From assembly GCF_002300555.2 (NCBI RefSeq), contig NZ_NTHN02000008.1, forward strand, positions 1-64,000: a stretch of 64,000 bases of DNA, given 5' to 3'. This DNA comes from Alloyangia mangrovi. GTDB taxonomy: Bacteria; Pseudomonadota; Alphaproteobacteria; Rhodobacterales; Rhodobacteraceae. Made by a program: the position numbers and the translations under genes. Below are positions 1 to 64,000 of the stretch, one piece after another (within the stretch, counting starts at the first letter, position 1; each line of letters begins with the position of its first letter). Under the pieces are notes generated by a model. It worked only from the letters and a program-made list of their open reading frames with translations. It searched no databases and was not told the DNA's origin.

Positions 1-813
1 GGATCACCGGCAACGCAGCTCGACATGCGCGGCGCGCCGCTCGGCGCGGCCGGAGGCAGTGGCGGGGGTGGCGGTCCGGTCGAGGTCGCGGTGAACCGCC
101 TGCAGGTCACCGACAAGATCGCGATCGGCAATTTCCAGGGCAAGTTCAGTACGGCCCGTGGCATCAATGGCACGTTCACCGGCGCGGTCGGCGGGCGCGC
201 GCCGATCCAGGGCGACGTTGTCCCTCAGAACGGCGGCACGGCGATCCGCATCCGCGCCCGCGACGCCGGCGACGTGCTGAAGGGCGCGGGCGTCATGCAG
301 AACATCGAGGACGGCACCTTCGATCTGACCCTTGTGCCGGTGCAGGGCAAGAGCGGCGAATACGACGGCGCGCTGAAGATCGAAGGCACCCGGATGCAGA
401 AGAACCCCGCCGTGGTGCAGTTGCTCGACGGGATCAGCGTTGTCGGTATCATCGACCAGCTCAACGGGCCGGGGATCTTCTTTTCCGAGGTCGAGGCGCG
501 CTTCCGCATGACGCCGCAGCAGATCATCCTCACCCGCTCCAGCGCCACCGGCCCCTCGATGGGCATCTCGATGGACGGCTATGCCAACCTCGCCACCGGG
601 ATGATGGACATGCAGGGGGTGCTCTCGCCGATCTACGTGATCAACGGCATCGGCCAGCTGTTTTCGCGCAAGGGAGAAGGGCTGATCGGCTTCAATTTCA
701 ACCTGCGCGGCCCGGTGGCCGATCCGGCGGTCAGCGTGAACCCGCTTTCGGTCTTCACTCCGGGCATGTTCCGTGACATTTTCCGCCGCCCACCCCCGCA
801 GGTGAGTCAGTAG
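1..813 (+). CDS. AsmA/YhdP-like (DUF3971) envelope protein, 3' part
   Basis: The reading frame is open from the first base, so the gene starts upstream of the window and only about 270 C-terminal residues are seen. The visible part is rich in alternating beta-type segments and Gly/Asp turns and has no membrane span. It ends with a segment containing [20 protein letters not shown] followed by [20 protein letters not shown], which I recognise as the end of the AsmA-like C-terminal/DUF3971 domain of large periplasmic bridge-like proteins (YhdP class). Members of that class act at the cell envelope, probably in lipid transport between membranes. queA follows 20 bp downstream on the same strand. 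Family assignment is by pattern recognition only; the missing N-terminus should carry a membrane anchor. Confidence 0.7.
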
Positions 814-833
814 CGCCAGAGACCTCAAGACCC

Positions 834-1883
834 ATGCAGCTTTCCGATTTCGACTTCCCTCTGCCCGAGGACCTCATCGCCACGCGCCCGGCGCATCCGC
901 GCTCCTCGGCGCGGCTGCTGGTGGCCGAGGGCGAGACGATCACCGACGCCATCGTGCGCGACCTCACCGACTGGCTGCGCCCCGGCGACCGGCTCGTGCT
1001 GAACGACACCAAGGTGATCCCCGCCCGGCTCTCGGGGCTGCGGCACCGATCGAGCGCGCAGGGCGAGACCGAGGCGCGGATCGAGATCACCCTGCTCGAG
1101 CCGCGTGCGGGCGGGCTCTGGGCGGCGCTGGTGAAGCCTCTGAAGAAGCTGCGCGAGGGCGAGACGGTGGTTCTGTCCGAACGGCTCTCTGCGACGCTGG
1201 AGGCGCGCGAGGAGGGGCAGGGCCTTTTCCGCTTCAACCTGACCGGGGAGGATTTCGACGCCGCTCTGGCCGAGGCCGGGGCGATGCCGCTGCCGCCCTA
1301 CATCGCCGCCAAGCGCGCTGCCGACGAGCAGGACAAGGAAGACTACCAGACCGTCTGGGCGCGGACTTCGGGCGCCGTCGCCGCCCCCACCGCCTCGCTG
1401 CACTTCGATGCGCCGCTGCTGGCGGCGCTGAAGGACAGGGGCATCGAATTCACCCATGTCACGTTGCACGTCGGCGCGGGCACCTTCCTGCCGGTGAAGG
1501 TCGATGACGTGACAACCCACAAGATGCACGGCGAATGGGGTGAGGTGACAGACTCCGCCGCCGCCGAGATCGCCGCCACCAAGGCCGCGGGCGGTCGGGT
1601 CATCCCCGTCGGCACCACGGCGCTGCGGCTAATCGAGACCGCGGCGCGCGAGAGCGGCGCGATCGCGCCCTGGACCGGGGTGACCGACATCTTCATCTAC
1701 CCCGGCTTCGAGTTCCACGTCGCCGACGCGCTGATGACCAACTTCCACCTGCCGAAGTCGACGCTGATGATGCTGGTCGCGGCCTTCATGGGCAAGGCGC
1801 GGATGGACAGGGTCTATGCCCATGCGCTGGCCGAACGGTACAGGTTCTTCTCCTACGGCGACGCCTCGCTTCTGATCCCGTGA
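834..1883 (+). CDS. queA: S-adenosylmethionine:tRNA ribosyltransferase-isomerase
   Basis: 349 residues, the usual length for QueA. The enzyme transfers and isomerises the ribosyl group of SAM onto 7-aminomethyl-7-deazaguanine in tRNA to give epoxyqueuosine, the penultimate step of queuosine synthesis, in the cytoplasm. Family signatures are present along the chain: [13 protein letters not shown] near the N-terminus, [16 protein letters not shown] around residue 50, [15 protein letters not shown] in the middle and a C-terminal [20 protein letters not shown]. The ATG at 834 is the natural family start. The gene ends 9 bp from the end of the convergent TadG-like gene and no separate terminator fits between them. 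No other queuosine gene is in the window. Confidence 0.95.
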
Positions 1884-1892
1884 AGGAGGACC

Positions 1893-3185
1893 TCAGCGCA
1901 GTGTCACCGTGTCGCCGTTCAGCAGGGTGGTCGCGTTGAGGCATATCGGCAGGAGCTGCAGATCCGTGGTGATCTCGGAGATGTCTTGCACCAGCGGGTT
2001 CACCACGCTCCCGAGGAAATCGAGCGTGTCGTGCAGCAGCCCGCCGGTGTCCGCCACCGTCTGGTCGAGGTACTGACCCAGCGGCGAGTCGGTCGAGACC
2101 AGTGCGGGAATGCCCGCCACCGCATCGAGATCGGCAAAGAGCAGCACCTTGACCCCGTCGCCGGGCGCGCAGGCGGGCGAGCCGGTGAGGACACTGTCAG
2201 GTCTCACGCTCAGCTCGTCGAGATCGCGCACCAGCGAAAACAGGTTCGACACGACGAGGCTGGCGCGCAGCGAGACCTCGCCTTCGAAACGGATCGGGCA
2301 CTCCGAGAAGATCGCCGCGTTCTGCACCACGAAGCCGTCGCCCAGCCGAAGCACCTCGCCGGCATCGCAGTCGATGTAGACACTGCCGTCGCTGATCACC
2401 CGGATGTCATCGAGATCGCGGATGTGGATGTTCTGCGTGGCGGTGCGCGCGACGTCCTCGAGGTCGTGTCGGCTGAGCGTCTCGAGGCCGAAGAGATCGA
2501 GACGGGGCAGGTTGAGCCCCTCGGCAATCAGCTTGCCGATCAGCTTGTCGGTTTCATCGGTCCGCCAAAGCGGGACATCGCCGTAATCGACGCCGGCATT
2601 GGCCATGAGGCAGATACCGACAAAGAGATCGAGCTCCGAGATATCGGCCCGCGCCTGCAGCGACAGCAATGGGGCAGGGCAGTCGAGCGCGCCGCGGGTG
2701 CGGATCTGCGCGACGGCCCGGCCCTGGATATTCCAAGGGTCATAACCGAAAAGGCCGACGAAATGCAGCGGCTCGGGATTGCCGTGCGCGAAATCGCGGT
2801 TGAGCGTGACGCGCACTGCGTCGGTCGGCGTCTGGTTGGGAATGAAGGCGCCGCTCTCGGGATCGCGCCGGCCGATTTCGAAGCTGCCGTCGTGCCACGC
2901 ATTCTCGAGCCTCGCGGTGCGCAATCCGTCTCCGGCGATCCGTTCCGCAACCCTGCGCGGCGTGTCGAGCGCGATCGGTTCAGAGGCGCGGATCGCGGCA
3001 CTCAGCGCCGCCGCTTCCGCAGTGGACTGCAGGATCTCGCGCACCCGCCAGGCATTCGCGGAGTCCACCGCGGCGCCGCCGGCAAGCACCCCGACAACCA
3101 GCAGGAAGAGGGCGTAGACGGTGCCGCCGCCATCCTCTTCCCCGAGCAGCCTGGCGGCGCGCGCCCGCGCGTGCCGGGCGGCCAT
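1893..3185 (-). CDS. TadG-like (Flp pilus-assembly) protein
   Basis: 430 residues. Near the N-terminus a hydrophobic span (residues about 20-42, GGTVYALFLLVVGVLAGGAA) is followed by VDSANAWRVREILQSTAEAAALSAA, the arrangement of TadE/TadG-type proteins, which are pseudopilin-like and have a long extracytoplasmic C-terminal part. That part contains several Cys residues (for example LDCPAPLL, IFSECPIRF, GSPACAPGDG) that could form disulfides. These proteins are minor components of tight-adherence (Flp) pili. The start overlaps the stop of the upstream TadE-like gene by one base (TGATG), so the two are co-transcribed. The main tad locus (cpa/tadABC, flp) is not in the window. The exact subclass, TadG or another Tad-domain protein, is uncertain. 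Confidence 0.75.
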   Translation of the reverse strand: MAARHARARAARLLGEEDGGGTVYALFLLVVGVLAGGAAVDSANAWRVREILQSTAEAAALSAAIRASEPIALDTPRRVAERIAGDGLRTARLENAWHDGSFEIGRRDPESGAFIPNQTPTDAVRVTLNRDFAHGNPEPLHFVGLFGYDPWNIQGRAVAQIRTRGALDCPAPLLSLQARADISELDLFVGICLMANAGVDYGDVPLWRTDETDKLIGKLIAEGLNLPRLDLFGLETLSRHDLEDVARTATQNIHIRDLDDIRVISDGSVYIDCDAGEVLRLGDGFVVQNAAIFSECPIRFEGEVSLRASLVVSNLFSLVRDLDELSVRPDSVLTGSPACAPGDGVKVLLFADLDAVAGIPALVSTDSPLGQYLDQTVADTGGLLHDTLDFLGSVVNPLVQDISEITTDLQLLPICLNATTLLNGDTVTLR

Positions 3186-3634
3186 CAGTTCGGCTCCCGC
3201 AGCATGGCGACCGAGACGTTAAGGTCCCCGACCAGGTAGCGTCCCATGACCGGGGTCAGCGAGGCCTCGGGGCCGGCAAGGGTAACCCGCGCGTCGACCT
3301 CATCGCGGCTGGTCTCGACCGCGATGCGATAGGGCGCATTGCGGAACAGCAGCCGGTCCCTGAGGTAATCGTCGGCCTGGTCGGGCAGCACCCGGTGCAG
3401 CGATACGGCGCGTGCGGTTTCGCGTGCGGCATTCCACATGCTCGCGTTCAGGACCATCATGAATGCAAAGTCCAGGATCAGCGCGAGCATGAAAATCATG
3501 GCGGGCGCCCAGATTGCGACCTCGACTGTGAGCGACCCTTCCTCGTCGCCGACGAAGTCCTTCGCAAAGAGTTTTTTCGAGGGAAGTCGAGAAATCGTGC
3601 CGGTTCTGGCAATACCTATCGTGCGCGTCGTCAT
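3185..3634 (-). CDS. TadE-like pseudopilin
   Basis: 149 residues. After a charged leader of about 30 residues comes DEEGSLTVEVAIWAPAMIFM and then a hydrophobic stretch. The Gly-Ser-x-Thr-Val-Glu junction followed by a hydrophobic helix is the TadE signature, where a prepilin peptidase cuts and the Glu at position +5 assists assembly. NAARETARAVSLHR after the helix is also typical. The product is expected to be a minor pseudopilin anchored in the inner membrane. It is the first gene of a two-gene unit with the TadG-like gene, which overlaps its stop. An AT-rich upstream region with two inverted repeats probably holds its promoter. Confidence 0.75.
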   Translation of the reverse strand: MTTRTIGIARTGTISRLPSKKLFAKDFVGDEEGSLTVEVAIWAPAMIFMLALILDFAFMMVLNASMWNAARETARAVSLHRVLPDQADDYLRDRLLFRNAPYRIAVETSRDEVDARVTLAGPEASLTPVMGRYLVGDLNVSVAMLREPN

Positions 3635-4025
3635 GGCGAGCGCCCCCTATACTGGTTCCTCCTCCGGCGGGGAAACTCGTCCCGCCCCAATTTGATTTTC
3701 GCCGGAATCTTGCCAATATTGTGGCAATCTTTTTGTGCTTATCCAAATTATGCATATTGGATGCGCGTTTTTGGAAATAGTTTGGGTTAAATTATTGCAA
3801 AATATAGATTAAAGAAAATCTGCTCACGGTTGGAAGAAAGTGCGTTTTCTCGCTCTCTTCGCGGCGCACGCGTCCATCTGTGCTTCCGGCCACTGGAGGG
3901 TACATGCCCAAAATCGCGGCAATTCGCGAAGCCTCTTGCGCATGGGGCGCGTGACAGGCAGGGCAGGGACGAAGGCAGAATCGACGCCGCGCCTTGCGAT
4001 CAGATTGGGACAAAGGGTCTGACCT
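3635..4025. promoter_or_regulatory. AT-rich divergent intergenic region with two inverted repeats
   Basis: This 391-bp gap separates the minus-strand tadE-like gene from the plus-strand MFS gene. From about 3690 to 3835 it is strikingly AT-rich for this genome. Two inverted repeats are visible: TTGCCA-6-TGGCAA at 3710-3727 and ATCCAA-10-TTGGAT at 3741-3762, the latter around an ATGCAT core. They look like operators for one or both flanking genes. The remaining part (3836-4025) is ordinary GC-rich sequence with no feature I can support. No tRNA or small RNA is evident. Confidence 0.4.
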
Positions 4026-5327
4026 ATGACTGAGGTTCTGAAACACTCCTGGGCGCTGCTGCTCGGGGTCATGCTGCTGATGGTCGGCAACGGCTTGCAG
4101 GGCTCGCTGCTTGGCGTGCGCGGCAGTGGCGCCGGCTTCTCGGCCTTTTCCATGTCCATGGTGATGGCGGGCTACTTCGCCGGCTTCCTGCTGGCGTCGC
4201 GGGTCACCCCGGGGATGATCCGACGGGTCGGCCACGTGCGGGTCTTCGCCGCGCTCGGCTCGTTCATCTCGGCGGTGCTGATCCTTTATCCGGCCTTCCC
4301 GCATCCCATCGTCTGGACCATCGAGCGCATGGTCATCGGCTTTTGCTACTGCGGCGTCTACGTGACCGCCGAGAGCTGGCTGAACAACGCCTCGTCGAAC
4401 GAGAACCGCGGCCAGGCGCTCTCGGCCTACATGATCGTGCAGATGGTCGGCATCATCGGTGCGCAGATGCTGCTGCTGGTTCCAGATCCCTCGGGCTTCC
4501 TGCTTTTCGTGATCCCCTCGGTGCTGGTCTCCATCGCCTTCGCCCCCATTCTGCTGTCGATCACGCCGACCCCGGCCTTCGACACCACCCGCCCGATGAG
4601 CCTGCGCGAACTCTACACGGTCTCGCCGCTCGGCATGGTGGGGATGTTCCTGCTCGGCGGGGTCTTCGCCTCCCAGTTCGGCATGGCGGCAGTCTACGGC
4701 TCGGAAGCGGGGATGACGCTGGCGCAGATCTCGACCTTCGTCGCGACCTTCTACGTCGGTGCGCTGGTCACCCAGTATCCGCTGGGCTGGCTGTCGGACC
4801 GGATGGACCGACGCGTGCTGGTGGTGATCGTGGCGCTGGTCGGCGGTCTTGCCGCGGCGGCGGCGGTCTCGCTGTCGGGGCACTTCACCGTGCTTCTCGC
4901 CGCGGCCTTCCTGATCGGCGGCGCGTCCAACCCGCTTTATTCGATCCTGATCGCCCACACCAACGACTATCTCGGCACCGATCGCATGGCGGCGGGCTCG
5001 GCCGGGTTGCTGTTCATCAACGGGCTTGGCGCCATCGCCGGCCCGCTGATCTCCGGCTACGCGATGGAGACCATGGGGCCGGGCGGCTTCTTCGTGCTGA
5101 TCTCGGCGCTTATGCTTGGGCTCACCGCCTATGCCGGCTGGCGCATGACCCAGCGCCCGGCGCCGATCTCGGACGATGCCGCCAGTGTCACGGCCGTCGG
5201 ACCGGTGTCCTCGCCCGTCGCGGTGGAGGTGGCGCAGGAAGTGGCCATCGAGGCGCAGGAGGCGGCCGAGGCGGAAGCCGAAGAGGCCGCGCGTCTCGAA
5301 GCCGGTGGCGCGCCGATCTCCCGCTGA
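4026..5327 (+). CDS. MFS transporter
   Basis: 433 residues with about 12 hydrophobic segments, the normal size for the major facilitator superfamily. The conserved loop between helices 2 and 3 appears as ASRVTPGMIRRVGHVRVFA, and its counterpart in the second half as GWLSDRMDRRVLVVI. The protein most resembles the YcaD-type subgroup of inner-membrane efflux proteins; I cannot name a substrate. The last 45 residues form an acidic Ala/Glu-rich cytoplasmic tail (EAQEAAEAEAEEAARLEA), probably helical or coiled, and not typical of the core fold. The start ATG lies just after a GGGTCTGACCT stretch with no strong ribosome site. A separate DUF924 gene follows after 130 bp. Confidence 0.85.
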   Translation: MTEVLKHSWALLLGVMLLMVGNGLQGSLLGVRGSGAGFSAFSMSMVMAGYFAGFLLASRVTPGMIRRVGHVRVFAALGSFISAVLILYPAFPHPIVWTIERMVIGFCYCGVYVTAESWLNNASSNENRGQALSAYMIVQMVGIIGAQMLLLVPDPSGFLLFVIPSVLVSIAFAPILLSITPTPAFDTTRPMSLRELYTVSPLGMVGMFLLGGVFASQFGMAAVYGSEAGMTLAQISTFVATFYVGALVTQYPLGWLSDRMDRRVLVVIVALVGGLAAAAAVSLSGHFTVLLAAAFLIGGASNPLYSILIAHTNDYLGTDRMAAGSAGLLFINGLGAIAGPLISGYAMETMGPGGFFVLISALMLGLTAYAGWRMTQRPAPISDDAASVTAVGPVSSPVAVEVAQEVAIEAQEAAEAEAEEAARLEAGGAPISR

Positions 5328-5457
5328 TTGCCCATTTCTTGAGCGTTGCGCGAAGGAAGCAGGGAATGTCGCAATTGACAGAAATTGTGACTTCGCCTTG
5401 CGGCATGGGCGCATGTAACCTTTCAGTGACAACGGCGTGGCACGTAAGGATGGAACG

Positions 5458-6042
5458 ATGAAAGCCCCCGAAGACATTCTGGCATTCTGGCTCGACGAGA
5501 CCGGGCCCGAGCAATGGTACAAGGCGGACGAGGCGCTAGACGCCGAGATCCGCTCCCGGTTCGAGGAAACCTGGGACGGCGCGATGGAAGGACGGTTCGG
5601 CCTCTGGCTCACCTATCCCAGCGGCGCGCTGGCCTATATCCTCCTGCTCGACCAGTTCTCTCGCAACATGTTCCGCGGCAGCGCCAAGGCGTTTTCCGCG
5701 GATGCGGTCGCCCTGGCTGCGGCGAAGCAGGCGATCTGGCGCGGTTGGGACATGAAGATCGACGAGCCCGCGCGGCAGTTCTTCTACCTGCCGCTGATGC
5801 ACTCCGAGAATCTCTGCGACCAGGAGCGCTGCATCCGCCTGATGAAGGAGCGGCTGCCCGAGACCGGCGCCTCCAACCTGCTGCACGCGCGGGCACACCG
5901 CGAGGTGATCCGCGAGTACGGGCGTTTCCCGACCCGCAACGAGGCGCTTGCGCGCGCGACCACCACGCCGGAAAGCGGCTACCTGCAGGGCGGCGGCTAC
6001 GGCGAAGTGCTGCGCCGGCTGCAGGCGGTCGAAGCGGCCTAA
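5458..6042 (+). CDS. DUF924 family protein
   Basis: 194 residues. The sequence shows the DUF924 hallmarks: EDILAFWLDETGPEQWYKAD at the start, then WLTYPSGALAYILLLDQFSR, NMFRGSAKAFSADAVAL, and FFYLPLMHSENLCDQERC. The fold is predicted to be all-helical, TPR-like and cytoplasmic. The biochemical role of this family is not established. I chose the ATG at 5458 rather than the upstream in-frame ATG at 5437 because family members begin close to PEDILAFWL and a GGAACG stretch precedes 5458. A perfect 16-bp hairpin at 6063-6097 closes the unit. Confidence 0.85.
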   Translation: MKAPEDILAFWLDETGPEQWYKADEALDAEIRSRFEETWDGAMEGRFGLWLTYPSGALAYILLLDQFSRNMFRGSAKAFSADAVALAAAKQAIWRGWDMKIDEPARQFFYLPLMHSENLCDQERCIRLMKERLPETGASNLLHARAHREVIREYGRFPTRNEALARATTTPESGYLQGGGYGEVLRRLQAVEAA

Positions 6043-6062
6043 GCACATTACAACAAGATCAT

Positions 6063-6097
6063 GAAGGGCCCGCGCGATCGTATCGCGCGGGCCCTTC
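6063..6097 (+). terminator. Hairpin terminator after the DUF924 gene
   Basis: A perfect 16-bp inverted repeat (arms 6063-6078 and 6082-6097) closes on a 3-base loop, 20 bp after the stop codon. It is very GC-rich. The outer GAA/TTC pairs give only a short T stretch, so termination may be partly Rho-assisted, but position and stability support a terminator. Confidence 0.75.
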
Positions 6098-6218
6098 GCA
6101 TGGATGCCGTCGGGGGTGTCCACGGCGGCTTGCGCATTTGCTTCCGGCCCGCCACCCTGCCCTGGGTCCGGTCATGCCCTAGATGACCGGGCGGAAGGCG
6201 ATCTTTTGCGGGGTGGCG

Positions 6219-6247
6219 TTGAAGCTCCGTAGGGGATGGTTTAATAT
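6219..6247 (+). promoter_or_regulatory. Sigma-70-type promoter of lpdA
   Basis: TTGAAG at 6219-6224 and TAATAT at 6242-6247 are separated by exactly 17 bp. This is an unusually good match to the housekeeping promoter consensus in a GC-rich genome. It predicts a start near 6254 and a 5' leader of about 24 bases before the lpdA ATG at 6278. Confidence 0.65.
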
Positions 6248-6277
6248 CAAACTAATTTGACTCGGCGGGAGAGAGCC

Positions 6278-7672
6278 ATGGCTTCGCAAAGCTTCGACAT
6301 GATCGTCATCGGTGCAGGACCCGGGGGCTATGTCGCCGCCATCCGCGGCGCGCAGCTCGGCCTGAAGGTGGCCGTGGTGGAACGCGAGCACATGGGCGGC
6401 ATCTGCCTCAACTGGGGCTGCATTCCGACCAAGGCGCTGCTGCGCAGCTCGGAGATCTACCACTTCATGCAGCGCGCCAAGGACTACGGGCTGACCGCCG
6501 AGAAGATCGGCTACGATCTCGATGCGGTGGTCAAGCGTTCGCGCGGCGTTGCCAAGCAGCTGAACTCCGGCGTCACCCACCTGCTGAAGAAGAACAAGGT
6601 CACCGCCTTCATGGGCGAGGCGACGATCCCCGCCAAGGGCAAGGTCACCGTCAAGACCGACAAGGGCACCGAGGAGCTGACCGCGAAGAATATCGTCATC
6701 GCCACCGGCGCCCGTGCCCGCGAGCTGCCCGGGCTCGAGGCCGACGGCGATTGCGTCTGGACCTACAAGCACGCGCTGGTGCCGAGCCGCATGCCGAAGA
6801 AGCTGCTGGTCATCGGCTCGGGTGCCATCGGCATCGAGTTCGCCAGCTTCTACAACACGCTCGGCGCCGACACGACGGTGGTCGAGGTGATGGATCGCAT
6901 CCTGCCGGTGGAGGATGAGGAGATCTCGAAATTCGCCAAGAAGCAGTTCGAGAAGCAGGGCATGACCATCCGCGAGAAGACCATGGTCAAGCACCTCGAC
7001 CGCGCCAAGGGCAAGGTCACCGCGCATATCGAGCAGAACGGCAAGACCACCAAGGAAGAGTTCGACACGGTGATCTCGGCGGTCGGCATCGTCGGCAACA
7101 CCGAGGGGCTGGGCCTCGAGGCGCTCGGCGTGAAGGTCGAGCGCACCCATGTGGTGGTGGACAAGCACTGCCGCACCGGCATCGAGGGTGTCTATGCCAT
7201 CGGCGACATCGCCGGCGCGCCCTGGCTGGCACACAAGGCGTCGCATGAAGGCGTCATGGTGGCCGAGCTGATCGCCGGCGGCCACCCGCACGCAGTCGAG
7301 CCCTCGTCGATCGCCGGCTGCACCTACTGCCACCCGCAGGTTGCCTCGGTTGGCCTGACCGAGGCCAAGGCCAAGGAAGCCGGCTACAAGATCAAGGTCG
7401 GCCGCTTCCCCTTCATCGGCAACGGCAAGGCGATCGCGCTCGGCGAGCCCGAAGGCATGGTCAAGACGATCTTCGACGAGAAGACCGGCGAGCTCCTCGG
7501 GGCCCACATGGTCGGCGCGGAAGTCACCGAGCTGATCCAGGGCTACGTGGTCGGTCGCCAGCTCGAGACCACCGAGGAGGACCTGATGAACACCGTCTTC
7601 CCCCACCCGACGCTGTCGGAGATGATGCACGAAAGCGTGCTCGACGCCTACGGCCGCGCGATCCACTTCTGA
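6278..7672 (+). CDS. lpdA: Dihydrolipoyl dehydrogenase (E3)
   Basis: 464 residues, the normal length. This flavoprotein reoxidises dihydrolipoamide of 2-oxoacid dehydrogenase complexes or the glycine cleavage system, passing electrons to NAD+. The FAD site is IVIGAGPGGYVAAI near residue 10, the redox-active disulfide is GGICLNWGCIPTK (Cys43 and Cys48), the NAD site is LLVIGSGAIGIEFASF around residue 180, and the C-terminal catalytic pair lies in FPHPTLSEMMHE. I start at 6278, behind a GGGAGAG ribosome site, rather than at the in-frame ATG at 6257. The gene stands alone, with a clear promoter upstream. Its terminator is the one split by the insertion element. Confidence 0.95.
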   Translation: MASQSFDMIVIGAGPGGYVAAIRGAQLGLKVAVVEREHMGGICLNWGCIPTKALLRSSEIYHFMQRAKDYGLTAEKIGYDLDAVVKRSRGVAKQLNSGVTHLLKKNKVTAFMGEATIPAKGKVTVKTDKGTEELTAKNIVIATGARARELPGLEADGDCVWTYKHALVPSRMPKKLLVIGSGAIGIEFASFYNTLGADTTVVEVMDRILPVEDEEISKFAKKQFEKQGMTIREKTMVKHLDRAKGKVTAHIEQNGKTTKEEFDTVISAVGIVGNTEGLGLEALGVKVERTHVVVDKHCRTGIEGVYAIGDIAGAPWLAHKASHEGVMVAELIAGGHPHAVEPSSIAGCTYCHPQVASVGLTEAKAKEAGYKIKVGRFPFIGNGKAIALGEPEGMVKTIFDEKTGELLGAHMVGAEVTELIQGYVVGRQLETTEEDLMNTVFPHPTLSEMMHESVLDAYGRAIHF

Positions 7673-7696
7673 GATCGCCGCAGGCTCCAGAACTCG

Positions 7697-7706
7697 AAAG
7701 GGCGCC
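7697..7706 (+). terminator. Left half of the split lpdA terminator stem
   Basis: The ten bases AAAGGGCGCC start 24 bp after the lpdA stop. Their complement, GGCGCCC followed by T5, lies at 10707-10718 beyond the insertion element. Joined through one copy of the 7-bp duplication (CGCGAGA) they make a textbook Rho-independent terminator with a 7-base loop. Confidence 0.8.
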
Positions 7707-7713
7707 CGCGAGA
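7707..7713. repeat. Target-site duplication, left copy (7 bp)
   Basis: CGCGAGA at 7707-7713 is repeated in the same orientation at 10700-10706, immediately outside the two terminal inverted repeats. This is the expected mark of transposition with a 7-bp staggered cut. Confidence 0.9.
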
Positions 7714-7739
7714 GTGACGCATTCCGCCCGGTGGGACAC
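7714..7739 (+). repeat. Left terminal inverted repeat of the element
   Basis: 26 bp beginning GTGACGCATTCC and ending GGTGGGACAC. It pairs with 10674-10699 with two mismatches, at repeat positions 13 and 15. Confidence 0.9.
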
Positions 7740-7750
7740 AATCACAACCA

Positions 7751-7784
7751 AGCCTGTCGCGGAAACGCGGCAGGCTATTGTTTT
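7751..7784 (+). terminator. Terminator just inside the left end of the element
   Basis: An 11-bp stem (7751-7761 with 7766-7776, one G-T pair) closes on a GAAA tetraloop and is followed by ATTGTTTT. It would stop transcription arriving from lpdA and so replaces the terminator the insertion destroyed. It may also protect the element from read-through. Confidence 0.7.
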
Positions 7785-7882
7785 ACTTGAAGATTTTAAC
7801 GCCGACTGAGGTCTGCCTGGCCAAAGAAGTGCGAGAAAAAAAGTCTCGCAGAGATCTGGCAGATCCCCTCCAGAAGCTATTC

Positions 7883-7904
7883 GAGCCTTTTCGGCTCTTT
7901 TTTT
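7883..7904 (+). terminator. Second terminator in the element's left region
   Basis: GAGCC (7883-7887) pairs with GGCTC (7893-7897) around a 5-base loop and is followed directly by seven T residues. The stem is short but the T tract is ideal. The rest of the 331-bp stretch between the left repeat and the transposase start (7740-8070) shows no gene I can support, although its later part should hold the transposase promoter. Confidence 0.6.
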
Positions 7905-8070
7905 CTTCTGTTTCAGAACATAGAGCCAATATTCTTGTACCGCAAGCTTGACCGTTCTCCCCGGAGAACAAGCGGAGAATTCCGCATCGTGAGACTCCTA
8001 ACCCCGCGGAAAATCTGCTCTTTGGTCGGGAAAACGACTCGAGGCGGAACCGCGAAAGACGAGGTTCCGA

Positions 8071-10522
8071 ATGGCAAGTTTGGCGACTTTCAACTTCAAG
8101 CTGTCCCAGCTCTATCCGGGCGCGGGCAAGTATCATCTCAACACCTGCGCCAATCCGGATTGCTCCAACTTCGGGCAGCCCCTGACGGACTCGGCAGCGC
8201 GCAGGAAAACCTGGAACGAGACCCGCCCCGACCTTACGCTGGAGCAGCTTGATATCGTGGCGAAGCACGGTCCGGGCGCCTACAAGCTCTCCGGTGCGGA
8301 CAAGAAACACCGAAGGGTAAGTTGCGCCTTCCAGTATCAGCGCGCCCCTCATGTATGGGCCGATCAGCGAACAGTGCGTTGTCAGGGACATACCTCCGAG
8401 GGAAAGGTCTGCAACAGCGCCTTCTCCATCAAATCGCCGGCGCATCTCGATGAGGAAGTTGCCCGCCTCCGCAATCACAACGGCATCCTGGATGGTCCCG
8501 CATGTGGTGCCTGTGGCACCCGCTTCCTTGCTGCGCCGGAGGATTTCTCGCTGAATGGGGCACATCAGCGGATCCGCGACAGCAAGGGCAAGGCCATGAA
8601 GAAGAAGGCCACACCGAAGGCCGTCCGGGTCTTGCACAAACCCTGCAAAGGCAAGAAGGGTGCTCGGTTCTCAATCTCGCTGCCGCACGCGGGGCAAAAG
8701 ACGACGTCGGACAACCTGCGCATTCTCGGGGCGGTGCTGAACAGTGCCGGGATCACCGACATACAGCGCATGCTGGGCACCGCTGCGACCGGCAAGGCGA
8801 TCGGCTTTTCGCGGATCTATGATCGCATCGCCTGGTTGGAGGAAGTGTTTCTGGCCTACGAGCGCGAGATGCTCCGCCGTTGGCGGGAAAAAAATTGAAC
8901 GTAGCGGTCAGCAGGTAGAGCACTGCCTGAGTCACGACGATATGGTCCTCTCCGTGAACTGGGAGACGGCCACCGATCAGCGTATCACGCAGCTCAACTG
9001 CGCCATCACGGCCGACGCGAAAAGCGGGTATGTATATCGAATGGATGTCGATTTCGACCCACGCGTCAAACCCCTCGACCTCTTCAACCAGACCTACACC
9101 GACGGCCAGGGAGGTCCGAAGAACCTCTCGGAGAGCTATCCCGGCAGCAAGTTCGAAACTGCGCCAAAGTTTTCCTGGCAGAGGCCGACCGGGCGCCTAC
9201 ATGAGCCACAGTTCTTCGCTGCCTGCGTCAATGAACTGGAGGCCTTCCGTGTGCGGGCCCGACGCCGGATGCCGAAAAGGTCGAAAGCCGATGCCAACGC
9301 CAGGGACGATCTCACCGTCCGCGTGAACGGAATGAAGTAGGACATCCGCGTTATCGCCGAAGACTGTTTCGGATTCCCTGCGGACACCGAGGCCGAACGC
9401 GGCTCTTTCAAGGGCATGACCACCGACGACTTCTATACGAAGGCCGCGCACTTCGTCCTTCTGCGTGAGATGCTACCGAAGGGGCGGATTGTCCTGACGA
9501 CCGAGCTGGAAGCCACACTCCCGAATGTGATTCCGCATGTATTCGAAGAGGAGATCCGGGCGGACCGCTTCGTTTGGCTGGCGATGAAGTTCAAGAAGAA
9601 GACAACGAAGCCCGAGAAGCTCGGGAAGGTAAAAGCATACAAGAAGGACCGTCGTCAGTTCCACAACGAAGGCATGTATGCCGGTCGCTTCTCCATGGAG
9701 ACTGATGCCCGCACCGTCACAGAAGCTTATATCGCGGACCATATGGCACCTGCGCTGCGTGGAACCGGCCCGTATCCCGGGTCGAACTACCGGATCCCAG
9801 TATTTCCGAAGCTCTGGGTGTCCGCGCCGACACAAGCGAGCGGAGAGCTCGACAAGGTCGTCGGGTTCCCCATCCTCCCGCGTCACTTGCGTCGGGAGCT
9901 GAAGAACATCCCATTCGCAGGTCCGCTCGATGCCGATGTTCGTGGGGAGCTCGCGCCGTGGGTCTACAAAGCGACTCTGCAACCGGCGAGCACATTCATG
10001 AACTCGCTCCGCGAGCGCCTTAGCCTGGCGGACAGGGCAGGCAGCGGAGGCGCTCGGATCGGCGGTTCCTACGTCCAGGGCGCAATCTTCAATCCTGCGA
10101 TGCTGATCTCGATCATCAACATCTTCCGGATCAACTACAACTTCTTCGAGCCAAGGGTTTATACGCCACCATACGAAGAGATCGACGACTTCGTGAAGGC
10201 AGGAAAGCTGATGCCACGCGCCCTCCGCATCCCAGGGACAGGCGAGTATGTCCAGCTTCCGCCCCGCGCCAGGCGCTCACCACAAAAGCGCACGCCGGCA
10301 ATGCGCCACGGCATGGATACCAGAAAGCTCCGGAAGGGTGGAGGCGAAGATGTGCCTGATCTCTACCGCTTGCTCTATCGGCCTTGGCTTTATGCCGGCA
10401 CGAAGGTGGGCGCCAAGCTGGACCGGTCGTGGCAGGCTCCTGCCTCCCAAACAATAAACCTACCCGAAGACGACACCCGAGAGACACAAGTCGTGCCGAT
10501 TTCCGAGTTTTTGGGGATTTGA
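8071..10522 (+). pseudogene. Transposase of the insertion element, broken by a frameshift and an amber codon
   Basis: Three consecutive reading segments form one protein of about 816 residues. The first (8071-8898, 275 residues) carries Cys pairs suggesting zinc binding (CANPDC at residues 26-31, CQGHTSEGKVC, CGACGTRF) and a helical, DNA-binding-like stretch (NLRILGAVLNSAGITDIQRM). At an A7 run (8888-8894) the frame must shift by one base to continue as KIERSGQQVEH and on through ITADAKSGYVYRMDVDFDP. A TAG at 9338-9340 interrupts this same frame, which resumes to 10522. The later part looks like the catalytic domain, but I cannot place the acidic triad. The shift is +1, not the classical -1 programmed slip. 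Identification as transposase rests on position between inverted repeats, size and the zinc-finger plus helical layout. Confidence 0.7.
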
Positions 10523-10616
10523 GCCGACTTGTTGCCCGACGAGGAGATGACCGCGGCCCTGACCTTATCCAGCGACAGCCCATCATCTTGCAAAAAGTGC
10601 ATCTCTCACCACAAGA

Positions 10617-10647
10617 AATGGCCGCGATGGTTCTCATCGCGGCCATT
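10617..10647. terminator. Hairpin near the right end of the element
   Basis: A perfect 13-bp stem (10617-10629 with 10635-10647) closes on a 5-base loop, 94 bp after the transposase stop. There is no proper T run after it, but its position suggests the transposase terminator. The rest of 10523-10673 shows nothing else. Confidence 0.55.
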
Positions 10648-10673
10648 CGTTTCAGAGTCAGTCTCTAAGCAGA

Positions 10674-10699
10674 GTGTCCCACCGCGGGGAATGCGTCAC
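10674..10699 (-). repeat. Right terminal inverted repeat of the element
   Basis: 26 bp, the inverted counterpart of 7714-7739 with 24 of 26 positions matching. It ends GGAATGCGTCAC at the junction with the duplicated target. Confidence 0.9.
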
Positions 10700-10706
10700 C
10701 GCGAGA
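10700..10706. repeat. Target-site duplication, right copy (7 bp)
   Basis: CGCGAGA, identical and in the same orientation as 7707-7713. Before insertion it was the loop of the lpdA terminator. Confidence 0.9.
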
Positions 10707-10718
10707 GGCGCCCTTTTT
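10707..10718 (+). terminator. Right half of the split lpdA terminator, with T tract
   Basis: GGCGCCC followed by five T residues is the 3' arm and U-tract that pair with 7697-7706. It is separated from its partner by the element and can no longer act for lpdA. Confidence 0.8.
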
Positions 10719-10750
10719 CATGGGGCGGCGTTTGTCGGGGGGGGCGTCGA

Positions 10751-10887
10751 GGGGGCTCTGCCCCCGTCCGCTGCGCGGACTCCCCCGGGATATTTGGACC
10801 TAGAAGAATGGGAGCGGTCCGCGGTTCTTCTAGGCGGAAATATCCCGGGGGTGAATTCGCCGCAGGCGAAGAGGGGGCAGCGCCCCC
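10751..10887. repeat. Dispersed intergenic repeat, inverted pair
   Basis: Two copies of one GC-rich unit face each other. The forward copy (10751-10808) runs GGGGGCTCTGCCCCC, a GTCCGC-type small hairpin, CCCCCGGGATATTTGG and CCTAGAAGAA. The inverted copy (10825-10887) begins TTCTTCTAGG and ends GGGGGCAGCGCCCCC. Similar units occur at 21428-21485, 28833-28890, 36821-36967 and 47432-47537. They lie only between transcription units and look like REP/BIME-type elements. An uninterrupted G8 run precedes this copy (10737-10744). Confidence 0.75.
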
Positions 10888-10897
10888 GGCCGTGCAG

Positions 10898-11485
10898 TCA
10901 GTGCGAGAGGCGCGCGAGAAAGGCCTCGACCTTCGGTGCCAGCCAGTCCCAGAGCTTTGGTGCGCCGCTCTTGATCTTGGGTGCCATCTTCTTCTCGAAG
11001 ACCGGCCAGGTGACCTTGTAGTCGACCCAGGAGCCGCCCTGCGTGACGAGGTTCATGTTCGGCGGCTGGAAGCGGTCCACCGATTTGGCAAAGCGCGCGT
11101 CGGGGGTCTCGTTGGCCTCGAACTCGTCCCAGAGCGCGCGCAGCGCGGCGCCCTGGTCGGCGGGCAGCAGGCCGAAGAGCCGGTCGGCGGCGGCGGCTTC
11201 CTCGGCCTCCTTGGCGGTCTCGTCGACCTCGCCGAAGAACGGGTTGTCGCCAGCGTCGATCTCGACGAGATCGTGCAGCAGCAGCATCTTGATGACGCGC
11301 TCGATGGTCACACCCTCGGGGGCGTGCTCGCCCAGCACCAGCGCGAAGAGCGCCAGGTGCCAGCTGTGCTCGGCGGAGTTTTCGAAGCGTGCGCCGTCCG
11401 AGGTCTTGGTGGCGCGGGTCACCGCCGAGAGTCGCCCTGCCTCGATGAGGAAGGCCATTTGCGCGTCGAGACGTTCGGTGCTCAT
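10898..11485 (-). CDS. HD-domain hydrolase (YfbR/5'-nucleotidase-like)
   Basis: 195 residues. The metal-binding HD motifs are clear: ENSAEHSWHLALFALVL (first His), MLLLHDLVEIDAGD (the His-Asp pair) and a late Asp in FAKSVDRFQPP. This matches the HD proteins related to 5'-deoxynucleotidase YfbR, which remove phosphate from nucleotides in the cytoplasm; the exact substrate cannot be read from sequence. I start at the ATG at 11485, not at the much longer upstream open frame. That ATG overlaps the stop of the small gene upstream (ATGA), so the two are translationally coupled. Confidence 0.85.
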   Translation of the reverse strand: MSTERLDAQMAFLIEAGRLSAVTRATKTSDGARFENSAEHSWHLALFALVLGEHAPEGVTIERVIKMLLLHDLVEIDAGDNPFFGEVDETAKEAEEAAAADRLFGLLPADQGAALRALWDEFEANETPDARFAKSVDRFQPPNMNLVTQGGSWVDYKVTWPVFEKKMAPKIKSGAPKLWDWLAPKVEAFLARLSH

Positions 11486-11724
11486 GCCTGTGGCTCCCCG
11501 GTTCCGCCGGTCTTGGCGGCGTTCAGCCGCTCGACGAGGAAGGCCCGCGCCCGGCGCTCGGCGAGGCGGACGCGGATCGAGGTGAGATAAGCCTCTTCGA
11601 GCGTTGTGGAGGAAGCGCCGATGACCTTCGCGACTTCCATGAAGAAGCGCTCGTCGCCGGTGAGCTTCATCACCTTGAACGTGTCCTCGGCCAGCTTGTC
11701 TGCCAGCTCCTGGGTGAGGTTCAT
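11482..11724 (-). CDS. Small hypothetical protein coupled to the HD gene
   Basis: 80 residues, highly charged and predicted fully helical (MNLTQELADKLAEDTFKVMK at the start), without membrane spans or Cys. I do not recognise the family. A GAGAGGAGCGCCC stretch ahead of the ATG gives a credible ribosome site. The ATGA overlap with the following HD-domain gene argues that it is a real gene and that the two products may act together. Confidence 0.65.
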   Translation of the reverse strand: MNLTQELADKLAEDTFKVMKLTGDERFFMEVAKVIGASSTTLEEAYLTSIRVRLAERRARAFLVERLNAAKTGGTGEPQA

Positions 11725-11823
11725 GGGCGCTCCTCTCGGTCCTGTGGTCTTGGCGTTGGGTCGGTCGGCCGCAACGGGCGGCGGACATGCAAAGGCCGGC
11801 GCGGGGCCGGCCTTAAGGCTGTT

Positions 11824-12477
11824 TCAGCGGGTGGTCTCGGTCAGGCGCCGCTTCACGTAGCCGGTGACGCTGTCGATCATCGTTTCCATGTGCGGCTCTT
11901 CGAAGAAGTGCCCGGCACCCTCGACCTGCTCGTGGGTGATGGTGATGCCCTTCTGTTCCTTGAGCTTGTTCACCAGCGTCGTGGTGTCCGCGGGCGGGGC
12001 CACGCGGTCATTGGAGCCGTTGATGATCAGCCCAGAGGAGGGGCAGGGCGCGAGGAACGAGAAATCATACATGTTGGCCGGCGGCGAGACCGAGACAAAG
12101 CCGGTGATCTCGGGGCGGCGCATCAGCAGCTGCATGCCGATCCAGGCGCCGAAGGAGAAGCCTGCGACCCAGCAATGCTTGGAATTGTTGTTCATCGACT
12201 GCAGGTAGTCGAGTGCCGAGGCGGCATCCGAAAGCTCGCCGATGCCCTGGTCGTATTCGCCCTGGCTCCGCCCCACGCCGCGGAAATTGAACCGCAGCAC
12301 GGTGAATCCCATGTTGTAGAAGGCGTAGTGAAGGTTATAGACGACCTTGTTGTTCATCGTCCCGCCGAACTGCGGATGCGGGTGCAGGACGATGGCGATG
12401 GGGGCGTCGTTGTCTTTTTGCGGATGATAGCGGCCTTCGAGGCGGCCTTCGGGTCCGGGAAAAATGACCTCGGGCAT
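11824..12477 (-). CDS. Alpha/beta hydrolase (COG2945-like)
   Basis: 217 residues. The alpha/beta hydrolase landmarks are present: an oxyanion region at IVLHPHPQFGGTMNNKVV, FRGVGRSQGEYD, a nucleophile elbow at WVAGFSFGAWIGMQ (Gly-Phe-Ser-Phe-Gly), an acid in INGSNDRVAPP and a His in VEGAGHFFEEP. The protein looks cytoplasmic, as it has no signal peptide. The substrate is unknown. The start at 12477 is behind AGGAGCACTTCC. A longer open frame runs upstream through the iscR promoter and is not genuine. The gene is divergent from iscR and shares its control region. Confidence 0.85.
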   Translation of the reverse strand: MPEVIFPGPEGRLEGRYHPQKDNDAPIAIVLHPHPQFGGTMNNKVVYNLHYAFYNMGFTVLRFNFRGVGRSQGEYDQGIGELSDAASALDYLQSMNNNSKHCWVAGFSFGAWIGMQLLMRRPEITGFVSVSPPANMYDFSFLAPCPSSGLIINGSNDRVAPPADTTTLVNKLKEQKGITITHEQVEGAGHFFEEPHMETMIDSVTGYVKRRLTETTR

Positions 12478-12535
12478 CGGGCGGAAGTGCTCCTGATCGG
12501 TGTGCGCGAAATTGTTGACGAAATTTCTGCGGCAC

Positions 12536-12552
12536 TTTAGAACGTTTCTAAA
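12536..12552. promoter_or_regulatory. Irr-type (ICE-like) palindrome upstream of iscR-suf
   Basis: A perfect inverted repeat TTTAGAA-CGT-TTCTAAA lies between the divergent hydrolase and iscR genes. It agrees with the Irr box (iron control element) described for alphaproteobacteria, as I remember it, and suf operons are known Irr targets there. This would tie iron-sulfur assembly to iron/heme status. Two further inverted repeats follow at once: CCCGTG-4-CACGGG (12554-12569) and ATTGCA-4-TGCAAT (12580-12595), possibly sites for IscR or another regulator. Confidence 0.65.
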
Positions 12553-12645
12553 TCCCGTGTGGGCACGGGAGAGGGCTTGATTGCAGATATGCAATTGCCC
12601 GGTCAAGGTCAATCGGTTGGGCGCGAAGGTGCCCGGGAGGCATGC

Positions 12646-13158
12646 GTGAAGCTGAGCACCAAGGGGCGTTACGCGATGGTCGCGCTGGTCGACATCGCCC
12701 TTCAGCCCGAAGGCGACCTGGTGACGCTGGGGGATATCTCCAGGCGCCAGGACATTTCCCTGCCGTATCTCGAGCAGCTCTTCGTGAAGCTGCGGCGCGC
12801 GGGGCTCGTCGCCTCGGTGCGCGGGCCCGGCGGCGGCTACCGCCTGGCGCGCACGCCCGACCAGATCCGCGTGGTCGACGTGCTGGCGGCGGTCGACGAG
12901 ACCGTCGATGCGATGCACAAGGGCGCCGGCGCCTCGGGCGGGGCCTCGGGCAGCCGGGCACAATCGCTGTCGAACCGGCTGTGGCAATCGCTCTCGGCAC
13001 ACGTCTACGTCTACCTGCACCAGGCGCGGCTCTCGGATGTGGTCGGCAATGCGCTGGCGCCCTGTCCGGCGGTGCCCTCGCTCTTTGCCATCGTCGACGA
13101 GCCTGTCTCCGACGAGGAGCGGGAAGAGATCGAAGACATTCTCTCGGATGAGAGCTGA
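12646..13158 (+). CDS. iscR: Rrf2-family regulator IscR, single-cysteine type
   Basis: 170 residues. An Rrf2 winged helix spans about residues 1-70 (STKGRYAMVALVDIAL, then ISRRQDISLPYLEQLF and RGPGGGYRLAR). IscR controls iron-sulfur cluster assembly genes and is itself a cluster-sensing protein. The canonical three Cys of the ligand loop are absent here: the loop after residue 90 reads [12 protein letters not shown], and the only Cys is Cys140 in ALAPCPAVP. This fits the atypical IscR described for Rhodobacter-type bacteria. The start is the GTG at 12646 behind GGGAGG. It is the first gene of the suf operon. Confidence 0.9.
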   Translation: MKLSTKGRYAMVALVDIALQPEGDLVTLGDISRRQDISLPYLEQLFVKLRRAGLVASVRGPGGGYRLARTPDQIRVVDVLAAVDETVDAMHKGAGASGGASGSRAQSLSNRLWQSLSAHVYVYLHQARLSDVVGNALAPCPAVPSLFAIVDEPVSDEEREEIEDILSDES

Positions 13159-13203
13159 TCCCGGCGCGGCGTGAAACCTGAACAAGATGAAAGAGGAGGC
13201 GGC

Positions 13204-14247
13204 GTGACGCGGGCCTATCTCGACTGGAATGCCACGGCGCCGCTGCGCTCCGAGGCGAAGGACGCGATGATCGCGGCGATGCACCTCGTGGGGAACCCCT
13301 CGTCGGTCCACGCCGAGGGGCGCGCGGCCAAGGGGCTGATGGAAAAGGCGCGGGCGCAGGTCGCCTCGGCGCTTGGCGCCGACGGCGCCGACGTGGTCTT
13401 CGTCTCGGGCGCCACCGAGGCTGCGGCGCTGGCCTGCGCCGGGCGGGGGCTGCGCGGCGCCGACATCGAGCATGATGCCATGGCGGCCTGGCTGACCTGC
13501 GATTTGGCGGTGGACGGGCAGGGGCGGGTCACCGTCAACGATCCGGCGGTCACCGCGCTGCAGGCGGCGAACTCCGAAACCGGGGTGGTGCAGGAATTGC
13601 CGCAGGGCCTTGCGGTGGTCGATGCCACGCAGGTCTTCGGCAAGCTGCCCTTCGCCTTCAACTGGTCCGGCGCGCAGATGGCCATCGTCTCGGCGCACAA
13701 GCTGGGCGGGCCCAAGGGAATCGGCGCGCTGGTGATGAAGCGTGGCACCGACCTGCCGCCGCAGATGAAGGGCGGAGGCCAGGAGATGGGCCGCCGCGCC
13801 GGCACCGAGAACCTGATCGGCATAGCGGGATTTGGCGCAGCGGCGGAGGCGGCCGCGCGCGATCTGGCCGATGACGTATGGACAGGAATCGAAAAACTTA
13901 GAACAATTCTAGAAAACGCTATTGCGGCTGCCGCTCCAGAGACTATTTTTGTCGGGAATGGTGCGCCGCGCCTGCCGAACACCTCCTGCTTCGCGCTGCC
14001 GGGCTGGAAGGGCGAGACGCAAGTGATGCAGATGGACCTCGCCGGTTTCGCGATTTCAGCGGGGTCGGCCTGTTCCAGCGGCAAGGTCCGCGCCTCCCGC
14101 GTGCTGCGGGCAATGGGATTTGATGACGACGTGGCCGGCTGCGCGATCCGCGTGAGCCTGGGCCCGACGACACGGGAAGAGGACGTGCTGCGCTTCGCCG
14201 AAGCTTGGGCACGCCAGTATCGGAAGAAATACGCGCCGGGGCTCTGA
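13204..14247 (+). CDS. Cysteine desulfurase (NifS/IscS-like)
   Basis: 347 residues. It is a class-V PLP enzyme that takes sulfur from cysteine to feed cluster assembly. It starts with TRAYLDWNATAPLR, carries the PLP lysine in VSAHKLGGPKGIGAL and the catalytic Cys in SAGSACSSGKVRASRVL, the group-I (IscS-type) arrangement. The start is the GTG at 13204, five bases after AGGAGG; an earlier in-frame GTG at 13171 has no such site. It sits between iscR and sufB, while a second desulfurase (sufS) ends the operon. An AT-rich stretch at 13890-13950 uses codons that are rare here (AGA, CTA, ATT) and contains an Irr-like palindrome. Confidence 0.9.
   Translation: MTRAYLDWNATAPLRSEAKDAMIAAMHLVGNPSSVHAEGRAAKGLMEKARAQVASALGADGADVVFVSGATEAAALACAGRGLRGADIEHDAMAAWLTCDLAVDGQGRVTVNDPAVTALQAANSETGVVQELPQGLAVVDATQVFGKLPFAFNWSGAQMAIVSAHKLGGPKGIGALVMKRGTDLPPQMKGGGQEMGRRAGTENLIGIAGFGAAAEAAARDLADDVWTGIEKLRTILENAIAAAAPETIFVGNGAPRLPNTSCFALPGWKGETQVMQMDLAGFAISAGSACSSGKVRASRVLRAMGFDDDVAGCAIRVSLGPTTREEDVLRFAEAWARQYRKKYAPGL
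13897..13913. promoter_or_regulatory. Possible internal Irr-like palindrome within the desulfurase gene
   Basis: CTTAGAA-CAA-TTCTAGA resembles the Irr-type box at 12536-12552 in arm sequence, spacing and centre, with mismatches in the outer pairs. It is embedded in the only AT-rich part of the gene, about 400 bp before sufB. Function is inferred, not shown. Confidence 0.35.
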
Positions 14248-14317
14248 GCCGTGCGCGTCACCGGAAACGCAGGGCGGCGCGCGGCGCTTGCCCCGGGACG
14301 ACAGGAGATAAAGGCTG

Positions 14318-15838
<1,521 letters not shown>

Positions 15839-15862
15839 GGCCCGCCGCAGGGGAGACGCCGG

Positions 15863-16060
15863 ATGCTGCAACAGCTGGTGCTTCAATCCGCCGGGGCGGC
15901 CATCGGCATCTTTCTGGGTGCCTTGATCGGTCTGGGCGTGCGCAAGCGGAAGGGCAATTCCGAGGGGCTTCTGGCCGGCTCGGTGCTGCTCACCGCCTGC
16001 GCGGCCGGCGGGCTCGCGCTCGTCACCCTGACCGCGATCCGTTACTTCGCGCAGAGCTGA
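15863..16060 (+). CDS. Small two-helix membrane protein in the suf operon
   Basis: 65 residues with two hydrophobic segments (about 8-24 and 40-62) joined by a basic loop ([11 protein letters not shown]), so probably an inner-membrane hairpin. I do not recognise a family. It has a GGGGAGACGCCGG stretch ahead of the ATG and sits 24 bp after sufB and 10 bp before the YbjQ gene, so it is certainly co-transcribed. Its role in cluster assembly, if any, is unknown. Confidence 0.6.
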
Positions 16061-16070
16061 GAGCGCCGAG

Positions 16071-16388
16071 ATGATCATCACCACCACCCCGAGCGTCGAA
16101 GGCCACCGCATCACGTCCTACAAGGGCGTGGTCGTGGGCGAGGCGATCATGGGGGCCAACGTGGTGCGCGATCTCTTTGCGCGGGTCACCGATGTCATCG
16201 GCGGGCGCTCCGGCGCCTACGAGGCCAAGCTGCAGGATGCCCGTGACGTGGCGATGCGCGAACTCAAGGAGCGCGCCATCGCACTCGGGGCGAACGCGGT
16301 GGTCGGCGTCGATCTCGACTACGAGGTCGTGGGCGATTCGATGCTCATGGTCTCGGTGTCGGGCACGGCGGTGGTGATCACGCCATGA
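16071..16388 (+). CDS. YbjQ/UPF0145 family protein
   Basis: 105 residues. It shows the family pattern: [20 protein letters not shown], then [19 protein letters not shown], and the conserved [20 protein letters not shown]. The family forms pentameric rings and is often labelled heavy-metal-binding on weak grounds; no function is established. The last bases overlap the start of the next gene (ATGA), so translation is coupled. Its place between sufB and sufC suggests a link to cluster assembly or metal handling. Confidence 0.85.
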
Positions 16389-16981
16389 CCGGGCTGCTGG
16401 CCCGGCCCGAGCTGACCCTGCCCGAGGCAGAGGCGGCGCTGCTGCGCGACGAATACGCGCGGGCGGCGGTGATCCTCGAGTACGGCTCGGGCGGCTCGAC
16501 CGTGCTGGCCGGAGAGATGCCCGGCAAGACCGTCTTCACGGTCGAGTCGGACAAGGACTGGGCGCAGATGATGCGCCGCTGGTTCGCCGAGACCCCGCCT
16601 GCCGCGGGGACCGAGGTGGACGTTATCTGGTCCGACATCGGGCCGACCAAGGAATGGGGCCACCCGGTCGACGAGATCGAGTGGCGCAGCTTCCCGGAGT
16701 ACCCGCTGAAGGTCTGGGAGCTGTCCGAGTTCCGCCAGCCGGACGTGGTGCTGGTGGATGGCCGCTTTCGCGAGGGCTGCGCGCTTGCCGCCGCCTTCCT
16801 GACCGAGAAACCGCTGGTGCTGCTCTTCGACGACTACGCACCGCGGGCGCACTATCACAAGGTCGAGCACTGGCTCGGCCGACCGCAAATGACCGGGCGC
16901 ATGGCCCGGTTCGAGATCGTCCCACAGGCCTTCCCGGTGAAGGATCTGCTGCGGATCATGAAACTGACCGTGCGGCCCTGA
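16385..16981 (+). CDS. Methyltransferase-like protein of the suf operon
   Basis: 198 residues. [18 protein letters not shown] near residue 30 looks like the SAM-binding motif I of a Rossmann-fold methyltransferase, and the pieces [15 protein letters not shown] and [15 protein letters not shown] fit the later strands. No metal or iron-sulfur ligands are evident. I would call it SAM-dependent methyltransferase-like without a substrate. Its start overlaps the YbjQ stop, and sufC follows after 24 bp. Confidence 0.6.
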
Positions 16982-17005
16982 CCGCACCCCCAAGGAGGGA
17001 AACCT

Positions 17006-17760
<755 letters not shown>

Positions 17761-17761
<1 letters not shown>

Positions 17762-19041
17762 TGGCACTTCCCCAAGTCAAGCAGACCGCGACCGACGCGC
17801 GTCTGGCCGCGCTCAGCCTGCCCGAGGGCGGCTGGTCGCGCCCGGCCCGCGAGGCGGCGCTGGCGCGCGTGCAGGCCATGGGCCTGCCGGGCGGCCGTGA
17901 CGAGTACTGGAAATACACCCGTCCCGACACGCTGACCGCCGTCGAGGCGCCCTCCGCTGCCGTGCTCGAGGTGGGCGACGAGGCGCCGGTCTTCAGCGCG
18001 CGCGACCGCCTCAAGGTGGTCTTCGTCGACGGCGTGTTCAGCGCCGAGGAGTCCGACGAGCTGGCCCTCGAGGGGCTGACCATCGAGCGTCTCGCCGAGG
18101 CTTCGGACATCCATTGGGCCAAGGACCTCTACGGCACGCTGGAAACCAATGGCCAGACGCCGGTCGAGCGCCCGCTCGCCGCGCTCAACACCGCCTTCGC
18201 GACCGACGGCCTGCTGATCCGCGTGACCGGCAAGGTCGAAAAGCCCGTGCACCTGCTCTATCGCCACGAGAGCGACAGCTCCGACGCGATCCTGCACCAC
18301 GTGGTGAAGGTCGAAGAGGGCGGCGATGTGACGTTGCTTGAATCCGGCCCCGCCGCCGCGCGCTTCAACAAGGTGATCGAGGTCGATGTCGCCGATGGCG
18401 CGGGCTTCCACCACGTGCGCGTCCAGGGCCGCGACCACGAGCGCCGCGCCGCGACGCATATCTTCGGCCGCCTCGGCACCGAGAGCACCTTCAAGACCTT
18501 CACCCTCACGGTGAATGGCGTGCTGACCCGCAACGAGGCGGTGATCGAGCTGACCGGCGACGACGCCGCGGTGCATGTCGCGGGCGCCTGCATGGGCGAC
18601 GGCGATTTCCACCACGACGACACGGTGTTCATCACCCATGACGCGGTGAACTGCGAAAGCCGGCAGATCTTCAAGAAGGTGCTGCGCAACGGCGCGACCG
18701 GCGTGTTCCAGGGCAAGATCCTCGTCAAGCCCGGCGCGCAGAAGACCGACGGCTACCAGATCAGCCAGTCGCTCCTTCTGGACGAGGACAGCCAGTTCCT
18801 CGCCAAGCCCGAGCTCGAGATCTACGCCGACGACGTGGCCTGCTCGCATGGCTCCACCTCGGGCGCGATCGACGAGGACGGTCTTTTCTACCTGCGTGCC
18901 CGCGGCGTGTCGCGTGGCACCGCCGAGGACCTGCTGACCATCGCCTTCATCGCGGAAGCGGTGCAGGAGGTTGAGGACGAGAGCATCCAGACCGAGATCA
19001 ACGAGCTGGTCGCGGCCTGGTTGGGCCGTCGCCGCGGCTGA
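17761..19041 (+). CDS. sufD: Fe-S cluster assembly protein SufD
   Basis: 426 residues. It pairs with SufB and SufC in the scaffold complex. The C-terminal SufBD core is recognisable: ILVKPGAQKTDGYQISQSLL, then DDVACSHGSTSGAIDEDGLF and YLRARGVSRGTAEDLLTIAF. The N-terminal part holds DEYWKYTRPD, usual for SufD. The ATG at 17761 overlaps the sufC stop. The stop in turn overlaps the next start (TGATG), showing tight coupling. Confidence 0.95.
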
Positions 19042-19550
19042 TGTCGCTCTCGCGCGAGATTGCCGCCACCTACCGGGGGCCGGGCGCCGTGATGCGCCGC
19101 CTGCTGTCGCAGGGCCCCCGCGAGGACCGGGCGCTGATGCTCGCCATGGCAGCCTGCGCGATGTTCTTCGTCGCGCAGATGCCGGCGCTCGCGCGGCAGG
19201 CCTATCTCGAGGGCACCGAGCTCAACCCGCTCATGGGTGCCTCGCTGCTGGCCTGCATGGTGATCCTGCCGCTTGCGCTCTACGTGCTGGCGGCGCTGAG
19301 CCACCTCGTGGCGAGGCTCTTCCGCGGTCGGGGCACCGGCTACGGCGCGCGGCTGGCGCTGTTCTGGTCGCTGCTGGCGGCGAGCCCGCTGGCGCTGCTC
19401 AACGGGCTGGTGGCGGGCTTTGTCGGCGAGGGCGTGCAGCTCTCGCTGGTGGGGCTGCTGTGGTGCGCGGTCTTCCTCTGGTTCTGGATCAGCGGCCTCA
19501 GGGTCGCGGAATGGCCCGGTGACCGGATGGCCGAACGGCCCGCCGCATGA
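19041..19550 (+). CDS. Yip1-like membrane protein A
   Basis: 169 residues with four or five hydrophobic segments. The fold and sequence texture (ALSHLVARLFRGRGTGYGAR near the middle) suggest the Yip1 family of small bacterial membrane proteins, whose function is unknown. It overlaps sufD by one base and the following Yip1-like gene by four (ATGA). A weakly related neighbour follows, so the pair may form one membrane complex. Confidence 0.65.
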   Translation: MSLSREIAATYRGPGAVMRRLLSQGPREDRALMLAMAACAMFFVAQMPALARQAYLEGTELNPLMGASLLACMVILPLALYVLAALSHLVARLFRGRGTGYGARLALFWSLLAASPLALLNGLVAGFVGEGVQLSLVGLLWCAVFLWFWISGLRVAEWPGDRMAERPAA

Positions 19551-20128
19551 CTGTGGCGGGCCTTCTTTCGCTGGCCTGGCAGACGGTGACGGCCCCGCGC
19601 GAGGTCGCGCGGATGCTGCTGGGCCTGCACCTGTCGCGCGAGGCGCTGCTGACCGGCTTCGGCCTCGTGGTGGCGCTGAACGCGCTGCTCGTCGGGCTGA
19701 TGCAGCTCGGTGGCGAGCTCGGCTCCGTGGGTGGGCTGATGCCCGTGCCGATGGGGCTCTTGCTGGCGGTGATGCTGGCGGGCTCGATCGTCACGCTGAC
19801 CTGGGCCGGACGCAGCTTCGGCGGAACCGCGCGTCTCGAGGACGTGGCCGTACTGCTGATTTGGCTGCAGGGCCTGCGCGCGCTGGCGCAGCTCGGGGTG
19901 GCGGTGATCGGCGTGGTCTCGGGCGGGCTGGCGGTGCTGCTGGTGCTGGTGGCGCTCTTCGTGGGGCTCTGGATCCTCGTCGCCTTCCTCGACGAGGCAC
20001 ATGGCTTCGGCAGCCCTTTAAAGGCGCTGCTGGTGCTGATACTCGCGACCCTGGCGCTGCTCGCGGCGCTGATGATGATTGTCTCCCTCCTGGGGGCAAT
20101 GCCGAACGGGATGGCAAGCTATGTATGA
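19547..20128 (+). CDS. Yip1-like membrane protein B
   Basis: 193 residues with five or six hydrophobic segments. The start VAGLLSLAWQTVTAPREVAR is the usual opening of Yip1-domain proteins, with an amphipathic stretch before the first helix. The function is unknown. It lies between the first Yip1-like gene (4-bp overlap) and sufS (8-bp overlap), so it is embedded in the suf transcription unit. Its presence may indicate a membrane association of the assembly machinery, but nothing in the sequence proves it. Confidence 0.7.
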   Translation: MTVAGLLSLAWQTVTAPREVARMLLGLHLSREALLTGFGLVVALNALLVGLMQLGGELGSVGGLMPVPMGLLLAVMLAGSIVTLTWAGRSFGGTARLEDVAVLLIWLQGLRALAQLGVAVIGVVSGGLAVLLVLVALFVGLWILVAFLDEAHGFGSPLKALLVLILATLALLAALMMIVSLLGAMPNGMASYV

Positions 20129-21341
20129 CGTGCAAAAAATCCGCGAAGACTTTCCGATCCTCTCCCGCGAGGTGAACGGCAAGCCGCTGGTCTATCTCGA
20201 CAATGGCGCCTCGGCGCAGAAGCCGCAGGTGGTGATCGACGCGGTCACCCGCGGCTACGCCGAGGAATATTCCAACGTCCACCGCGGGCTGCACTACCTG
20301 TCGAACCTCGCCACCGAGAAATACGAGGGCGTGCGGAGCACCATCGCGCGCTTCCTCGGCGCCAAGGACGAGGAAGAGGTGGTCTTCACCAACGGCTCGA
20401 CCATGGGCATCAACCTCGTCGCCTACGGCTGGGCTATGCCGCGCATGGAGGCCGGCGACGAGATCATCCTGTCGGTCATGGAGCATCACGCCAATATCGT
20501 GCCCTGGCACTTCCTGCGCGAGCGGCAGGGCGTGGTGATCAAATGGGTCGACGTGGACGCCACCGGCGCGCTCGACCCGCAGGCGGTGCTCGACGCGATA
20601 ACCCCGAAGACCAAGCTGATCGCCGTCACGCAGGTGTCGAACGTGCTGGGCACCGTGGTCGACATCAAGACCATTGCCGCAGGCGCGCGCGAAAAGGGCG
20701 TGCCCGTGCTCGTCGACGGCTCGCAGGGTGCGGTGCACATGCCGGTCAACGTCGAGGATCTCGGCTGCGATTTCTACGCCATCACCGGCCACAAGCTCTA
20801 CGGCCCCTCCGGCTCCGGCGCGATCTGGATCCGCCGCGAGCGCCAGGCCGAGATGCGCCCCTTCCTCGGCGGCGGAGACATGATCCGCGAGGTCCACAAG
20901 GACGGCATCATCTATGCCGAGCCGCCGATGAAGTTCGAGGCGGGCACCCCCGGCATCGTCCAGCAGATCGGCCTCGGCGTGGCGCTCGAGTACATGATGG
21001 ACCTCGGCATGGAGAACATCGCCGCGCATGAGGCCAAGCTCGCCGAATATGCCGCCTCGAAGCTGCAGGGGCTGAACTGGCTCAACGTGCAGGGCACCAC
21101 GCCCGGCAAGGCGGCGATCTTCTCCTTCACGCTCGACGGCGCGGCGCATGCGCATGACATCTCGACGATCCTCGACAAGAAGGGCGTCGCGGTGCGCGCG
21201 GGCCACCATTGCGCCGGTCCATTGATGGACCACCTCGGCGTCTCCGCGACCTGCCGCGCCTCCTTCGGGCTCTACAACACCGAGGCAGAGGTCGACACGT
21301 TGGTCGAGGCGCTGGAGCTGGCGCACGAGCTCTTCGCCTGA
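20121..21341 (+). CDS. sufS: Cysteine desulfurase SufS
   Basis: 406 residues, a group-II desulfurase that supplies sulfur to SufBCD. Landmarks are LVYLDNGASAQKPQVVIDAV at the start, VMEHHANIVPWHF, the PLP lysine in AITGHKLYGPSGSGAIW, and the catalytic Cys in VRAGHHCAGPLMDHLGV. I start at 20121 (MYDVQKIREDFPIL), eight bases inside the upstream gene; a longer in-frame start at 20079 is unlikely. It closes the suf operon. No sufE, sufU or sufA gene follows. Confidence 0.95.
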   Translation: MYDVQKIREDFPILSREVNGKPLVYLDNGASAQKPQVVIDAVTRGYAEEYSNVHRGLHYLSNLATEKYEGVRSTIARFLGAKDEEEVVFTNGSTMGINLVAYGWAMPRMEAGDEIILSVMEHHANIVPWHFLRERQGVVIKWVDVDATGALDPQAVLDAITPKTKLIAVTQVSNVLGTVVDIKTIAAGAREKGVPVLVDGSQGAVHMPVNVEDLGCDFYAITGHKLYGPSGSGAIWIRRERQAEMRPFLGGGDMIREVHKDGIIYAEPPMKFEAGTPGIVQQIGLGVALEYMMDLGMENIAAHEAKLAEYAASKLQGLNWLNVQGTTPGKAAIFSFTLDGAAHAHDISTILDKKGVAVRAGHHCAGPLMDHLGVSATCRASFGLYNTEAEVDTLVEALELAHELFA

Positions 21342-21397
21342 CCCCGGCGACCCGCCCGGCTGTGCCGCCGGATGTGCGTATTTGAAAAGAGAAGAAG

Positions 21398-21429
21398 GCC
21401 CCGGGAGTCGCGCAGACTCCCGGGGCTTT
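21398..21429 (+). terminator. Terminator of the suf operon
   Basis: A perfect 12-bp stem (21398-21409 with 21415-21426) closes on a 5-base loop and is followed by TTTCTTCT, 57 bp after sufS. It touches a copy of the dispersed repeat that begins at 21428. Confidence 0.8.
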
Positions 21430-21485
21430 CTTCTAGGTCGAAATATCCCGGGGGAGTCCGCGCAGCGGACGGGGGCAGCGCCCCC
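21428..21485. repeat. Dispersed intergenic repeat, single copy
   Basis: TTCTTCTAGG, AAATATCCCGGGGGAGTCCG and the hairpin GGGGGCAGCGCCCCC follow in the same order as in the inverted copy at 10825-10887. A related shorter motif, GCGTATTTGAAAAGAGAAGAA, sits just before the terminator at 21376-21396. Confidence 0.75.
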
Positions 21486-21505
21486 ATCTCTGCCGGCCCT
21501 GCGGC

Positions 21506-23323
21506 TTATTCCACCGTCACCGATTTCGCGAGGTTGCGCGGCTGGTCCACGTCGGTGCCCTTGGCGATGGCGGCGTGGTAGGCCAGAAGCTGCGCGGGCA
21601 GCGCGTAGAGCAGCGGCGCGAGCCGCTCGTCCACGTCGGGCAGGGGAATGCTCTGCCAGATGCCGTCCCCGGCCTCCTCGATGCCGCGCGCGTCGGAGAT
21701 CAGGCAGACCTTGCCGCCGCGCGCCATGACCTCCTGCATGTTCGACACGGTCTTGTCGAAGAGCCCGTCGCGCGGCGCCATGACGATGACCGGCACCGAC
21801 TTGTCGATCAGCGCGATCGGCCCGTGCTTGAGCTCTCCGCTCGCATAGGCCTCGGCGTGGATGTAGCTGATTTCCTTCAGCTTCAGCGCGCCTTCGAGGG
21901 CCAGCGGATACATCATGCCGCGCCCCAGGAAGAGCACGTCGCGGGCCTCGGAGATCTTGCGGGCGGCCTCGGCGATGGCGCCGTCGCGGTCGAGCGCCGC
22001 GTTGAAGAGGCCGGGAAGGGCGCGAAGCTGCGCGAGCAGCTCGGACTTCTCGGCCGCGGCCATGCGCCCGCGCGCCTCGGCCGCCTTGATGGCGAGCAGC
22101 AAGAGCACGTTGAGCTGGCAGGTGAAGGCCTTGGTCGAGGCGACGCCGACCTCGACCCCGGCGTGGATCGGCAGCGCCAGATCGCTCTCGCGGGCGATGG
22201 TCGAGGTCTCGACATTGACCACCGAGGCGATCCGGTCGGCGCGCCCGGCGCAGTAGCGCAGCGCCGCCAGCGTGTCGGCGGTCTCGCCCGACTGGCTGAC
22301 GAAGAGCGCCACGGTGCCCTTGGTGACGGGAGGCTCGCGGTAGCGGAACTCCGAGGCGATATCGACCTCGACCGGGATGCGGGCCAGTTTCTCGAACCAG
22401 TACTTGGCGGTCAGGCAGGCGTAATAGGCGGTGCCGCAGGCGACCAGCACCAGCCGGTCGACCTCGGTGAAATCGAGGCCCGGGGAGGGCAGGACAATCT
22501 CGTCACCCTTGAGGTAGGCGCCGAGCGCCTCGGCCAGCACGGTCGGCTGCTGGGCGATTTCCTTGGCCATGAAGTGCTTGTAGCCGGCCTTGTCGACCTG
22601 GGTCTGGTCGAGCCGCACGCGCTTTTCCTCGCGTTGCACCGGCGCGCCGCTCTCGTCGAAGATCTCCGCCCCGGCGCGGGTCACCACGGCCCAGTCGCCC
22701 TCTTCGAGATAGGTGATGCGGTCGGTCATCGGCGCGAGCGCAATCGCGTCCGAGCCCACGAACATCTCGCCGCTGCCGTGGCCGATGGCCAGCGGCGAGC
22801 CCTTGCGGGCGGCAACGATGAGATCCTCCTCGCCGTCGAAGAGGAAGGCCAGCGCGAAGGCGCCCTCCAGCCGTCCCAGCGCCTTCGAGGCGGCCTCGAC
22901 CGGGGGCAGGCCGCTCTCGAGGTAGTGCGAGACCAGCATGGCGACGGTCTCGGTGTCGGTCTCGGTCTCGGGGGCGAGGCCGCATTCGGCCAGCTCGGCG
23001 CGCAGCTCGCGGAAGTTCTCGATGATGCCGTTGTGCACGACCGAGACCTTGCCCGCGCGGTGCGGGTGCGCGTTGCGCTCGGTCGGCGCGCCATGGGTGG
23101 CCCAGCGGGTGTGGCCGATGCCCGCCTTGCCGGCGAGCGGCTGGTGCACCAGCAGGTCCTGCAGGTTCACCAGCTTGCCGACCGCGCGGCGGCGGTCGAG
23201 TTTGCCGCCGTTCACCGTGGCGATGCCCGCGCTGTCGTAGCCGCGGTACTCGAGGCGTTTCAGCGCCTCGACCAGCATGGGGGCAACCTCGTGCTTGCCC
23301 AGGACGCCGACGATTCCGCACAT
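21506..23323 (-). CDS. glmS: Glutamine--fructose-6-phosphate aminotransferase
   Basis: 605 residues, full length. It makes glucosamine-6-phosphate from fructose-6-phosphate and glutamine, the first step to UDP-GlcNAc for peptidoglycan and lipopolysaccharide. MCGIVGVLG gives the N-terminal nucleophile Cys2 of the glutamine amidotransferase domain (residues 1 to about 220, with GIGHTRWATHGAP). Two SIS domains follow (LFVSQSGETADTLAALRYC, and EISYIHAEAYASGELKHGP). It lies four bases downstream of glmU on the same strand, so the pathway's first and last two steps are made together. I see no glmS ribozyme. Confidence 0.97.
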   Translation of the reverse strand: MCGIVGVLGKHEVAPMLVEALKRLEYRGYDSAGIATVNGGKLDRRRAVGKLVNLQDLLVHQPLAGKAGIGHTRWATHGAPTERNAHPHRAGKVSVVHNGIIENFRELRAELAECGLAPETETDTETVAMLVSHYLESGLPPVEAASKALGRLEGAFALAFLFDGEEDLIVAARKGSPLAIGHGSGEMFVGSDAIALAPMTDRITYLEEGDWAVVTRAGAEIFDESGAPVQREEKRVRLDQTQVDKAGYKHFMAKEIAQQPTVLAEALGAYLKGDEIVLPSPGLDFTEVDRLVLVACGTAYYACLTAKYWFEKLARIPVEVDIASEFRYREPPVTKGTVALFVSQSGETADTLAALRYCAGRADRIASVVNVETSTIARESDLALPIHAGVEVGVASTKAFTCQLNVLLLLAIKAAEARGRMAAAEKSELLAQLRALPGLFNAALDRDGAIAEAARKISEARDVLFLGRGMMYPLALEGALKLKEISYIHAEAYASGELKHGPIALIDKSVPVIVMAPRDGLFDKTVSNMQEVMARGGKVCLISDARGIEEAGDGIWQSIPLPDVDERLAPLLYALPAQLLAYHAAIAKGTDVDQPRNLAKSVTVE

Positions 23324-23327
23324 GGTC

Positions 23328-24686
23328 TTATTCTCCTTTGGCGGTCTGCTGCGCCGCTTTCTTGGCCTTCAGCATGTCCCGGAGCCTGGTAGCGAACCCG
23401 GGCTTGGTCACCTGCTTGGTGCGTCCCAGCGCCAGCGCGCCGGCGGGCACATCCTCGGTCACCACCGAGCCCGAGCCGGTCATCGCGCCGTCGCCGACAG
23501 TGACCGGGGCGACCAGCATGGTGTCCGAGCCGATGAAGGCATTCTTGCCGATGGTGGTGCGGTGCTTGAAGAAACCGTCGTAGTTGCAGGTGATCGTGCC
23601 CGCGCCGATATTGGTGCGCTCACCGATGTCGGCATCGCCGATATAGGTGAGGTGGTTGGCCTTCACGCCCTCGGCGAGATAGGCGTTCTTCACCTCGACG
23701 AAGTTGCCCACGTGGACTTCCTCCGCCAGCTCGGCGCCGGGGCGCAGGCGGGCGTAGGGGCCGACGATGGCGCCGCGGCTGACGTGGCAGCCCTCGAGAT
23801 GGCTGAAGGCGCGGATGCGCGCGCCGGTCTCGACGGTGACACCGGGGCCGAAGACCACGTTGGGCTCGATCTCTGCGTCGCGGCCGATGTAGGTATCCCA
23901 AGCGAAGAAGACCGTCTCGGGAGCGGTCATCAGCACGCCCTCGTCCAGCAGCTCTGCGCGCTTACGGGTCTGGAAGGCGGCCTCGGCGGCGCGCAGCTCG
24001 GCGCGGGAGTTGATGCCCAGCGTCTCGGCCTCGTCGCAGCGCACGACACCCGCCGAGAGGCCACGCGACCGGGCGATCTCGACGATGTCGGTGAGGTAGT
24101 ATTCGCCCGCGGCGTTGTCGTTGCCCACGGCATCGACCAGCGCCATCAGCGTCGCCGCATCGGCGGCCACCACGCCCGAGTTGCAGAGCGTGATGGCGCG
24201 CTGCGCCTCGGAGGCATCCTTGAATTCGACGATCCGCTCCAGCGCGTCGCCCTGCGTCACCAGCCGCCCGTAGCGGCCCGGGTCGGCGGCCTCGAACCCC
24301 AGCACCACCACGTCGTGCTTGGCGCGCGCCTCGCGCATCGCCTCGAGCGTGGCCTCGGTTATGAAGGGCGTGTCGCCGTAGAGCACCAGCGCGTCACCCT
24401 CGAAGCCATCGAGCGCGGGCTTGGCCTGCGCCACCGCATGGGCGGTGCCGAGCTGCTCTTCCTGGATGACCACCTGCGCCTCGGGGGCGAAGTCGGTCGC
24501 CGAGGCCTCGACCTCGGCGGCGCCATGGCCGGCCACGACCACCGAGCGCGCGGGCTCCAGTGCCTGGCCGGCGCGCAGCGCATGCCACAGCAGCGGGGCT
24601 TGGGCGAGGCGGTGGAGGACCTTGGGGAGATCGGACTCCATGCGGGTGCCCTTGCCTGCGGCAAGGAGGATCAGGGCGAGGCTCAT
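23328..24686 (-). CDS. glmU: Bifunctional GlmU: GlcN-1-P acetyltransferase / GlcNAc-1-P uridyltransferase
   Basis: 452 residues. The N-terminal pyrophosphorylase half opens with ALILLAAGKGTRMESDLPKV (the nucleotide loop) and contains LVLYGDTPF. The C-terminal left-handed beta-helix has hexapeptide repeats and the acetyltransferase motif NLTYIGDADIGERTNIGAG with NCNYDGF-type TCNYDGFFKH. The enzyme completes UDP-GlcNAc synthesis. I start at 24686 (MSLALILLAAG), since the longer open frame upstream overlaps the gph promoter and lacks similarity. glmS follows at once. The C-terminus (KAKKAAQQTAKGE) is a short basic tail. Confidence 0.95.
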   Translation of the reverse strand: MSLALILLAAGKGTRMESDLPKVLHRLAQAPLLWHALRAGQALEPARSVVVAGHGAAEVEASATDFAPEAQVVIQEEQLGTAHAVAQAKPALDGFEGDALVLYGDTPFITEATLEAMREARAKHDVVVLGFEAADPGRYGRLVTQGDALERIVEFKDASEAQRAITLCNSGVVAADAATLMALVDAVGNDNAAGEYYLTDIVEIARSRGLSAGVVRCDEAETLGINSRAELRAAEAAFQTRKRAELLDEGVLMTAPETVFFAWDTYIGRDAEIEPNVVFGPGVTVETGARIRAFSHLEGCHVSRGAIVGPYARLRPGAELAEEVHVGNFVEVKNAYLAEGVKANHLTYIGDADIGERTNIGAGTITCNYDGFFKHRTTIGKNAFIGSDTMLVAPVTVGDGAMTGSGSVVTEDVPAGALALGRTKQVTKPGFATRLRDMLKAKKAAQQTAKGE

Positions 24687-24807
24687 GCGGTTTCCTGTTT
24701 GTCTTCTGCCTGCGCCCGTTTTATCCGCTTGGGGCAGGGGGGGCAAGGTGCCCCGGGTCACGTTGGATTTCAGCCTGTGACAGGGCGCGGCGGAAGGGAC
24801 AAGCAGA

Positions 24808-25470
24808 ATGCGTACGGTGGTCTTCGATCTCGATGGCACGCTTGCCGACACCAGCGGCGACCTGATCGCCGCCGCCAATGCCTGCTTCGAGGGGATGGGG
24901 CTGGAGGTGCGGCTCGACCCGGTGGCGGACGCGGGCATCGCGGTGAAGGGCGGGCGGGCGATGCTCACCGCCGGGCTCGACCGCGCCGGTGCCTTCTGCG
25001 AGGAGCGCATCGCCCGCTGGTATCCCGAGCTGCTGACTGTCTACGGCGAAGCCATCGACCGCTACACCCGTTTCTACCCCGGCGCGCTTGACGCAGTGCA
25101 AGGGCTGCGCGACGCGGGCTACAAGGTCAGCATCTGCACCAACAAGCCCGAGGGGCTGGCCGAGACGCTGATGCAGCGTATGGGCGCGCGCGGCCATTTC
25201 GATGCGCTCATCGGGGCGGACACGCTGCCGGTCCGAAAACCCGACCCCGCGCCCTATGTGGCGGCGGTAGAACGTGCGGGCGGACAGGTGGCGCAGAGCC
25301 TTCTGGTCGGCGATACGGCGACCGACCGGAATACCGCGCGGGCGGCGGGCGTGCCCTGCATCCTCGTCGGCTTCGGCCCCGATGGCGAGGCCGTCTCGGC
25401 GCTGGACCCCGAGGCGATGATCAGCCATTTCGACGAGCTCGCCGGGGCGGTGGCGCGGCTCATCGGCTGA
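24808..25470 (+). CDS. gph: Phosphoglycolate phosphatase-like HAD hydrolase
   Basis: 220 residues. HAD motifs are clear: VVFDLDGTLADTSGDL (nucleophile Asp), VSICTNKPEGLAETLM (motif II region), RKPDPAPYVAAVERAG (motif III Lys) and LLVGDTATDRNTARAAG (motif IV). The cap region after residue 15 fits the Gph class, which removes phosphate from 2-phosphoglycolate formed in DNA repair or photorespiration-type reactions. Related HADs have other substrates, so specificity is inferred. It is divergent from glmU, with about 120 bp between them. Confidence 0.85.
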   Translation: MRTVVFDLDGTLADTSGDLIAAANACFEGMGLEVRLDPVADAGIAVKGGRAMLTAGLDRAGAFCEERIARWYPELLTVYGEAIDRYTRFYPGALDAVQGLRDAGYKVSICTNKPEGLAETLMQRMGARGHFDALIGADTLPVRKPDPAPYVAAVERAGGQVAQSLLVGDTATDRNTARAAGVPCILVGFGPDGEAVSALDPEAMISHFDELAGAVARLIG

Positions 25471-25548
25471 GGCGCCCGGCAGGCGCGCGCAGATCGGTGT
25501 GTGCCCTTGCGCATTGACCGCGCGGCAGCGCGGGCGCATCAATGCCGC

Positions 25549-26775
25549 ATGACCGAGCACCCGAAGACCGCAACCCTCACGGCCGAACGTTTCACCGGCA
25601 GCTTCACCCAGCAGGAGCCGATCCCCGAGGCCGGGATCGCCGCCGCGCTCGAGGTGCTGCGCCATGGCCGGTTGCACCGCTACAACACCGCCGCCGGAGA
25701 GATTGCCGAGACCGCGCTGCTCGAACAGGAGTTCGCCGCCTTTACGGGCGCGCGCTACTGCGTGGCGGTGGCCTCGGGCGGCTACGCGCTCGGCTGCGCC
25801 CTGCGTGCGCTCGAGGTGCAGCCCGGCGACAAGGTCCTGACCAACGCCTTCACCCTCGCGCCGGTGCCGGGGGCGATCGCCGCGCTGGGGGCGGTGCCGG
25901 TCTTCGTCGGGGTGACCGAGGATCTGGTGATCGATCTCGACGATCTCGCCGCCAAGCTGCCGCAGGCCAGGGTGCTGATGCTCAGCCACATGCGAGGGCA
26001 CATCTGCGACATGGACCGGCTGATGACCCTCTGCGACGCCGCCGGGGTGCGGGTGATCGAGGATTGCGCCCATACCATGGGGGCGACCTGGAACGGCACG
26101 CCCTCGGGCCGGCACGGGGCGATGGGCTGCTACTCGACGCAGACCTACAAGCACATGAACTCGGGCGAGGGCGGCTTTCTTGTCACCGACGACGAGGAGC
26201 TGGCCGCCCGCGCGGTGATGCTCTCGGGCAGCTACATGCTCTACGAGCGGCACCTCGCGGCACCGGGGCCGGAGGTCTTCGAACGGGTGAAATACGTCAC
26301 CCCAAACGTCTCGGGCCGGATGGACAACCTGCGCGCCGCCCTGCTGCGCCCGCAGCTTGGCGACCTTCCGGCGCAGATCGACCGCTGGAACGAGCGCTAC
26401 CGCGTCGTTGAGGCGGGTCTGCGCGGCACACCGGGGCTCACGCTGATCGAGCGCCCCGCGCCCGAGCGCTTCGTCGGCTCTTCGATCCAGGCGTTGCTTC
26501 TCGACTGGGCGCCCGAGGCGATCCGCGAGGTACTGGCGCGCTGCGCGGCGCGCGGCGTCGAGCTGAAATGGTTCGGCGGACGGGAACCCGTCGCTTTCAC
26601 TTCGCGTTACGACAGCTGGCGCTACGCGCCGTCCGAGCCCATGCCCGCCACCGACCGAATCCTGACCGGCATCCTCGACATGCGCCTGCCACTGACCTTC
26701 AGCCTCGACGACTGCGCGCTGATCTCGAGGATCATCCGCGCCGAGGTCTCGGCGGTCTACCAGCGGGCGGGCTGA
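25549..26775 (+). CDS. DegT/DnrJ/EryC1/StrS-type aminotransferase
   Basis: 408 residues. This fold-type-I PLP enzyme family acts mostly on sugar-nucleotide ketones. Seen here are FAAFTGARYCVAVASGGYAL, VRVIEDCAHTMGATWNG, and the PLP lysine in YSTQTYKHMNSGEGGFLVTD, followed by NVSGRMDNLRAALLRPQL. The GHKxxxxGEGG-type segment reads YKHMNSGEGG, which is normal for the family. No glycosyltransferase or nucleotide-sugar genes surround it, so the substrate is open. I start at ATG 25549, as residues upstream are poor and basic. Confidence 0.8.
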   Translation: MTEHPKTATLTAERFTGSFTQQEPIPEAGIAAALEVLRHGRLHRYNTAAGEIAETALLEQEFAAFTGARYCVAVASGGYALGCALRALEVQPGDKVLTNAFTLAPVPGAIAALGAVPVFVGVTEDLVIDLDDLAAKLPQARVLMLSHMRGHICDMDRLMTLCDAAGVRVIEDCAHTMGATWNGTPSGRHGAMGCYSTQTYKHMNSGEGGFLVTDDEELAARAVMLSGSYMLYERHLAAPGPEVFERVKYVTPNVSGRMDNLRAALLRPQLGDLPAQIDRWNERYRVVEAGLRGTPGLTLIERPAPERFVGSSIQALLLDWAPEAIREVLARCAARGVELKWFGGREPVAFTSRYDSWRYAPSEPMPATDRILTGILDMRLPLTFSLDDCALISRIIRAEVSAVYQRAG

Positions 26776-26817
26776 GCGGCGCAGACAACGACCCAGACCG
26801 GACGCGGAGGAGCGTTT

Positions 26818-27821
26818 GTGATGACCAAGCACACGACAGACCCGAAGGCAACGACCATCCGAGACTTCGACGCCATACCCGAAACCGCGCTCGCCTGGCA
26901 CCGAGAGGGCCGCAGGGCCGCGCTGGCCACGGTTATCCAGACCTGGGGCTCGGCGCCGCGCCGCACCGGCGCCCAGCTCGCCATCTCCGGCAGCGGCGAG
27001 ATCGAGGGCTCGGTCTCCGGCGGCTGCGTCGAGGGGGCGGTGATCACCGAGGCGCTGGAGGCGCTCGACGAGGGCAAGTCCCGCGAGCTGGAATTCGGCG
27101 TCTCGGACGACGATGCCTTCGCCGTCGGCCTCGCCTGCGGCGGCACCATCCGCGTGCTGGTCGAGCCGGTTGGCTCGGCGCTGCCCGAGGCGCTGCTCGC
27201 CGAGCTCTGCGAGGCCCGCGCCGCGCGCAGGCCCGTGGCCTATGTGGTCGACCTCGACAGCCAGACGCGCGCGCTTGCCTACGATGGGCACGAGCCCGCC
27301 TTCCGCATGGACCGCTCAGGCTTTGTCGAGGACAGCCGCAGCTTCGTCGCCATCCACAACCCGCCGCTGCGGCTGCTGGTCGTCGGCGCGGTGCATATCG
27401 CGCAGGCGCTGTTGCCGATGGCGCGCATCGCCGGCTACGATCCGGTGCTCATCGACCCGCGCGGCGCCTTCGGCTCCGAGGCGCGCTTTCCGGGCGAGAC
27501 GATCCTCGACGACTGGCCCGACGAGGCTGTTACCAAGCTGGGCCTCGACACGCGCACCGCGCTGGTTCTGCTCACGCATGACCCCAAGCTCGATGATCCG
27601 GCGATCGAGGCGGCGCTGCGCAGCAAGGTCTTCTACATCGGCGCCCTCGGCTCCACCCGCACCCACGCCAAGCGTGTGGCGCGGCTGACCGAGGCTGGCT
27701 TCACCGAAGCAGAGATCGCGCTGATCCACGGCCCCATCGGCCTCGACATCGGCGCCTCGGGCCCGGCCGAGATCGCCGTGTCGATCCTCGCCGAGATGAC
27801 CCGGGTGCTGAGGACCGGCGC

Positions 27822-27825
<4 letters not shown>
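26818..27825 (+). CDS. XdhC family protein (molybdoenzyme maturation)
   Basis: 335 residues. XdhC/CoxF-type proteins bind molybdenum cofactor and help insert its sulfurated form into xanthine dehydrogenase-like enzymes. The N-terminal XdhC domain contains ALATVIQTWGSAPRRTGAQL, EGSVSGGCVEGAV and VGLACGGTIRVLVEP; a Rossmann-like XdhC_C domain follows (LRLLVVGAVHIAQALLPMA, then YIGALGSTRTHAKR). The start is GTG 26818 or ATG 26821, both behind GGAGGAG. The next gene overlaps it by ATGA. No molybdoenzyme structural gene is near. Confidence 0.88.
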
Positions 27826-28814
<989 letters not shown>

Positions 28815-28832
28815 GCGCGCCGCGCCCGGTCT

Positions 28833-28890
28833 TTCTTCTAGGCAGAAATATCCCGGGGGAGTCCGCCGCAGGCGGGCGGGGGCAGCGCGC
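28833..28890. repeat. Dispersed intergenic repeat, degenerate copy
   Basis: TTCTTCTAGG, AGAAATATCCCGGGGGAGTC and GGGGGCAGCGCGC repeat the order of the other family members, but the last palindrome is imperfect. Confidence 0.7.
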
Positions 28891-28900
28891 GAACCACCCC

Positions 28901-28941
28901 GCAAAAAAAGCAAAACCCGCCGGCGGCAGCGCGGCGGGTTT
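28901..28941 (-). terminator. Terminator of infC
   Basis: On the minus strand a 9-bp stem (28933-28941 with 28913-28921) with an 11-base loop is followed by TTTTGCTTTTTTT. It lies about 40 bp beyond the infC stop and is a good Rho-independent terminator for that strand. Confidence 0.8.
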
Positions 28942-28978
28942 CCCTCGTCGGACCCGTTTCCGGATCGCGGATCGGTGG

Positions 28979-29524
28979 TTACTTTGCAGCCGGACCGATC
29001 ATCATGACCATCTGGCGGCCTTCCATCTTGGGCATGTTCTCGACCTTGCCCACTTCCTTGACGTCTTCCGCCACGCGCTCGAGCAGTTCACGGCCAAGGT
29101 TCTGGTGCGCCATCTCGCGGCCGCGGAACCGCAGGGTGATCTTCACCTTGTCGCCGCCTTCGAGGAACTTCAGCACGTTGCGCATCTTGACGTCATAGTC
29201 GTGCGTGTCGGTGCCGGGGCGGAATTTGACTTCCTTGACCTCAATGGTCTTCTGCTTCTTGCGCGCTTCGCTCTCACGCTTCTGCTGTTCGTACTTGAAC
29301 TTGCCGAAGTCCATGATCTTGCAGACGGGCGGCTTGGCGTTGGGCGAGATCTCGACCAGATCGAGCCCCGCTTCCTCTGCCATCTCCATTGCGCGAGCAG
29401 GAGTCTGCACACCGAGGTTTTCACCTTCGGCGCCGATCAGGCGGATTTCAGGAGCCCGGATGCGATCGTTGACGCGGGGGCCGGTGTCGCGCGTCGGGGG
29501 CGCGTTGTGAGGTCTGCGAGCTAT
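28979..29524 (-). CDS. infC: Translation initiation factor IF-3, with AUA start
   Basis: 181 residues when read from the ATA codon at 29524-29522. The N-terminal domain begins [20 protein letters not shown] and contains [13 protein letters not shown], and the C-terminal domain has [17 protein letters not shown] and [21 protein letters not shown]-3 keeps ribosomal subunits apart and rejects non-canonical start codons. AAAGGA at 29538-29533 lies eight bases before the ATA, ideal spacing, whereas the in-frame ATG at 29590 would add about 22 unconserved basic residues. AUU-type starts in infC are known to allow autoregulation. No rpmI or rplT follows in the usual order. Confidence 0.92.
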
Positions 29525-29530
29525 GGTTTT

Positions 29531-29538
29531 CGTCCTTT
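29531..29538 (-). promoter_or_regulatory. Ribosome-binding site that decides the infC start
   Basis: On the minus strand AAAGGACG sits eight bases (from the AGGA end) ahead of ATA. No such site lies ahead of the upstream ATG at 29590. Confidence 0.7.
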
Positions 29539-29743
29539 GTTGCCGTGTCTCGTAGGCGCGCAAAGTAGTGCTGCGGGGCGGGTGTTTCAAGCGGCAATTG
29601 GCCGAAACCGCGGCAAGTCGGGCCTCAACCCGCTCATCTGGGGCGCGAGGCGCCGCCGATGCACCGGGCCGCGGGTGATCGTGGCAATGTGAATGCCTAT
29701 CTCACACCGACGCGACACTCACGCGAGACTGGAGACATATGAG

Positions 29744-30378
29744 ATGAGACAAGCGATTCTGATCGTCGGGGCCATCGTGCTGCTCGGCTTCCTGGTATTC
29801 GGTATGCGCGGCGGCGACGAGGGCGTCCCCGTCGAGAGCGACCAGGCGGTGACCGGGACTGTCGATGACAGCATGGACAAGGCGGGTGCCGAGGCGGATG
29901 CCGCGGCCGAGAGCGCCGGGCGGACGCTCGAGCAGGCGGCCGATGATGCGGCTGCCGCCGGGCGCGAGGCCATGGACAAGGCGGGCGAGGCCGCCGATGA
30001 CGCGATGGCGGCGATTTCCGATGCGGCGGGCAAGGCGGCGGACACCGTGAAGGGCGCGGCGGACGCGGTGGGCGAGACCGCCAAGGATGCGATGGCTTCG
30101 GCCGAGGGCGCGATGGACAATGCCGGCGCCACGGCAGGGGATGCGATGCACAGCGCCTCCGAAACCGGCGCCGAGGTGGCCCGGATGACGACGAGCAACT
30201 GCACGAGCTCTTCACGGTCGAGGGTTTCGACTATGACAAGGCCGTGGCCTATATCGAGCAGTCCGACCTTGGCTTTGCCGCCAAGGAGGCGACGAAGTCG
30301 GCGCTGGCCTCGGTGAAGGACGCGCCGGACCAGCTCGCCGCGGTGCTGGAAGAGGCGCGCGATCGGCTCGGCCTCTGA
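29744..30378 (+). pseudogene. Alanine-rich membrane-anchored coiled protein, frameshifted
   Basis: The N-terminus (MRQAILIVGAIVLLGFLVFG) is a single membrane span. A stretch of about 120 residues rich in Ala, Asp and Lys in 11-residue-like periods (for example EAMDKAGEAADDAMAAI) follows, predicted amphipathic helix. In the given frame the protein then degrades into Ser/Arg-rich text from about 30180. Restoring one G near 30183 gives an acidic continuation (DDDEQLHELFTVEGFDYDKA, ending ARDRLGL) with a stop at 30378, about 211 residues in all. Either the gene or the sequence has lost a base. The start at 29744 has GGAGAC ahead of it. The function is unknown. Confidence 0.6.
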
Positions 30379-30420
30379 GCAGCGCTAGGGCTGCCGATCG
30401 GCTGACACAGAATTTTTCTG

Positions 30421-30448
30421 CCCGTGCTGGATTTCTGTCTGGCACGGG
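30421..30448. terminator. Weak hairpin after the Ala-rich gene
   Basis: CCCGTGC (30421-30427) pairs with GCACGGG (30442-30448), leaving a 14-base loop and no T run. It may be a weak terminator. The rest of 30379-30514 shows nothing else. Confidence 0.3.
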
Positions 30449-30514
30449 ATGATCCATGCACCCTATTGTGCCGTACTTCCCGCAAACAAGTTCCACGCTC
30501 CGAGACAGATCACA

Positions 30515-31156
30515 ATGGCGATCCGTAGAACTGACATGCCGCACCGCTGGCTGCCCTTGGTCCTTTCGCTCTCTGCCCTTCTCCTCGTGGGGGCCGTTCT
30601 GGCGGGGTGGCTTTTGGGGGTCGAAGTGCTGGTGCGCGGCGCTCCGAACCGCGCGGCCATGGTGCCGAGCACGGCGATCACCTTCGGCCTGCTGTTTTCG
30701 GGGCTCCTGATCCACCTGCAGCGCCAGCCCTTGCGCGGCGCGGTGCTGGCCTGTGCGGCTATTGCGGCAGGGGTGGCGCTGACCAACTCCATCGTCATTC
30801 AGCTTGGCGGCGGCGGGCTGGACGTGCTGGCCGAGACGCGCGCGCCGTCGGACCGCATGTCGCCGGGCACGATTGCCGGCCTGATCGTCGCGGCGCTCGG
30901 GCTTGCGGGCCTGTGCAGCGCGCGGCTCTGCCGGGCCGAGGTCCCGGTGCTCTCGGCCATGGCCGGGCTCTCGGGGATCGTCGCGGTGCTCTTCGTGCAC
31001 AATTTCCACCGTGGCTCGCCGCTGGCGCTGCCCTTCGTCGAGGCAATGTCAATCTACACGGCGCTCTGCCTTTTGATCTTTTTCGCCGCGCTCTTGCTGG
31101 TGGCGCTTGACCCTTCGGCCGAGCGGCAGCGCCGCGCGCGCCCGGCGCGCAGTTGA
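30515..31156 (+). CDS. Six-helix membrane protein resembling sensor input domains
   Basis: About 213 residues when begun at ATG 30515 (an alternative ATG is at 30536). About six hydrophobic segments are visible. Between helices 1 and 2 the text RGAPNRAAMVPSTAITFGLL resembles the proline-threonine-alanine pattern in membrane input modules of histidine kinases and cyclases, but no kinase, GGDEF or other output domain follows. It ends in a basic tail (PSAERQRRARPARS). I do not know its function. A bidirectional terminator separates it from the convergent fpr. Confidence 0.55.
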   Translation: MAIRRTDMPHRWLPLVLSLSALLLVGAVLAGWLLGVEVLVRGAPNRAAMVPSTAITFGLLFSGLLIHLQRQPLRGAVLACAAIAAGVALTNSIVIQLGGGGLDVLAETRAPSDRMSPGTIAGLIVAALGLAGLCSARLCRAEVPVLSAMAGLSGIVAVLFVHNFHRGSPLALPFVEAMSIYTALCLLIFFAALLLVALDPSAERQRRARPARS

Positions 31157-31196
31157 CCGCTTCACACGCGGCGCAGGGTACGTCCGCAATGCAAAA

Positions 31197-31221
31197 AAAG
31201 CCCCGGCAGTGCCGGGGCTTT
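31197..31221. terminator. Bidirectional terminator between the membrane protein and fpr
   Basis: GCCCCGGC (31200-31207) pairs with GCCGGGGC (31211-31218) over a 3-base loop, flanked by an A run on the left and TTT on the right. It can serve both converging genes. Confidence 0.75.
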
Positions 31222-31245
31222 CCAATACTTCAGGGTAACACGTTC

Positions 31246-32109
31246 TCAGTCGAGGAAGGCCTTTTCCACCACGTAGTGCTTGGGGTCCGAGTTGGCGCCT
31301 TCTTCGAGGCCGTAATCCTCGAACATCTGCTTCAGCTCGAGGTTGAAGGCAAGGTTGCCGCAGATCATCGCGCGGTCGGTCTCGGGGTTCAGGGGCGCGA
31401 CGCCGAGATCGGCAAAGGCTTCGCCCGAGCGCATCAGGTCGGTGATGCGGCCCATCTTGGGGCTCTCCTCGCGGGTGGTCGTCGGGTAGTACTTGATCTT
31501 CTTCCAGAAGCCCTCGCCGATCACCTCGTTGAGCAGTTCGTCTGTCTTCAGGCTCTCGATCAGCTCGGCGCCATAGGTCAGCTCGCCCGCCTCGCGGCAG
31601 GTGTGGGTGATGATGATCTCGTCGTAATCCTCGTAGGTCTGCGGCTCGCGCAGCAGCGAGGCGAAGGGCGCGAAGCCGGTGCCGGTGGCGAAGAACCAGA
31701 TGCGCTTGCCGGGCAGCAGCGCGTCATGCACCAGCGTGCCGACGGGCTTGGGGCGGAGGATGACCTCGTCGCCGACCTTGATGTGCTGGAGCTTCGAGGT
31801 GAGCGGGCCGTCCTGCACCTTGATCGAGTAGAACTCCAACTCCTCGTCCCAGGAGGGCGAGGCGATGGAATAGGCGCGCAGGAGCGGCTTTTGCTTGCCG
31901 GTCTTGGGGTCGGGATCGCCCATCAGGCCGATCATCACGAACTCGCCCGAGCGGAAGCGCAGGCTGGCGGGGCGGGTGACGCGGAAGGAGAACAGCCGGT
32001 CGGTCCAGTGCTTCACGAAGGTGACGGTCTGGGCGTCGGGAAGCACCATCTTCTTCGGCGCATCGGCTTTCGCTGCAGTGGCTTCGTTCACGGGTTTCAA
32101 CTCTGTCAT
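31246..32109 (-). CDS. fpr: Ferredoxin--NADP reductase
   Basis: 287 residues. This FAD enzyme moves electrons between NADPH and ferredoxin or flavodoxin. Seen are the FAD-binding PLLRAYSIASPSWDEELEFY, the KVGDEVILRPKPVGTLV segment, the NADP site WFFATGTGFAPFASLL and a C-terminus ending VEKAFLD, close to the bacterial Fpr subclass. I start at 32109 (MTELKPV). It is the last gene of the sulfur operon and may supply reducing power to the sulfite reductase next door. About 68 bp separate it from the DUF934 gene. Confidence 0.93.
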   Translation of the reverse strand: MTELKPVNEATAAKADAPKKMVLPDAQTVTFVKHWTDRLFSFRVTRPASLRFRSGEFVMIGLMGDPDPKTGKQKPLLRAYSIASPSWDEELEFYSIKVQDGPLTSKLQHIKVGDEVILRPKPVGTLVHDALLPGKRIWFFATGTGFAPFASLLREPQTYEDYDEIIITHTCREAGELTYGAELIESLKTDELLNEVIGEGFWKKIKYYPTTTREESPKMGRITDLMRSGEAFADLGVAPLNPETDRAMICGNLAFNLELKQMFEDYGLEEGANSDPKHYVVEKAFLD

Positions 32110-32177
32110 GATGTCTCTCGCCGGCGCGGGGCCGGTCCCTTGGCTATATCGTCGATGCAGGTCAGGGGAAAGGCGTC

Positions 32178-32555
32178 TTAGCCGCGCACCCGCGACTGGT
32201 AGTCGTGCTTTTGCCAGTTCGCGCGGAATTTCCACTCGTCCTCGGGCTGGCGGGCGGCCAGCTCGTCCGAGATCTCGATCTCGTCGAAGCCCGAGCGCCG
32301 GGCCATGGCGTATTGGTCCGAGATCACGTGGCCGGCGGCGCGCAGCGTGCCGGTGTAGCCGCGCAGGCGCAGCAGGCGCGCCAGCGTGAAGCCGCGGCCA
32401 TCGGCGAAGCTGGGGAAGGCAATGCGCACGTGGATGGCGTTGTGCGGCACTTCCAGCGTCGCGGGGTCGGTGTCGGAGGGCAGGTCCAGCACGGGGGTGT
32501 CCTGATCTGCCCAGCTGTCCGGGCCGAAGCCCTCGTCGGTCACGATGACGGTCAT
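32178..32555 (-). CDS. DUF934 family protein of the sulfate-assimilation operon
   Basis: 125 residues. The DUF934 family pattern HNAIHVRIAFPSFADGRGFT followed by LARLLRLRGYTGTLRAAGHV, and EDEWKFRANWQKHDYQSRV at the end, is present. It nearly always sits beside sulfite reductase and cysH; the function is unproved, perhaps a partner of the reductase. I start at 32555, where the ATG overlaps the cysH stop (ATGA), rather than at 32606. Confidence 0.88.
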   Translation of the reverse strand: MTVIVTDEGFGPDSWADQDTPVLDLPSDTDPATLEVPHNAIHVRIAFPSFADGRGFTLARLLRLRGYTGTLRAAGHVISDQYAMARRSGFDEIEISDELAARQPEDEWKFRANWQKHDYQSRVRG

Positions 32556-33343
32556 TGGCTCTGTCCTTCTCTCACGGCCTGGCCATTCACGAAATGGATG
32601 CCGCATTCAACCTTGTCTTCGCCGCGCCAGCGTCCGGCGCGGGGGTCCTCTCCGGGCGCGACCTTGCTGGTGCAGGGCGCGCAGCCGATGGAGGGGTAGC
32701 CCTGCGCCACCAGCGGGTGCCGGGGCAGGCGGTTCTCGTCCATGTAGGCGCCGATGTCCTCGGGCGCCCAATGCGCCATGGGGTTCACCTTGATGCGCCC
32801 GGTTTCCTCTTCGAGCTCGAAGAACTCGAGGCCCGCGCGGGTCTTCGACTGATAGCGCTTGCGCCCGGTGATCCAGCCGTCGAAGCCGCCGAGCGCCTGT
32901 TCGAGCGGGAAGGTCTTGCGCAGGGCGCAGCAGGCGTCCTTGTCCGAGAAGCGCAGCGCGCCGTAGGGGTCGCGGGACTGCAGCAGCGCCTCATCGGTGC
33001 GGATCACCCGCACGTCCGACAGCCGCAGCCGCTCGGAGACCTCGAGCTGATACTCCAGCGTCTCGGCAAACAGCAGCCGCGTGTCGATGAAGAGCACCGG
33101 CGTCGTCCGGTCCACCACCGCCACGAGATGCAGCAGCGCCACCGATTCCGCCCCGAAGGACGAGACCATGGCGATGCGCCCCGCCTCGGGATCGCGCAGG
33201 GCCCCCTCCAGCACCGCGGTCGCTCCGTGGTGCCGGTAGCGCGCGTTCAGCGCGTCGACCCGCGCGCGCAGCTCTGCCAGCTCATCCGGCAGCAGAGCCT
33301 TCGCGCCTGTCTCGGGCGTGTTGGGAGGGAGTTGGAGGGTCAT
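32552..33343 (-). CDS. cysH: Adenylyl-sulfate (APS) reductase, assimilatory
   Basis: 263 residues. It reduces activated sulfate to sulfite with thioredoxin. The pyrophosphate-binding VSSFGAESVALLHL is near residue 60. Cys138-Cys139 (KDACCALRK) and Cys221/Cys224 (GCAPC) are the four ligands of the [4Fe-4S] cluster that mark the APS-using type rather than the PAPS type, and Cys247 (ECGIH) is the catalytic residue. It needs Fe-S clusters, which the suf operon would supply. It sits between the sulfite reductase (4-base gap) and DUF934. Confidence 0.93.
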   Translation of the reverse strand: MTLQLPPNTPETGAKALLPDELAELRARVDALNARYRHHGATAVLEGALRDPEAGRIAMVSSFGAESVALLHLVAVVDRTTPVLFIDTRLLFAETLEYQLEVSERLRLSDVRVIRTDEALLQSRDPYGALRFSDKDACCALRKTFPLEQALGGFDGWITGRKRYQSKTRAGLEFFELEEETGRIKVNPMAHWAPEDIGAYMDENRLPRHPLVAQGYPSIGCAPCTSKVAPGEDPRAGRWRGEDKVECGIHFVNGQAVREGQSQ

Positions 33344-33347
33344 CGCC

Positions 33348-35015
33348 TCAGGCTGCCTCGGCGTTCTTCTCGGTCTCGTAGAGCGCTTCCTTGAAGGGCG
33401 CCATGCCGAGCCGGCGATAGGCTTGAAGGAAGGTCTCCTCGGGGCTCTCGCGCTGGTCGAGGTAGGCGTCCACCAGCCGCTCGATGGCGGGCACGATCTC
33501 CTCGTAGGAGAAGCCCGGACCGGTGCGCTCGCCGAGCGCGGCGGTCTCGGTGGCGTCGCCCCCGAGGGTGATCTGGTAGGTCTCGACGCCGCCGCGATCC
33601 AGCCCGAGGATGCCGATATGGCCCACGTGGTGGTGGCCGCAGGCGTTGATGCAGCCAGAGATCTTGATCTTCAGGTCGCCGATCTCGTGCTCGGTCTTCA
33701 GCTCGTCGAAGCGGGTGGCGATCTGCGTGGCGATCGGGATCGAGCGGGCCGTCGCCAGCGCGCAGTAGTCCATGCCGGGGCAGGCGATGATGTCAGAGAT
33801 CTTGCCGATGTTGGCAGTCGCGAGCCCGTGCGCCTTGAGGATCTGGTGCAGCTGCGGCAGGTCCGACTTGTGGACGTGCGGCAGGATCACGTTCTGCTCG
33901 TGCGAGATGCGCAGCTCGTCGTGGCCGAAGCGCTCGGCGAGGTCCGCCAGCACGCGCATCTGCTCGGCCGAGGCATCGCCCGGGGTCTGGCCATGTGCCT
34001 TCAGCGAGACCTGCACGATGGCGTAGCCCGGCGCCTTGTGCTGCGCGAGGTTGGTGTCGGCCCAGGAACGGAACACCGGATCGGCGTCATAGGCGGCGGT
34101 GAAGTCGTCCTCGGGCGCATTGCGGAAGGCCGGCGGTTGGAAGCTGAGCTTGATCTCTTCGAAAAGGTCAAGATCGGCACCGTTGAAAGCCGCCTTGGTC
34201 TCGGCAAAGCGGGCTTCCACGAGGCGTTGGATTTCCTCGATTCCGTGCTCGTGCACGGTGATCTTGATGCGCGCCTTGTACTTGTTGTCGCGGCGACCGA
34301 GCAGGTTCCAGACCGACACGGTGGCCTCGACGAAGGGCAGCAGGTCTTCCTGCGGCACGAAGTCCGACAGCACCTTGCCGATCATCGGCGTGCGGCCGAG
34401 GCCGCCACCGACGAGCACCCGGTAGCCGATCTGGCCGTCCTTCGAGACGATCTCGATGCCGATATCATGCGCCTTGATCACCGCGCGGTCGTTCGGCGCG
34501 CCGGTGACGGCGATTTTGAACTTGCGCGGCAGGAACTGGAACTCGGGGTGGTCGGTGGACCACTGGCGCAGCAGTTCGGCCACCGGGCGCGGGTCGGCGA
34601 TCTCGTCGGCGGCGGCGCCGGCGAAATGGTCCGCGGTCACGTTGCGGATGGTGTTTCCGCTCGTCTGGATGGCGTGCAGGTTCACCTCGGCCAGCGCGTC
34701 GAGCATGTCCGGCACGTCCGACAGCTTCGGCCAGTTGTACTGGATATTCTGGCGGGTGGTGAAATGGCCGTAGCCCTTGTCCCACTTCTCGGCCAGCAGC
34801 GCGAGCTGGCGCATCTGCGCGCTCGACAGGGTGCCATAAGGGATCGCCACACGCAGCATGTAGGCATGCAGTTGCAGGTAGAGACCGTTCATCAGGCGCA
34901 GCGGCTTGAACTCGTCCTCGGTGAGGTTGCCGGCGATGCGGCGCTCGACCTGGGCCCGGAACTGGCGGTTGCGTTCCTGGATGAAGGCGGTGTCGAACTC
35001 GGTGTAGCGGTACAT
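33348..35015 (-). CDS. Nitrite/sulfite reductase, siroheme-[4Fe-4S] type
   Basis: 555 residues, a ferredoxin- or NADPH-linked siroheme enzyme. The context with cysH points to six-electron reduction of sulfite to sulfide. Two half-repeats are visible (FTTRQNIQYNWPKLSDVPDM, and RISHEQNVILPHVHKSDLP). The cluster and siroheme ligands lie in IIACPGMDYCALATA and SGCINACGHHHVGHIG. I choose the ATG at 35015 (MYRYTEFDTAFIQERN) because the longer frame upstream is in the DUF2849 gap. A cysG siroheme synthase gene is not in the operon. Confidence 0.92.
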   Translation of the reverse strand: MYRYTEFDTAFIQERNRQFRAQVERRIAGNLTEDEFKPLRLMNGLYLQLHAYMLRVAIPYGTLSSAQMRQLALLAEKWDKGYGHFTTRQNIQYNWPKLSDVPDMLDALAEVNLHAIQTSGNTIRNVTADHFAGAAADEIADPRPVAELLRQWSTDHPEFQFLPRKFKIAVTGAPNDRAVIKAHDIGIEIVSKDGQIGYRVLVGGGLGRTPMIGKVLSDFVPQEDLLPFVEATVSVWNLLGRRDNKYKARIKITVHEHGIEEIQRLVEARFAETKAAFNGADLDLFEEIKLSFQPPAFRNAPEDDFTAAYDADPVFRSWADTNLAQHKAPGYAIVQVSLKAHGQTPGDASAEQMRVLADLAERFGHDELRISHEQNVILPHVHKSDLPQLHQILKAHGLATANIGKISDIIACPGMDYCALATARSIPIATQIATRFDELKTEHEIGDLKIKISGCINACGHHHVGHIGILGLDRGGVETYQITLGGDATETAALGERTGPGFSYEEIVPAIERLVDAYLDQRESPEETFLQAYRRLGMAPFKEALYETEKNAEAA

Positions 35016-35064
35016 CTGGGTCTCCTGCGTCTGGCCTGGTCGCTGCGTGGGGAAGGGCGCCGGA

Positions 35065-35370
35065 TCAGGCGTCGGCTTCGGCCTGCTTGCCGTGGAAATA
35101 GTTCGAGGGGCCGGTGCGGCGGAAATCCTCGCGGAAGTGCGTCGGCTCGGCGCCATTGGTCCCCAGCTTGACGTCGGCGAGGTAGACGCCGACCGTCTCC
35201 GAAGCGCGGGCCTGCGCGTCCAGAAGACGCATCTGCGCGATCGCCTCGTCGGTGATCACCTCGGCCTTGGCGAGATCGCGCACCCAGCTGTCATCGGCTG
35301 CGAGATAGATCACGTCGCCTTCGATCAGCGCATTGGCGGTGACGACCTTGGGCGTGAAGGGCTTCGGCAT
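35065..35370 (-). CDS. DUF2849 family protein
   Basis: 101 residues. MPKPFTPKVVTANALIEGDV, then GDVIYLAADDSWVRDLAKAE, match the small DUF2849 proteins found with sulfite reductase in alphaproteobacteria; the function is unknown. It is the first gene of this operon. The start ATG at 35370 is preceded by CGGAGTGTATCCCG. Its promoter lies in the 151-bp gap shared with the divergent Lrp-type gene. Confidence 0.88.
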   Translation of the reverse strand: MPKPFTPKVVTANALIEGDVIYLAADDSWVRDLAKAEVITDEAIAQMRLLDAQARASETVGVYLADVKLGTNGAEPTHFREDFRRTGPSNYFHGKQAEADA

Positions 35371-35521
35371 CGGGATACACTCCGGGTGGGGTTTGTTGCC
35401 GTTCAATATAGAATTTTGTCCCCCCTTGCGGCCAGAGGGGCGGAAATATAAGGACATACGTTCCGTCCTGTGGTTAAGGATGGTGCAGACGTTCCAATGC
35501 AGGCGAAAGGGCGGAACAGCC
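35371..35521. promoter_or_regulatory. Divergent control region of the sulfur operon and the Lrp gene
   Basis: The gap holds AT-rich stretches (ATATAGAATTTTG, GGAAATATAAGG) suited to back-to-back promoters and an inverted repeat AGGAC-9-GTCCT near 35451-35470. The repeat is a plausible site for the neighbouring Lrp/AsnC protein. No experimental support. Confidence 0.4.
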
Positions 35522-35977
35522 ATGGCGATCGACGAGACCGACCGGAAAATCCTTCTGGAACTGCAGGAGGACGCGGGCCGTTCGCTGGACGAGATCGCCC
35601 GCGCCGTGGGGTCCTCGAAGACCCCGGTGTGGAATCGCATCCGCAAGATGCGCGAGGCCGGGATCATCGGCCCGCAGGTGGTGATCCCCGACCCCGAGAA
35701 GCTGGGCTTCGAGGCCTGTTTCTTCGTGCTGATCCGCACCTCCGAGCACGAGGCCGACTGGCAGCGCAAGTTCCTGAAGGCGCTGCGCGAGCGGCCCGAG
35801 GTGATGGAGGCGCATCGCCTCGCCGGCGAGATCGACTACATCCTCAAGGTGCGGGTGAAGAACGCCCGGGCCTATGACGTTTTCTACCAGGCGCTGATTT
35901 CCGAGGTGAAGGTCTACAACGTGACCGCGCTGCTCTCGATGGAAGAGCTGAAGAACACCAACGCGCTGCCGCTCTGA
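35522..35977 (+). CDS. Lrp/AsnC-family transcriptional regulator
   Basis: 151 residues. The N-terminal winged helix (DETDRKILLELQEDAGRSLD, then VGSSKTPVWNRIRKMREAGI) is followed by an AsnC-type RAM ligand domain (VMEAHRLAGEIDYILKVRVK). Such proteins respond to amino acids and act as octamers. Divergent placement from an assimilatory sulfur operon suggests control of cysteine supply, as in CysB-less alphaproteobacteria; this is inference. The start at 35522 is behind GCGGAACAGCC. Confidence 0.88.
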   Translation: MAIDETDRKILLELQEDAGRSLDEIARAVGSSKTPVWNRIRKMREAGIIGPQVVIPDPEKLGFEACFFVLIRTSEHEADWQRKFLKALRERPEVMEAHRLAGEIDYILKVRVKNARAYDVFYQALISEVKVYNVTALLSMEELKNTNALPL

Positions 35978-35989
35978 GGAGGCCGCACC

Positions 35990-36292
35990 ATGACCGATGC
36001 TCCCAAACCGCAGGTCTCGATCACCTATTGCACCGGCTGCAACTGGCTCCTGCGCGCCGGCTGGATGGCGCAGGAGTTGCTGCAGACCTTCGGACAGGAG
36101 CTTGGCGGGGTGACGCTGGTGCCCGGCTACGGCGGGGCCTACGAGATCTCGGTGGACGGCGTGCTGCTCTGGGAGCGCAAGCGCGACGGCGGTTTTCCCG
36201 AGCCCAAGGTCATCAAGCAGCGCCTGCGCGATGTGATCGACCCCGAGCGCGACCTCGGCCATTCCGACCGGCCACCCGGCGCCGGCGCATGA
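35990..36292 (+). CDS. SelT/SelW/SelH-like (Rdx) protein
   Basis: 100 residues with the thioredoxin-like start VSITYCTGCNWLLRAGWMAQ (Cys14 and Cys17 in CxxC, where eukaryotic members often have selenocysteine) and the family end FPEPKVIKQRLRDVI. It has a GGAGG ahead of the ATG and is 12 bp downstream of the Lrp gene, so is probably co-transcribed. The role is redox-related, details unknown. Confidence 0.88.
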   Translation: MTDAPKPQVSITYCTGCNWLLRAGWMAQELLQTFGQELGGVTLVPGYGGAYEISVDGVLLWERKRDGGFPEPKVIKQRLRDVIDPERDLGHSDRPPGAGA

Positions 36293-36379
36293 AGTTTTTC
36301 CGACAGACGTGACCTTGCGCCGCGCTGTGCTAGGTTCGCGACCAGAGCCCCGTGGGGGCAGAAAGAGGAGACCCAAGAC

Positions 36380-36805
36380 ATGATCAACAAGAGCGGATCC
36401 GCGAACTGGCAGGGCGGGCTGAAGGACGGGACGGGCACCGTCTCGACCGAGTCCGGCGTGCTGGACAAGCAGAACTACGGTTTCAACAAGCGCTTCGGCG
36501 ACGAGGCGGGAACCAACCCCGAGGAGCTGATCGCCGCGGCCCACGCCAGCTGCTTCTCGATGGCGCTGAGCAACATCCTCGGGGATTACGACCTCAAGGC
36601 CGAGGACATCTCCACCGTCGCCACGGTCACGCTGGAGCAGGTCGACGGCGGCTTCGCGGTCACCAAGAGCCACCTCAAGCTGACCGCCGTGATCCCGGGC
36701 GCCAGCGAGGAGACCTTCCTCGAGGCGGCGAACAAGGCCAAGGCCGGTTGCCCGATCTCCAAGCTGCTCAACGCAGAGATCACCATGGACGCCAAGCTGG
36801 CCTAA
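36380..36805 (+). CDS. OsmC-family peroxiredoxin-like protein
   Basis: 141 residues. The family pattern GTNPEELIAAAHASCFSMAL carries the first redox Cys and AKAGCPISKLLNAEI the second. This is the OsmC/Ohr fold, which detoxifies organic and inorganic peroxides with lipoyl or thiol reductants. The strong AGAAAGAGGAGACC ahead of the ATG supports the start. A terminator-like repeat region follows. Confidence 0.93.
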   Translation: MINKSGSANWQGGLKDGTGTVSTESGVLDKQNYGFNKRFGDEAGTNPEELIAAAHASCFSMALSNILGDYDLKAEDISTVATVTLEQVDGGFAVTKSHLKLTAVIPGASEETFLEAANKAKAGCPISKLLNAEITMDAKLA

Positions 36806-36820
36806 TGGTGCGAAGGAAGC

Positions 36821-36967
36821 GAGGGGCGCTGCCCCTCGCGCCGGAGGCGCGGCACCTGATGAGGCGAGGGGCGCTGCCCCTCGCGCTCCCCGGGATATTT
36901 GACCCTAGAAGAAATTGCGGGATGCCTGTCTTTCTTCTAGGTCCAAATATCCCCGCCGGAGGCAGGC
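36821..36967. repeat. Dispersed intergenic repeat, inverted pair with extra hairpin
   Basis: GAGGGGCGCTGCCCCTCGCG occurs twice (36821 and about 36866), followed by CCCCGGGATATTTGACCCTA, AGAAGAA, and then the inverted unit from about 36933 (TTCTTCTAGG, AAATATCCCCG). It is the most elaborate copy in the window. Confidence 0.7.
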
Positions 36968-37028
36968 CGGACTGGGCCGCATCGATGCCCTCCGGCATGC
37001 GCACCGGCCCGGACGAACAGCCTGGACG

Positions 37029-37058
37029 AAAAGAGCCGCCCCGAGGGGCGGCTCTTTT
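37029..37058. terminator. Bidirectional terminator between OsmC and the DEAD-box gene
   Basis: AAAAGAGCCGCCCC pairs perfectly with GGGGCGGCTCTTTT around a very short loop (37043-37044 in the middle), with A and T runs at the two ends. Confidence 0.85.
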
Positions 37059-37078
37059 CTTATGGGGATGTGGCCGCC

Positions 37079-38546
<1,468 letters not shown>

Positions 38547-38793
38547 GTAGGTCCGATGCAATGCGGACTCTGAAACGTGGCCCGCGCGTCTGAGGAAGGG
38601 CCCGGATGGCCCGAAAGAGCCGCCTTCTGGCAGCCATGATGCGGGCTTGTACCGGAAACAGGCGGGAAAGGTCAATCTGTCGGGGGTTTGGACCGCAAAA
38701 TCGACGGTTTCAGCCTATTCTGAGGCGCCGGGGACACGGAATCGTGACGTTTGAGGCGGCTCAATCGCAGGAATCTTCCGCCGCGGTAGGGAC

Positions 38794-39654
38794 TCAGCGC
38801 TGCCGCCGGGCCATGAAGGCGAGCCGCTCGAAGAGGTGGACGTCCTGTTCGTTCTTCAGCAGCGCGCCGTGCAGCCTGGGCAGCGCATCGGCCCCGCTCT
38901 TGCGCAGGTCGGCGGCATCGAGGTCCTCGGCCAGCAGCAGCTTGAGCCAGTCGAGCACCTCGGAGGTCGAGGGCTTCTTCTTCAGCCCCGGCTGCTCGCG
39001 CAGCTCGTAGAACTGGGTCAGCGCCTCGGTCAGCAGGGCGGGTTTGATGCCGGGGTGGTGCACCTCGACGATGCGGCGCAGGGTCTCCTCGTCGGGGAAG
39101 CGGATGTAATGGAAGAAGCAGCGGCGCAGGAAGGCGTCGGGCAGCTCCTTTTCGTTGTTCGAGGTGATGATCACGATCGGGCGCTGGCGGGCGTGGATGG
39201 TTTCGCCGGTTTCGTAGACGTGGAACTCCATGCGGTCGAGTTCCTGCAGCAGGTCGTTCGGGAACTCGATGTCGGCCTTGTCGATCTCGTCGATCAGCAG
39301 CACCACCTTGCCCGGCGCATCGAAGGCCTGCCAGAGCTTGCCCTTGCGGATGTAGTTGCCGACGTCATGAACGCGCTCCTCGCCGAGCTGGCTGTCGCGC
39401 AGCCGGCTCACGGCGTCATACTCGTAAAGCCCTTGCTGGGCACGGGTGGTGGACTTGATCGACCATTCGATCATCGGCAGGCCAAGCGCCTGAGAAACCT
39501 GCCGCGCCAGCTCGGTCTTTCCGGTGCCGGGCTCGCCCTTGACCAGCAGCGGGCGCTCGAGGGTGATCGCGGCATTGACCGCCATTGTCAGATCCTCGGT
39601 GGCCACATAGGCCTCGGTGCCCTGGAAGCTCAGCTCGGTCCTCGGGGTCGTCAT
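38794..39654 (-). CDS. MoxR-family AAA+ ATPase
   Basis: 286 residues. Walker A is LLVKGEPGTGKTELARQV, Walker B is KVVLLIDEIDKADIEFPN, and a sensor segment is RPIVIITSNNEKELPDAFLR. MoxR proteins act as chaperones that insert metals or cofactors, often with a von Willebrand factor A partner; none is next to it here. I start at 39654 (MTTPRTELSFQG), since the longer frame has no ribosome site. It is divergent from dksA. Confidence 0.9.
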   Translation of the reverse strand: MTTPRTELSFQGTEAYVATEDLTMAVNAAITLERPLLVKGEPGTGKTELARQVSQALGLPMIEWSIKSTTRAQQGLYEYDAVSRLRDSQLGEERVHDVGNYIRKGKLWQAFDAPGKVVLLIDEIDKADIEFPNDLLQELDRMEFHVYETGETIHARQRPIVIITSNNEKELPDAFLRRCFFHYIRFPDEETLRRIVEVHHPGIKPALLTEALTQFYELREQPGLKKKPSTSEVLDWLKLLLAEDLDAADLRKSGADALPRLHGALLKNEQDVHLFERLAFMARRQR

Positions 39655-39907
39655 GTGGCATTCCTCCGCTGCTCTCCCCAGAGGGATAGAGGCCTGCAAA
39701 CCTCGCTTCAAGCGGGCTTTCAAGGTGCTTCGGAAGGGGGCTGTCACACCGTGGTTACAAAACAGGCAGCTGCCGAAGATTCGTCCGCAACCTATCCCAT
39801 TGTGTAGTGACATGGGGGGGGTGGGTAGGATAACAGCAGCCTCGCAAGGGGTGCCGGTACCGGTCAGGATTTCCTCGCCGGACACCGGTTTTGAAGAGGG
39901 AGCAGAA

Positions 39908-40330
39908 ATGAAGCCCGAGACTTTTCTGCCCGACGATTACCGTCCGGCCGAAGACGAACCTTTCATGAACGAGCGTCAGACGGAATATTTCCGCCGCAAA
40001 CTGCTCGCATGGAAAAACGACATCCTCGCCGAGAGCCGCGATACGATCGAGGCGCTGCAGGAAGCCACCCGGAACATTCCCGACGTGACCGACCGTGCCA
40101 GCGAAGAGACCGACCGCGCGCTTGAACTGCGCACCCGTGACCGTCAGCGCAAGCTGGTTGCCAAGATCGACTCGGCGCTGCGCCGGCTCGAGGAAGGCGA
40201 ATACGGATATTGCGAAGTGACTGGTGAGCCGATCAGCCTCAAGCGGCTGGATGCGCGTCCGATCGCCACCATGAGCCTCGAGGCGCAGGAGCGCCACGAG
40301 CGCCGCGAGAAGGTGCATCGCGACGACTGA
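39908..40330 (+). CDS. dksA: RNA polymerase-binding factor DksA
   Basis: 140 residues. Coiled-coil arms span about residues 25-95 (NERQTEYFRRKLLAWKNDIL, TDRALELRTRDRQRKLVAKI), and a globular end reads EYGYCEVTGEPISLKRLDAR. DksA enters the secondary channel of RNA polymerase and, with ppGpp, tunes rRNA and amino-acid promoters. The zinc finger is degenerate: Cys102 is the only cysteine, so it is a non-zinc, thiol-variant form. The start at 39908 follows GAGGGAGCAGAA. A Rho-independent terminator follows. Confidence 0.9.
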   Translation: MKPETFLPDDYRPAEDEPFMNERQTEYFRRKLLAWKNDILAESRDTIEALQEATRNIPDVTDRASEETDRALELRTRDRQRKLVAKIDSALRRLEEGEYGYCEVTGEPISLKRLDARPIATMSLEAQERHERREKVHRDD

Positions 40331-40382
40331 GCCCGCGGTGTCCCGGCCCGTGGTCGGGGTGCAAAGGCTTGACAAGACAGGG

Positions 40383-40417
40383 CGCCGGGGCCATTGGCTC
40401 CGGCGTTTTCTTTTTTT
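40383..40417 (+). terminator. Rho-independent terminator of dksA
   Basis: CGCCGG (40383-40388) pairs with CCGGCG (40400-40405), with an inner GCC/GGC and a G-T pair, followed by TTTTCTTTTTTT. It ends the dksA unit and shows that the next gene cannot begin at ATG 40338. Confidence 0.85.
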
Positions 40418-40439
40418 CGCCTTTAGCGGGAGCGGCAGG

Positions 40440-41609
40440 GTGCCGGGCAGGTCAGTCACGATTATCGGAGGGGGCATCGGCGGGTTCGCAGCGGCGCTGG
40501 CGCTGCGCCAGCGTGGCTTCGAGGTGCGCGTGCTCGAGCAGGCCGAGGCGATCTCCGAGGTCGGCGCGGGCCTGCAGATCAGCCCCAACGGGCTTCGGGT
40601 GATCGAGGCGCTGGGTCTGGCCGAGGGGCTGCGCGCCCGGGCCTGCCGGGCGCAGGCGGTGTCGTTGCGCGATCACCGCCGTGGCTCCGAAGTGCTGCGG
40701 CTCGATCTCGGGGGACTGCCTGCGGACTCCGGGTATCACTTCGTCCATCGCGCCGACCTCATCGGGCTGCTGTCGCAAGCGGCGCGCGAGGCGGGGGTGC
40801 AGGTGCGGCTGCTGCAGAAGGTCTCGGCGGTGCATCCGGGCGGACCGGTGCGGCTGGAGATGGCGAATGGCGATTCCTGCTCCGCCGACCTGGTGATCGG
40901 CGGCGACGGGCTGCATTCGGTGCTGCGCAGCGCGCTCAACGGCGTGACGGCGCCCTTCTTCACCGGGCAAGTTGCCTGGCGCGCGGTGGTGCCCAACCTC
41001 ACCGGCCACCCGCCCGAGGCGCGGGTGCACATGGGGCCGGGGCGGCACCTCGTCAGCTACCCGCTGCGCGGCGGCAAGATGGTCAATCTCGTTGCCGCCG
41101 AAGAACGTCGCGGATGGACCGAGGAAGGTTGGTCGCACTTCGACGATCCCGCCAACCTGCGCGCTGCCTTCTCCGGCTTCGTCGGTGACGTGCCGCAGCT
41201 TCTGGCCGCAGTGGACAGGCCCGGGCTCTGGGGGCTCTTCCGTCATCCGGTGGCGCGGCGCTGGTACGGCGAGGGCGTGGCGATCCTGGGCGATGCCGCG
41301 CATCCGACGCTGCCGTTCATGGCGCAGGGCGCGAACATGGCGCTGGAGGATGCCTTCGTGCTCGCCACCTGCCTGTCGTCGATGCAAGATCGCGAGGCCG
41401 CGCTGGCGCGCTACCAGGCGCTGCGCCGGGACCGCTGCGACAAGATCGTGGCGGCAGCGACCGGCAATGCCTGGAAATACCACCTCAAGAACCCGCTGGT
41501 GCGCGGCGTCGCGCATCTGGGCATGGGGATGCTTGGCCGGCTCGCGCCAGAGCGCATGCTTGGCCAGTTCGACTGGATCTACGGCTACGACGCGACGCGG
41601 GTCGCCTGA
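40440..41609 (+). CDS. FAD-dependent monooxygenase
   Basis: 389 residues from the GTG at 40440. The FAD site is SVTIIGGGIGGFAAALALRQ, a middle DLVIGGDGLHSVLRSAL and a late GEGVAILGDAAHPTLPFMAQ bind FAD in the salicylate hydroxylase / UbiH manner. The substrate could be an aromatic compound or a ubiquinone precursor. A start at 40338 would lie before the dksA terminator, so I prefer the GTG, which has AGCGGGAGCGG ahead. The gene is convergent with CreA. Confidence 0.85.
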   Translation: MPGRSVTIIGGGIGGFAAALALRQRGFEVRVLEQAEAISEVGAGLQISPNGLRVIEALGLAEGLRARACRAQAVSLRDHRRGSEVLRLDLGGLPADSGYHFVHRADLIGLLSQAAREAGVQVRLLQKVSAVHPGGPVRLEMANGDSCSADLVIGGDGLHSVLRSALNGVTAPFFTGQVAWRAVVPNLTGHPPEARVHMGPGRHLVSYPLRGGKMVNLVAAEERRGWTEEGWSHFDDPANLRAAFSGFVGDVPQLLAAVDRPGLWGLFRHPVARRWYGEGVAILGDAAHPTLPFMAQGANMALEDAFVLATCLSSMQDREAALARYQALRRDRCDKIVAAATGNAWKYHLKNPLVRGVAHLGMGMLGRLAPERMLGQFDWIYGYDATRVA

Positions 41610-41613
41610 GCGG

Positions 41614-42081
41614 TCACTCGCCCGACCATTTCGCATCCGTGCCGAAAAGCGGCACCGTCGAGAGCGACACCTTGGCCGACCCCTCGGTCAGTTCCGCCGC
41701 ATGGGCGAGATAGATCAGTGTCTGGTTCTTTTCGTCGTAGATGCGTTTCACCCGCAGCGACTTGAGGATGATCGAACGCGAGGTGCGGAACACATCCTCG
41801 CCATCCTTGTCGCGGTCGATGTCGCCGATCACGATCGGCCCGGTCTGGCGGCAGGAGATCGAGGCATTCGAGGGATCCTCGAACCAGTTTCCCTTGGACA
41901 GCCGATCCAGCAGGCCGCGGTCGAAATAGGCGATGTGGCAGGTGACGCCCTGTACCTTGGGGTCGGCAATGGCGTCGATCTCGATGTCATTGCCGACCCA
42001 GTCCACGCCCACCTCGCCCACCTGCTCCGCAAGGGTCATCGAGGGCAACAGGCAGAGCAGGGCGAGGAGGGTGGTTTTCAT
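41614..42081 (-). CDS. creA: CreA family secreted protein
   Basis: 155 residues with a signal peptide (MKTTLLALLCLLPSMTLA). The mature part contains IEIDAIADPKVQGVTCHIAY, the family hallmark, and RDKDGEDVFRTSRSIILKSL. CreA is a periplasmic protein of unproved function that is conserved in proteobacteria. It ends 5 bp from the convergent monooxygenase stop. Confidence 0.92.
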   Translation of the reverse strand: MKTTLLALLCLLPSMTLAEQVGEVGVDWVGNDIEIDAIADPKVQGVTCHIAYFDRGLLDRLSKGNWFEDPSNASISCRQTGPIVIGDIDRDKDGEDVFRTSRSIILKSLRVKRIYDEKNQTLIYLAHAAELTEGSAKVSLSTVPLFGTDAKWSGE

Positions 42082-42116
42082 GACAGGTCTCCGGTTAGGT
42101 CAGTTTGGCGGCAGGG

Positions 42117-42599
42117 TCAGAACGCAACCCGACCATGCTCGCCAACATCGGGCGTGTCATCCGTCATCTGCGCCTTTGCGATTTCATAGAGAAAGCTGGC
42201 GCCGCCGTTGCTGACCCAGACTTCACCCTCCGTGGGGGTCATCTTGATCAGTTGGACCGACGTATCGTCGCGCCCGTCCTTGAACCAGGCGCTGGCAACC
42301 ACGCTCCAGATCTCGTCGAGCTTCTTCTCGTCGCTCGAGATTTCCGCCGTGCCGAAGATGTTGGCATAGAGATGGGCCTTGGTGTCGGCGATGTGGAAGC
42401 TCACCTCGCCGCTGCTCTTGGCCGCGCGGTCGGCGGCAGAGCCCTTGGCGGTGATGAACCAGATCGCGTTCTCATCCTTGTCCGCATGCGGTGCCATCGG
42501 CACCGGGCGTTCACCATCCGCCGCCAGCAGTCCGGCGCGCACGTCCTTCAGTTGCTTCCAGAAATCATTCTTGAGGTCGGTCATGTGATCCTTGGGCAT
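42117..42599 (-). CDS. Pyridoxamine 5'-phosphate oxidase-fold (general stress 26-like) protein
   Basis: 160 residues. NAIWFITAKGSAADRAAKSS and GEVSFHIADTKAHLYANIFG fit the split-barrel, flavin- or pyridoxal-binding family called general stress protein 26. No catalytic residue is obvious and the substrate is unknown. The start is 42599 (MPKDHM) or 42584 (MTDLK); the AGGAGAGACG before 42599 favours the former. It is divergent from the ivd gene. Confidence 0.85.
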   Translation of the reverse strand: MPKDHMTDLKNDFWKQLKDVRAGLLAADGERPVPMAPHADKDENAIWFITAKGSAADRAAKSSGEVSFHIADTKAHLYANIFGTAEISSDEKKLDEIWSVVASAWFKDGRDDTSVQLIKMTPTEGEVWVSNGGASFLYEIAKAQMTDDTPDVGEHGRVAF

Positions 42600-42689
42600 G
42601 TCGTCTCTCCTTACCTGAGTGTCACCGGTTCAACGCGCCCGCCGCGGGCCCGTTCCTCGGGATCACGGCAGGGTGACGCGCCTTTGCTG

Positions 42690-42733
42690 TTGACGGCTGG
42701 CGGGCGGCGGGATTAGATATGAACAAGCGTTCA
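42690..42733 (+). promoter_or_regulatory. Promoter and palindromic operator of the leucine degradation cluster
   Basis: TTGACG (42690-42695) is followed after 17 bp by TTAGAT (42713-42718), a fair sigma-70-type pair. At 42720-42733 lies the perfect inverted repeat TGAAC-AAGC-GTTCA, in the right place to block transcription start. It suits a TetR- or GntR-type repressor; the regulator gene is not in the window. Confidence 0.5.
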
Positions 42734-42758
42734 ATAACCGCCGGGGAGGGGCGAGCTT

Positions 42759-43922
42759 ATGTTCAACGCGGTCATGACCTTTGACCTTGGAGAAGACGTC
42801 AACGCGCTGCGCGAGATGGTGCATCGCTGGGCGCAGGAGCGGGTCAAGCCGATGGCGGCGCAGGTCGACCGGGACAATGCGTTCCCGAACGAGCTGTGGC
42901 GCGAGATGGGCGAGCTGGGCCTCTTGGGCATCACCGTGCCCGAGGAGTTCGGCGGTTCCGGCATGGGCTACCTGGCACATGTGGTGGCGGTCGAGGAGAT
43001 CGCCCGCGCCTCGGCCTCGGTCTCGCTCTCCTACGGCGCGCATTCGAACCTCTGCGTCAACCAGATCAAGCTCAACGGCTCGCCCGAGCAAAAGGCGAAA
43101 TACCTGCCCGGGCTGATCTCGGGCGCGCATGTCGGCGCGCTTGCCATGTCCGAGCCGAATGCGGGGTCTGACGTGGTCAGCATGAAGCTGCGCGCCGAGA
43201 AGAAGAACGACCGTTTCATCCTCAACGGCAACAAGTACTGGATCACCAACGGGCCCGACGCCGACACGCTGGTGGTCTATGCCAAGACCGACCCCGAGGC
43301 CGGGTCGAAGGGGATCACCGCCTTCCTCATCGAGAAGAGCATGACCGGCTTCTCGACCTCGCCGCATTTCGACAAGCTCGGGATGCGCGGTTCGAACACC
43401 GCCGAGCTGATCTTCGAGGATGTGGAAGTGCCCTTCGAGAACATCCTCGGCGAAGAGGGCAAGGGCGTGCGCGTGCTGATGTCGGGGCTGGATTACGAGC
43501 GCGTCGTGCTCGCCGGCATCGGCACCGGCATCATGGCCGCCTGCCTTGACGAGATCATGCCCTACATGGCCGAGCGCAAGCAGTTCGGCCAGCCGATCGG
43601 CTCGTTCCAGCTCATGCAGGGCAAGATCGCCGACATGTACACGGCGATGAACTCGGCCCGCGCTTATGTCTACGAGGTCGCCAAGGCCTGTGACCGCGGT
43701 GACGTCACCCGTCAGGATGCCGCCGCCTGCTGCCTTTATGCGTCCGAGCAGGCGATGGTGCAGGCGCATCAGGCGGTGCAGGCGATGGGTGGGGCGGGCT
43801 TCCTTGCCGATGCGCCGGTGGCGCGGCTCTTCCGCGACGCCAAGTTGATGGAGATCGGCGCCGGCACCTCGGAGATCCGCCGCATGCTGGTGGGTCGCGA
43901 GCTGATGAACGCGATGAGCTGA
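42759..43922 (+). CDS. ivd: Isovaleryl-CoA dehydrogenase
   Basis: 387 residues, an acyl-CoA dehydrogenase that oxidises isovaleryl-CoA to 3-methylcrotonyl-CoA, the first committed oxidation of leucine breakdown. Features: [20 protein letters not shown], the FAD-binding [40 protein letters not shown], and the Glu in [20 protein letters not shown], which stands where isovaleryl-CoA dehydrogenases, unlike other members, put the catalytic base. [20 protein letters not shown] and [19 protein letters not shown] end it. ATG at 42759 follows GGGAGGGG. It heads the liu cluster. Confidence 0.94.
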
Positions 43923-43924
43923 AG

Positions 43925-44230
43925 GTGATGTCCCGGCCGCTCTGGTATGCCCCTGTGCTGGCGCTTCTCGCGCTGGTGGCACTGGTGGCCTACCGGGCCG
44001 GGCTGCAGGCGGCAGAGCTGACGGAAACCGAGGCGATCGCCGCCGCCGCCACGCTCTACGTCGAGACCGGCCCCGAGGGGGCCGAGAGACGCGATTGCAC
44101 GGGGCGCCCCGCGGAGGCGCCGGTCTGGATCGTGGTGACCTGCGCGCGGGAGGATCTGGCGCATGTCTACGAGATGGACCGGCTGGGGCGCATCCTTCAC
44201 GCGCGGGTCAGGAGGGGGCCGCAGACATGA
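43925..44230 (+). CDS. Small membrane-anchored protein in the liu cluster
   Basis: 101 residues, with one hydrophobic N-terminal segment (about 5-27) followed by a short exported domain with a Cys pair (RRDCTGRPAE, VTCAREDL) that could form a disulfide. Begins at GTG 43925 or ATG 43928. I do not recognise the family. It sits between ivd and the acyl-CoA synthetase, sharing its stop with the next start (ATGA), and may simply be a passenger. Confidence 0.6.
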   Translation: MMSRPLWYAPVLALLALVALVAYRAGLQAAELTETEAIAAAATLYVETGPEGAERRDCTGRPAEAPVWIVVTCAREDLAHVYEMDRLGRILHARVRRGPQT

Positions 44231-45813
44231 ACCCATTGTTGCCCGAGGGCACATACGACGAAATGCGGGCGCGCTTCGACTGGCGCGTCCCGCCTCGGCT
44301 CAACATGGCCTTGCAGGTCTGCGACGACTGGGCGGCGCTTGAGCCGGAGCGGGTGGCGATCCTCGACCACGGCCGCGGTCCGGTGACCTATGGCGCGCTG
44401 GCCCTGCTGTCGCGGCTGGTGCAGGCCGCGCTCGAGGCGCGCGGCGTGGCGCGCGGCGACCGGGTTGGCGTACTGCTCTCGCAATCGCCGCTCTGCGCCG
44501 CCGCCCATATCGCCGCCTGGCGGATGGGGGCCATTTCCGTACCGCTGTTCAAGCTCTTCCGCGAGGATGCGCTGCGCTCGCGGCTCGGCGACAGCGGGGC
44601 ACGGGCGGTGGTGACCGACAAGGAGGGGGCCGGGATGCTGGCGCCGTTCGAGCTGGAGGTGATCACCGGTCTGCCTGTGGAGCCCTCGGTCAGCCCCGTG
44701 GCCGAGACCGGCCCCGAGGATCCGGCGATCCTCATCTACACCAGCGGCACCACCGGCAAGCCCAAGGGCGCGCTGCACGGGCACCGGGTGCTCATGGGCC
44801 ACCTGCCGGGCGTCGAGATGAGCCACGACCGGCTCGGACAGCCGGGCGACGTGCTCTGGACCCCGGCGGATTGGGCGTGGATCGGCGGTCTCTTCGACGT
44901 CGCCATGCCCGCGCTGGCGCTCGGCGTGCCCGTGGTGGCCGCGCGCATGGCCAAGTTCGACGTCACGAAGTGCGCGAAGATCTGCGCGGAACACTCTGTG
45001 AAAAATGTATTTTTCCCGCCAACGGCCCTGCGCATGCTGAAGGCGGCGGATGCCCGTATCCCAAACCTGCGCTCGGTTGCCAGCGGCGGCGAGCCGCTCG
45101 GGGCCGAGATGCTGGCCTGGGGGCGCGAGGCCTTCGGGCTGACCATCAACGAGTTCTACGGCCAGACCGAATGCAACATGGTGGCGAGCTCGGCGGGCAC
45201 GCTCTTCGATCCGCGCCCGGGCTGCATCGGCAAGCCGGTGCCGGGGCACGAGATCGCGATAATCGACCTCGAAGGCCAGCCCACCGAGGGCGAGGGCGAC
45301 GTTGCGATCCGCCGGGGCTCGGGCTCGATGATGCTGGAATATTGGCAGAACCCGCAGGCGACGGCGGAGAAGTTCCGCGGCGACTGGCTGCTGACCGGCG
45401 ACCGCGGCACCTGGGAGGGCGATTACCTGCGCTTCCTCGGGCGCGAGGACGACGTGATCTCCTCCGCCGGCTACCGCATCGGCCCGGCCGAGATCGAGGA
45501 CTGCCTGATCACCCATCCGGCGGTTCTGACGGTCGGCGTGGTCGGCAAGCCCGACCCGCTGCGCACCGAGATCGTCAAGGCATATATTGTGCTGAAAGAC
45601 GGCATCGAGGCGGATGCAGAGACCTTGAAGTCCTGGGTGAAAGATAGGTTGGCAACCTATTCCTGCCCAAGAGAAATATCTTTTCTTGAGGCGCTGCCCA
45701 TGACGGTCACCGGCAAGGTGATCCGCAAGGAGCTGAAGGCCCGCGCCACGGCTGAGGCCGAGCATGAGGCCCAGGATGAGGCAGAGCGCGCAAGAGTTCA
45801 GGAGGACACATGA
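44227..45813 (+). CDS. AMP-dependent acyl-CoA synthetase
   Basis: 528 residues. It activates a fatty or branched-chain acid to its CoA thioester with ATP. The P-loop-like [19 protein letters not shown], the [17 protein letters not shown] region, the hinge [20 protein letters not shown], and the catalytic Lys in [15 protein letters not shown] are present. The setting in a leucine/isovalerate cluster suggests isovalerate or a related acid. The stop overlaps the mccB start. The end is extended by an acidic tail ([19 protein letters not shown]). Confidence 0.9.
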
Positions 45814-47414
45814 AACTGCAATCCCAGGCCATCCCGTTCTCCGAGACGTTCAAGGCCAACCGCGCGGGCCATCTCGAGGCGCTGCGGCTCATCGATCAGG
45901 CCGCGGCGCAGGCGGCGGCTGGCGGCGGTCAGAGGGCCCGCGAGCGCCACGTCTCGCGCGGCAAGATGCTGCCCCGCGAGCGCGTCGCCAACCTGCTCGA
46001 CCCGGGCACGCCCTTCCTCGAGATCGGCGCCACGGCGGCGCATGGCATGTACGGCGGCGACGCCCCCTGCGCCGGGGTGATCGCCGGTATTGGTCGGGTC
46101 ATGGGCCGCGAGGTGATGGTGGTCTGCAATGACGCCACGGTGAAGGGCGGCACCTACTACCCGATGACCGTCAAGAAGCACCTGCGCGCGCAGGAGATCG
46201 CCGAGGAGAACCATCTGCCCTGCGTCTACCTCGTCGACAGCGGCGGTGCGAACCTGCCGAACCAGGACGAGGTCTTCCCCGACCGCGACCACTTCGGGCG
46301 CATCTTCTACAACCAGGCGCGGATGAGCGCCAAGAACATCCCGCAGATCGCCGTGGTCATGGGATCGTGCACCGCGGGCGGCGCCTATGTGCCGGCCATG
46401 TCCGACGTGACCATCATCGTGAAGGAGCAGGGCACGATCTTCCTCGCCGGCCCGCCGCTGGTGAAGGCGGCGACCGGCGAGGTGGTCAGCGCCGAGGATC
46501 TCGGCGGCGGCGACGTGCACACAAGGCTCTCGGGCGTGGCGGACTATCTGGCCGAGGACGATGCCCATGCGCTGGCGCTCGCACGGCGTGCTGTCGGCGG
46601 GCTCAACCGGGTGAAACCAGCGGGGGTGGAGTGGCGCTCGCCCGAGGCCCCGGCCTACGACCCCGAGGAGATCCTCGGGGTGGTGCCCGCCGATCTGCGC
46701 ACCCCCTATGACATCCGCGAGGTCATCGCCCGGCTGGTCGACGGCTCGCGCTTCGACGAGTTCAAGCCGCGCTATGGCGAGACGCTGGTGACCGGCTTTG
46801 CCCATGTCGAGGGCTGCCCGGTGGGGATCATTGCCAACAACGGCGTGCTGTTTTCCGAGGCGGCGCAGAAGGGGGCGCATTTCGTCGAGCTCTGCTCGCA
46901 GCGCGGAATCCCGCTGGTCTTCCTGCAGAACATCACCGGCTTCATGGTCGGCCGGAAGTACGAGAACGAGGGCATCGCCCGGCACGGCGCCAAGATGGTG
47001 ACCGCGGTGGCGACCACCAACGTGCCGAAGATTACCATGCTGGTCGGCGGCTCCTTCGGGGCGGGCAACTACGGCATGGCGGGGCGGGCGTATCAGCCGC
47101 GGTTCCTTTGGAGCTGGCCCAACAGCCGTATCTCGGTGATGGGCGGGGCGCAGGCGGCGGGGGTGCTGGCCACGGTCAAGCGTGACGCAATCGAGCGCGG
47201 CGGCGGCAGCTGGTCGGAGGCGGAGGAGGCCGCCTTCAAGCAGCCGACCATCGACATGTTCGAGGAGCAGTCGCACCCGCTCTACGCCGCGGCCCGGCTC
47301 TGGGACGACGGCTGCGTCGACCCGCGCAAGTCGCGCGCCGTTCTGGCGCTCTCGCTGAGCGCGGCGCTGAACGCGCCGATCGAGGAGACACGCTTCGGCG
47401 TGTTCCGGATGTGA
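45810..47414 (+). CDS. mccB: Methylcrotonyl-CoA carboxylase, carboxyltransferase subunit
   Basis: 534 residues. Together with the biotin subunit it makes 3-methylglutaconyl-CoA. Seen are [40 protein letters not shown] (typical of this subtype rather than propionyl-CoA carboxylase), [20 protein letters not shown] and [20 protein letters not shown]. The ATG overlaps the preceding stop. A gap of 156 bp with an intergenic repeat separates it from the biotin subunit. Confidence 0.94.
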
Positions 47415-47431
47415 TGCGCGGGTGTCGGAAG

Positions 47432-47537
47432 AGAGGGGGCGCTGCCCCCGCGGGCCACAGGCCCGCAACAAGGGTAGTAGGGGGCTCTGCCCCCGTCGCC
47501 TGCGGCGACTCCCCCGGGATATTTGGGCCTAGAAGAA
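47432..47537. repeat. Dispersed intergenic repeat within the liu cluster
   Basis: GAGGGGGCGCTGCCCCC at 47432, a small hairpin GCGGGCC-3-GGCCCGC region, and then GGGGGCTCTGCCCCCGTCG, CCCCCGGGATATTTGGGCCT and AGAAGAA at 47480-47537. Like the copies elsewhere, it lies between coding regions, here inside one functional cluster. Confidence 0.75.
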
Positions 47538-47570
47538 TGACGAAGACGGGATACGGAAACGGAGGCGGCG

Positions 47571-49511
47571 ATGTTTGACACTCTGCTGGTGGCCAACCGG
47601 GGCGAGATCGCCTGCCGGGTGATGCGCAGCGCAAGGGCGCTGGGGCTGCGGACCGTGGCGGTCTATTCCGAGGCCGACGCCGGCGCGCGGCACGTGGCCG
47701 AGGCCGACCTTGCCGTCTGCATCGGCGGCGCGGCGCCCTCCGAGAGCTACCTGCGCGGCGAGCGCATCATCGAGGCGGCGCTGGCGACCGGCGCGGGGGC
47801 GATCCACCCGGGCTACGGTTTCCTGTCGGAGAACCCGGAGTTCGTCGAGGCGGTGGAGGCGGCGGGGCTGATCTTCGTCGGTCCCTCGGCCACGGCGATC
47901 CGTGCCATGGGCCTAAAGGATGCGGCCAAGCGGCTGATGGACGCGGCGGGCGTGCCGGTGGTGCCGGGCTATCTCGGCGAGGACCAGGACCCGGCGCGGC
48001 TGGCGAGGGAGGCCGGGGCGATCGGCTACCCGGTGCTGATCAAGGCCGTGGCGGGCGGCGGCGGCAAGGGGATGCGGCTGGTCGAGGCGGCGGCGGACTT
48101 CCCGGCGGCGCTCGAGGGCGCCAGGGCTGAGGCGCGGGGCGCCTTCGGCAACGAGGCAGTGCTGATCGAGAAATACATCACCGCGCCGCGCCACATCGAG
48201 GTGCAGGTCTTCGGCGACGGCGAGAAGGCCGTCCATCTTTTCGAGCGCGACTGCTCGCTGCAGCGCCGCCACCAGAAGGTGATCGAGGAGGCCCCGGCAC
48301 CGGGCATGGGCGAGGAGATGCGCGCCGCCATGGGCGCGGCCGCCGTGCGCGCCGCCGAGGCGATCGGCTACAAGGGCGCGGGCACGGTGGAGTTCATCGT
48401 CGACGGCTCGCGGGGGCTGCGGCCGGACGGCTTCTGGTTCATGGAGATGAACACCCGCCTGCAGGTGGAACACCCGGTGACCGAGCTGATCACCGGCGTC
48501 GACCTCGTCGAATGGCAGCTGCGCGTGGCGGGGGGCGAGCCCCTGCCGCTGGCGCAGGAGGAGCTTTCGATTGCCGGACATGCCTTCGAGGCGCGGCTCT
48601 ACGCCGAGGACGTGCCCGCGGGCTTCCTGCCGGCGACCGGGCGGCTGGCGCATCTCGACTTCCCGGCGGACGTGCGGGCCGACAGCGGCGTGCGCTCGGG
48701 CGACGCGATCTCGCCGCATTACGATCCGATGATCGCCAAGCTGATCGTACACGGGCCGACCCGCGCCGTGGCGCTGCGCCGGCTGGCGCAGGGGCTGCGT
48801 CACACGCGGGTGGCGGGCACGGTGACCAACCTTGCCTTCCTCGGCGCGCTTGCAGAGCACGCGGGCTTTGCCGCGGGCGAGGTCGACACCGGGCTGATCG
48901 GGCGCGATCTGGGTGCGCTGGTCTCGGTGCCCGAGCTGGCGCCGCAGGTGGTGGCCGAGGCGGCGCTGGTGCTGGCCGGGCTCGACGCTGCCGCGGGCTG
49001 GGAGGTGGGCTTTACCCTCTGGGCGCCGCTGGCCCGTTCTGTGTTGCTGCGCCGGGGCGAGGAGGAACTGCCCTGCGTGCTGCGGGTGCGCGGCGCGGAT
49101 CTGGTCGAGATCGACGTGCCCGGCGCGACGGTGCTCGCCGCCCGCTCGCAGGGGCGCTGGAGCTTCGACGGAAGGCCCGCCGCCGGGCATTTCCGCGAGG
49201 ATGGCCACGTCACGGTCTTTGCTCATTACGGGCTGCGCTTCGATCTCGTCGAGCCGCTGGACCGTGCGGCCGAGGCGGGCGCGGGCGGCAACCTCGTCGA
49301 GGCGCCGATGCCGGGCAAGGTGGTCGCGGTCTTTGCCGAGCCAGGGGCGCAGGTCGCCGCCGGCGACCGGCTGGCGCTGCTCGAGGCGATGAAGATGGAG
49401 CACACGCTGCGCGCCGCGCGCGACGGCATCGTCGCCGAAGTGCTGGTCGAGGCGGGTGCGCAGGTCGAGGCCGGGGCGGCGCTGATCCGGCTGGAGGAGG
49501 AAGAGGCATGA
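47571..49511 (+). CDS. mccA: Methylcrotonyl-CoA carboxylase, biotin subunit
   Basis: 646 residues. A biotin carboxylase domain (residues 1 to about 445) shows LVANRGEIACRVMRSARALG, IHPGYGFLSENPEFVEAVEA, the ATP-grasp VAGGGGKGMRLVEAAADF and MEMNTRLQVEHPVTELITG; the biotin carrier domain at the end has EAMKMEHTLRAARDG, with Lys as the biotin site. Between them is a linker of about 130 residues. It uses bicarbonate and ATP to charge biotin. The stop overlaps the GST start (ATGA). Confidence 0.95.
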   Translation: MFDTLLVANRGEIACRVMRSARALGLRTVAVYSEADAGARHVAEADLAVCIGGAAPSESYLRGERIIEAALATGAGAIHPGYGFLSENPEFVEAVEAAGLIFVGPSATAIRAMGLKDAAKRLMDAAGVPVVPGYLGEDQDPARLAREAGAIGYPVLIKAVAGGGGKGMRLVEAAADFPAALEGARAEARGAFGNEAVLIEKYITAPRHIEVQVFGDGEKAVHLFERDCSLQRRHQKVIEEAPAPGMGEEMRAAMGAAAVRAAEAIGYKGAGTVEFIVDGSRGLRPDGFWFMEMNTRLQVEHPVTELITGVDLVEWQLRVAGGEPLPLAQEELSIAGHAFEARLYAEDVPAGFLPATGRLAHLDFPADVRADSGVRSGDAISPHYDPMIAKLIVHGPTRAVALRRLAQGLRHTRVAGTVTNLAFLGALAEHAGFAAGEVDTGLIGRDLGALVSVPELAPQVVAEAALVLAGLDAAAGWEVGFTLWAPLARSVLLRRGEEELPCVLRVRGADLVEIDVPGATVLAARSQGRWSFDGRPAAGHFREDGHVTVFAHYGLRFDLVEPLDRAAEAGAGGNLVEAPMPGKVVAVFAEPGAQVAAGDRLALLEAMKMEHTLRAARDGIVAEVLVEAGAQVEAGAALIRLEEEEA

Positions 49512-50170
49512 TCCGCCTCCACCACGTGCCGCAGTCGCGCTCGATGCGAGTGCTTTGGCTGCTGGAGGAGCTCGGGCTGCCCTATGAGCTGATTACCGAG
49601 CGCATGGGGAAGTCGCTGCGGCGCGAGGAGTATCTGGCGCGCTCGCCCGCCGGGCGGGTGCCGGCGCTGGAGATCGGCGGCGAGACCATGTTCGAGTCCG
49701 GCGCCATCGTCGAATACCTCTGCGAGCTCTATCCCGAGAAGGGGCTGGGGCGGATGCGCGGCGAGGCCGAGCGCCGCGATTACCTTGTCTGGCTGCATTT
49801 CGCCGAGACCATGAGCCACCATGGCGCCGCGCTCACCCAGCAGCACCTGATGCTGCGCGAGGATGCCATGCGCTCGCCGGTGATCATGCAGCTCGAGGCG
49901 GCGCGGCTCGGCAAATGCTTCGAGGCGATCGAGGCGCGGCTGGTGCAGAGCGGCGATCATTTGTTGGAGGGGTTCTCGGCGGTGGACATCGCGGTCGGGC
50001 AGGCGGTCTACATCGGGCGCCACTTCCGCAGCACCGAAGGGCTGACGCGGCTCGAGGGCTGGTACGGCCGGATCACCGCGCGCGACGCCTTCCGGCGCTG
50101 TCTGCCGGAGGAGGGAGCGCGGCTTTACACGCGGGATTTCTATCCGGCGTGGGAGATGCCGGGCGCCTGA
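49508..50170 (+). CDS. Glutathione S-transferase family protein
   Basis: 220 residues. The thioredoxin-like N-terminus has HHVPQSRSMRVLWLLEELGL, RVPALEIGGETMFESGAIVE and YLCELYPEKGLGRM. The all-helical C-terminal domain follows. Typical bacterial GST; the substrate is unknown, and in the liu cluster it may protect against reactive acyl-CoA or be a bystander. It overlaps mccA by 4 bp. Confidence 0.9.
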   Translation: MIRLHHVPQSRSMRVLWLLEELGLPYELITERMGKSLRREEYLARSPAGRVPALEIGGETMFESGAIVEYLCELYPEKGLGRMRGEAERRDYLVWLHFAETMSHHGAALTQQHLMLREDAMRSPVIMQLEAARLGKCFEAIEARLVQSGDHLLEGFSAVDIAVGQAVYIGRHFRSTEGLTRLEGWYGRITARDAFRRCLPEEGARLYTRDFYPAWEMPGA

Positions 50171-50204
50171 GCGGCGGCGTGCCTGCGGCAGATGGCGGGA
50201 CGGG

Positions 50205-50227
50205 CGTATTTGGAAAGAGAAGAAGGG
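50205..50227. repeat. Short variant of the dispersed repeat
   Basis: GCGTATTTGGAAAGAGAAGA, in the gap between the GST and HMG-CoA lyase genes, is close to the motif at 21376-21396 (GCGTATTTGAAAAGAGAAGAA). It lacks the GC-rich hairpin part. Confidence 0.5.
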
Positions 50228-50245
50228 CCGGAGAGAGGCGGGACG

Positions 50246-51097
50246 ATGGGAGAGTTTGTCGAGATCTTCGAGGTGGGGCCGCGGGATGGCCTGCAGAACG
50301 AGGCGCGGCTCATTCCGGCGGCGGAGAAGATCGCGCTGGTCGACTGTCTCAGCCGGGCCGGGTTCCGGCGCATTGAATGCGCCAGCTTCGTCAGCCCCAA
50401 GTGGGTGCCGCAGATGGCGACCTCGGCGGAGGTCATGGCGGGGATCCGGCGCGCGCCGGGCGTGTCCTACGCGGCGCTCACGCCGAACATGAAGGGGCTC
50501 GAGGCGGCGCTGGCGGCGAAGGTGGACGAGGTGGCGATCTTCGGCTCGGCCTCGGAAGGCTTCAGCCGCGCCAATATCAATGCCTCCATCGCCGAGAGCC
50601 TCGAGCGCTTCGCGCCGGTGGCCGAGGCGGCGCGGGCGGCGGGATTGCCTGTGCGGGGCTATGTCTCCTGCGTGGTGGAATGCCCCTATGACGGGATGGT
50701 GGCGCCGGAGCAGGTGGCAAAGGTGGCGCGCGCGCTGCATGAGATGGGCTGCTACGAGATCTCGCTGGGTGACACGATCGGCCGGGCGACCCCCGAGGCG
50801 GTGACGGCGATGCTGCAGGCGGTGACCGGGATGGTGCCGGCGGCGCAGCTGGCGGGGCATTTCCACGACACCGGCGGGCGCGCGCTCGACAATGTCGAGG
50901 CGGCGCTGGCGATGGGGCTGCGGGTCTTCGACGCGGCGGTCGGCGGGCTTGGCGGCTGTCCCTATGCGCCGGGGGCGGCGGGCAACGTGGCGACCGAAGC
51001 GGTGGCGGACCGGCTGGCGGCGCTCGGATACGAGACCGGCGGCCGCGCGGTGCTGGACGAGGCGGCCGCGATGGCGCGCAAGATGCGCACGGGATGA
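50246..51097 (+). CDS. mvaB: Hydroxymethylglutaryl-CoA lyase
   Basis: 283 residues. It splits HMG-CoA into acetyl-CoA and acetoacetate, the last step of leucine degradation. The motif EVGPRDGLQNEARLIP, the metal ligands in LAGHFHDTGGRALDNV and the catalytic Cys in VGGLGGCPYAPGAAGN are all present. Start at ATG 50246, behind GGCGGGACG; an upstream in-frame start at 50192 would run through the intergenic repeat. Confidence 0.94.
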   Translation: MGEFVEIFEVGPRDGLQNEARLIPAAEKIALVDCLSRAGFRRIECASFVSPKWVPQMATSAEVMAGIRRAPGVSYAALTPNMKGLEAALAAKVDEVAIFGSASEGFSRANINASIAESLERFAPVAEAARAAGLPVRGYVSCVVECPYDGMVAPEQVAKVARALHEMGCYEISLGDTIGRATPEAVTAMLQAVTGMVPAAQLAGHFHDTGGRALDNVEAALAMGLRVFDAAVGGLGGCPYAPGAAGNVATEAVADRLAALGYETGGRAVLDEAAAMARKMRTG

Positions 51098-51124
51098 GCC
51101 GCGCGGCGGCAAGGGAGATTTGAG

Positions 51125-51917
51125 ATGGCATTGATCGAGACACGCATCGACGCGCGCGGCGTTGCGGAGCTGGTGCTGAACCGGCCCGAGAAGCACAACG
51201 CGCTCTCGGCGCAGATGATGACCGAGCTGGTGGCGGCGGCCGGGGCGCTGGCGGCGGAGGAGGCCGTGCGCGTGGTGGTGCTCTCGGCCGAGGGGGCGAG
51301 CTTCTGCGCCGGGGGGGGATCTTGCGTGGATGCGCGCGCAGTTCGAGATGGAGGCCGAGACCCGCCGCCGCGAGTCGCGGCGCATCGCCGAGGCGCTCGG
51401 CGCGCTGGCCGCACTGCCGCAGCCGCTGATCGGCAAGGTTCAGGGCAATGCCTTCGGCGGCGGCATGGGGCTGATCTCGGTCTGCGACGTGGTGGTCGGC
51501 GTCGAGGGCGCGAAATTCGGCTTCACCGAGACGCGGCTTGGCCTGCTGCCCGCTAACATCGGCCCCTATGTGATCGCCCGCATGGGCGGGACCAAGGCGC
51601 GGGCGGTCTTCATGAGTGCGCGCATCTTCGGCGCGGAAGAGGCGCGGGCGCTCGACCTGCTGAACCGCGTCGTCACGCCCGAAGCGCTGGACGCCGCGGT
51701 GGAGGCGGAAATCGCCCCCTATCTCGGCTGTGCCCCCGGCGCGGTGCGCGAGAGCAAGGCGCTGCTGACCGCGCTGGCGGGGCAGGTCACGGCCGAGCAG
51801 GTGGACATGGCGATCGACGCGCTGGCGGCGCGCTGGGAGACCGCCGAGGCGCAGGAGGGCATCGCTGCCTTCTTCGACAAGCGCCCGGCGCCCTGGGCCG
51901 CGCCGAAGCCGGAGTGA
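51125..51917 (+). pseudogene. liuC: Methylglutaconyl-CoA hydratase (enoyl-CoA hydratase family), frameshifted by poly-G
   Basis: With one G dropped from the G8 run at 51311-51318 the frame yields a 263-residue crotonase: LNRPEKHNALSAQMMTELVA, SFCAGGDLAWMRAQFEMEAE (normally conserved at the run), GNAFGGGMGLISVCDVVVGV, FGFTETRLGLLPANIGPYVI. The end (AGQVTAEQVDMAIDALAARW) is complete. It hydrates 3-methylglutaconyl-CoA to HMG-CoA and completes the leucine pathway. Both halves are intact and conserved, so a sequencing artefact is likely. Confidence 0.85.
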
Positions 51918-52285
51918 GACGCATGAGGCCGCGGGGGCCCCGCGCGGGGCTCGGCCCGCACGGTTTGCGCCCGTGGCGGACCCGCGCCGCCGCGGAGCCG
52001 CTCTCGTTCCTGTGATCATGACGCTTTCTTTGGCAGCGCGGGGCGGGTGAGTCTGCCTCTGCGCGGAGAATGTATGCAACGGTCGACGGAAAAAAATGCC
52101 GAAACATCAGTGATTACCCTGCGGAATGCGTGGTATCTCTTTGATGTGAAGGCATTTTCATCATTCGTGAATATCTTGGGCGGTTGTTGACCCGGCTCTC
52201 ACTCGGCGATAAGTCACTCACAGCAAGGCAACAAAGCCATGGTCTCCGCGCCGCTTAGCGGTGCGCCTCGCAAAGGAGCCACATC
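51918..52285. promoter_or_regulatory. nuo operon promoter region
   Basis: In this 368-bp gap a palindrome (GCCCCGCGCGGGGC, 51937-51950) may stop transcription from the liu cluster. From about 52065 to 52190 the sequence becomes AT-rich, with a long-range repeat AAAATGCC (52093-52100) / GGCATTTT (52151-52158). A possible -35 TTGACC is at 52187-52192, with a weak -10 (GATAAG or TAAGTC) near 52208-52215. The strong AAGGAG at 52273-52278 serves nuoA. No small RNA or ORF is supported. Confidence 0.4.
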
Positions 52286-52651
52286 GTGGACGAGATGCTG
52301 CGGGAATATCTTCCCATCCTCGTGTTTCTCGCCGTCGCCGTCGGCCTCGGTATCGTGCTCATCCTGGCGGCCGTCGTGCTGGCAGTGCGCAGGCCCGACC
52401 CCGAAAAAGTGTCGGCATACGAATGCGGGTTCAACGCGTTCGACGACGCGCGGATGAAGTTCGACGTCCGGTTCTACCTGGTCTCGATCCTCTTCATCAT
52501 CTTCGATCTCGAGATCGCCTTCCTCTTCCCCTGGGCCACCGCGTTCAAGGATGTGAGCATGGTTGGCTTCTGGTCGATGATGGCCTTCCTCGCGGTGCTG
52601 ACCGCGGGCTTTGCCTACGAATGGAAGAAAGGGGCTCTCGAATGGGAGTGA
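52286..52651 (+). CDS. nuoA: NADH-quinone oxidoreductase subunit A
   Basis: 121 residues from GTG 52286, seven bases behind AAGGAG. Three transmembrane helices with the conserved loop [20 protein letters not shown] and then [19 protein letters not shown], the standard pattern of membrane subunit A of complex I. It is the first gene of the operon; its end overlaps the nuoB start by ten bases. Confidence 0.95.
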
Positions 52652-53175
52652 TGACCGGGCTCAACACCGCCGGGGGCGACCGCGAGGTCGCGACACAGGC
52701 GCTGAACCGCGAGCTGCAGGACAAGGGCTTCCTGCTGACCTCCGTCGACGACGTGATCAACTGGGCGCGCACCGGCTCTCTGCACTGGATGACCTTCGGT
52801 CTGGCCTGCTGCGCGGTCGAGATGATGCAGACCTCGATGCCGCGCTATGACCTCGAGCGTTTCGGCACCGCGCCGCGCGCCAGCCCGCGCCAGTCGGACC
52901 TGATGATCGTCGCCGGCACGCTGACCAACAAGATGGCCCCGGCGCTGCGCAAGGTCTACGACCAGATGCCCGAGCCGCGCTACGTGATCTCGATGGGGTC
53001 CTGCGCCAATGGCGGCGGCTACTATCACTACAGTTATTCGGTGGTGCGCGGCTGCGACCGGGTGGTCCCGGTGGACGTCTATGTCCCGGGCTGCCCGCCG
53101 ACGGCCGAGGCGCTGCTCTACGGGCTCATGGCCCTGCAGAAGAAAATCCGCCGCACCGGCACGATCGTGCGCTGA
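52642..53175 (+). CDS. nuoB: NADH-quinone oxidoreductase subunit B
   Basis: 177 residues. It carries the [4Fe-4S] cluster N2, the last electron carrier before quinone. Ligands are in [31 protein letters not shown] and [18 protein letters not shown]. Start is ATG 52642, overlapping nuoA; ATG 52651 is an alternative. Confidence 0.95.
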
Positions 53176-53192
53176 GCGCGGGAGGGGGAGCA

Positions 53193-53804
53193 ATGACGCA
53201 AGCACTGAACGAGCTGGGCGCCCACATCGAGGTCAAGCGCCCCGATTGCGTGATCGCCTGGGACGTCACCCATGGCGAGCTGAACGTGGACGTGGCCCCG
53301 GCGAACATTGCCGGGCTGGTGGAGTTTCTCCGCGCCGACCCGACCTGCCGCTTCTCGACGCTGGTGGACATCACCGCGGTCGACTACCCGAACCGGCCCA
53401 AGCGCTTCGACGTGGTCTACCACTTCCTGTCGATGTACCAGAACCACCGCATCCGCCTGCGCGTCTCGGTGCGCGAGGACGAGATCGTGCCGTCGATCAC
53501 CGCGCTGCACCCTTCGGCCAACTGGCTCGAGCGCGAGGTGTTCGACATGTTCGGCATCCTCTTCTCGGGGCACCCGGACCTGCGCCGCATCCTCACCGAC
53601 TACGGCTTCCGCGGCCACCCGCTGCGCAAGGACTTCCCGACCACGGGCTATGTCGAGGTGCGCTACGACGAAGAGCTGAAGCGCGTCGTCTACGAGCCGG
53701 TGAAGCTGGTGCAGGAATACCGGCAGTTCGATTTCATGTCTCCCTGGGAAGGCGCGCAATACGTGCTGCCCGGCGATGAAAAGGCCGAGGAGGGGGCGAA
53801 GTGA
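53193..53804 (+). CDS. nuoC: NADH-quinone oxidoreductase subunit C
   Basis: 203 residues, peripheral-arm subunit. [14 protein letters not shown]-type text appears as [20 protein letters not shown]; also [20 protein letters not shown] and [20 protein letters not shown] are conserved. It is a separate protein here, not fused to NuoD as in Escherichia coli. The stop overlaps nuoD (TGATG). Confidence 0.95.
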
Positions 53805-55024
53805 TGGACGGCTCCAAAGGTTTCGAAGACGCCCTGTCGGGCGAGCAGAAGATCCGCAACTTCAACATCAACTTTGGCCCGCAGCACCCGGCGGCGCACG
53901 GCGTGCTGCGCCTGGTGCTCGAGCTTGACGGCGAGATCGTCGAGCGCTGCGATCCGCACATCGGCCTGCTGCACCGCGGCACCGAGAAGCTGATGGAAAG
54001 CCGCACCTACCTGCAGAACCTGCCGTATTTCGACCGGCTCGACTACGTCGGCACGATGAATCAGGAGCACGCCTGGGTGCTTGCGATCGAGCGTCTGTGC
54101 AAGGTCGAGGTGCCGCGCCGCGCCCAGCTGATCCGCGTGCTCTACTGCGAGATCGGCCGTATCCTGAACCACCTGCTGAACGTGACCACGCAGGCCATGG
54201 ACGTGGGCGCGCTGACGCCGCCGCTCTGGGGCTTCGAGGAACGCGAGAAGCTGATGGTCTTCTACGAGCGGGCCTGCGGCGCGCGTCTGCACGCGGCCTA
54301 CTTCCGGCCCGGCGGCGTGCACCAGGACCTGCCGCCCGAGCTGATCGACGACATCGCCGAATGGTGCGAACAGTTCCCTGCACGCCTGCAGGACATCGAC
54401 GACCTGCTGACCGAGAACCGCATCTTCAAGCAGCGCAACGCCGACATCGGCGTGGTCACTGAGGCGGACATCCAGGAGCACGGCTTCTCGGGCGTCATGG
54501 TGCGCGGCTCCGGCCTTGCGTGGGACCTGCGCCGCGCGCAGCCCTACGAGTGCTACGACGAGTTCGACTTCAAGATCCCCGTCGGCAAGAATGGCGATTG
54601 CTACGACCGCTACCTCGTCCGCATGGCCGAGATGCGCGAGAGCGTGAAGATCATGGTCCAGGCCTGCGAGAAGCTGAAGCTGCCCGAGAACCAGGGCGAC
54701 GTGCTGGCGCGCGGCAAGATCACCCCGCCGAAGCGCTCCGAGATGAAGACCTCGATGGAGGCGCTCATCCATCACTTCAAACTCTACACCGAGGGCTTCC
54801 ACGTGCCCGCGGGCGAGGTCTACGCCTCGGTCGAGGCACCCAAGGGTGAGTTCGGCGTCTATCTGGTTGCCGATGGCAGCAACAAGCCCTACCGCGCCAA
54901 GCTGCGCGCGCCGGGCTTCCTGCACTTGCAGGCGATGGACTATCTGTGCAGGGGCCACCAGCTGGCCGACGTCGCCGCGATCCTCGGCTCGCTCGACATC
55001 GTGTTCGGAGAGGTAGACCGATGA
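53804..55024 (+). CDS. nuoD: NADH-quinone oxidoreductase subunit D
   Basis: 406 residues. [40 protein letters not shown] and the end DIVFGEVDR are standard for the 49-kDa subunit that forms the quinone site with NuoB. GTG at 53801 is an alternative start; the ATG at 53804 overlaps the nuoC stop. The next gene starts within its stop (ATGA). Confidence 0.95.
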
Positions 55025-55362
55025 TCCGTATTTCCGCCGCGCTTTCCGCGCTTGGCCTTCTGGCCGCCTGCGCCATGCCCCCGAAGGGCACCGACGAGCA
55101 GGACCTGATGGCCTGGGACAGCGCCGTAGCCTCGATCGGCTGCGAGCTGGTCTCCGAGGGCGATTACCAGCCCGTCGAGCTGCAGAGCGGTTTGAGCCGC
55201 ACGCAGGTGCAGGAGATCGCGGCCTACAAGGTCAAGACCGAAGAGGCGGTGCCCACCGAAACCGGCGGCGTGCGCCTGGTCACCGGCAGCTGCGCACCTG
55301 CGTCTGAGATGACCGCCGAGCCCATGGCTGACGCAGAAACCGCCGAGACAGCGGCGGGCTGA
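55021..55362 (+). CDS. Small predicted lipoprotein in the nuo operon
   Basis: 113 residues. A signal with a lipobox ([13 protein letters not shown]) predicts a lipidated periplasmic or outer-membrane protein. The rest is acidic and contains two further Cys ([21 protein letters not shown]) that may pair. I do not recognise the family. Translationally coupled to nuoD through the ATGA overlap, although NuoD itself is cytoplasmic. Confidence 0.7.
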
Positions 55363-55455
55363 CAGATTAAAGAGCGGCGGGGCACCGGCCCCGTCCCAAC
55401 GCCGCGGTGGCGCCTCGCCCCCGGCCAATGACATGAACCGAAGGTCCGTTTGCCC

Positions 55456-56601
55456 ATGCTGCGCCGTCTTCATCACGAACAGCCCGAGAGCTTCGCTTTC
55501 ACGCCCGCCAACATGGACTGGGCCGAAGCGCAGATCAGCAAGTACCCCGAGGGCCGTCAGGCCAGCGCCATCATCCCGCTGCTGTGGCGGGCGCAGGAGC
55601 AGGAGGGCTGGCTGAGCCGGCCCGCCATCGAATATGTCGCCGACATGCTGGGCATGGCCCACATCCGCGCGCTCGAGGTGGCGACCTTCTACTTCATGTT
55701 CCAGCTGCAGCCGGTCGGCGCGGTGGCGCACGTGCAGATCTGCGGCACCACGTCCTGCATGATCTGCGGCGCGGGCGAACTGATGGAGGTCTGCAAGGCC
55801 AAGATCGCCGCCAAGCCGCATGAAGTTTCCGCCGACGGCAAGTTCTCTTGGGAAGAGGTCGAGTGCCTCGGGGCCTGCTCGAACGCGCCCATGGCGCAGA
55901 TCGGCAAGGATTACTACGAGGACCTGACCGGCGAGAAGCTGGCCGAGATCCTCGACGCCATGGCGGCGGGGAACGTGCCCACGCCCGGCCCGCAGAACGG
56001 CCGCTTCGGTTCCGAGCCGCTGGGCGGTCCGGTGGTGCTGACCGAGGGTGCGGGTGAGGGCGAGAAGCTCAACGCCTCCGTCGCGCTGGCGACCGAGATT
56101 GGCGACACCATCAAGCGCATCGACGGCACAGAGGTGCCGCTGCGCGCGCCCTGGCGCGATCGGTCGGACGAGAAGGGCGACGCAACGCCCGACACCCATG
56201 CCCCCAAGCTCTCCGAGGGCGCCCCGGTGGATGAGACCGGCATCGACAAGCGTGAGGCCCCGGTGACCCCGGCGGCCGAGGTGAAGTCCGAACCCGCAAC
56301 CGAAGGGCGCAAGCCCGAGACGCTCGCGGCCCCGCTCGAGGGCGGTGCGGACAATCTCAAGATGATCAAGGGCGTTGGCCCCAAGCTCGAGGAGCTGCTG
56401 CACAGCCTCGGCTTCTTCCATTTCGCGCAGATCGCCTCGTGGACCGAGGAAGAGCTGGCCTGGGTCGATGCCAACCTCGAAGGATTCAAGGGACGCGCGT
56501 CGCGGGATGCGTGGGTTGCCCAGGCCAAGACCCTGGCCGAAGGGGGCGAGACCGAGTTCTCGTCCCGCGTGGAAAAGGGCGAGGTCTACGACGAAGATTG
56601 A
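55456..56601 (+). CDS. nuoE: NADH-quinone oxidoreductase subunit E with a C-terminal helix-hairpin-helix tail
   Basis: 381 residues, more than twice the usual size. The first 170 residues are the thioredoxin-fold subunit with a [2Fe-2S] site (ligands in [14 protein letters not shown] and [14 protein letters not shown]). After an acidic, low-complexity linker of about 120 residues the last 85 hold [20 protein letters not shown], a helix-hairpin-helix-type fold, and end [18 protein letters not shown] closely similar tail occurs in the next gene. Such tails are also seen on alphaproteobacterial ribosomal protein L21. ATG 55456 follows an AAGGTCCGT stretch. Confidence 0.9.
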
Positions 56602-56628
56602 TCCAATGACATAACCAGGGAGAGAGAG

Positions 56629-57333
56629 ATGACAGACGTGACGATGCAGGACGGATGCACACGCAAGTGCTGGATAGCAGCGGCCGTGATCGGCCTCGTC
56701 GTCGCGCTCTTCGCGCTGGGTGGGCACAAGGGGATCGTGGCGGCGCTGCTGCTGGGTCTCCTCGCGACCGGCCTGCTCGGCTCTCTCTTCATCTGGCTCT
56801 CCTGCGCCCCGGTTCCGAGACTTGGCGAGCGCTCGCCGATCTCGCGGCTGACGCCCTCGGTCGAGGGCGAGGTGCCGGCGGTTCCCGAGCACGCCCCGGC
56901 CGCGCCGGCGCCGCTGATGGCAGCCCCGGCTGCCGCGGCCAAGGTCGAGGAGGCGCCGAAGCCCGCCCCGGCGGCGGCAACGGCAGAGGCAAAGGAGAAG
57001 GCTCCCGCCGCGGCTCCGGCAGCGGTGGCAGAGGTGAAGCAGGGCGGTTCGCAGCCCGTGGCGCTGGCACAGCCGCGCTCGGGTGACGCGGACAACCTGA
57101 AGGAAATCAAGGGCGTGGGGCCCAAGCTCGAGTCGCTGCTGCACGAGCTGGGCATCTACCATTTCGACCAGATCGCGGGCTGGAGCTCGGCGGAGGTCGC
57201 TTGGATGGATGAGAACCTGAAGGGGTTCCGCGGCCGGGTCTCGCGCGATGACTGGATCGGGCAGGCCAGGACACTCGCCGCGGGCGGGGAGACCGAGTTC
57301 TCCAAGCGCGTCGAGGATGGCGAGGTCTACTGA
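56629..57333 (+). CDS. Membrane protein with the same helix-hairpin-helix tail as NuoE
   Basis: 234 residues. Two hydrophobic segments (about 15-33 and 35-58) are followed by an Ala/Pro/Glu-rich linker and a C-terminal domain [20 protein letters not shown] ... GETEFSKRVEDGEVY that is nearly a copy of the NuoE tail. It is probably an inner-membrane anchored accessory of the complex. I do not know its function. It is preceded by AGGGAGAGAG, a strong ribosome site. Confidence 0.7.
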   Translation: MTDVTMQDGCTRKCWIAAAVIGLVVALFALGGHKGIVAALLLGLLATGLLGSLFIWLSCAPVPRLGERSPISRLTPSVEGEVPAVPEHAPAAPAPLMAAPAAAAKVEEAPKPAPAAATAEAKEKAPAAAPAAVAEVKQGGSQPVALAQPRSGDADNLKEIKGVGPKLESLLHELGIYHFDQIAGWSSAEVAWMDENLKGFRGRVSRDDWIGQARTLAAGGETEFSKRVEDGEVY

Positions 57334-57400
57334 CCCGCCGCAGGAATGAAGGTGCCGCCGGGCCTGTCCGGCGGTGCGGGATGAAGGAACCGGACCGAAG

Positions 57401-57619
57401 ATGAGCGGACAGGAACAGCACAACCGGCAGGGGCGCATTACCGCGCTCGTCATCGCCGGAACCGGGCTGGCCTGGATCGCCGCGACGGTCGCGGGCGAGA
57501 TGCTGGGCTGGACCCAGCGCACGAGGGCCTTCTTCGACCTTGCCGCTCTGGCCGGGTTCGGGACGGCGATCTGGATGATTTACGGGCTCTGGCGGTCACG
57601 CCGGAAAGACAAGGACTGA
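57401..57619 (+). CDS. DUF5337 family small membrane protein
   Basis: 72 residues with two hydrophobic helices (about 14-32 and 44-62) and a basic end (RSRRKDKD). It corresponds to the DUF5337 proteins found in nuo operons of Rhodobacteraceae; the function is unknown. ATG 57401 follows GGAACCGGACCGAAG; nuoF starts 3 bp after its stop. Confidence 0.8.
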   Translation: MSGQEQHNRQGRITALVIAGTGLAWIAATVAGEMLGWTQRTRAFFDLAALAGFGTAIWMIYGLWRSRRKDKD

Positions 57620-57622
57620 GCG

Positions 57623-58918
57623 ATGCTGAAGGACGAAGATCGGATCTTTACCAATCTCTACGGCATGCATGACCGCTCCCTCGCCGGGGCGAAGAAGCGT
57701 GGCCACTGGGACGGCACGGCCGGCATCATCGCCAAGGGCCGCGACTGGATCATCGACGAGATGAAGGCCTCGGGCCTGCGCGGCCGCGGCGGGGCTGGCT
57801 TCCCGACCGGCCTCAAGTGGTCCTTCATGCCGAAAGAGAGCGACGGTCGCCCGGCCTACCTGGTGATCAACGCCGACGAATCCGAGCCCGCGACCTGCAA
57901 GGACCGCGAGATCATGCGCCACGATCCGCACACGCTGATCGAGGGCGCGCTGATCGCCTCCTTCGCCATGGGCGCGCATGCCTCCTACATCTACATCCGC
58001 GGTGAATACATCCGCGAGCGCGAGGCGCTGCAGGCGGCGATCGACGAGTGCTACGACGCGGGCCTGCTCGGCAGGAACGCCGCCGGCTCGGGCTGGGATT
58101 TCGATCTCTACCTGCATCACGGCGCCGGCGCCTACATCTGCGGCGAGGAAACCGCGCTGCTCGAAAGCCTCGAGGGCAAGAAGGGCATGCCGCGGATGAA
58201 GCCGCCGTTCCCGGCGGGCTCGGGCCTCTACGGCTGCCCGACCACGGTGAACAACGTCGAATCCATCGCCGTCTGCCCGACCATCCTGCGCCGCGGCGCG
58301 ACCTGGTTCTCGTCCTTCGGGCGGCAGAACAACGCCGGCACCAAGCTCTTTGCCCTGACCGGCCACGTCAACACGCCCTGCGTTTTCGAAGAGCAGATGT
58401 CGCTGCCGGTGCGCGAGCTGATCGAGAAGCACGGTGGTGGCATCCGTGGCGGCTGGGACAATCTCAAGGCGATCATCCCTGGCGGCGCCTCCTGCCCGAT
58501 CCTGCCCAAGGACAAGCTCGAAGACGCCATCATGGACTTCGACTGGATGCGTCAGAACCAGTCGTCCTTCGGCACCGGCTGCATGATCGTCATGGACCAG
58601 AGCACCGACGTCATCAAAGCCGTCTGGCGCCTGTCGAAATTCTTCAAGCACGAGAGCTGCGGCCAGTGCACGCCGTGCCGCGAAGGCACCGGCTGGATGA
58701 TGCGGGTGATGGACCGCCTGGTGAGCGGCGATGCGGAGGTCGAGGAGATCGACATGCTGCTCAACGTCACCAAGCAGGTCGAGGGTCACACCATCTGCGC
58801 ACTCGGCGACGCGGCGGCCTGGCCGATCCAGGGCCTGATCCGTCACTTCCGTGAAGAGATCGAGGACCGCATCAAGGCCAAGCGCACCGGGCGCATGGGC
58901 GCCATGGCGGCCGAGTGA
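57623..58918 (+). CDS. nuoF: NADH-quinone oxidoreductase subunit F
   Basis: 431 residues. It binds NADH, FMN and cluster N3. Signs: [20 protein letters not shown] (nucleotide binding), [20 protein letters not shown] (FMN/NADH), and the cluster ligands [16 protein letters not shown] plus [16 protein letters not shown]. It is followed four bases later by a lipoprotein gene. Confidence 0.96.
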
Positions 58919-58922
58919 TCTG

Positions 58923-59363
58923 ATGCGGGTGACGATTGTACGCGGTGGGTTTTGTGTGATGGCGGCGCTTGTGGTCGCGGGCTGTGCGGCCACGCCTTCG
59001 GGCGGGCCCTCGTTGGGCCTCGGCGGCGGCTCCGTCGCCAACCGCTGGGAGCAGCGCGTGGTGACCATCTCGATGGCCGAGCGCATTGCCGACGCCTGCC
59101 ACGACGAGGGCATCTACCTTGCCCCGTCGCGCTGGGGCGGGGCGGCGCACCGCGCGACCGAGGAGTTGGCGGAACAGGGCGTCGACCGGGCCGACCTCGA
59201 GGCGGCCTTCCAGGCGCAGGATTTCGGTGCGCTGTCCGTCGAGATCGACGAGACGCTGGCCCGCAAGGGCGTCGAGCGCGGCCGGCCGCAGAGCCTGTGC
59301 CGCGTCGGCGCGCAAGAAATCGAGGCGGGGTCCGATCTGGGCCTGACGCTGAAGAGGGGATGA
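58923..59363 (+). CDS. DUF5333-like predicted lipoprotein A
   Basis: 146 residues. The signal ends in a lipobox (LVVAGCAAT). The mature part ends SLCRVGAQEIEAGSDLGLTL, which parallels the DUF5333 gene 500 bp downstream ([20 protein letters not shown]). The pair are paralogues. The function is unknown. Starts at ATG 58923, right after nuoF. Confidence 0.75.
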   Translation: MRVTIVRGGFCVMAALVVAGCAATPSGGPSLGLGGGSVANRWEQRVVTISMAERIADACHDEGIYLAPSRWGGAAHRATEELAEQGVDRADLEAAFQAQDFGALSVEIDETLARKGVERGRPQSLCRVGAQEIEAGSDLGLTLKRG

Positions 59364-59365
59364 CC

Positions 59366-59713
59366 ATGGGACGACACAGCGGATCGCTCATCCGGACCGG
59401 CAGTCTTTTGGCGATGGCCGTGCTGCTGGCCGCATGCGGCGCGAGCAAGGATGATCCCGAATTCGGCGGCCTGCAGTTCCGCGGCGGCGCTAAGCCGGTG
59501 GGCGACGATCGGGCGAACTTCGTCGTCACGATCAGCAATGCCGCCCGCGCGCCTTACGCGGCGGCCGATGCCGGGATCTACGAAGGTACGAAGTATTGCA
59601 TCCACTACCTCGGCACCTCGGACATCGCCTGGGCGGTGGCGCCCGAGGCCGTGCGCCGGCAGCCCATGCTCTCGGGCTCCGACCTCGTGCTGCGGGGGCG
59701 CTGCGTGGAATGA
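59366..59713 (+). CDS. Small predicted lipoprotein B
   Basis: 115 residues. A clear lipobox (AVLLAACGAS) follows a basic and hydrophobic leader, so the protein is probably attached to a membrane outside the cytoplasm. Two further Cys (TKYCIHYLG, VLRGRCVE) may form a disulfide. I do not recognise the family. ATG 59366 overlaps the end region of the previous gene by nothing but lies 2 bp after its stop, so translation is coupled. Confidence 0.7.
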   Translation: MGRHSGSLIRTGSLLAMAVLLAACGASKDDPEFGGLQFRGGAKPVGDDRANFVVTISNAARAPYAAADAGIYEGTKYCIHYLGTSDIAWAVAPEAVRRQPMLSGSDLVLRGRCVE

Positions 59714-59841
59714 GTGGGAGCACGCTCATATCGGCGGGTTTTCCCGGTGGTTATTGCATAGCTGCCGTGACCGCCCCCACATCCCTTGGCAAGGGAGTCC
59801 GCCTTTCGGCGGCCTCCGTGCTGCGCCAATGGAGAGGTGAT

Positions 59842-60255
59842 ATGAGCAAGCTCAGAACCGCCGTCCTCGCCGCCACGCTGGGAGCACTCGCGGTGCCTTC
59901 CGCCGCGCTGGCCAAGCCGCCGCTCGGCGAGGTCCGCGAGATTCACGACGGTCTGATGGCGGTCGGCATCGCCGACGAGATCCGCAATCGCTGTGACAAC
60001 ATCGGCGCCCGCATGCTGACGGCCATGGGCACCCTCAACACGCTGAAGAAGCGCGCCCGCGCGCTTGGCTACAGCAACGCGGAAATCGAGGATTACGTCA
60101 CCTCGAAGGCCGAGAAGAAGAAGATGCGTGCCGACGGCGAGGCCTATCTGGCCTCGCGCGGCGTCGCTGCGGACGACACCGCGGGACTCTGCCGCGTCGG
60201 CCGCGAGGAAATTGCAAGGGGCAGCGCCATTGGCGTGCTCCTGAGGGAGAAATGA
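59842..60255 (+). CDS. DUF5333 family exported protein
   Basis: 137 residues, with a signal peptide ([17 protein letters not shown]) and no lipobox. The core [20 protein letters not shown] and the end [20 protein letters not shown] match DUF5333 and the lipoprotein at 58923. The family is limited to relatives of this bacterium, as far as I know, and has no known function. ATG 59842 follows GGAGAGGTGAT. Confidence 0.8.
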
Positions 60256-60340
60256 TGCGACACGCGACGTGCATATCCCCCAGCGCCCTGCCGCAGGCGG
60301 CGGGAGCGTCGCGTGTGTCACCAGTCATGGGAAGATGCCA

Positions 60341-62329
60341 ATGACCAACCTTCGTAAGATCATCATCGACGGCACCGAGCTCGAGGTGGACGGGTCGATG
60401 ACCCTGATCCAGGCCTGTGAGGAAGCCGGCATCGAGGTGCCGCGCTTCTGCTACCACGAGCGCCTGTCCATCGCCGGCAACTGCCGCATGTGCCTCGTCG
60501 AGGTGGTCGGCGGCCCGCCCAAACCCGCGGCCTCCTGTGCCATGCAGGTGCGCGACCTGCGGCCCGGGCCGGAAGGCCAGCCGCCGGTGGTCAAGACCAA
60601 CTCGCCGATGGTCAAGAAGGCCCGCGAGGGGGTGATGGAATTCCTGCTCATCAACCACCCGCTCGACTGCCCGATCTGCGATCAGGGCGGCGAATGCGAC
60701 CTGCAGGACCAGGCGATGGCCTATGGGGTCGATTTCTCGCGGTTCCGCGAGCCGAAGCGCGCCACCGAGGATCTCGACCTTGGCCCGCTGGTCGAAACCC
60801 ACATGACCCGCTGCATCTCCTGCACCCGCTGCGTGCGCTTCACCACCGAGGTGGCGGGCATCACCCAGATGGGCCAGACCGGCCGCGGCGAGGATGCCGA
60901 GATCACCTCGTACCTCAACCAGACGCTGGACTCGAACCTGCAGGGCAATATCATCGACCTCTGCCCGGTCGGCGCGCTGGTGTCGAAACCCTATGCCTTC
61001 ACCGCCCGCCCGTGGGAGCTGACCAAGACCGAATCCATCGACGTGATGGATGCGCTCGGCTCGAACATCCGCGTGGATACCAAGGGCCGCGAAGTCATGC
61101 GCTTCCTGCCGCGGAACCATGACGGCGTGAACGAGGAATGGCTGTCGGACAAGAGCCGGTTCGTCTGGGACGGTCTGCGCCGCCAGCGTCTCGACCGGCC
61201 CTACATCCGCAAGGACGGCAAGCTGAAGCCCGCCACCTGGCCCGAGGCGCTCGCCGCCGCGGCCTCGGCGCTGAAAGGCGCAAAGAAGGTGGCTGGCCTC
61301 GTCGGCGATCTCGCCCCGGTCGAGGCAGCCTTCTCGCTCAAGCAATTGGTCGAAGGACTCGGCGGGTCGGTCGAATGCCGCACCGACGGCGCGCGCCTGC
61401 CGGTCGGGAACCGCTCGGGCTACGTGGGCAACGTGGCGATCGAAGACATCGACACCGCCAAGGAGATCGTGCTCATCGGGACCAATCCGCGCGACGAGGC
61501 GCCGGTGCTGAACGCGCGTATCCGCAAGGCCTGGATCGCCGGCGCCGAGGTCAAGCTGATCGGCGAGGCTGCCGACCTGACATATGACGTGACGCACCTC
61601 GGCGCTGATCGCGCGGCGCTCACCGATGCGAAGATCGGCGAGGACGCCATCGTGATCGTGGGGCAGGGCGCTCTGCGCGAGGCCGACGGCCTGGCCGTTC
61701 TGGCCGCGGCGCAGGCGCTTTCGGGCAAGGTCCTGGTGCTGCACACCGCCGCGTCGCGCGTCGGCGCGCTCGACGTGGGTGCGGTGACCGAGGGCGGTCT
61801 GGAAGCGGCCACCAAGGACGCGGACGTGATCTTCAACCTTGGCGCCGACGAGATCGAGATCGAGGCCGGTGCCTTCGTGATCTACCAGGGCTCGCACGGC
61901 GATCGGGGCGCGCATCGCGCCGACGTGGTCCTGCCGGGCGCTGCCTACACCGAGGAAAACGGCCTCTTCGTCAACACCGAGGGACGGCCGCAGCTCGCCT
62001 TCCGTGCCGGTTTCGCGCCGGGCGAGGCGAAGGAGAACTGGGCGATCCTGCGGGCGCTTTCGGCCGAGGTCGGCAAGACCTTGCCGTGGGACAGCCTTGC
62101 GCAGCTCCGCCAGGCGCTGGTCGCCGCGGTGCCGCACCTCGCGCAGATCGACATGGTGCCGGAGAACGAGTGGGTGGCGCTGGAGACCGACAAGCTGGGC
62201 GATGCGTCGTTCCGCAACGCGGTCAAGGACTTCTGGCTGACCAACCCGATCGCCCGCGCCTCGGTGCTGATGGCCGAGCTTTCGGCAAACGCGAAGGCGC
62301 GCCGCGAAGCGCCCATGGCCGCCGAGTGA
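60341..62329 (+). CDS. nuoG: NADH-quinone oxidoreductase subunit G
   Basis: 662 residues. It carries several Fe-S clusters in an N-terminal ferredoxin-like part ([60 protein letters not shown]) and a molybdopterin-oxidoreductase-like C-terminal part ([20 protein letters not shown]). ATG 60341 (MTNLRKIII) is behind GGGAAGATG; ATG 60335 is an alternative. Confidence 0.95.
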
Positions 62330-62332
62330 TCC

Positions 62333-62725
62333 ATGCGCGCGCGGATATCCCTTTCCATGGCGGCACTGGCCGCGCTCTGTGCCTGCGAACAACACTCGCA
62401 GGAGCGGGCGCCGTTCGTGCCGACCTACGAGGGGATCGAAACGCGCCTGCTGGACGGCGATCTGGTGAATTTCCTCGTGGCCATGCGCGGTGCGCGTGGC
62501 TCGGAGGACGTAGAGAGCTACGCAGATTGCGCCGCGGCGCAATATGCGCTGATCCGGGGCTACGGATTTGCGCGACATCTGCGGACGAATGTATCGGAAG
62601 AGGGTGGCCTCTGGCGCGGAGATGCTGTTTACACCATCTCGGCGGCGCTGCCCCGCGGGCTCAAGACGATCGACGCGGAAGTCGTCGCGTCAGCCTGCGC
62701 CGAGAACGGAATACCGATGGTGTGA
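62333..62725 (+). CDS. Small predicted lipoprotein C
   Basis: 130 residues. The leader with a Cys ([16 protein letters not shown]) looks like a lipobox, although Ala-Leu-Cys-Ala-Cys leaves two choices. Two later Cys ([23 protein letters not shown]) are in the mature part. No family recognised. It starts 3 bp after nuoG and ends 10 bp before nuoH, so it belongs to the operon. Confidence 0.65.
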
Positions 62726-62735
62726 GGGACACTTG

Positions 62736-63774
62736 ATGGCAGACTTCTTCGCAACCCCCTTCGGCATCTTCATCCTTGTGCTCGCGCAAACCCTTGCGGT
62801 CGTGGCCTTCGTGATGATCTCGCTGTTGTTCCTGGTCTATGGCGACCGCAAGATCTGGGCCGCCGTCCAGATGCGGCGCGGCCCCAACGTCGTGGGGGTG
62901 TTCGGCATTCTCCAGTCGGTGGCGGACGCTCTGAAATACATCCTCAAGGAAGTGGTGATCCCGGCGGGCTCTGACAAGAGCGTCTTCCTCATGGCGCCGC
63001 TGATTTCCTTCGTCTGCGCGATGATCGCCTGGGCGGCGATCCCGTTCAACGATGGCTGGGTGCTGGCGGATATCAACGTGGCGATCCTCTACGTGATGGC
63101 GATCAGCTCGCTCGAGGTCTACGGCGTGATCATGGGGGGGCTGGGCGTCGAACTCGAAGTACCCGTTCCTGGGCTCGCTCCGTTCGGCCGCGCAGATGAT
63201 CTCCTACGAGGTGTCGATCGGCCTGATCATCATCGGCGTCATCATCTCCACCGGCTCGATGAACTTCGGCGACATCGTGCGCGCCCAGGACGGCAGCTTC
63301 GGCCTGTTCAACTGGTACTGGCTGCCGCACTTCCCGATGGTCTTCCTGTTCTTCATCTCGGCGCTGGCCGAGACCAACCGCCCGCCTTTCGACCTTCCGG
63401 AAGCGGAATCCGAACTGGTGGCCGGCTACCAGGTGGAATATTCCTCGACGCCCTTCCTGCTGTTCATGGCAGGTGAATACATCGCGATCTTCCTGATGTG
63501 CGCGCTGACCTCGCTGCTGTTCTTCGGCGGCTGGCTGTCGCCGATCCCCGGCCTGCCCGACGGCGTGCTGTGGTTGGTCGCGAAGATGGCGTTCTTCTTC
63601 TTCATCTTCGCGATGGTGAAGGCGATCACCCCGCGCTACCGCTACGACCAGCTGATGCGCCTTGGCTGGAAGGTCTTCCTTCCGTTCAGCCTGTTCTGGG
63701 TGGTTTTCGTGTCCTTCGCGGCGAAATTCGGATGGTTCTGGGGCGTATTCGCCCGCTGGACCACGGGAGGTTAA
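62736..63774 (+). pseudogene. nuoH: NADH-quinone oxidoreductase subunit H, frameshifted by poly-G
   Basis: With one G removed from the G7 run at 63134-63140 it reads as a complete 345-residue Nuo[41 protein letters not shown], then at the repair site [40 protein letters not shown] and [19 protein letters not shown]. It forms the eight-helix foot that makes the quinone chamber. A broken nuoH amid an otherwise intact operon is implausible, so the extra G is probably a sequence error. Start ATG 62736. Confidence 0.9.
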
Positions 63775-63780
63775 GCAACC

Positions 63781-64000
63781 ATGGCATCGATCGATTACGG
63801 CCGGGCAGCCAAGTATTTCCTGCTGGCGGACTTCATCAAGGGGTTCCAGCTGGGCCTGAAGTACTTCTTCGCGCCCAAGTCCACGCTGAACTACCCGCAC
63901 GAGAAGGGCCCGCTGTCGCCGCGCTTCCGCGGCGAGCACGCGCTGCGCCGCTACCCGAACGGGGAAGAGCGCTGCATCGCCTGCAAGCTCTGCGAGGCGA
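63781..64000 (+). CDS. nuoI: NADH-quinone oxidoreductase subunit I, 5' part
   Basis: 73 codons before the window ends. [40 protein letters not shown] and CIACKLCEA match the start and the first [4Fe-4S] ligand set of NuoI. ATG 63781, six bases after the nuoH stop. Confidence 0.92.

What the first reader, a model, noticed from the sequence alone, without database searches (positions are those of the whole stretch)
7697..10718. Insertion element placed exactly in the loop of the lpdA terminator
Outside the two inverted repeats the flanks read AAAGGGCGCC-CGCGAGA and CGCGAGA-GGCGCCC-T5. Taking out the element and one 7-bp copy restores a perfect Rho-independent terminator whose loop is the duplicated target. 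The element brings its own terminators just inside the left end (7751-7784 and 7883-7904), so lpdA still stops. That combination, terminator-loop target plus built-in replacement terminators, would make a nearly harmless landing strategy and may be a property of the family rather than chance.
Basis: partly seen in the sequence, partly recalled or inferred. Interest (0 to 1): 0.75.

Follow-up and report, generated by a model that had tools for sequence, protein, structure and literature searches.

The report
Transposon family targeting terminator hairpin loops
A mobile DNA element in this bacterium sits exactly in the loop of a gene's transcription-stop hairpin, and most of its relatives that could be checked do the same while carrying a stop-like hairpin of their own, which points to a little-recognised family of jumping genes that aims at gene ends and may make good the damage.

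Summary
Observation confirmed; conjecture supported as a family property. The element (7715-10698) splits the lpdA terminator; two same-genus genomes keep the intact empty site. Correction: relatives show a 9-bp duplication (loop plus closing pair), not 7. Of 39 distinct related insertions with both ends and a duplication, 34 split a hairpin centred on the duplication (33 of those 34 within 1.5 bp), against 1.0% of random sites and 1.8% of random 9-bp repeats. Five of seven scored distant homologues, one on a Bacillota plasmid, do likewise. An inward terminator-like hairpin lies near the transposase-proximal end in 28 of 35 elements, against 3.6% of interior windows; on 29 aligned ends 9 of 12 pairs change on both sides. 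The ~800-aa transposase has no significant Pfam or NCBIfam match; elements reach 13 kb with cargo. The window copy's transposase is broken. How the hairpin is recognised (cruciform DNA, palindromic sequence or transcription) is inferred, not shown. Palindrome-targeting ISs and terminator-targeting introns are known; I found no report of this family's targeting in the papers searched, though a distant relative, Tn7491, is described without it.

The parts
6257..7672 (+). lpdA, dihydrolipoyl dehydrogenase (start codon as listed by the ORF tool), the gene whose terminator is split
   Evidence: TIGR01350 571 bits
7697..7706 (+). AAA plus left arm GGGCGCC of the split terminator
   Evidence: intact in L108 and L109
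7706..7714 (.). left copy of the 9-bp target duplication CCGCGAGAG
   Evidence: 9 bp by comparison with relatives
7715..10698 (+). the element, 2984 bp
   Evidence: WIN row
7715..7739 (+). left terminal inverted repeat, TGACGCATTCCGCCCGGTGGGACAC
7751..7784 (+). inward terminator-like hairpin (stem 7751-7776) with T-rich tail, element nt 37-62; counterpart in relatives covaries
7883..7904 (+). second inward terminator-like hairpin with seven T; conservation not tested
8071..8898 (+). transposase N-terminal piece (residues 1-275 of the family profile), ends at an early stop
8891..9340 (+). transposase middle piece in another frame, ends at an in-frame TAG
9341..10522 (+). transposase C-terminal piece, same frame as the middle piece
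10618..10646 (-). hairpin reading inward from the right end, terminator-like
10674..10698 (-). right terminal inverted repeat
10699..10707 (.). right copy of the 9-bp target duplication
10707..10718 (+). right arm GGCGCCC and T5 of the split terminator

Best explanation
The element is a decayed member of a transposon family with a large (~800 aa) transposase, most likely of the DDE kind, that aims at the dyad centre of intrinsic transcription terminators. Shown by sequence: the ends, the 9-bp duplication centred on the hairpin, the intact empty sites, the repeated use of hairpins in copies across Rhodobacteraceae and in distant homologues, and a conserved covarying hairpin with a T-rich tail just inside the transposase-proximal end. 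Inferred: the transposase complex recognises the palindrome, most likely as DNA (an extruded hairpin or a symmetric duplex), and joins the two element ends at points 9 bp apart, symmetric about the dyad, so that gap repair duplicates loop plus closing pair or pairs. This destroys the terminator. The element's own inward hairpins then end incoming transcription. That protects the host gene's 3' end, keeps read-through out of the transposase gene, and makes gene ends cheap landing places. Some elements carry cargo (restriction-modification, a fatty-acid oxidation cluster, efflux).
For: Empty sites. 34 of 39 insertions score 8 or more for a palindrome at the duplication centre, against 0.98% of 30,000 random windows from the same loci, 1.8% of 2,162 random 9-bp direct repeats and 18.6% of 1,482 mismatched left/right halves; exact-duplication subset 27 of 29; dyad offset sd 0.84 bp. 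An A- or T-run of 4 or more within 22 nt in 37 of 39, random 9.7%. No two of the 39 sites share flanks. The same 13.23-kb element lies at three unrelated hairpins in three Aliiroseovarius genomes (L207, L209, L210), so it has moved. The dyad is the better fixed reference (sd 0.79 bp, n 28) than the inner edge of the A-tract (1.85, n 21) or T-tract (1.62, n 25). Inward terminator-like site in 28 of 35 left ends, 18 of 35 right ends, 3.6% of 2,000 interior windows; 94.8% of cells paired and 9 of 12 pairs with both-side changes, covariation 0.531 against 0.187 shuffled. Distant homologues by profile comparison (probability 100, E 7.5e-44); 5 of 7 scored sit in hairpins.
Against: 5 of 39 copies score below 8 (L036 4, L042 7, L045 3, L090 2, L095 3); L036 and L090 have exact duplications, so the preference is not absolute. 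Distant L247 and L250 score 3. Mismatched halves score 8 or more in 18.6%, so flanks share a half-site consensus as well as pairing. 7 of 35 elements lack a terminator-like site within 360 nt of the left end, and 17 of 35 at the right end. The left-end alignment left out 6 of 35 ends (4 with no or a degraded hairpin, 2 near-copies), which favours the structure, and a conserved core (CCTGYCG/CGGCAGG) could be a protein site. The catalytic triad of the distant group (D238, D394, E536 of L237, by inspection) aligns with D289, E478 and A656 of L063, so the third acid of this group is not located. Both fold searches are inconclusive. No transcription or transposition data.
Confidence: 0.85

Rival explanations
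1. Survivorship: insertions are unselective, and those in terminators between genes are the ones that persist.
For: Terminators lie between genes, where insertions cost least (general knowledge).
Against: Selection for harmless sites cannot place the 9-bp duplication within 1.5 bp of the dyad in 33 of 34 hairpins; the same element in three genomes chose three unrelated hairpins.
Confidence: 0.03
2. Sequence recognition: a symmetric transposase complex reads a degenerate half-site (A-rich, then G/C-rich, repeated inverted), and terminators are hit because they contain it twice. Hairpin formation plays no part.
For: Position frequencies show an A/GC/N/GC/T pattern of up to 1.3 bits per position; mismatched halves from different sites already score 8 or more in 18.6%.
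Against: Pairing within a site far exceeds pairing between sites (34 of 39 against 18.6%); the dyad is held more tightly than the A- or T-tract edges. Natural terminators are palindromic anyway, so this does not exclude it.
Confidence: 0.27
3. Transcription-coupled targeting: the transposase meets the terminator as a nascent RNA hairpin, a paused polymerase or single-stranded DNA in the bubble.
For: Nearly all targets carry an A- or T-run beside the stem, 37 of 39; group IIC introns are a precedent for terminator stem-loops as targets (PMC7923331, passages).
Against: No orientation bias relative to the longer A/T run (13, 17 and 5 of 35) and both strands are joined symmetrically about the dyad. 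Bidirectional terminators weaken that test.
Confidence: 0.17
4. The inner hairpin is not a replacement terminator but a transposase binding site, or an RNA structure that keeps read-through transcripts from making transposase.
For: Its core CCTGYCG/CGGCAGG is conserved in sequence. Protection from outside transcription by terminal hairpins is known for other ISs (recalled, no call).
Against: Outer and inner pairs covary (9 of 12 with both-side changes) and a T-rich tail follows in the 28 of 35 that pass the terminator criteria. These functions need not exclude each other.
Confidence: 0.3
5. The flanking inverted repeat belongs to the element (long variable ends), not to the target.
For: Every split hairpin looks at first like an extension of the terminal repeats.
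Against: The arms differ from copy to copy and are present without the element at lpdA (L108, L109) and at the L207 site (L265).
Confidence: 0.01

Closest known systems
Tn7491, the 3.3-kb dfrG transposon (PMC10763498, passages seen)
   Same: 9-bp duplication. Pontibacillus L248, in alignment A3 which matches this family, has ends close to those printed for Tn7491 (18 of 22 by eye), and its transposase is 55% identical to the protein beside dfrG on Enterococcus plasmids. The paper places a second copy between convergent genes.
   Different: Proteins only about 19% identical over the profile alignment. The full-text count for 'terminator' in that paper is 0 (listing). That the protein in L249 is the Tn7491 transposase is inferred. 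The ends of L249 were not found and its target was not examined.
IS1272 (IS1182 family by recall), stem-loop replacing transposition (PMC5678879, passages seen)
   Same: Target is an inverted repeat or stem-loop irrespective of its sequence; the authors' model even allows, as an untested branch, duplication of the loop only.
   Different: IS1272 deletes the target hairpin and makes no duplication; its targets are stem-loops, and the word terminator does not occur in the text searched.
REP/palindromic-unit ISs: IS1397, ISKpn1, IS621, ISRm22 (PMC1525189, passages seen)
   Same: Insertion into extragenic palindromes; ISRm22 at the palindromy axis.
   Different: Targets are repeats of one sequence family (REP/PU), not terminators of unrelated sequence; other transposase families.
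Group IIC introns (PMC7923331, passages seen)
   Same: Target next to Rho-independent terminator stem-loops.
   Different: Retroelements that insert downstream of the stem, not in its loop; no DNA transposase, no duplication (last point recalled).
IS1 family
   Same: Distant homologues match the IS1 zinc-binding region and helix-turn-helix (NCBIfam transpos_IS1, E 1e-7 to 1e-10 in three proteins); IS1 duplications are about 9 bp (recalled).
   Different: Match is partial and below cut-off (41.6, 34.5 and 32 bits against 100); the window group has no such match; much larger protein.

Membership tests
IS1 family | whole-protein match above the curated NCBIfam cut-off | tested here: not met
   window pieces none; 18 relatives none meaningful; distant homologues 32-41.6 bits against 100
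IS1 family | small element with InsA/InsB arrangement (recalled) | tested here: not met
   elements 1.2-13.2 kb; intact relatives have one ~800-aa frame
IS256 / Mutator-type DDE | fold match to ISCth4 transposase | tested here: inconclusive
   best hit of the full model, E 0.019, TM 0.11/0.19; core model gives nothing below E 0.2
DDE transposases | conserved D, D, E triad | tested here: inconclusive
   D238, D394, E536 invariant in the 10 distant homologues (roles by inspection); third position is A in the window group
Tn7491-like superfamily (distant group A3) | homologous transposase | tested here: met
   hhalign probability 100, E 7.5e-44, 539 columns, 19% identity
Tn7491-like superfamily (distant group A3) | 9-bp target duplication | tested here: met
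   29 of 39 exact; distant copies: the best pair has 9 bp in L244, L248, L250, L252, L254 and 10 bp in L247, L253, L255
IS1272-type hairpin replacement | target hairpin removed, no duplication | tested here: not met
   arms kept and 9 bp duplicated
REP/PU-targeting ISs | targets belong to one repeat family | tested here: not met
   no two of 39 sites share flanks
Intrinsic-terminator targeting (function) | GC stem-loop with T-tract at the insertion centre | tested here: met
   34 of 39 stems; A/T run of 4 or more in 37 of 39
Intrinsic-terminator targeting (function) | targets terminate transcription in the cell | not testable with these tools
   no transcript data

The most novel reading that the evidence does not exclude
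A cross-phylum superfamily of cargo-carrying transposons senses terminators by structure and not by sequence: the transposase docks on the extruded hairpin (or on the transcription complex halted there), cuts symmetrically across the loop, and swaps the host's terminator for one carried in its own end, so that insertion is transcriptionally near-neutral. Structure-guided targeting with built-in repair of the target's function would be a new principle of target choice for DNA transposons and may underlie the spread of elements such as Tn7491.
Probability: 0.35. Interest if true: 0.93.

Novelty: new variant of a known kind. Interest (0 to 1): 0.82.

Why it matters
Targeting of safe sites is a central question for mobile DNA. 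Here a family with no significant Pfam or NCBIfam match appears to use a feature that every genome has in hundreds of copies (terminators, general knowledge), independent of sequence, with base-pair precision, and brings a hairpin that could replace what it breaks. It would explain how multi-gene cargo (restriction-modification systems, a fatty-acid oxidation cluster) enters genomes with little harm; it gives a testable case of DNA or RNA structure as a transposition target; and it may offer an insertion tool directed to gene ends. A distant relative, Tn7491, already moves a resistance gene among Gram-positive bacteria.

Tried and rejected
Led nowhere: window transposase pieces in plasmids (no match) and viral contigs (no relative); Rfam on 7600-10800 (none); PDB by sequence (none); Foldseek with the full and core models (no hit at E 0.001 or better); PHROGs (one weak transposase hit, 8e-6, to the distant L237 only); a class-level search around G548 (5 of 78 genomes); homologues of the L209 site (L268, L269) and the partial match of L207's flank in G427 did not align across the site and are not used. 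Literature searches cover open-licence PubMed Central only; ISfinder was not available.

Considered and dropped: my first impression that the T-tract always lies to the right of the element (note) was wrong; one search shows no bias. The 7-bp duplication was replaced by 9 bp. An early one-strand score gave 32 of 39 at 8 or more and 28 of 39 when turned to the transposase strand, because G-T pairs count on one strand only; the final figure, 34 of 39, scores both strands for sites and controls alike.

Rows not counted among the 39: one search scanned 113 locus records (L035-L106, L187-L226, first 20 kb of the window; some records duplicate each other) and kept pairs of ends 0.7-16 kb apart with at most 2 mismatches in the 9-bp repeat: 47 pairs, 39 distinct. 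Loci with both ends but no such repeat were left out, e.g. L056, L061, L049, L080, L039/L069; so were single ends. Four elements without a recognisable transposase (L208, L218, L221, L222) are outside the counts of 35. Of 12 distant loci, ends were found in 8; 7 of these were scored.
Full report
WHAT IS THERE. The window holds one copy of a 2,984-bp element at 7715-10698 downstream of lpdA. Its transposase is in three pieces: 8071-8898, then another frame up to a TAG at 9340, then 9341-10522. Outside the element lie the two halves of a perfect GC stem with AAA before and T5 after. Of 19 same-genus relatives read at this place, two (L108, L109) carry the uninterrupted hairpin with the same loop and four more carry the same stem with other loops; L108 continues into the window's right flank. 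The terminator folds at -20.6 kcal/mol when empty, while neither junction folds better than shuffled sequence.

THE DUPLICATION IS 9 BP. CGCGAGA is flanked by C and G on both sides, so the repeat can be read as CCGCGAGAG. Relatives with end TGACGC show an exact 9-bp repeat in 29 of 39 cases. The cut therefore spans the 7-nt loop and its closing pair.

RELATIVES. The three pieces have no Pfam or NCBIfam match. A family-level genome search with the C-terminal piece hit 18 of 394 genomes, some with a single open frame of about 830 aa. An alignment of four brought 52 loci from genome contigs, named records being mostly Rhodobacteraceae. Some of these single-end hits may be chance: the reversed control pattern hit 2 of 394 genomes, and gave 9 matches in 8 of 41 genomes.

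TARGETS. One search scanned 113 locus records and kept 39 distinct insertions with two ends and a 9-bp repeat (at most two mismatches). After joining the flanks, 34 of 39 score 8 or more for a palindrome at the repeat's centre, 35 score 6 or more. Controls: random windows in the same loci 0.98% and 7.5% (n 30,000); random 9-bp direct repeats 1.2-13.5 kb apart 1.8% and 8.7% (n 2,162); mismatched halves 18.6% and 47.9% (n 1,482). For the exact repeats it is 27 of 29. The dyad lies within 1.5 bp of the centre in 33 of 34. An A- or T-run of four or more lies within 22 nt in 37 of 39 (random 9.7%). No two sites share flanks. Exceptions: L036, L042 (score 7), L045, L090, L095. There is no orientation preference.

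MOVEMENT. L207, L209 and L210, from three Aliiroseovarius genomes, are elements of 13,229-13,231 bp; L067, L072 and L081, which overlap them, are 96-97% identical to one another. They lie at three unrelated hairpins with exact repeats. The site of L207 is empty and contiguous in G435 (L265), with the hairpin present.

BUILT-IN TERMINATORS. Reading inward from the transposase-proximal end, 28 of 35 elements have a terminator-like site within 360 nt, against 3.6% of 2,000 interior windows; in 25 of the 28 it lies between nt 30 and 65, in L207, L209 and L210 the one that passes lies at 115-138. From the other end it is 18 of 35. Twenty-nine left ends were aligned (left out: L045, L093, L095, L204 as degraded, L209 and L210 as near-copies of L207). 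In the 12-pair hairpin 94.8% of cells pair, 9 pairs change on both sides, covariation 0.531 against 0.187 in shuffles and at most 0.108 when slid. So the hairpin itself is under selection. The T-rich tail makes a terminator the likeliest role, but a binding-site role for its conserved core is not excluded.

DISTANT HOMOLOGUES. Order- and phylum-level searches gave 8 of 149 and 7 of 398 genomes, among them ~600-aa proteins from other families of the phylum. Profile comparison of the two groups: probability 100, E 7.5e-44. One of these proteins matches 131 plasmid records, mostly Enterococcus, and two Staphylococcus phage records. Ends with 9-10-bp repeats were found in 8 of 12 loci. Of 7 scored, L248 (Pontibacillus), L252, L253, L254 and L255 score 11-20; L247 (Rhizobium) and L250 (Marinobacter) score 3. 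The flanks of L244, printed but not joined, also look like terminator halves. The Gram-positive members include a protein beside dfrG; the literature describes that transposon as Tn7491 with a 9-bp duplication and no mention of terminators (passages of PMC10763498; word count in the listing).

TRANSPOSASE. Intact members have about 780-835 aa with an N-terminal Cys-rich region. AlphaFold2 gives pLDDT 69.9 and, for the core, 77.8. Foldseek's best hits of the full model are DDE transposases (ISCth4, MuA, TnsB) but at E 0.02 or worse; the core model gives nothing convincing. In the distant group D238, D394 and E536 are invariant; they align with D289, E478 and A656 here. The mechanism is therefore assigned to the DDE class by homology, with one catalytic residue unplaced.

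CARGO. Among ten cargo proteins scanned from L207, L212, L216, L217, L044 and L057: thiolase, 3-hydroxyacyl-CoA dehydrogenase and AMP-binding enzyme (L207), MmeI-type restriction-modification plus helicase (L212), AcrB-type pump (L216), type I methylase and restriction subunit (L217; its specificity subunit), MFS transporter (L044), Schlafen AlbA_2 (L057).

HOW IT WORKS. Targeting of hairpin centres is shown statistically and by two empty sites. That the signal is hairpin structure is inferred: the dyad is held more tightly (sd 0.79 bp) than the edges of the A- or T-tract (1.85, 1.62), and pairing within sites exceeds pairing between sites. Sequence half-site reading and transcription coupling remain open. 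Replacement termination is inferred from the conserved inner hairpin.

NOVELTY. Palindromes as IS targets (IS1397 and REP ISs, PMC1525189; IS1272, PMC5678879) and terminators as targets of group IIC introns (PMC7923331) are known; for these papers I saw passages only. I found no paper reporting a DNA transposon family with this habit in ten searches of open-licence papers; that is a limited search. I rate it a new variant of a known kind: a new family, with a target class, precision and built-in terminator not described together in what I could see.

Noticed in passing
window 10782-10795, 10838-10851, 21441-21454, 28846-28859, 36887-36900, 47511-47524: CCCCCGGGATATTT occurs 6 times (one with a mismatch; 0.01 expected), twice as an inverted pair just right of the element; also downstream of lpdA in relatives such as L108. 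It looks like an extragenic palindromic repeat of the genus.
   Followed up: partly
L074 3454 and 3753 (also L219): Two left ends 299 bp apart with the same 24 nt of end and 32 nt of flank printed, as if flank plus end were tandemly duplicated.
   Followed up: no
L056 3712-6584; L061 3710-6675: Two good ends without a target duplication; in L056 the outer flanks look like unrelated terminator halves, as expected after recombination between copies or an adjacent deletion.
   Followed up: no
L221 1082-2294, L222 1049-3123, L218 1001-3007, L208 999-4718: Elements with family ends but no recognisable transposase, at hairpins too: possible non-autonomous derivatives moved in trans.
   Followed up: partly
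L212 3933-8695; L217 4057-10609: Complete-looking restriction-modification genes as transposon cargo (type IIG MmeI-like; type I M, S and R).
   Followed up: partly
L063 residues 289, 478, 656 against L237 residues 238, 394, 536: The invariant third acid of the distant group (E536) aligns with alanine in the Rhodobacteraceae group although elements there have moved.
   Followed up: partly
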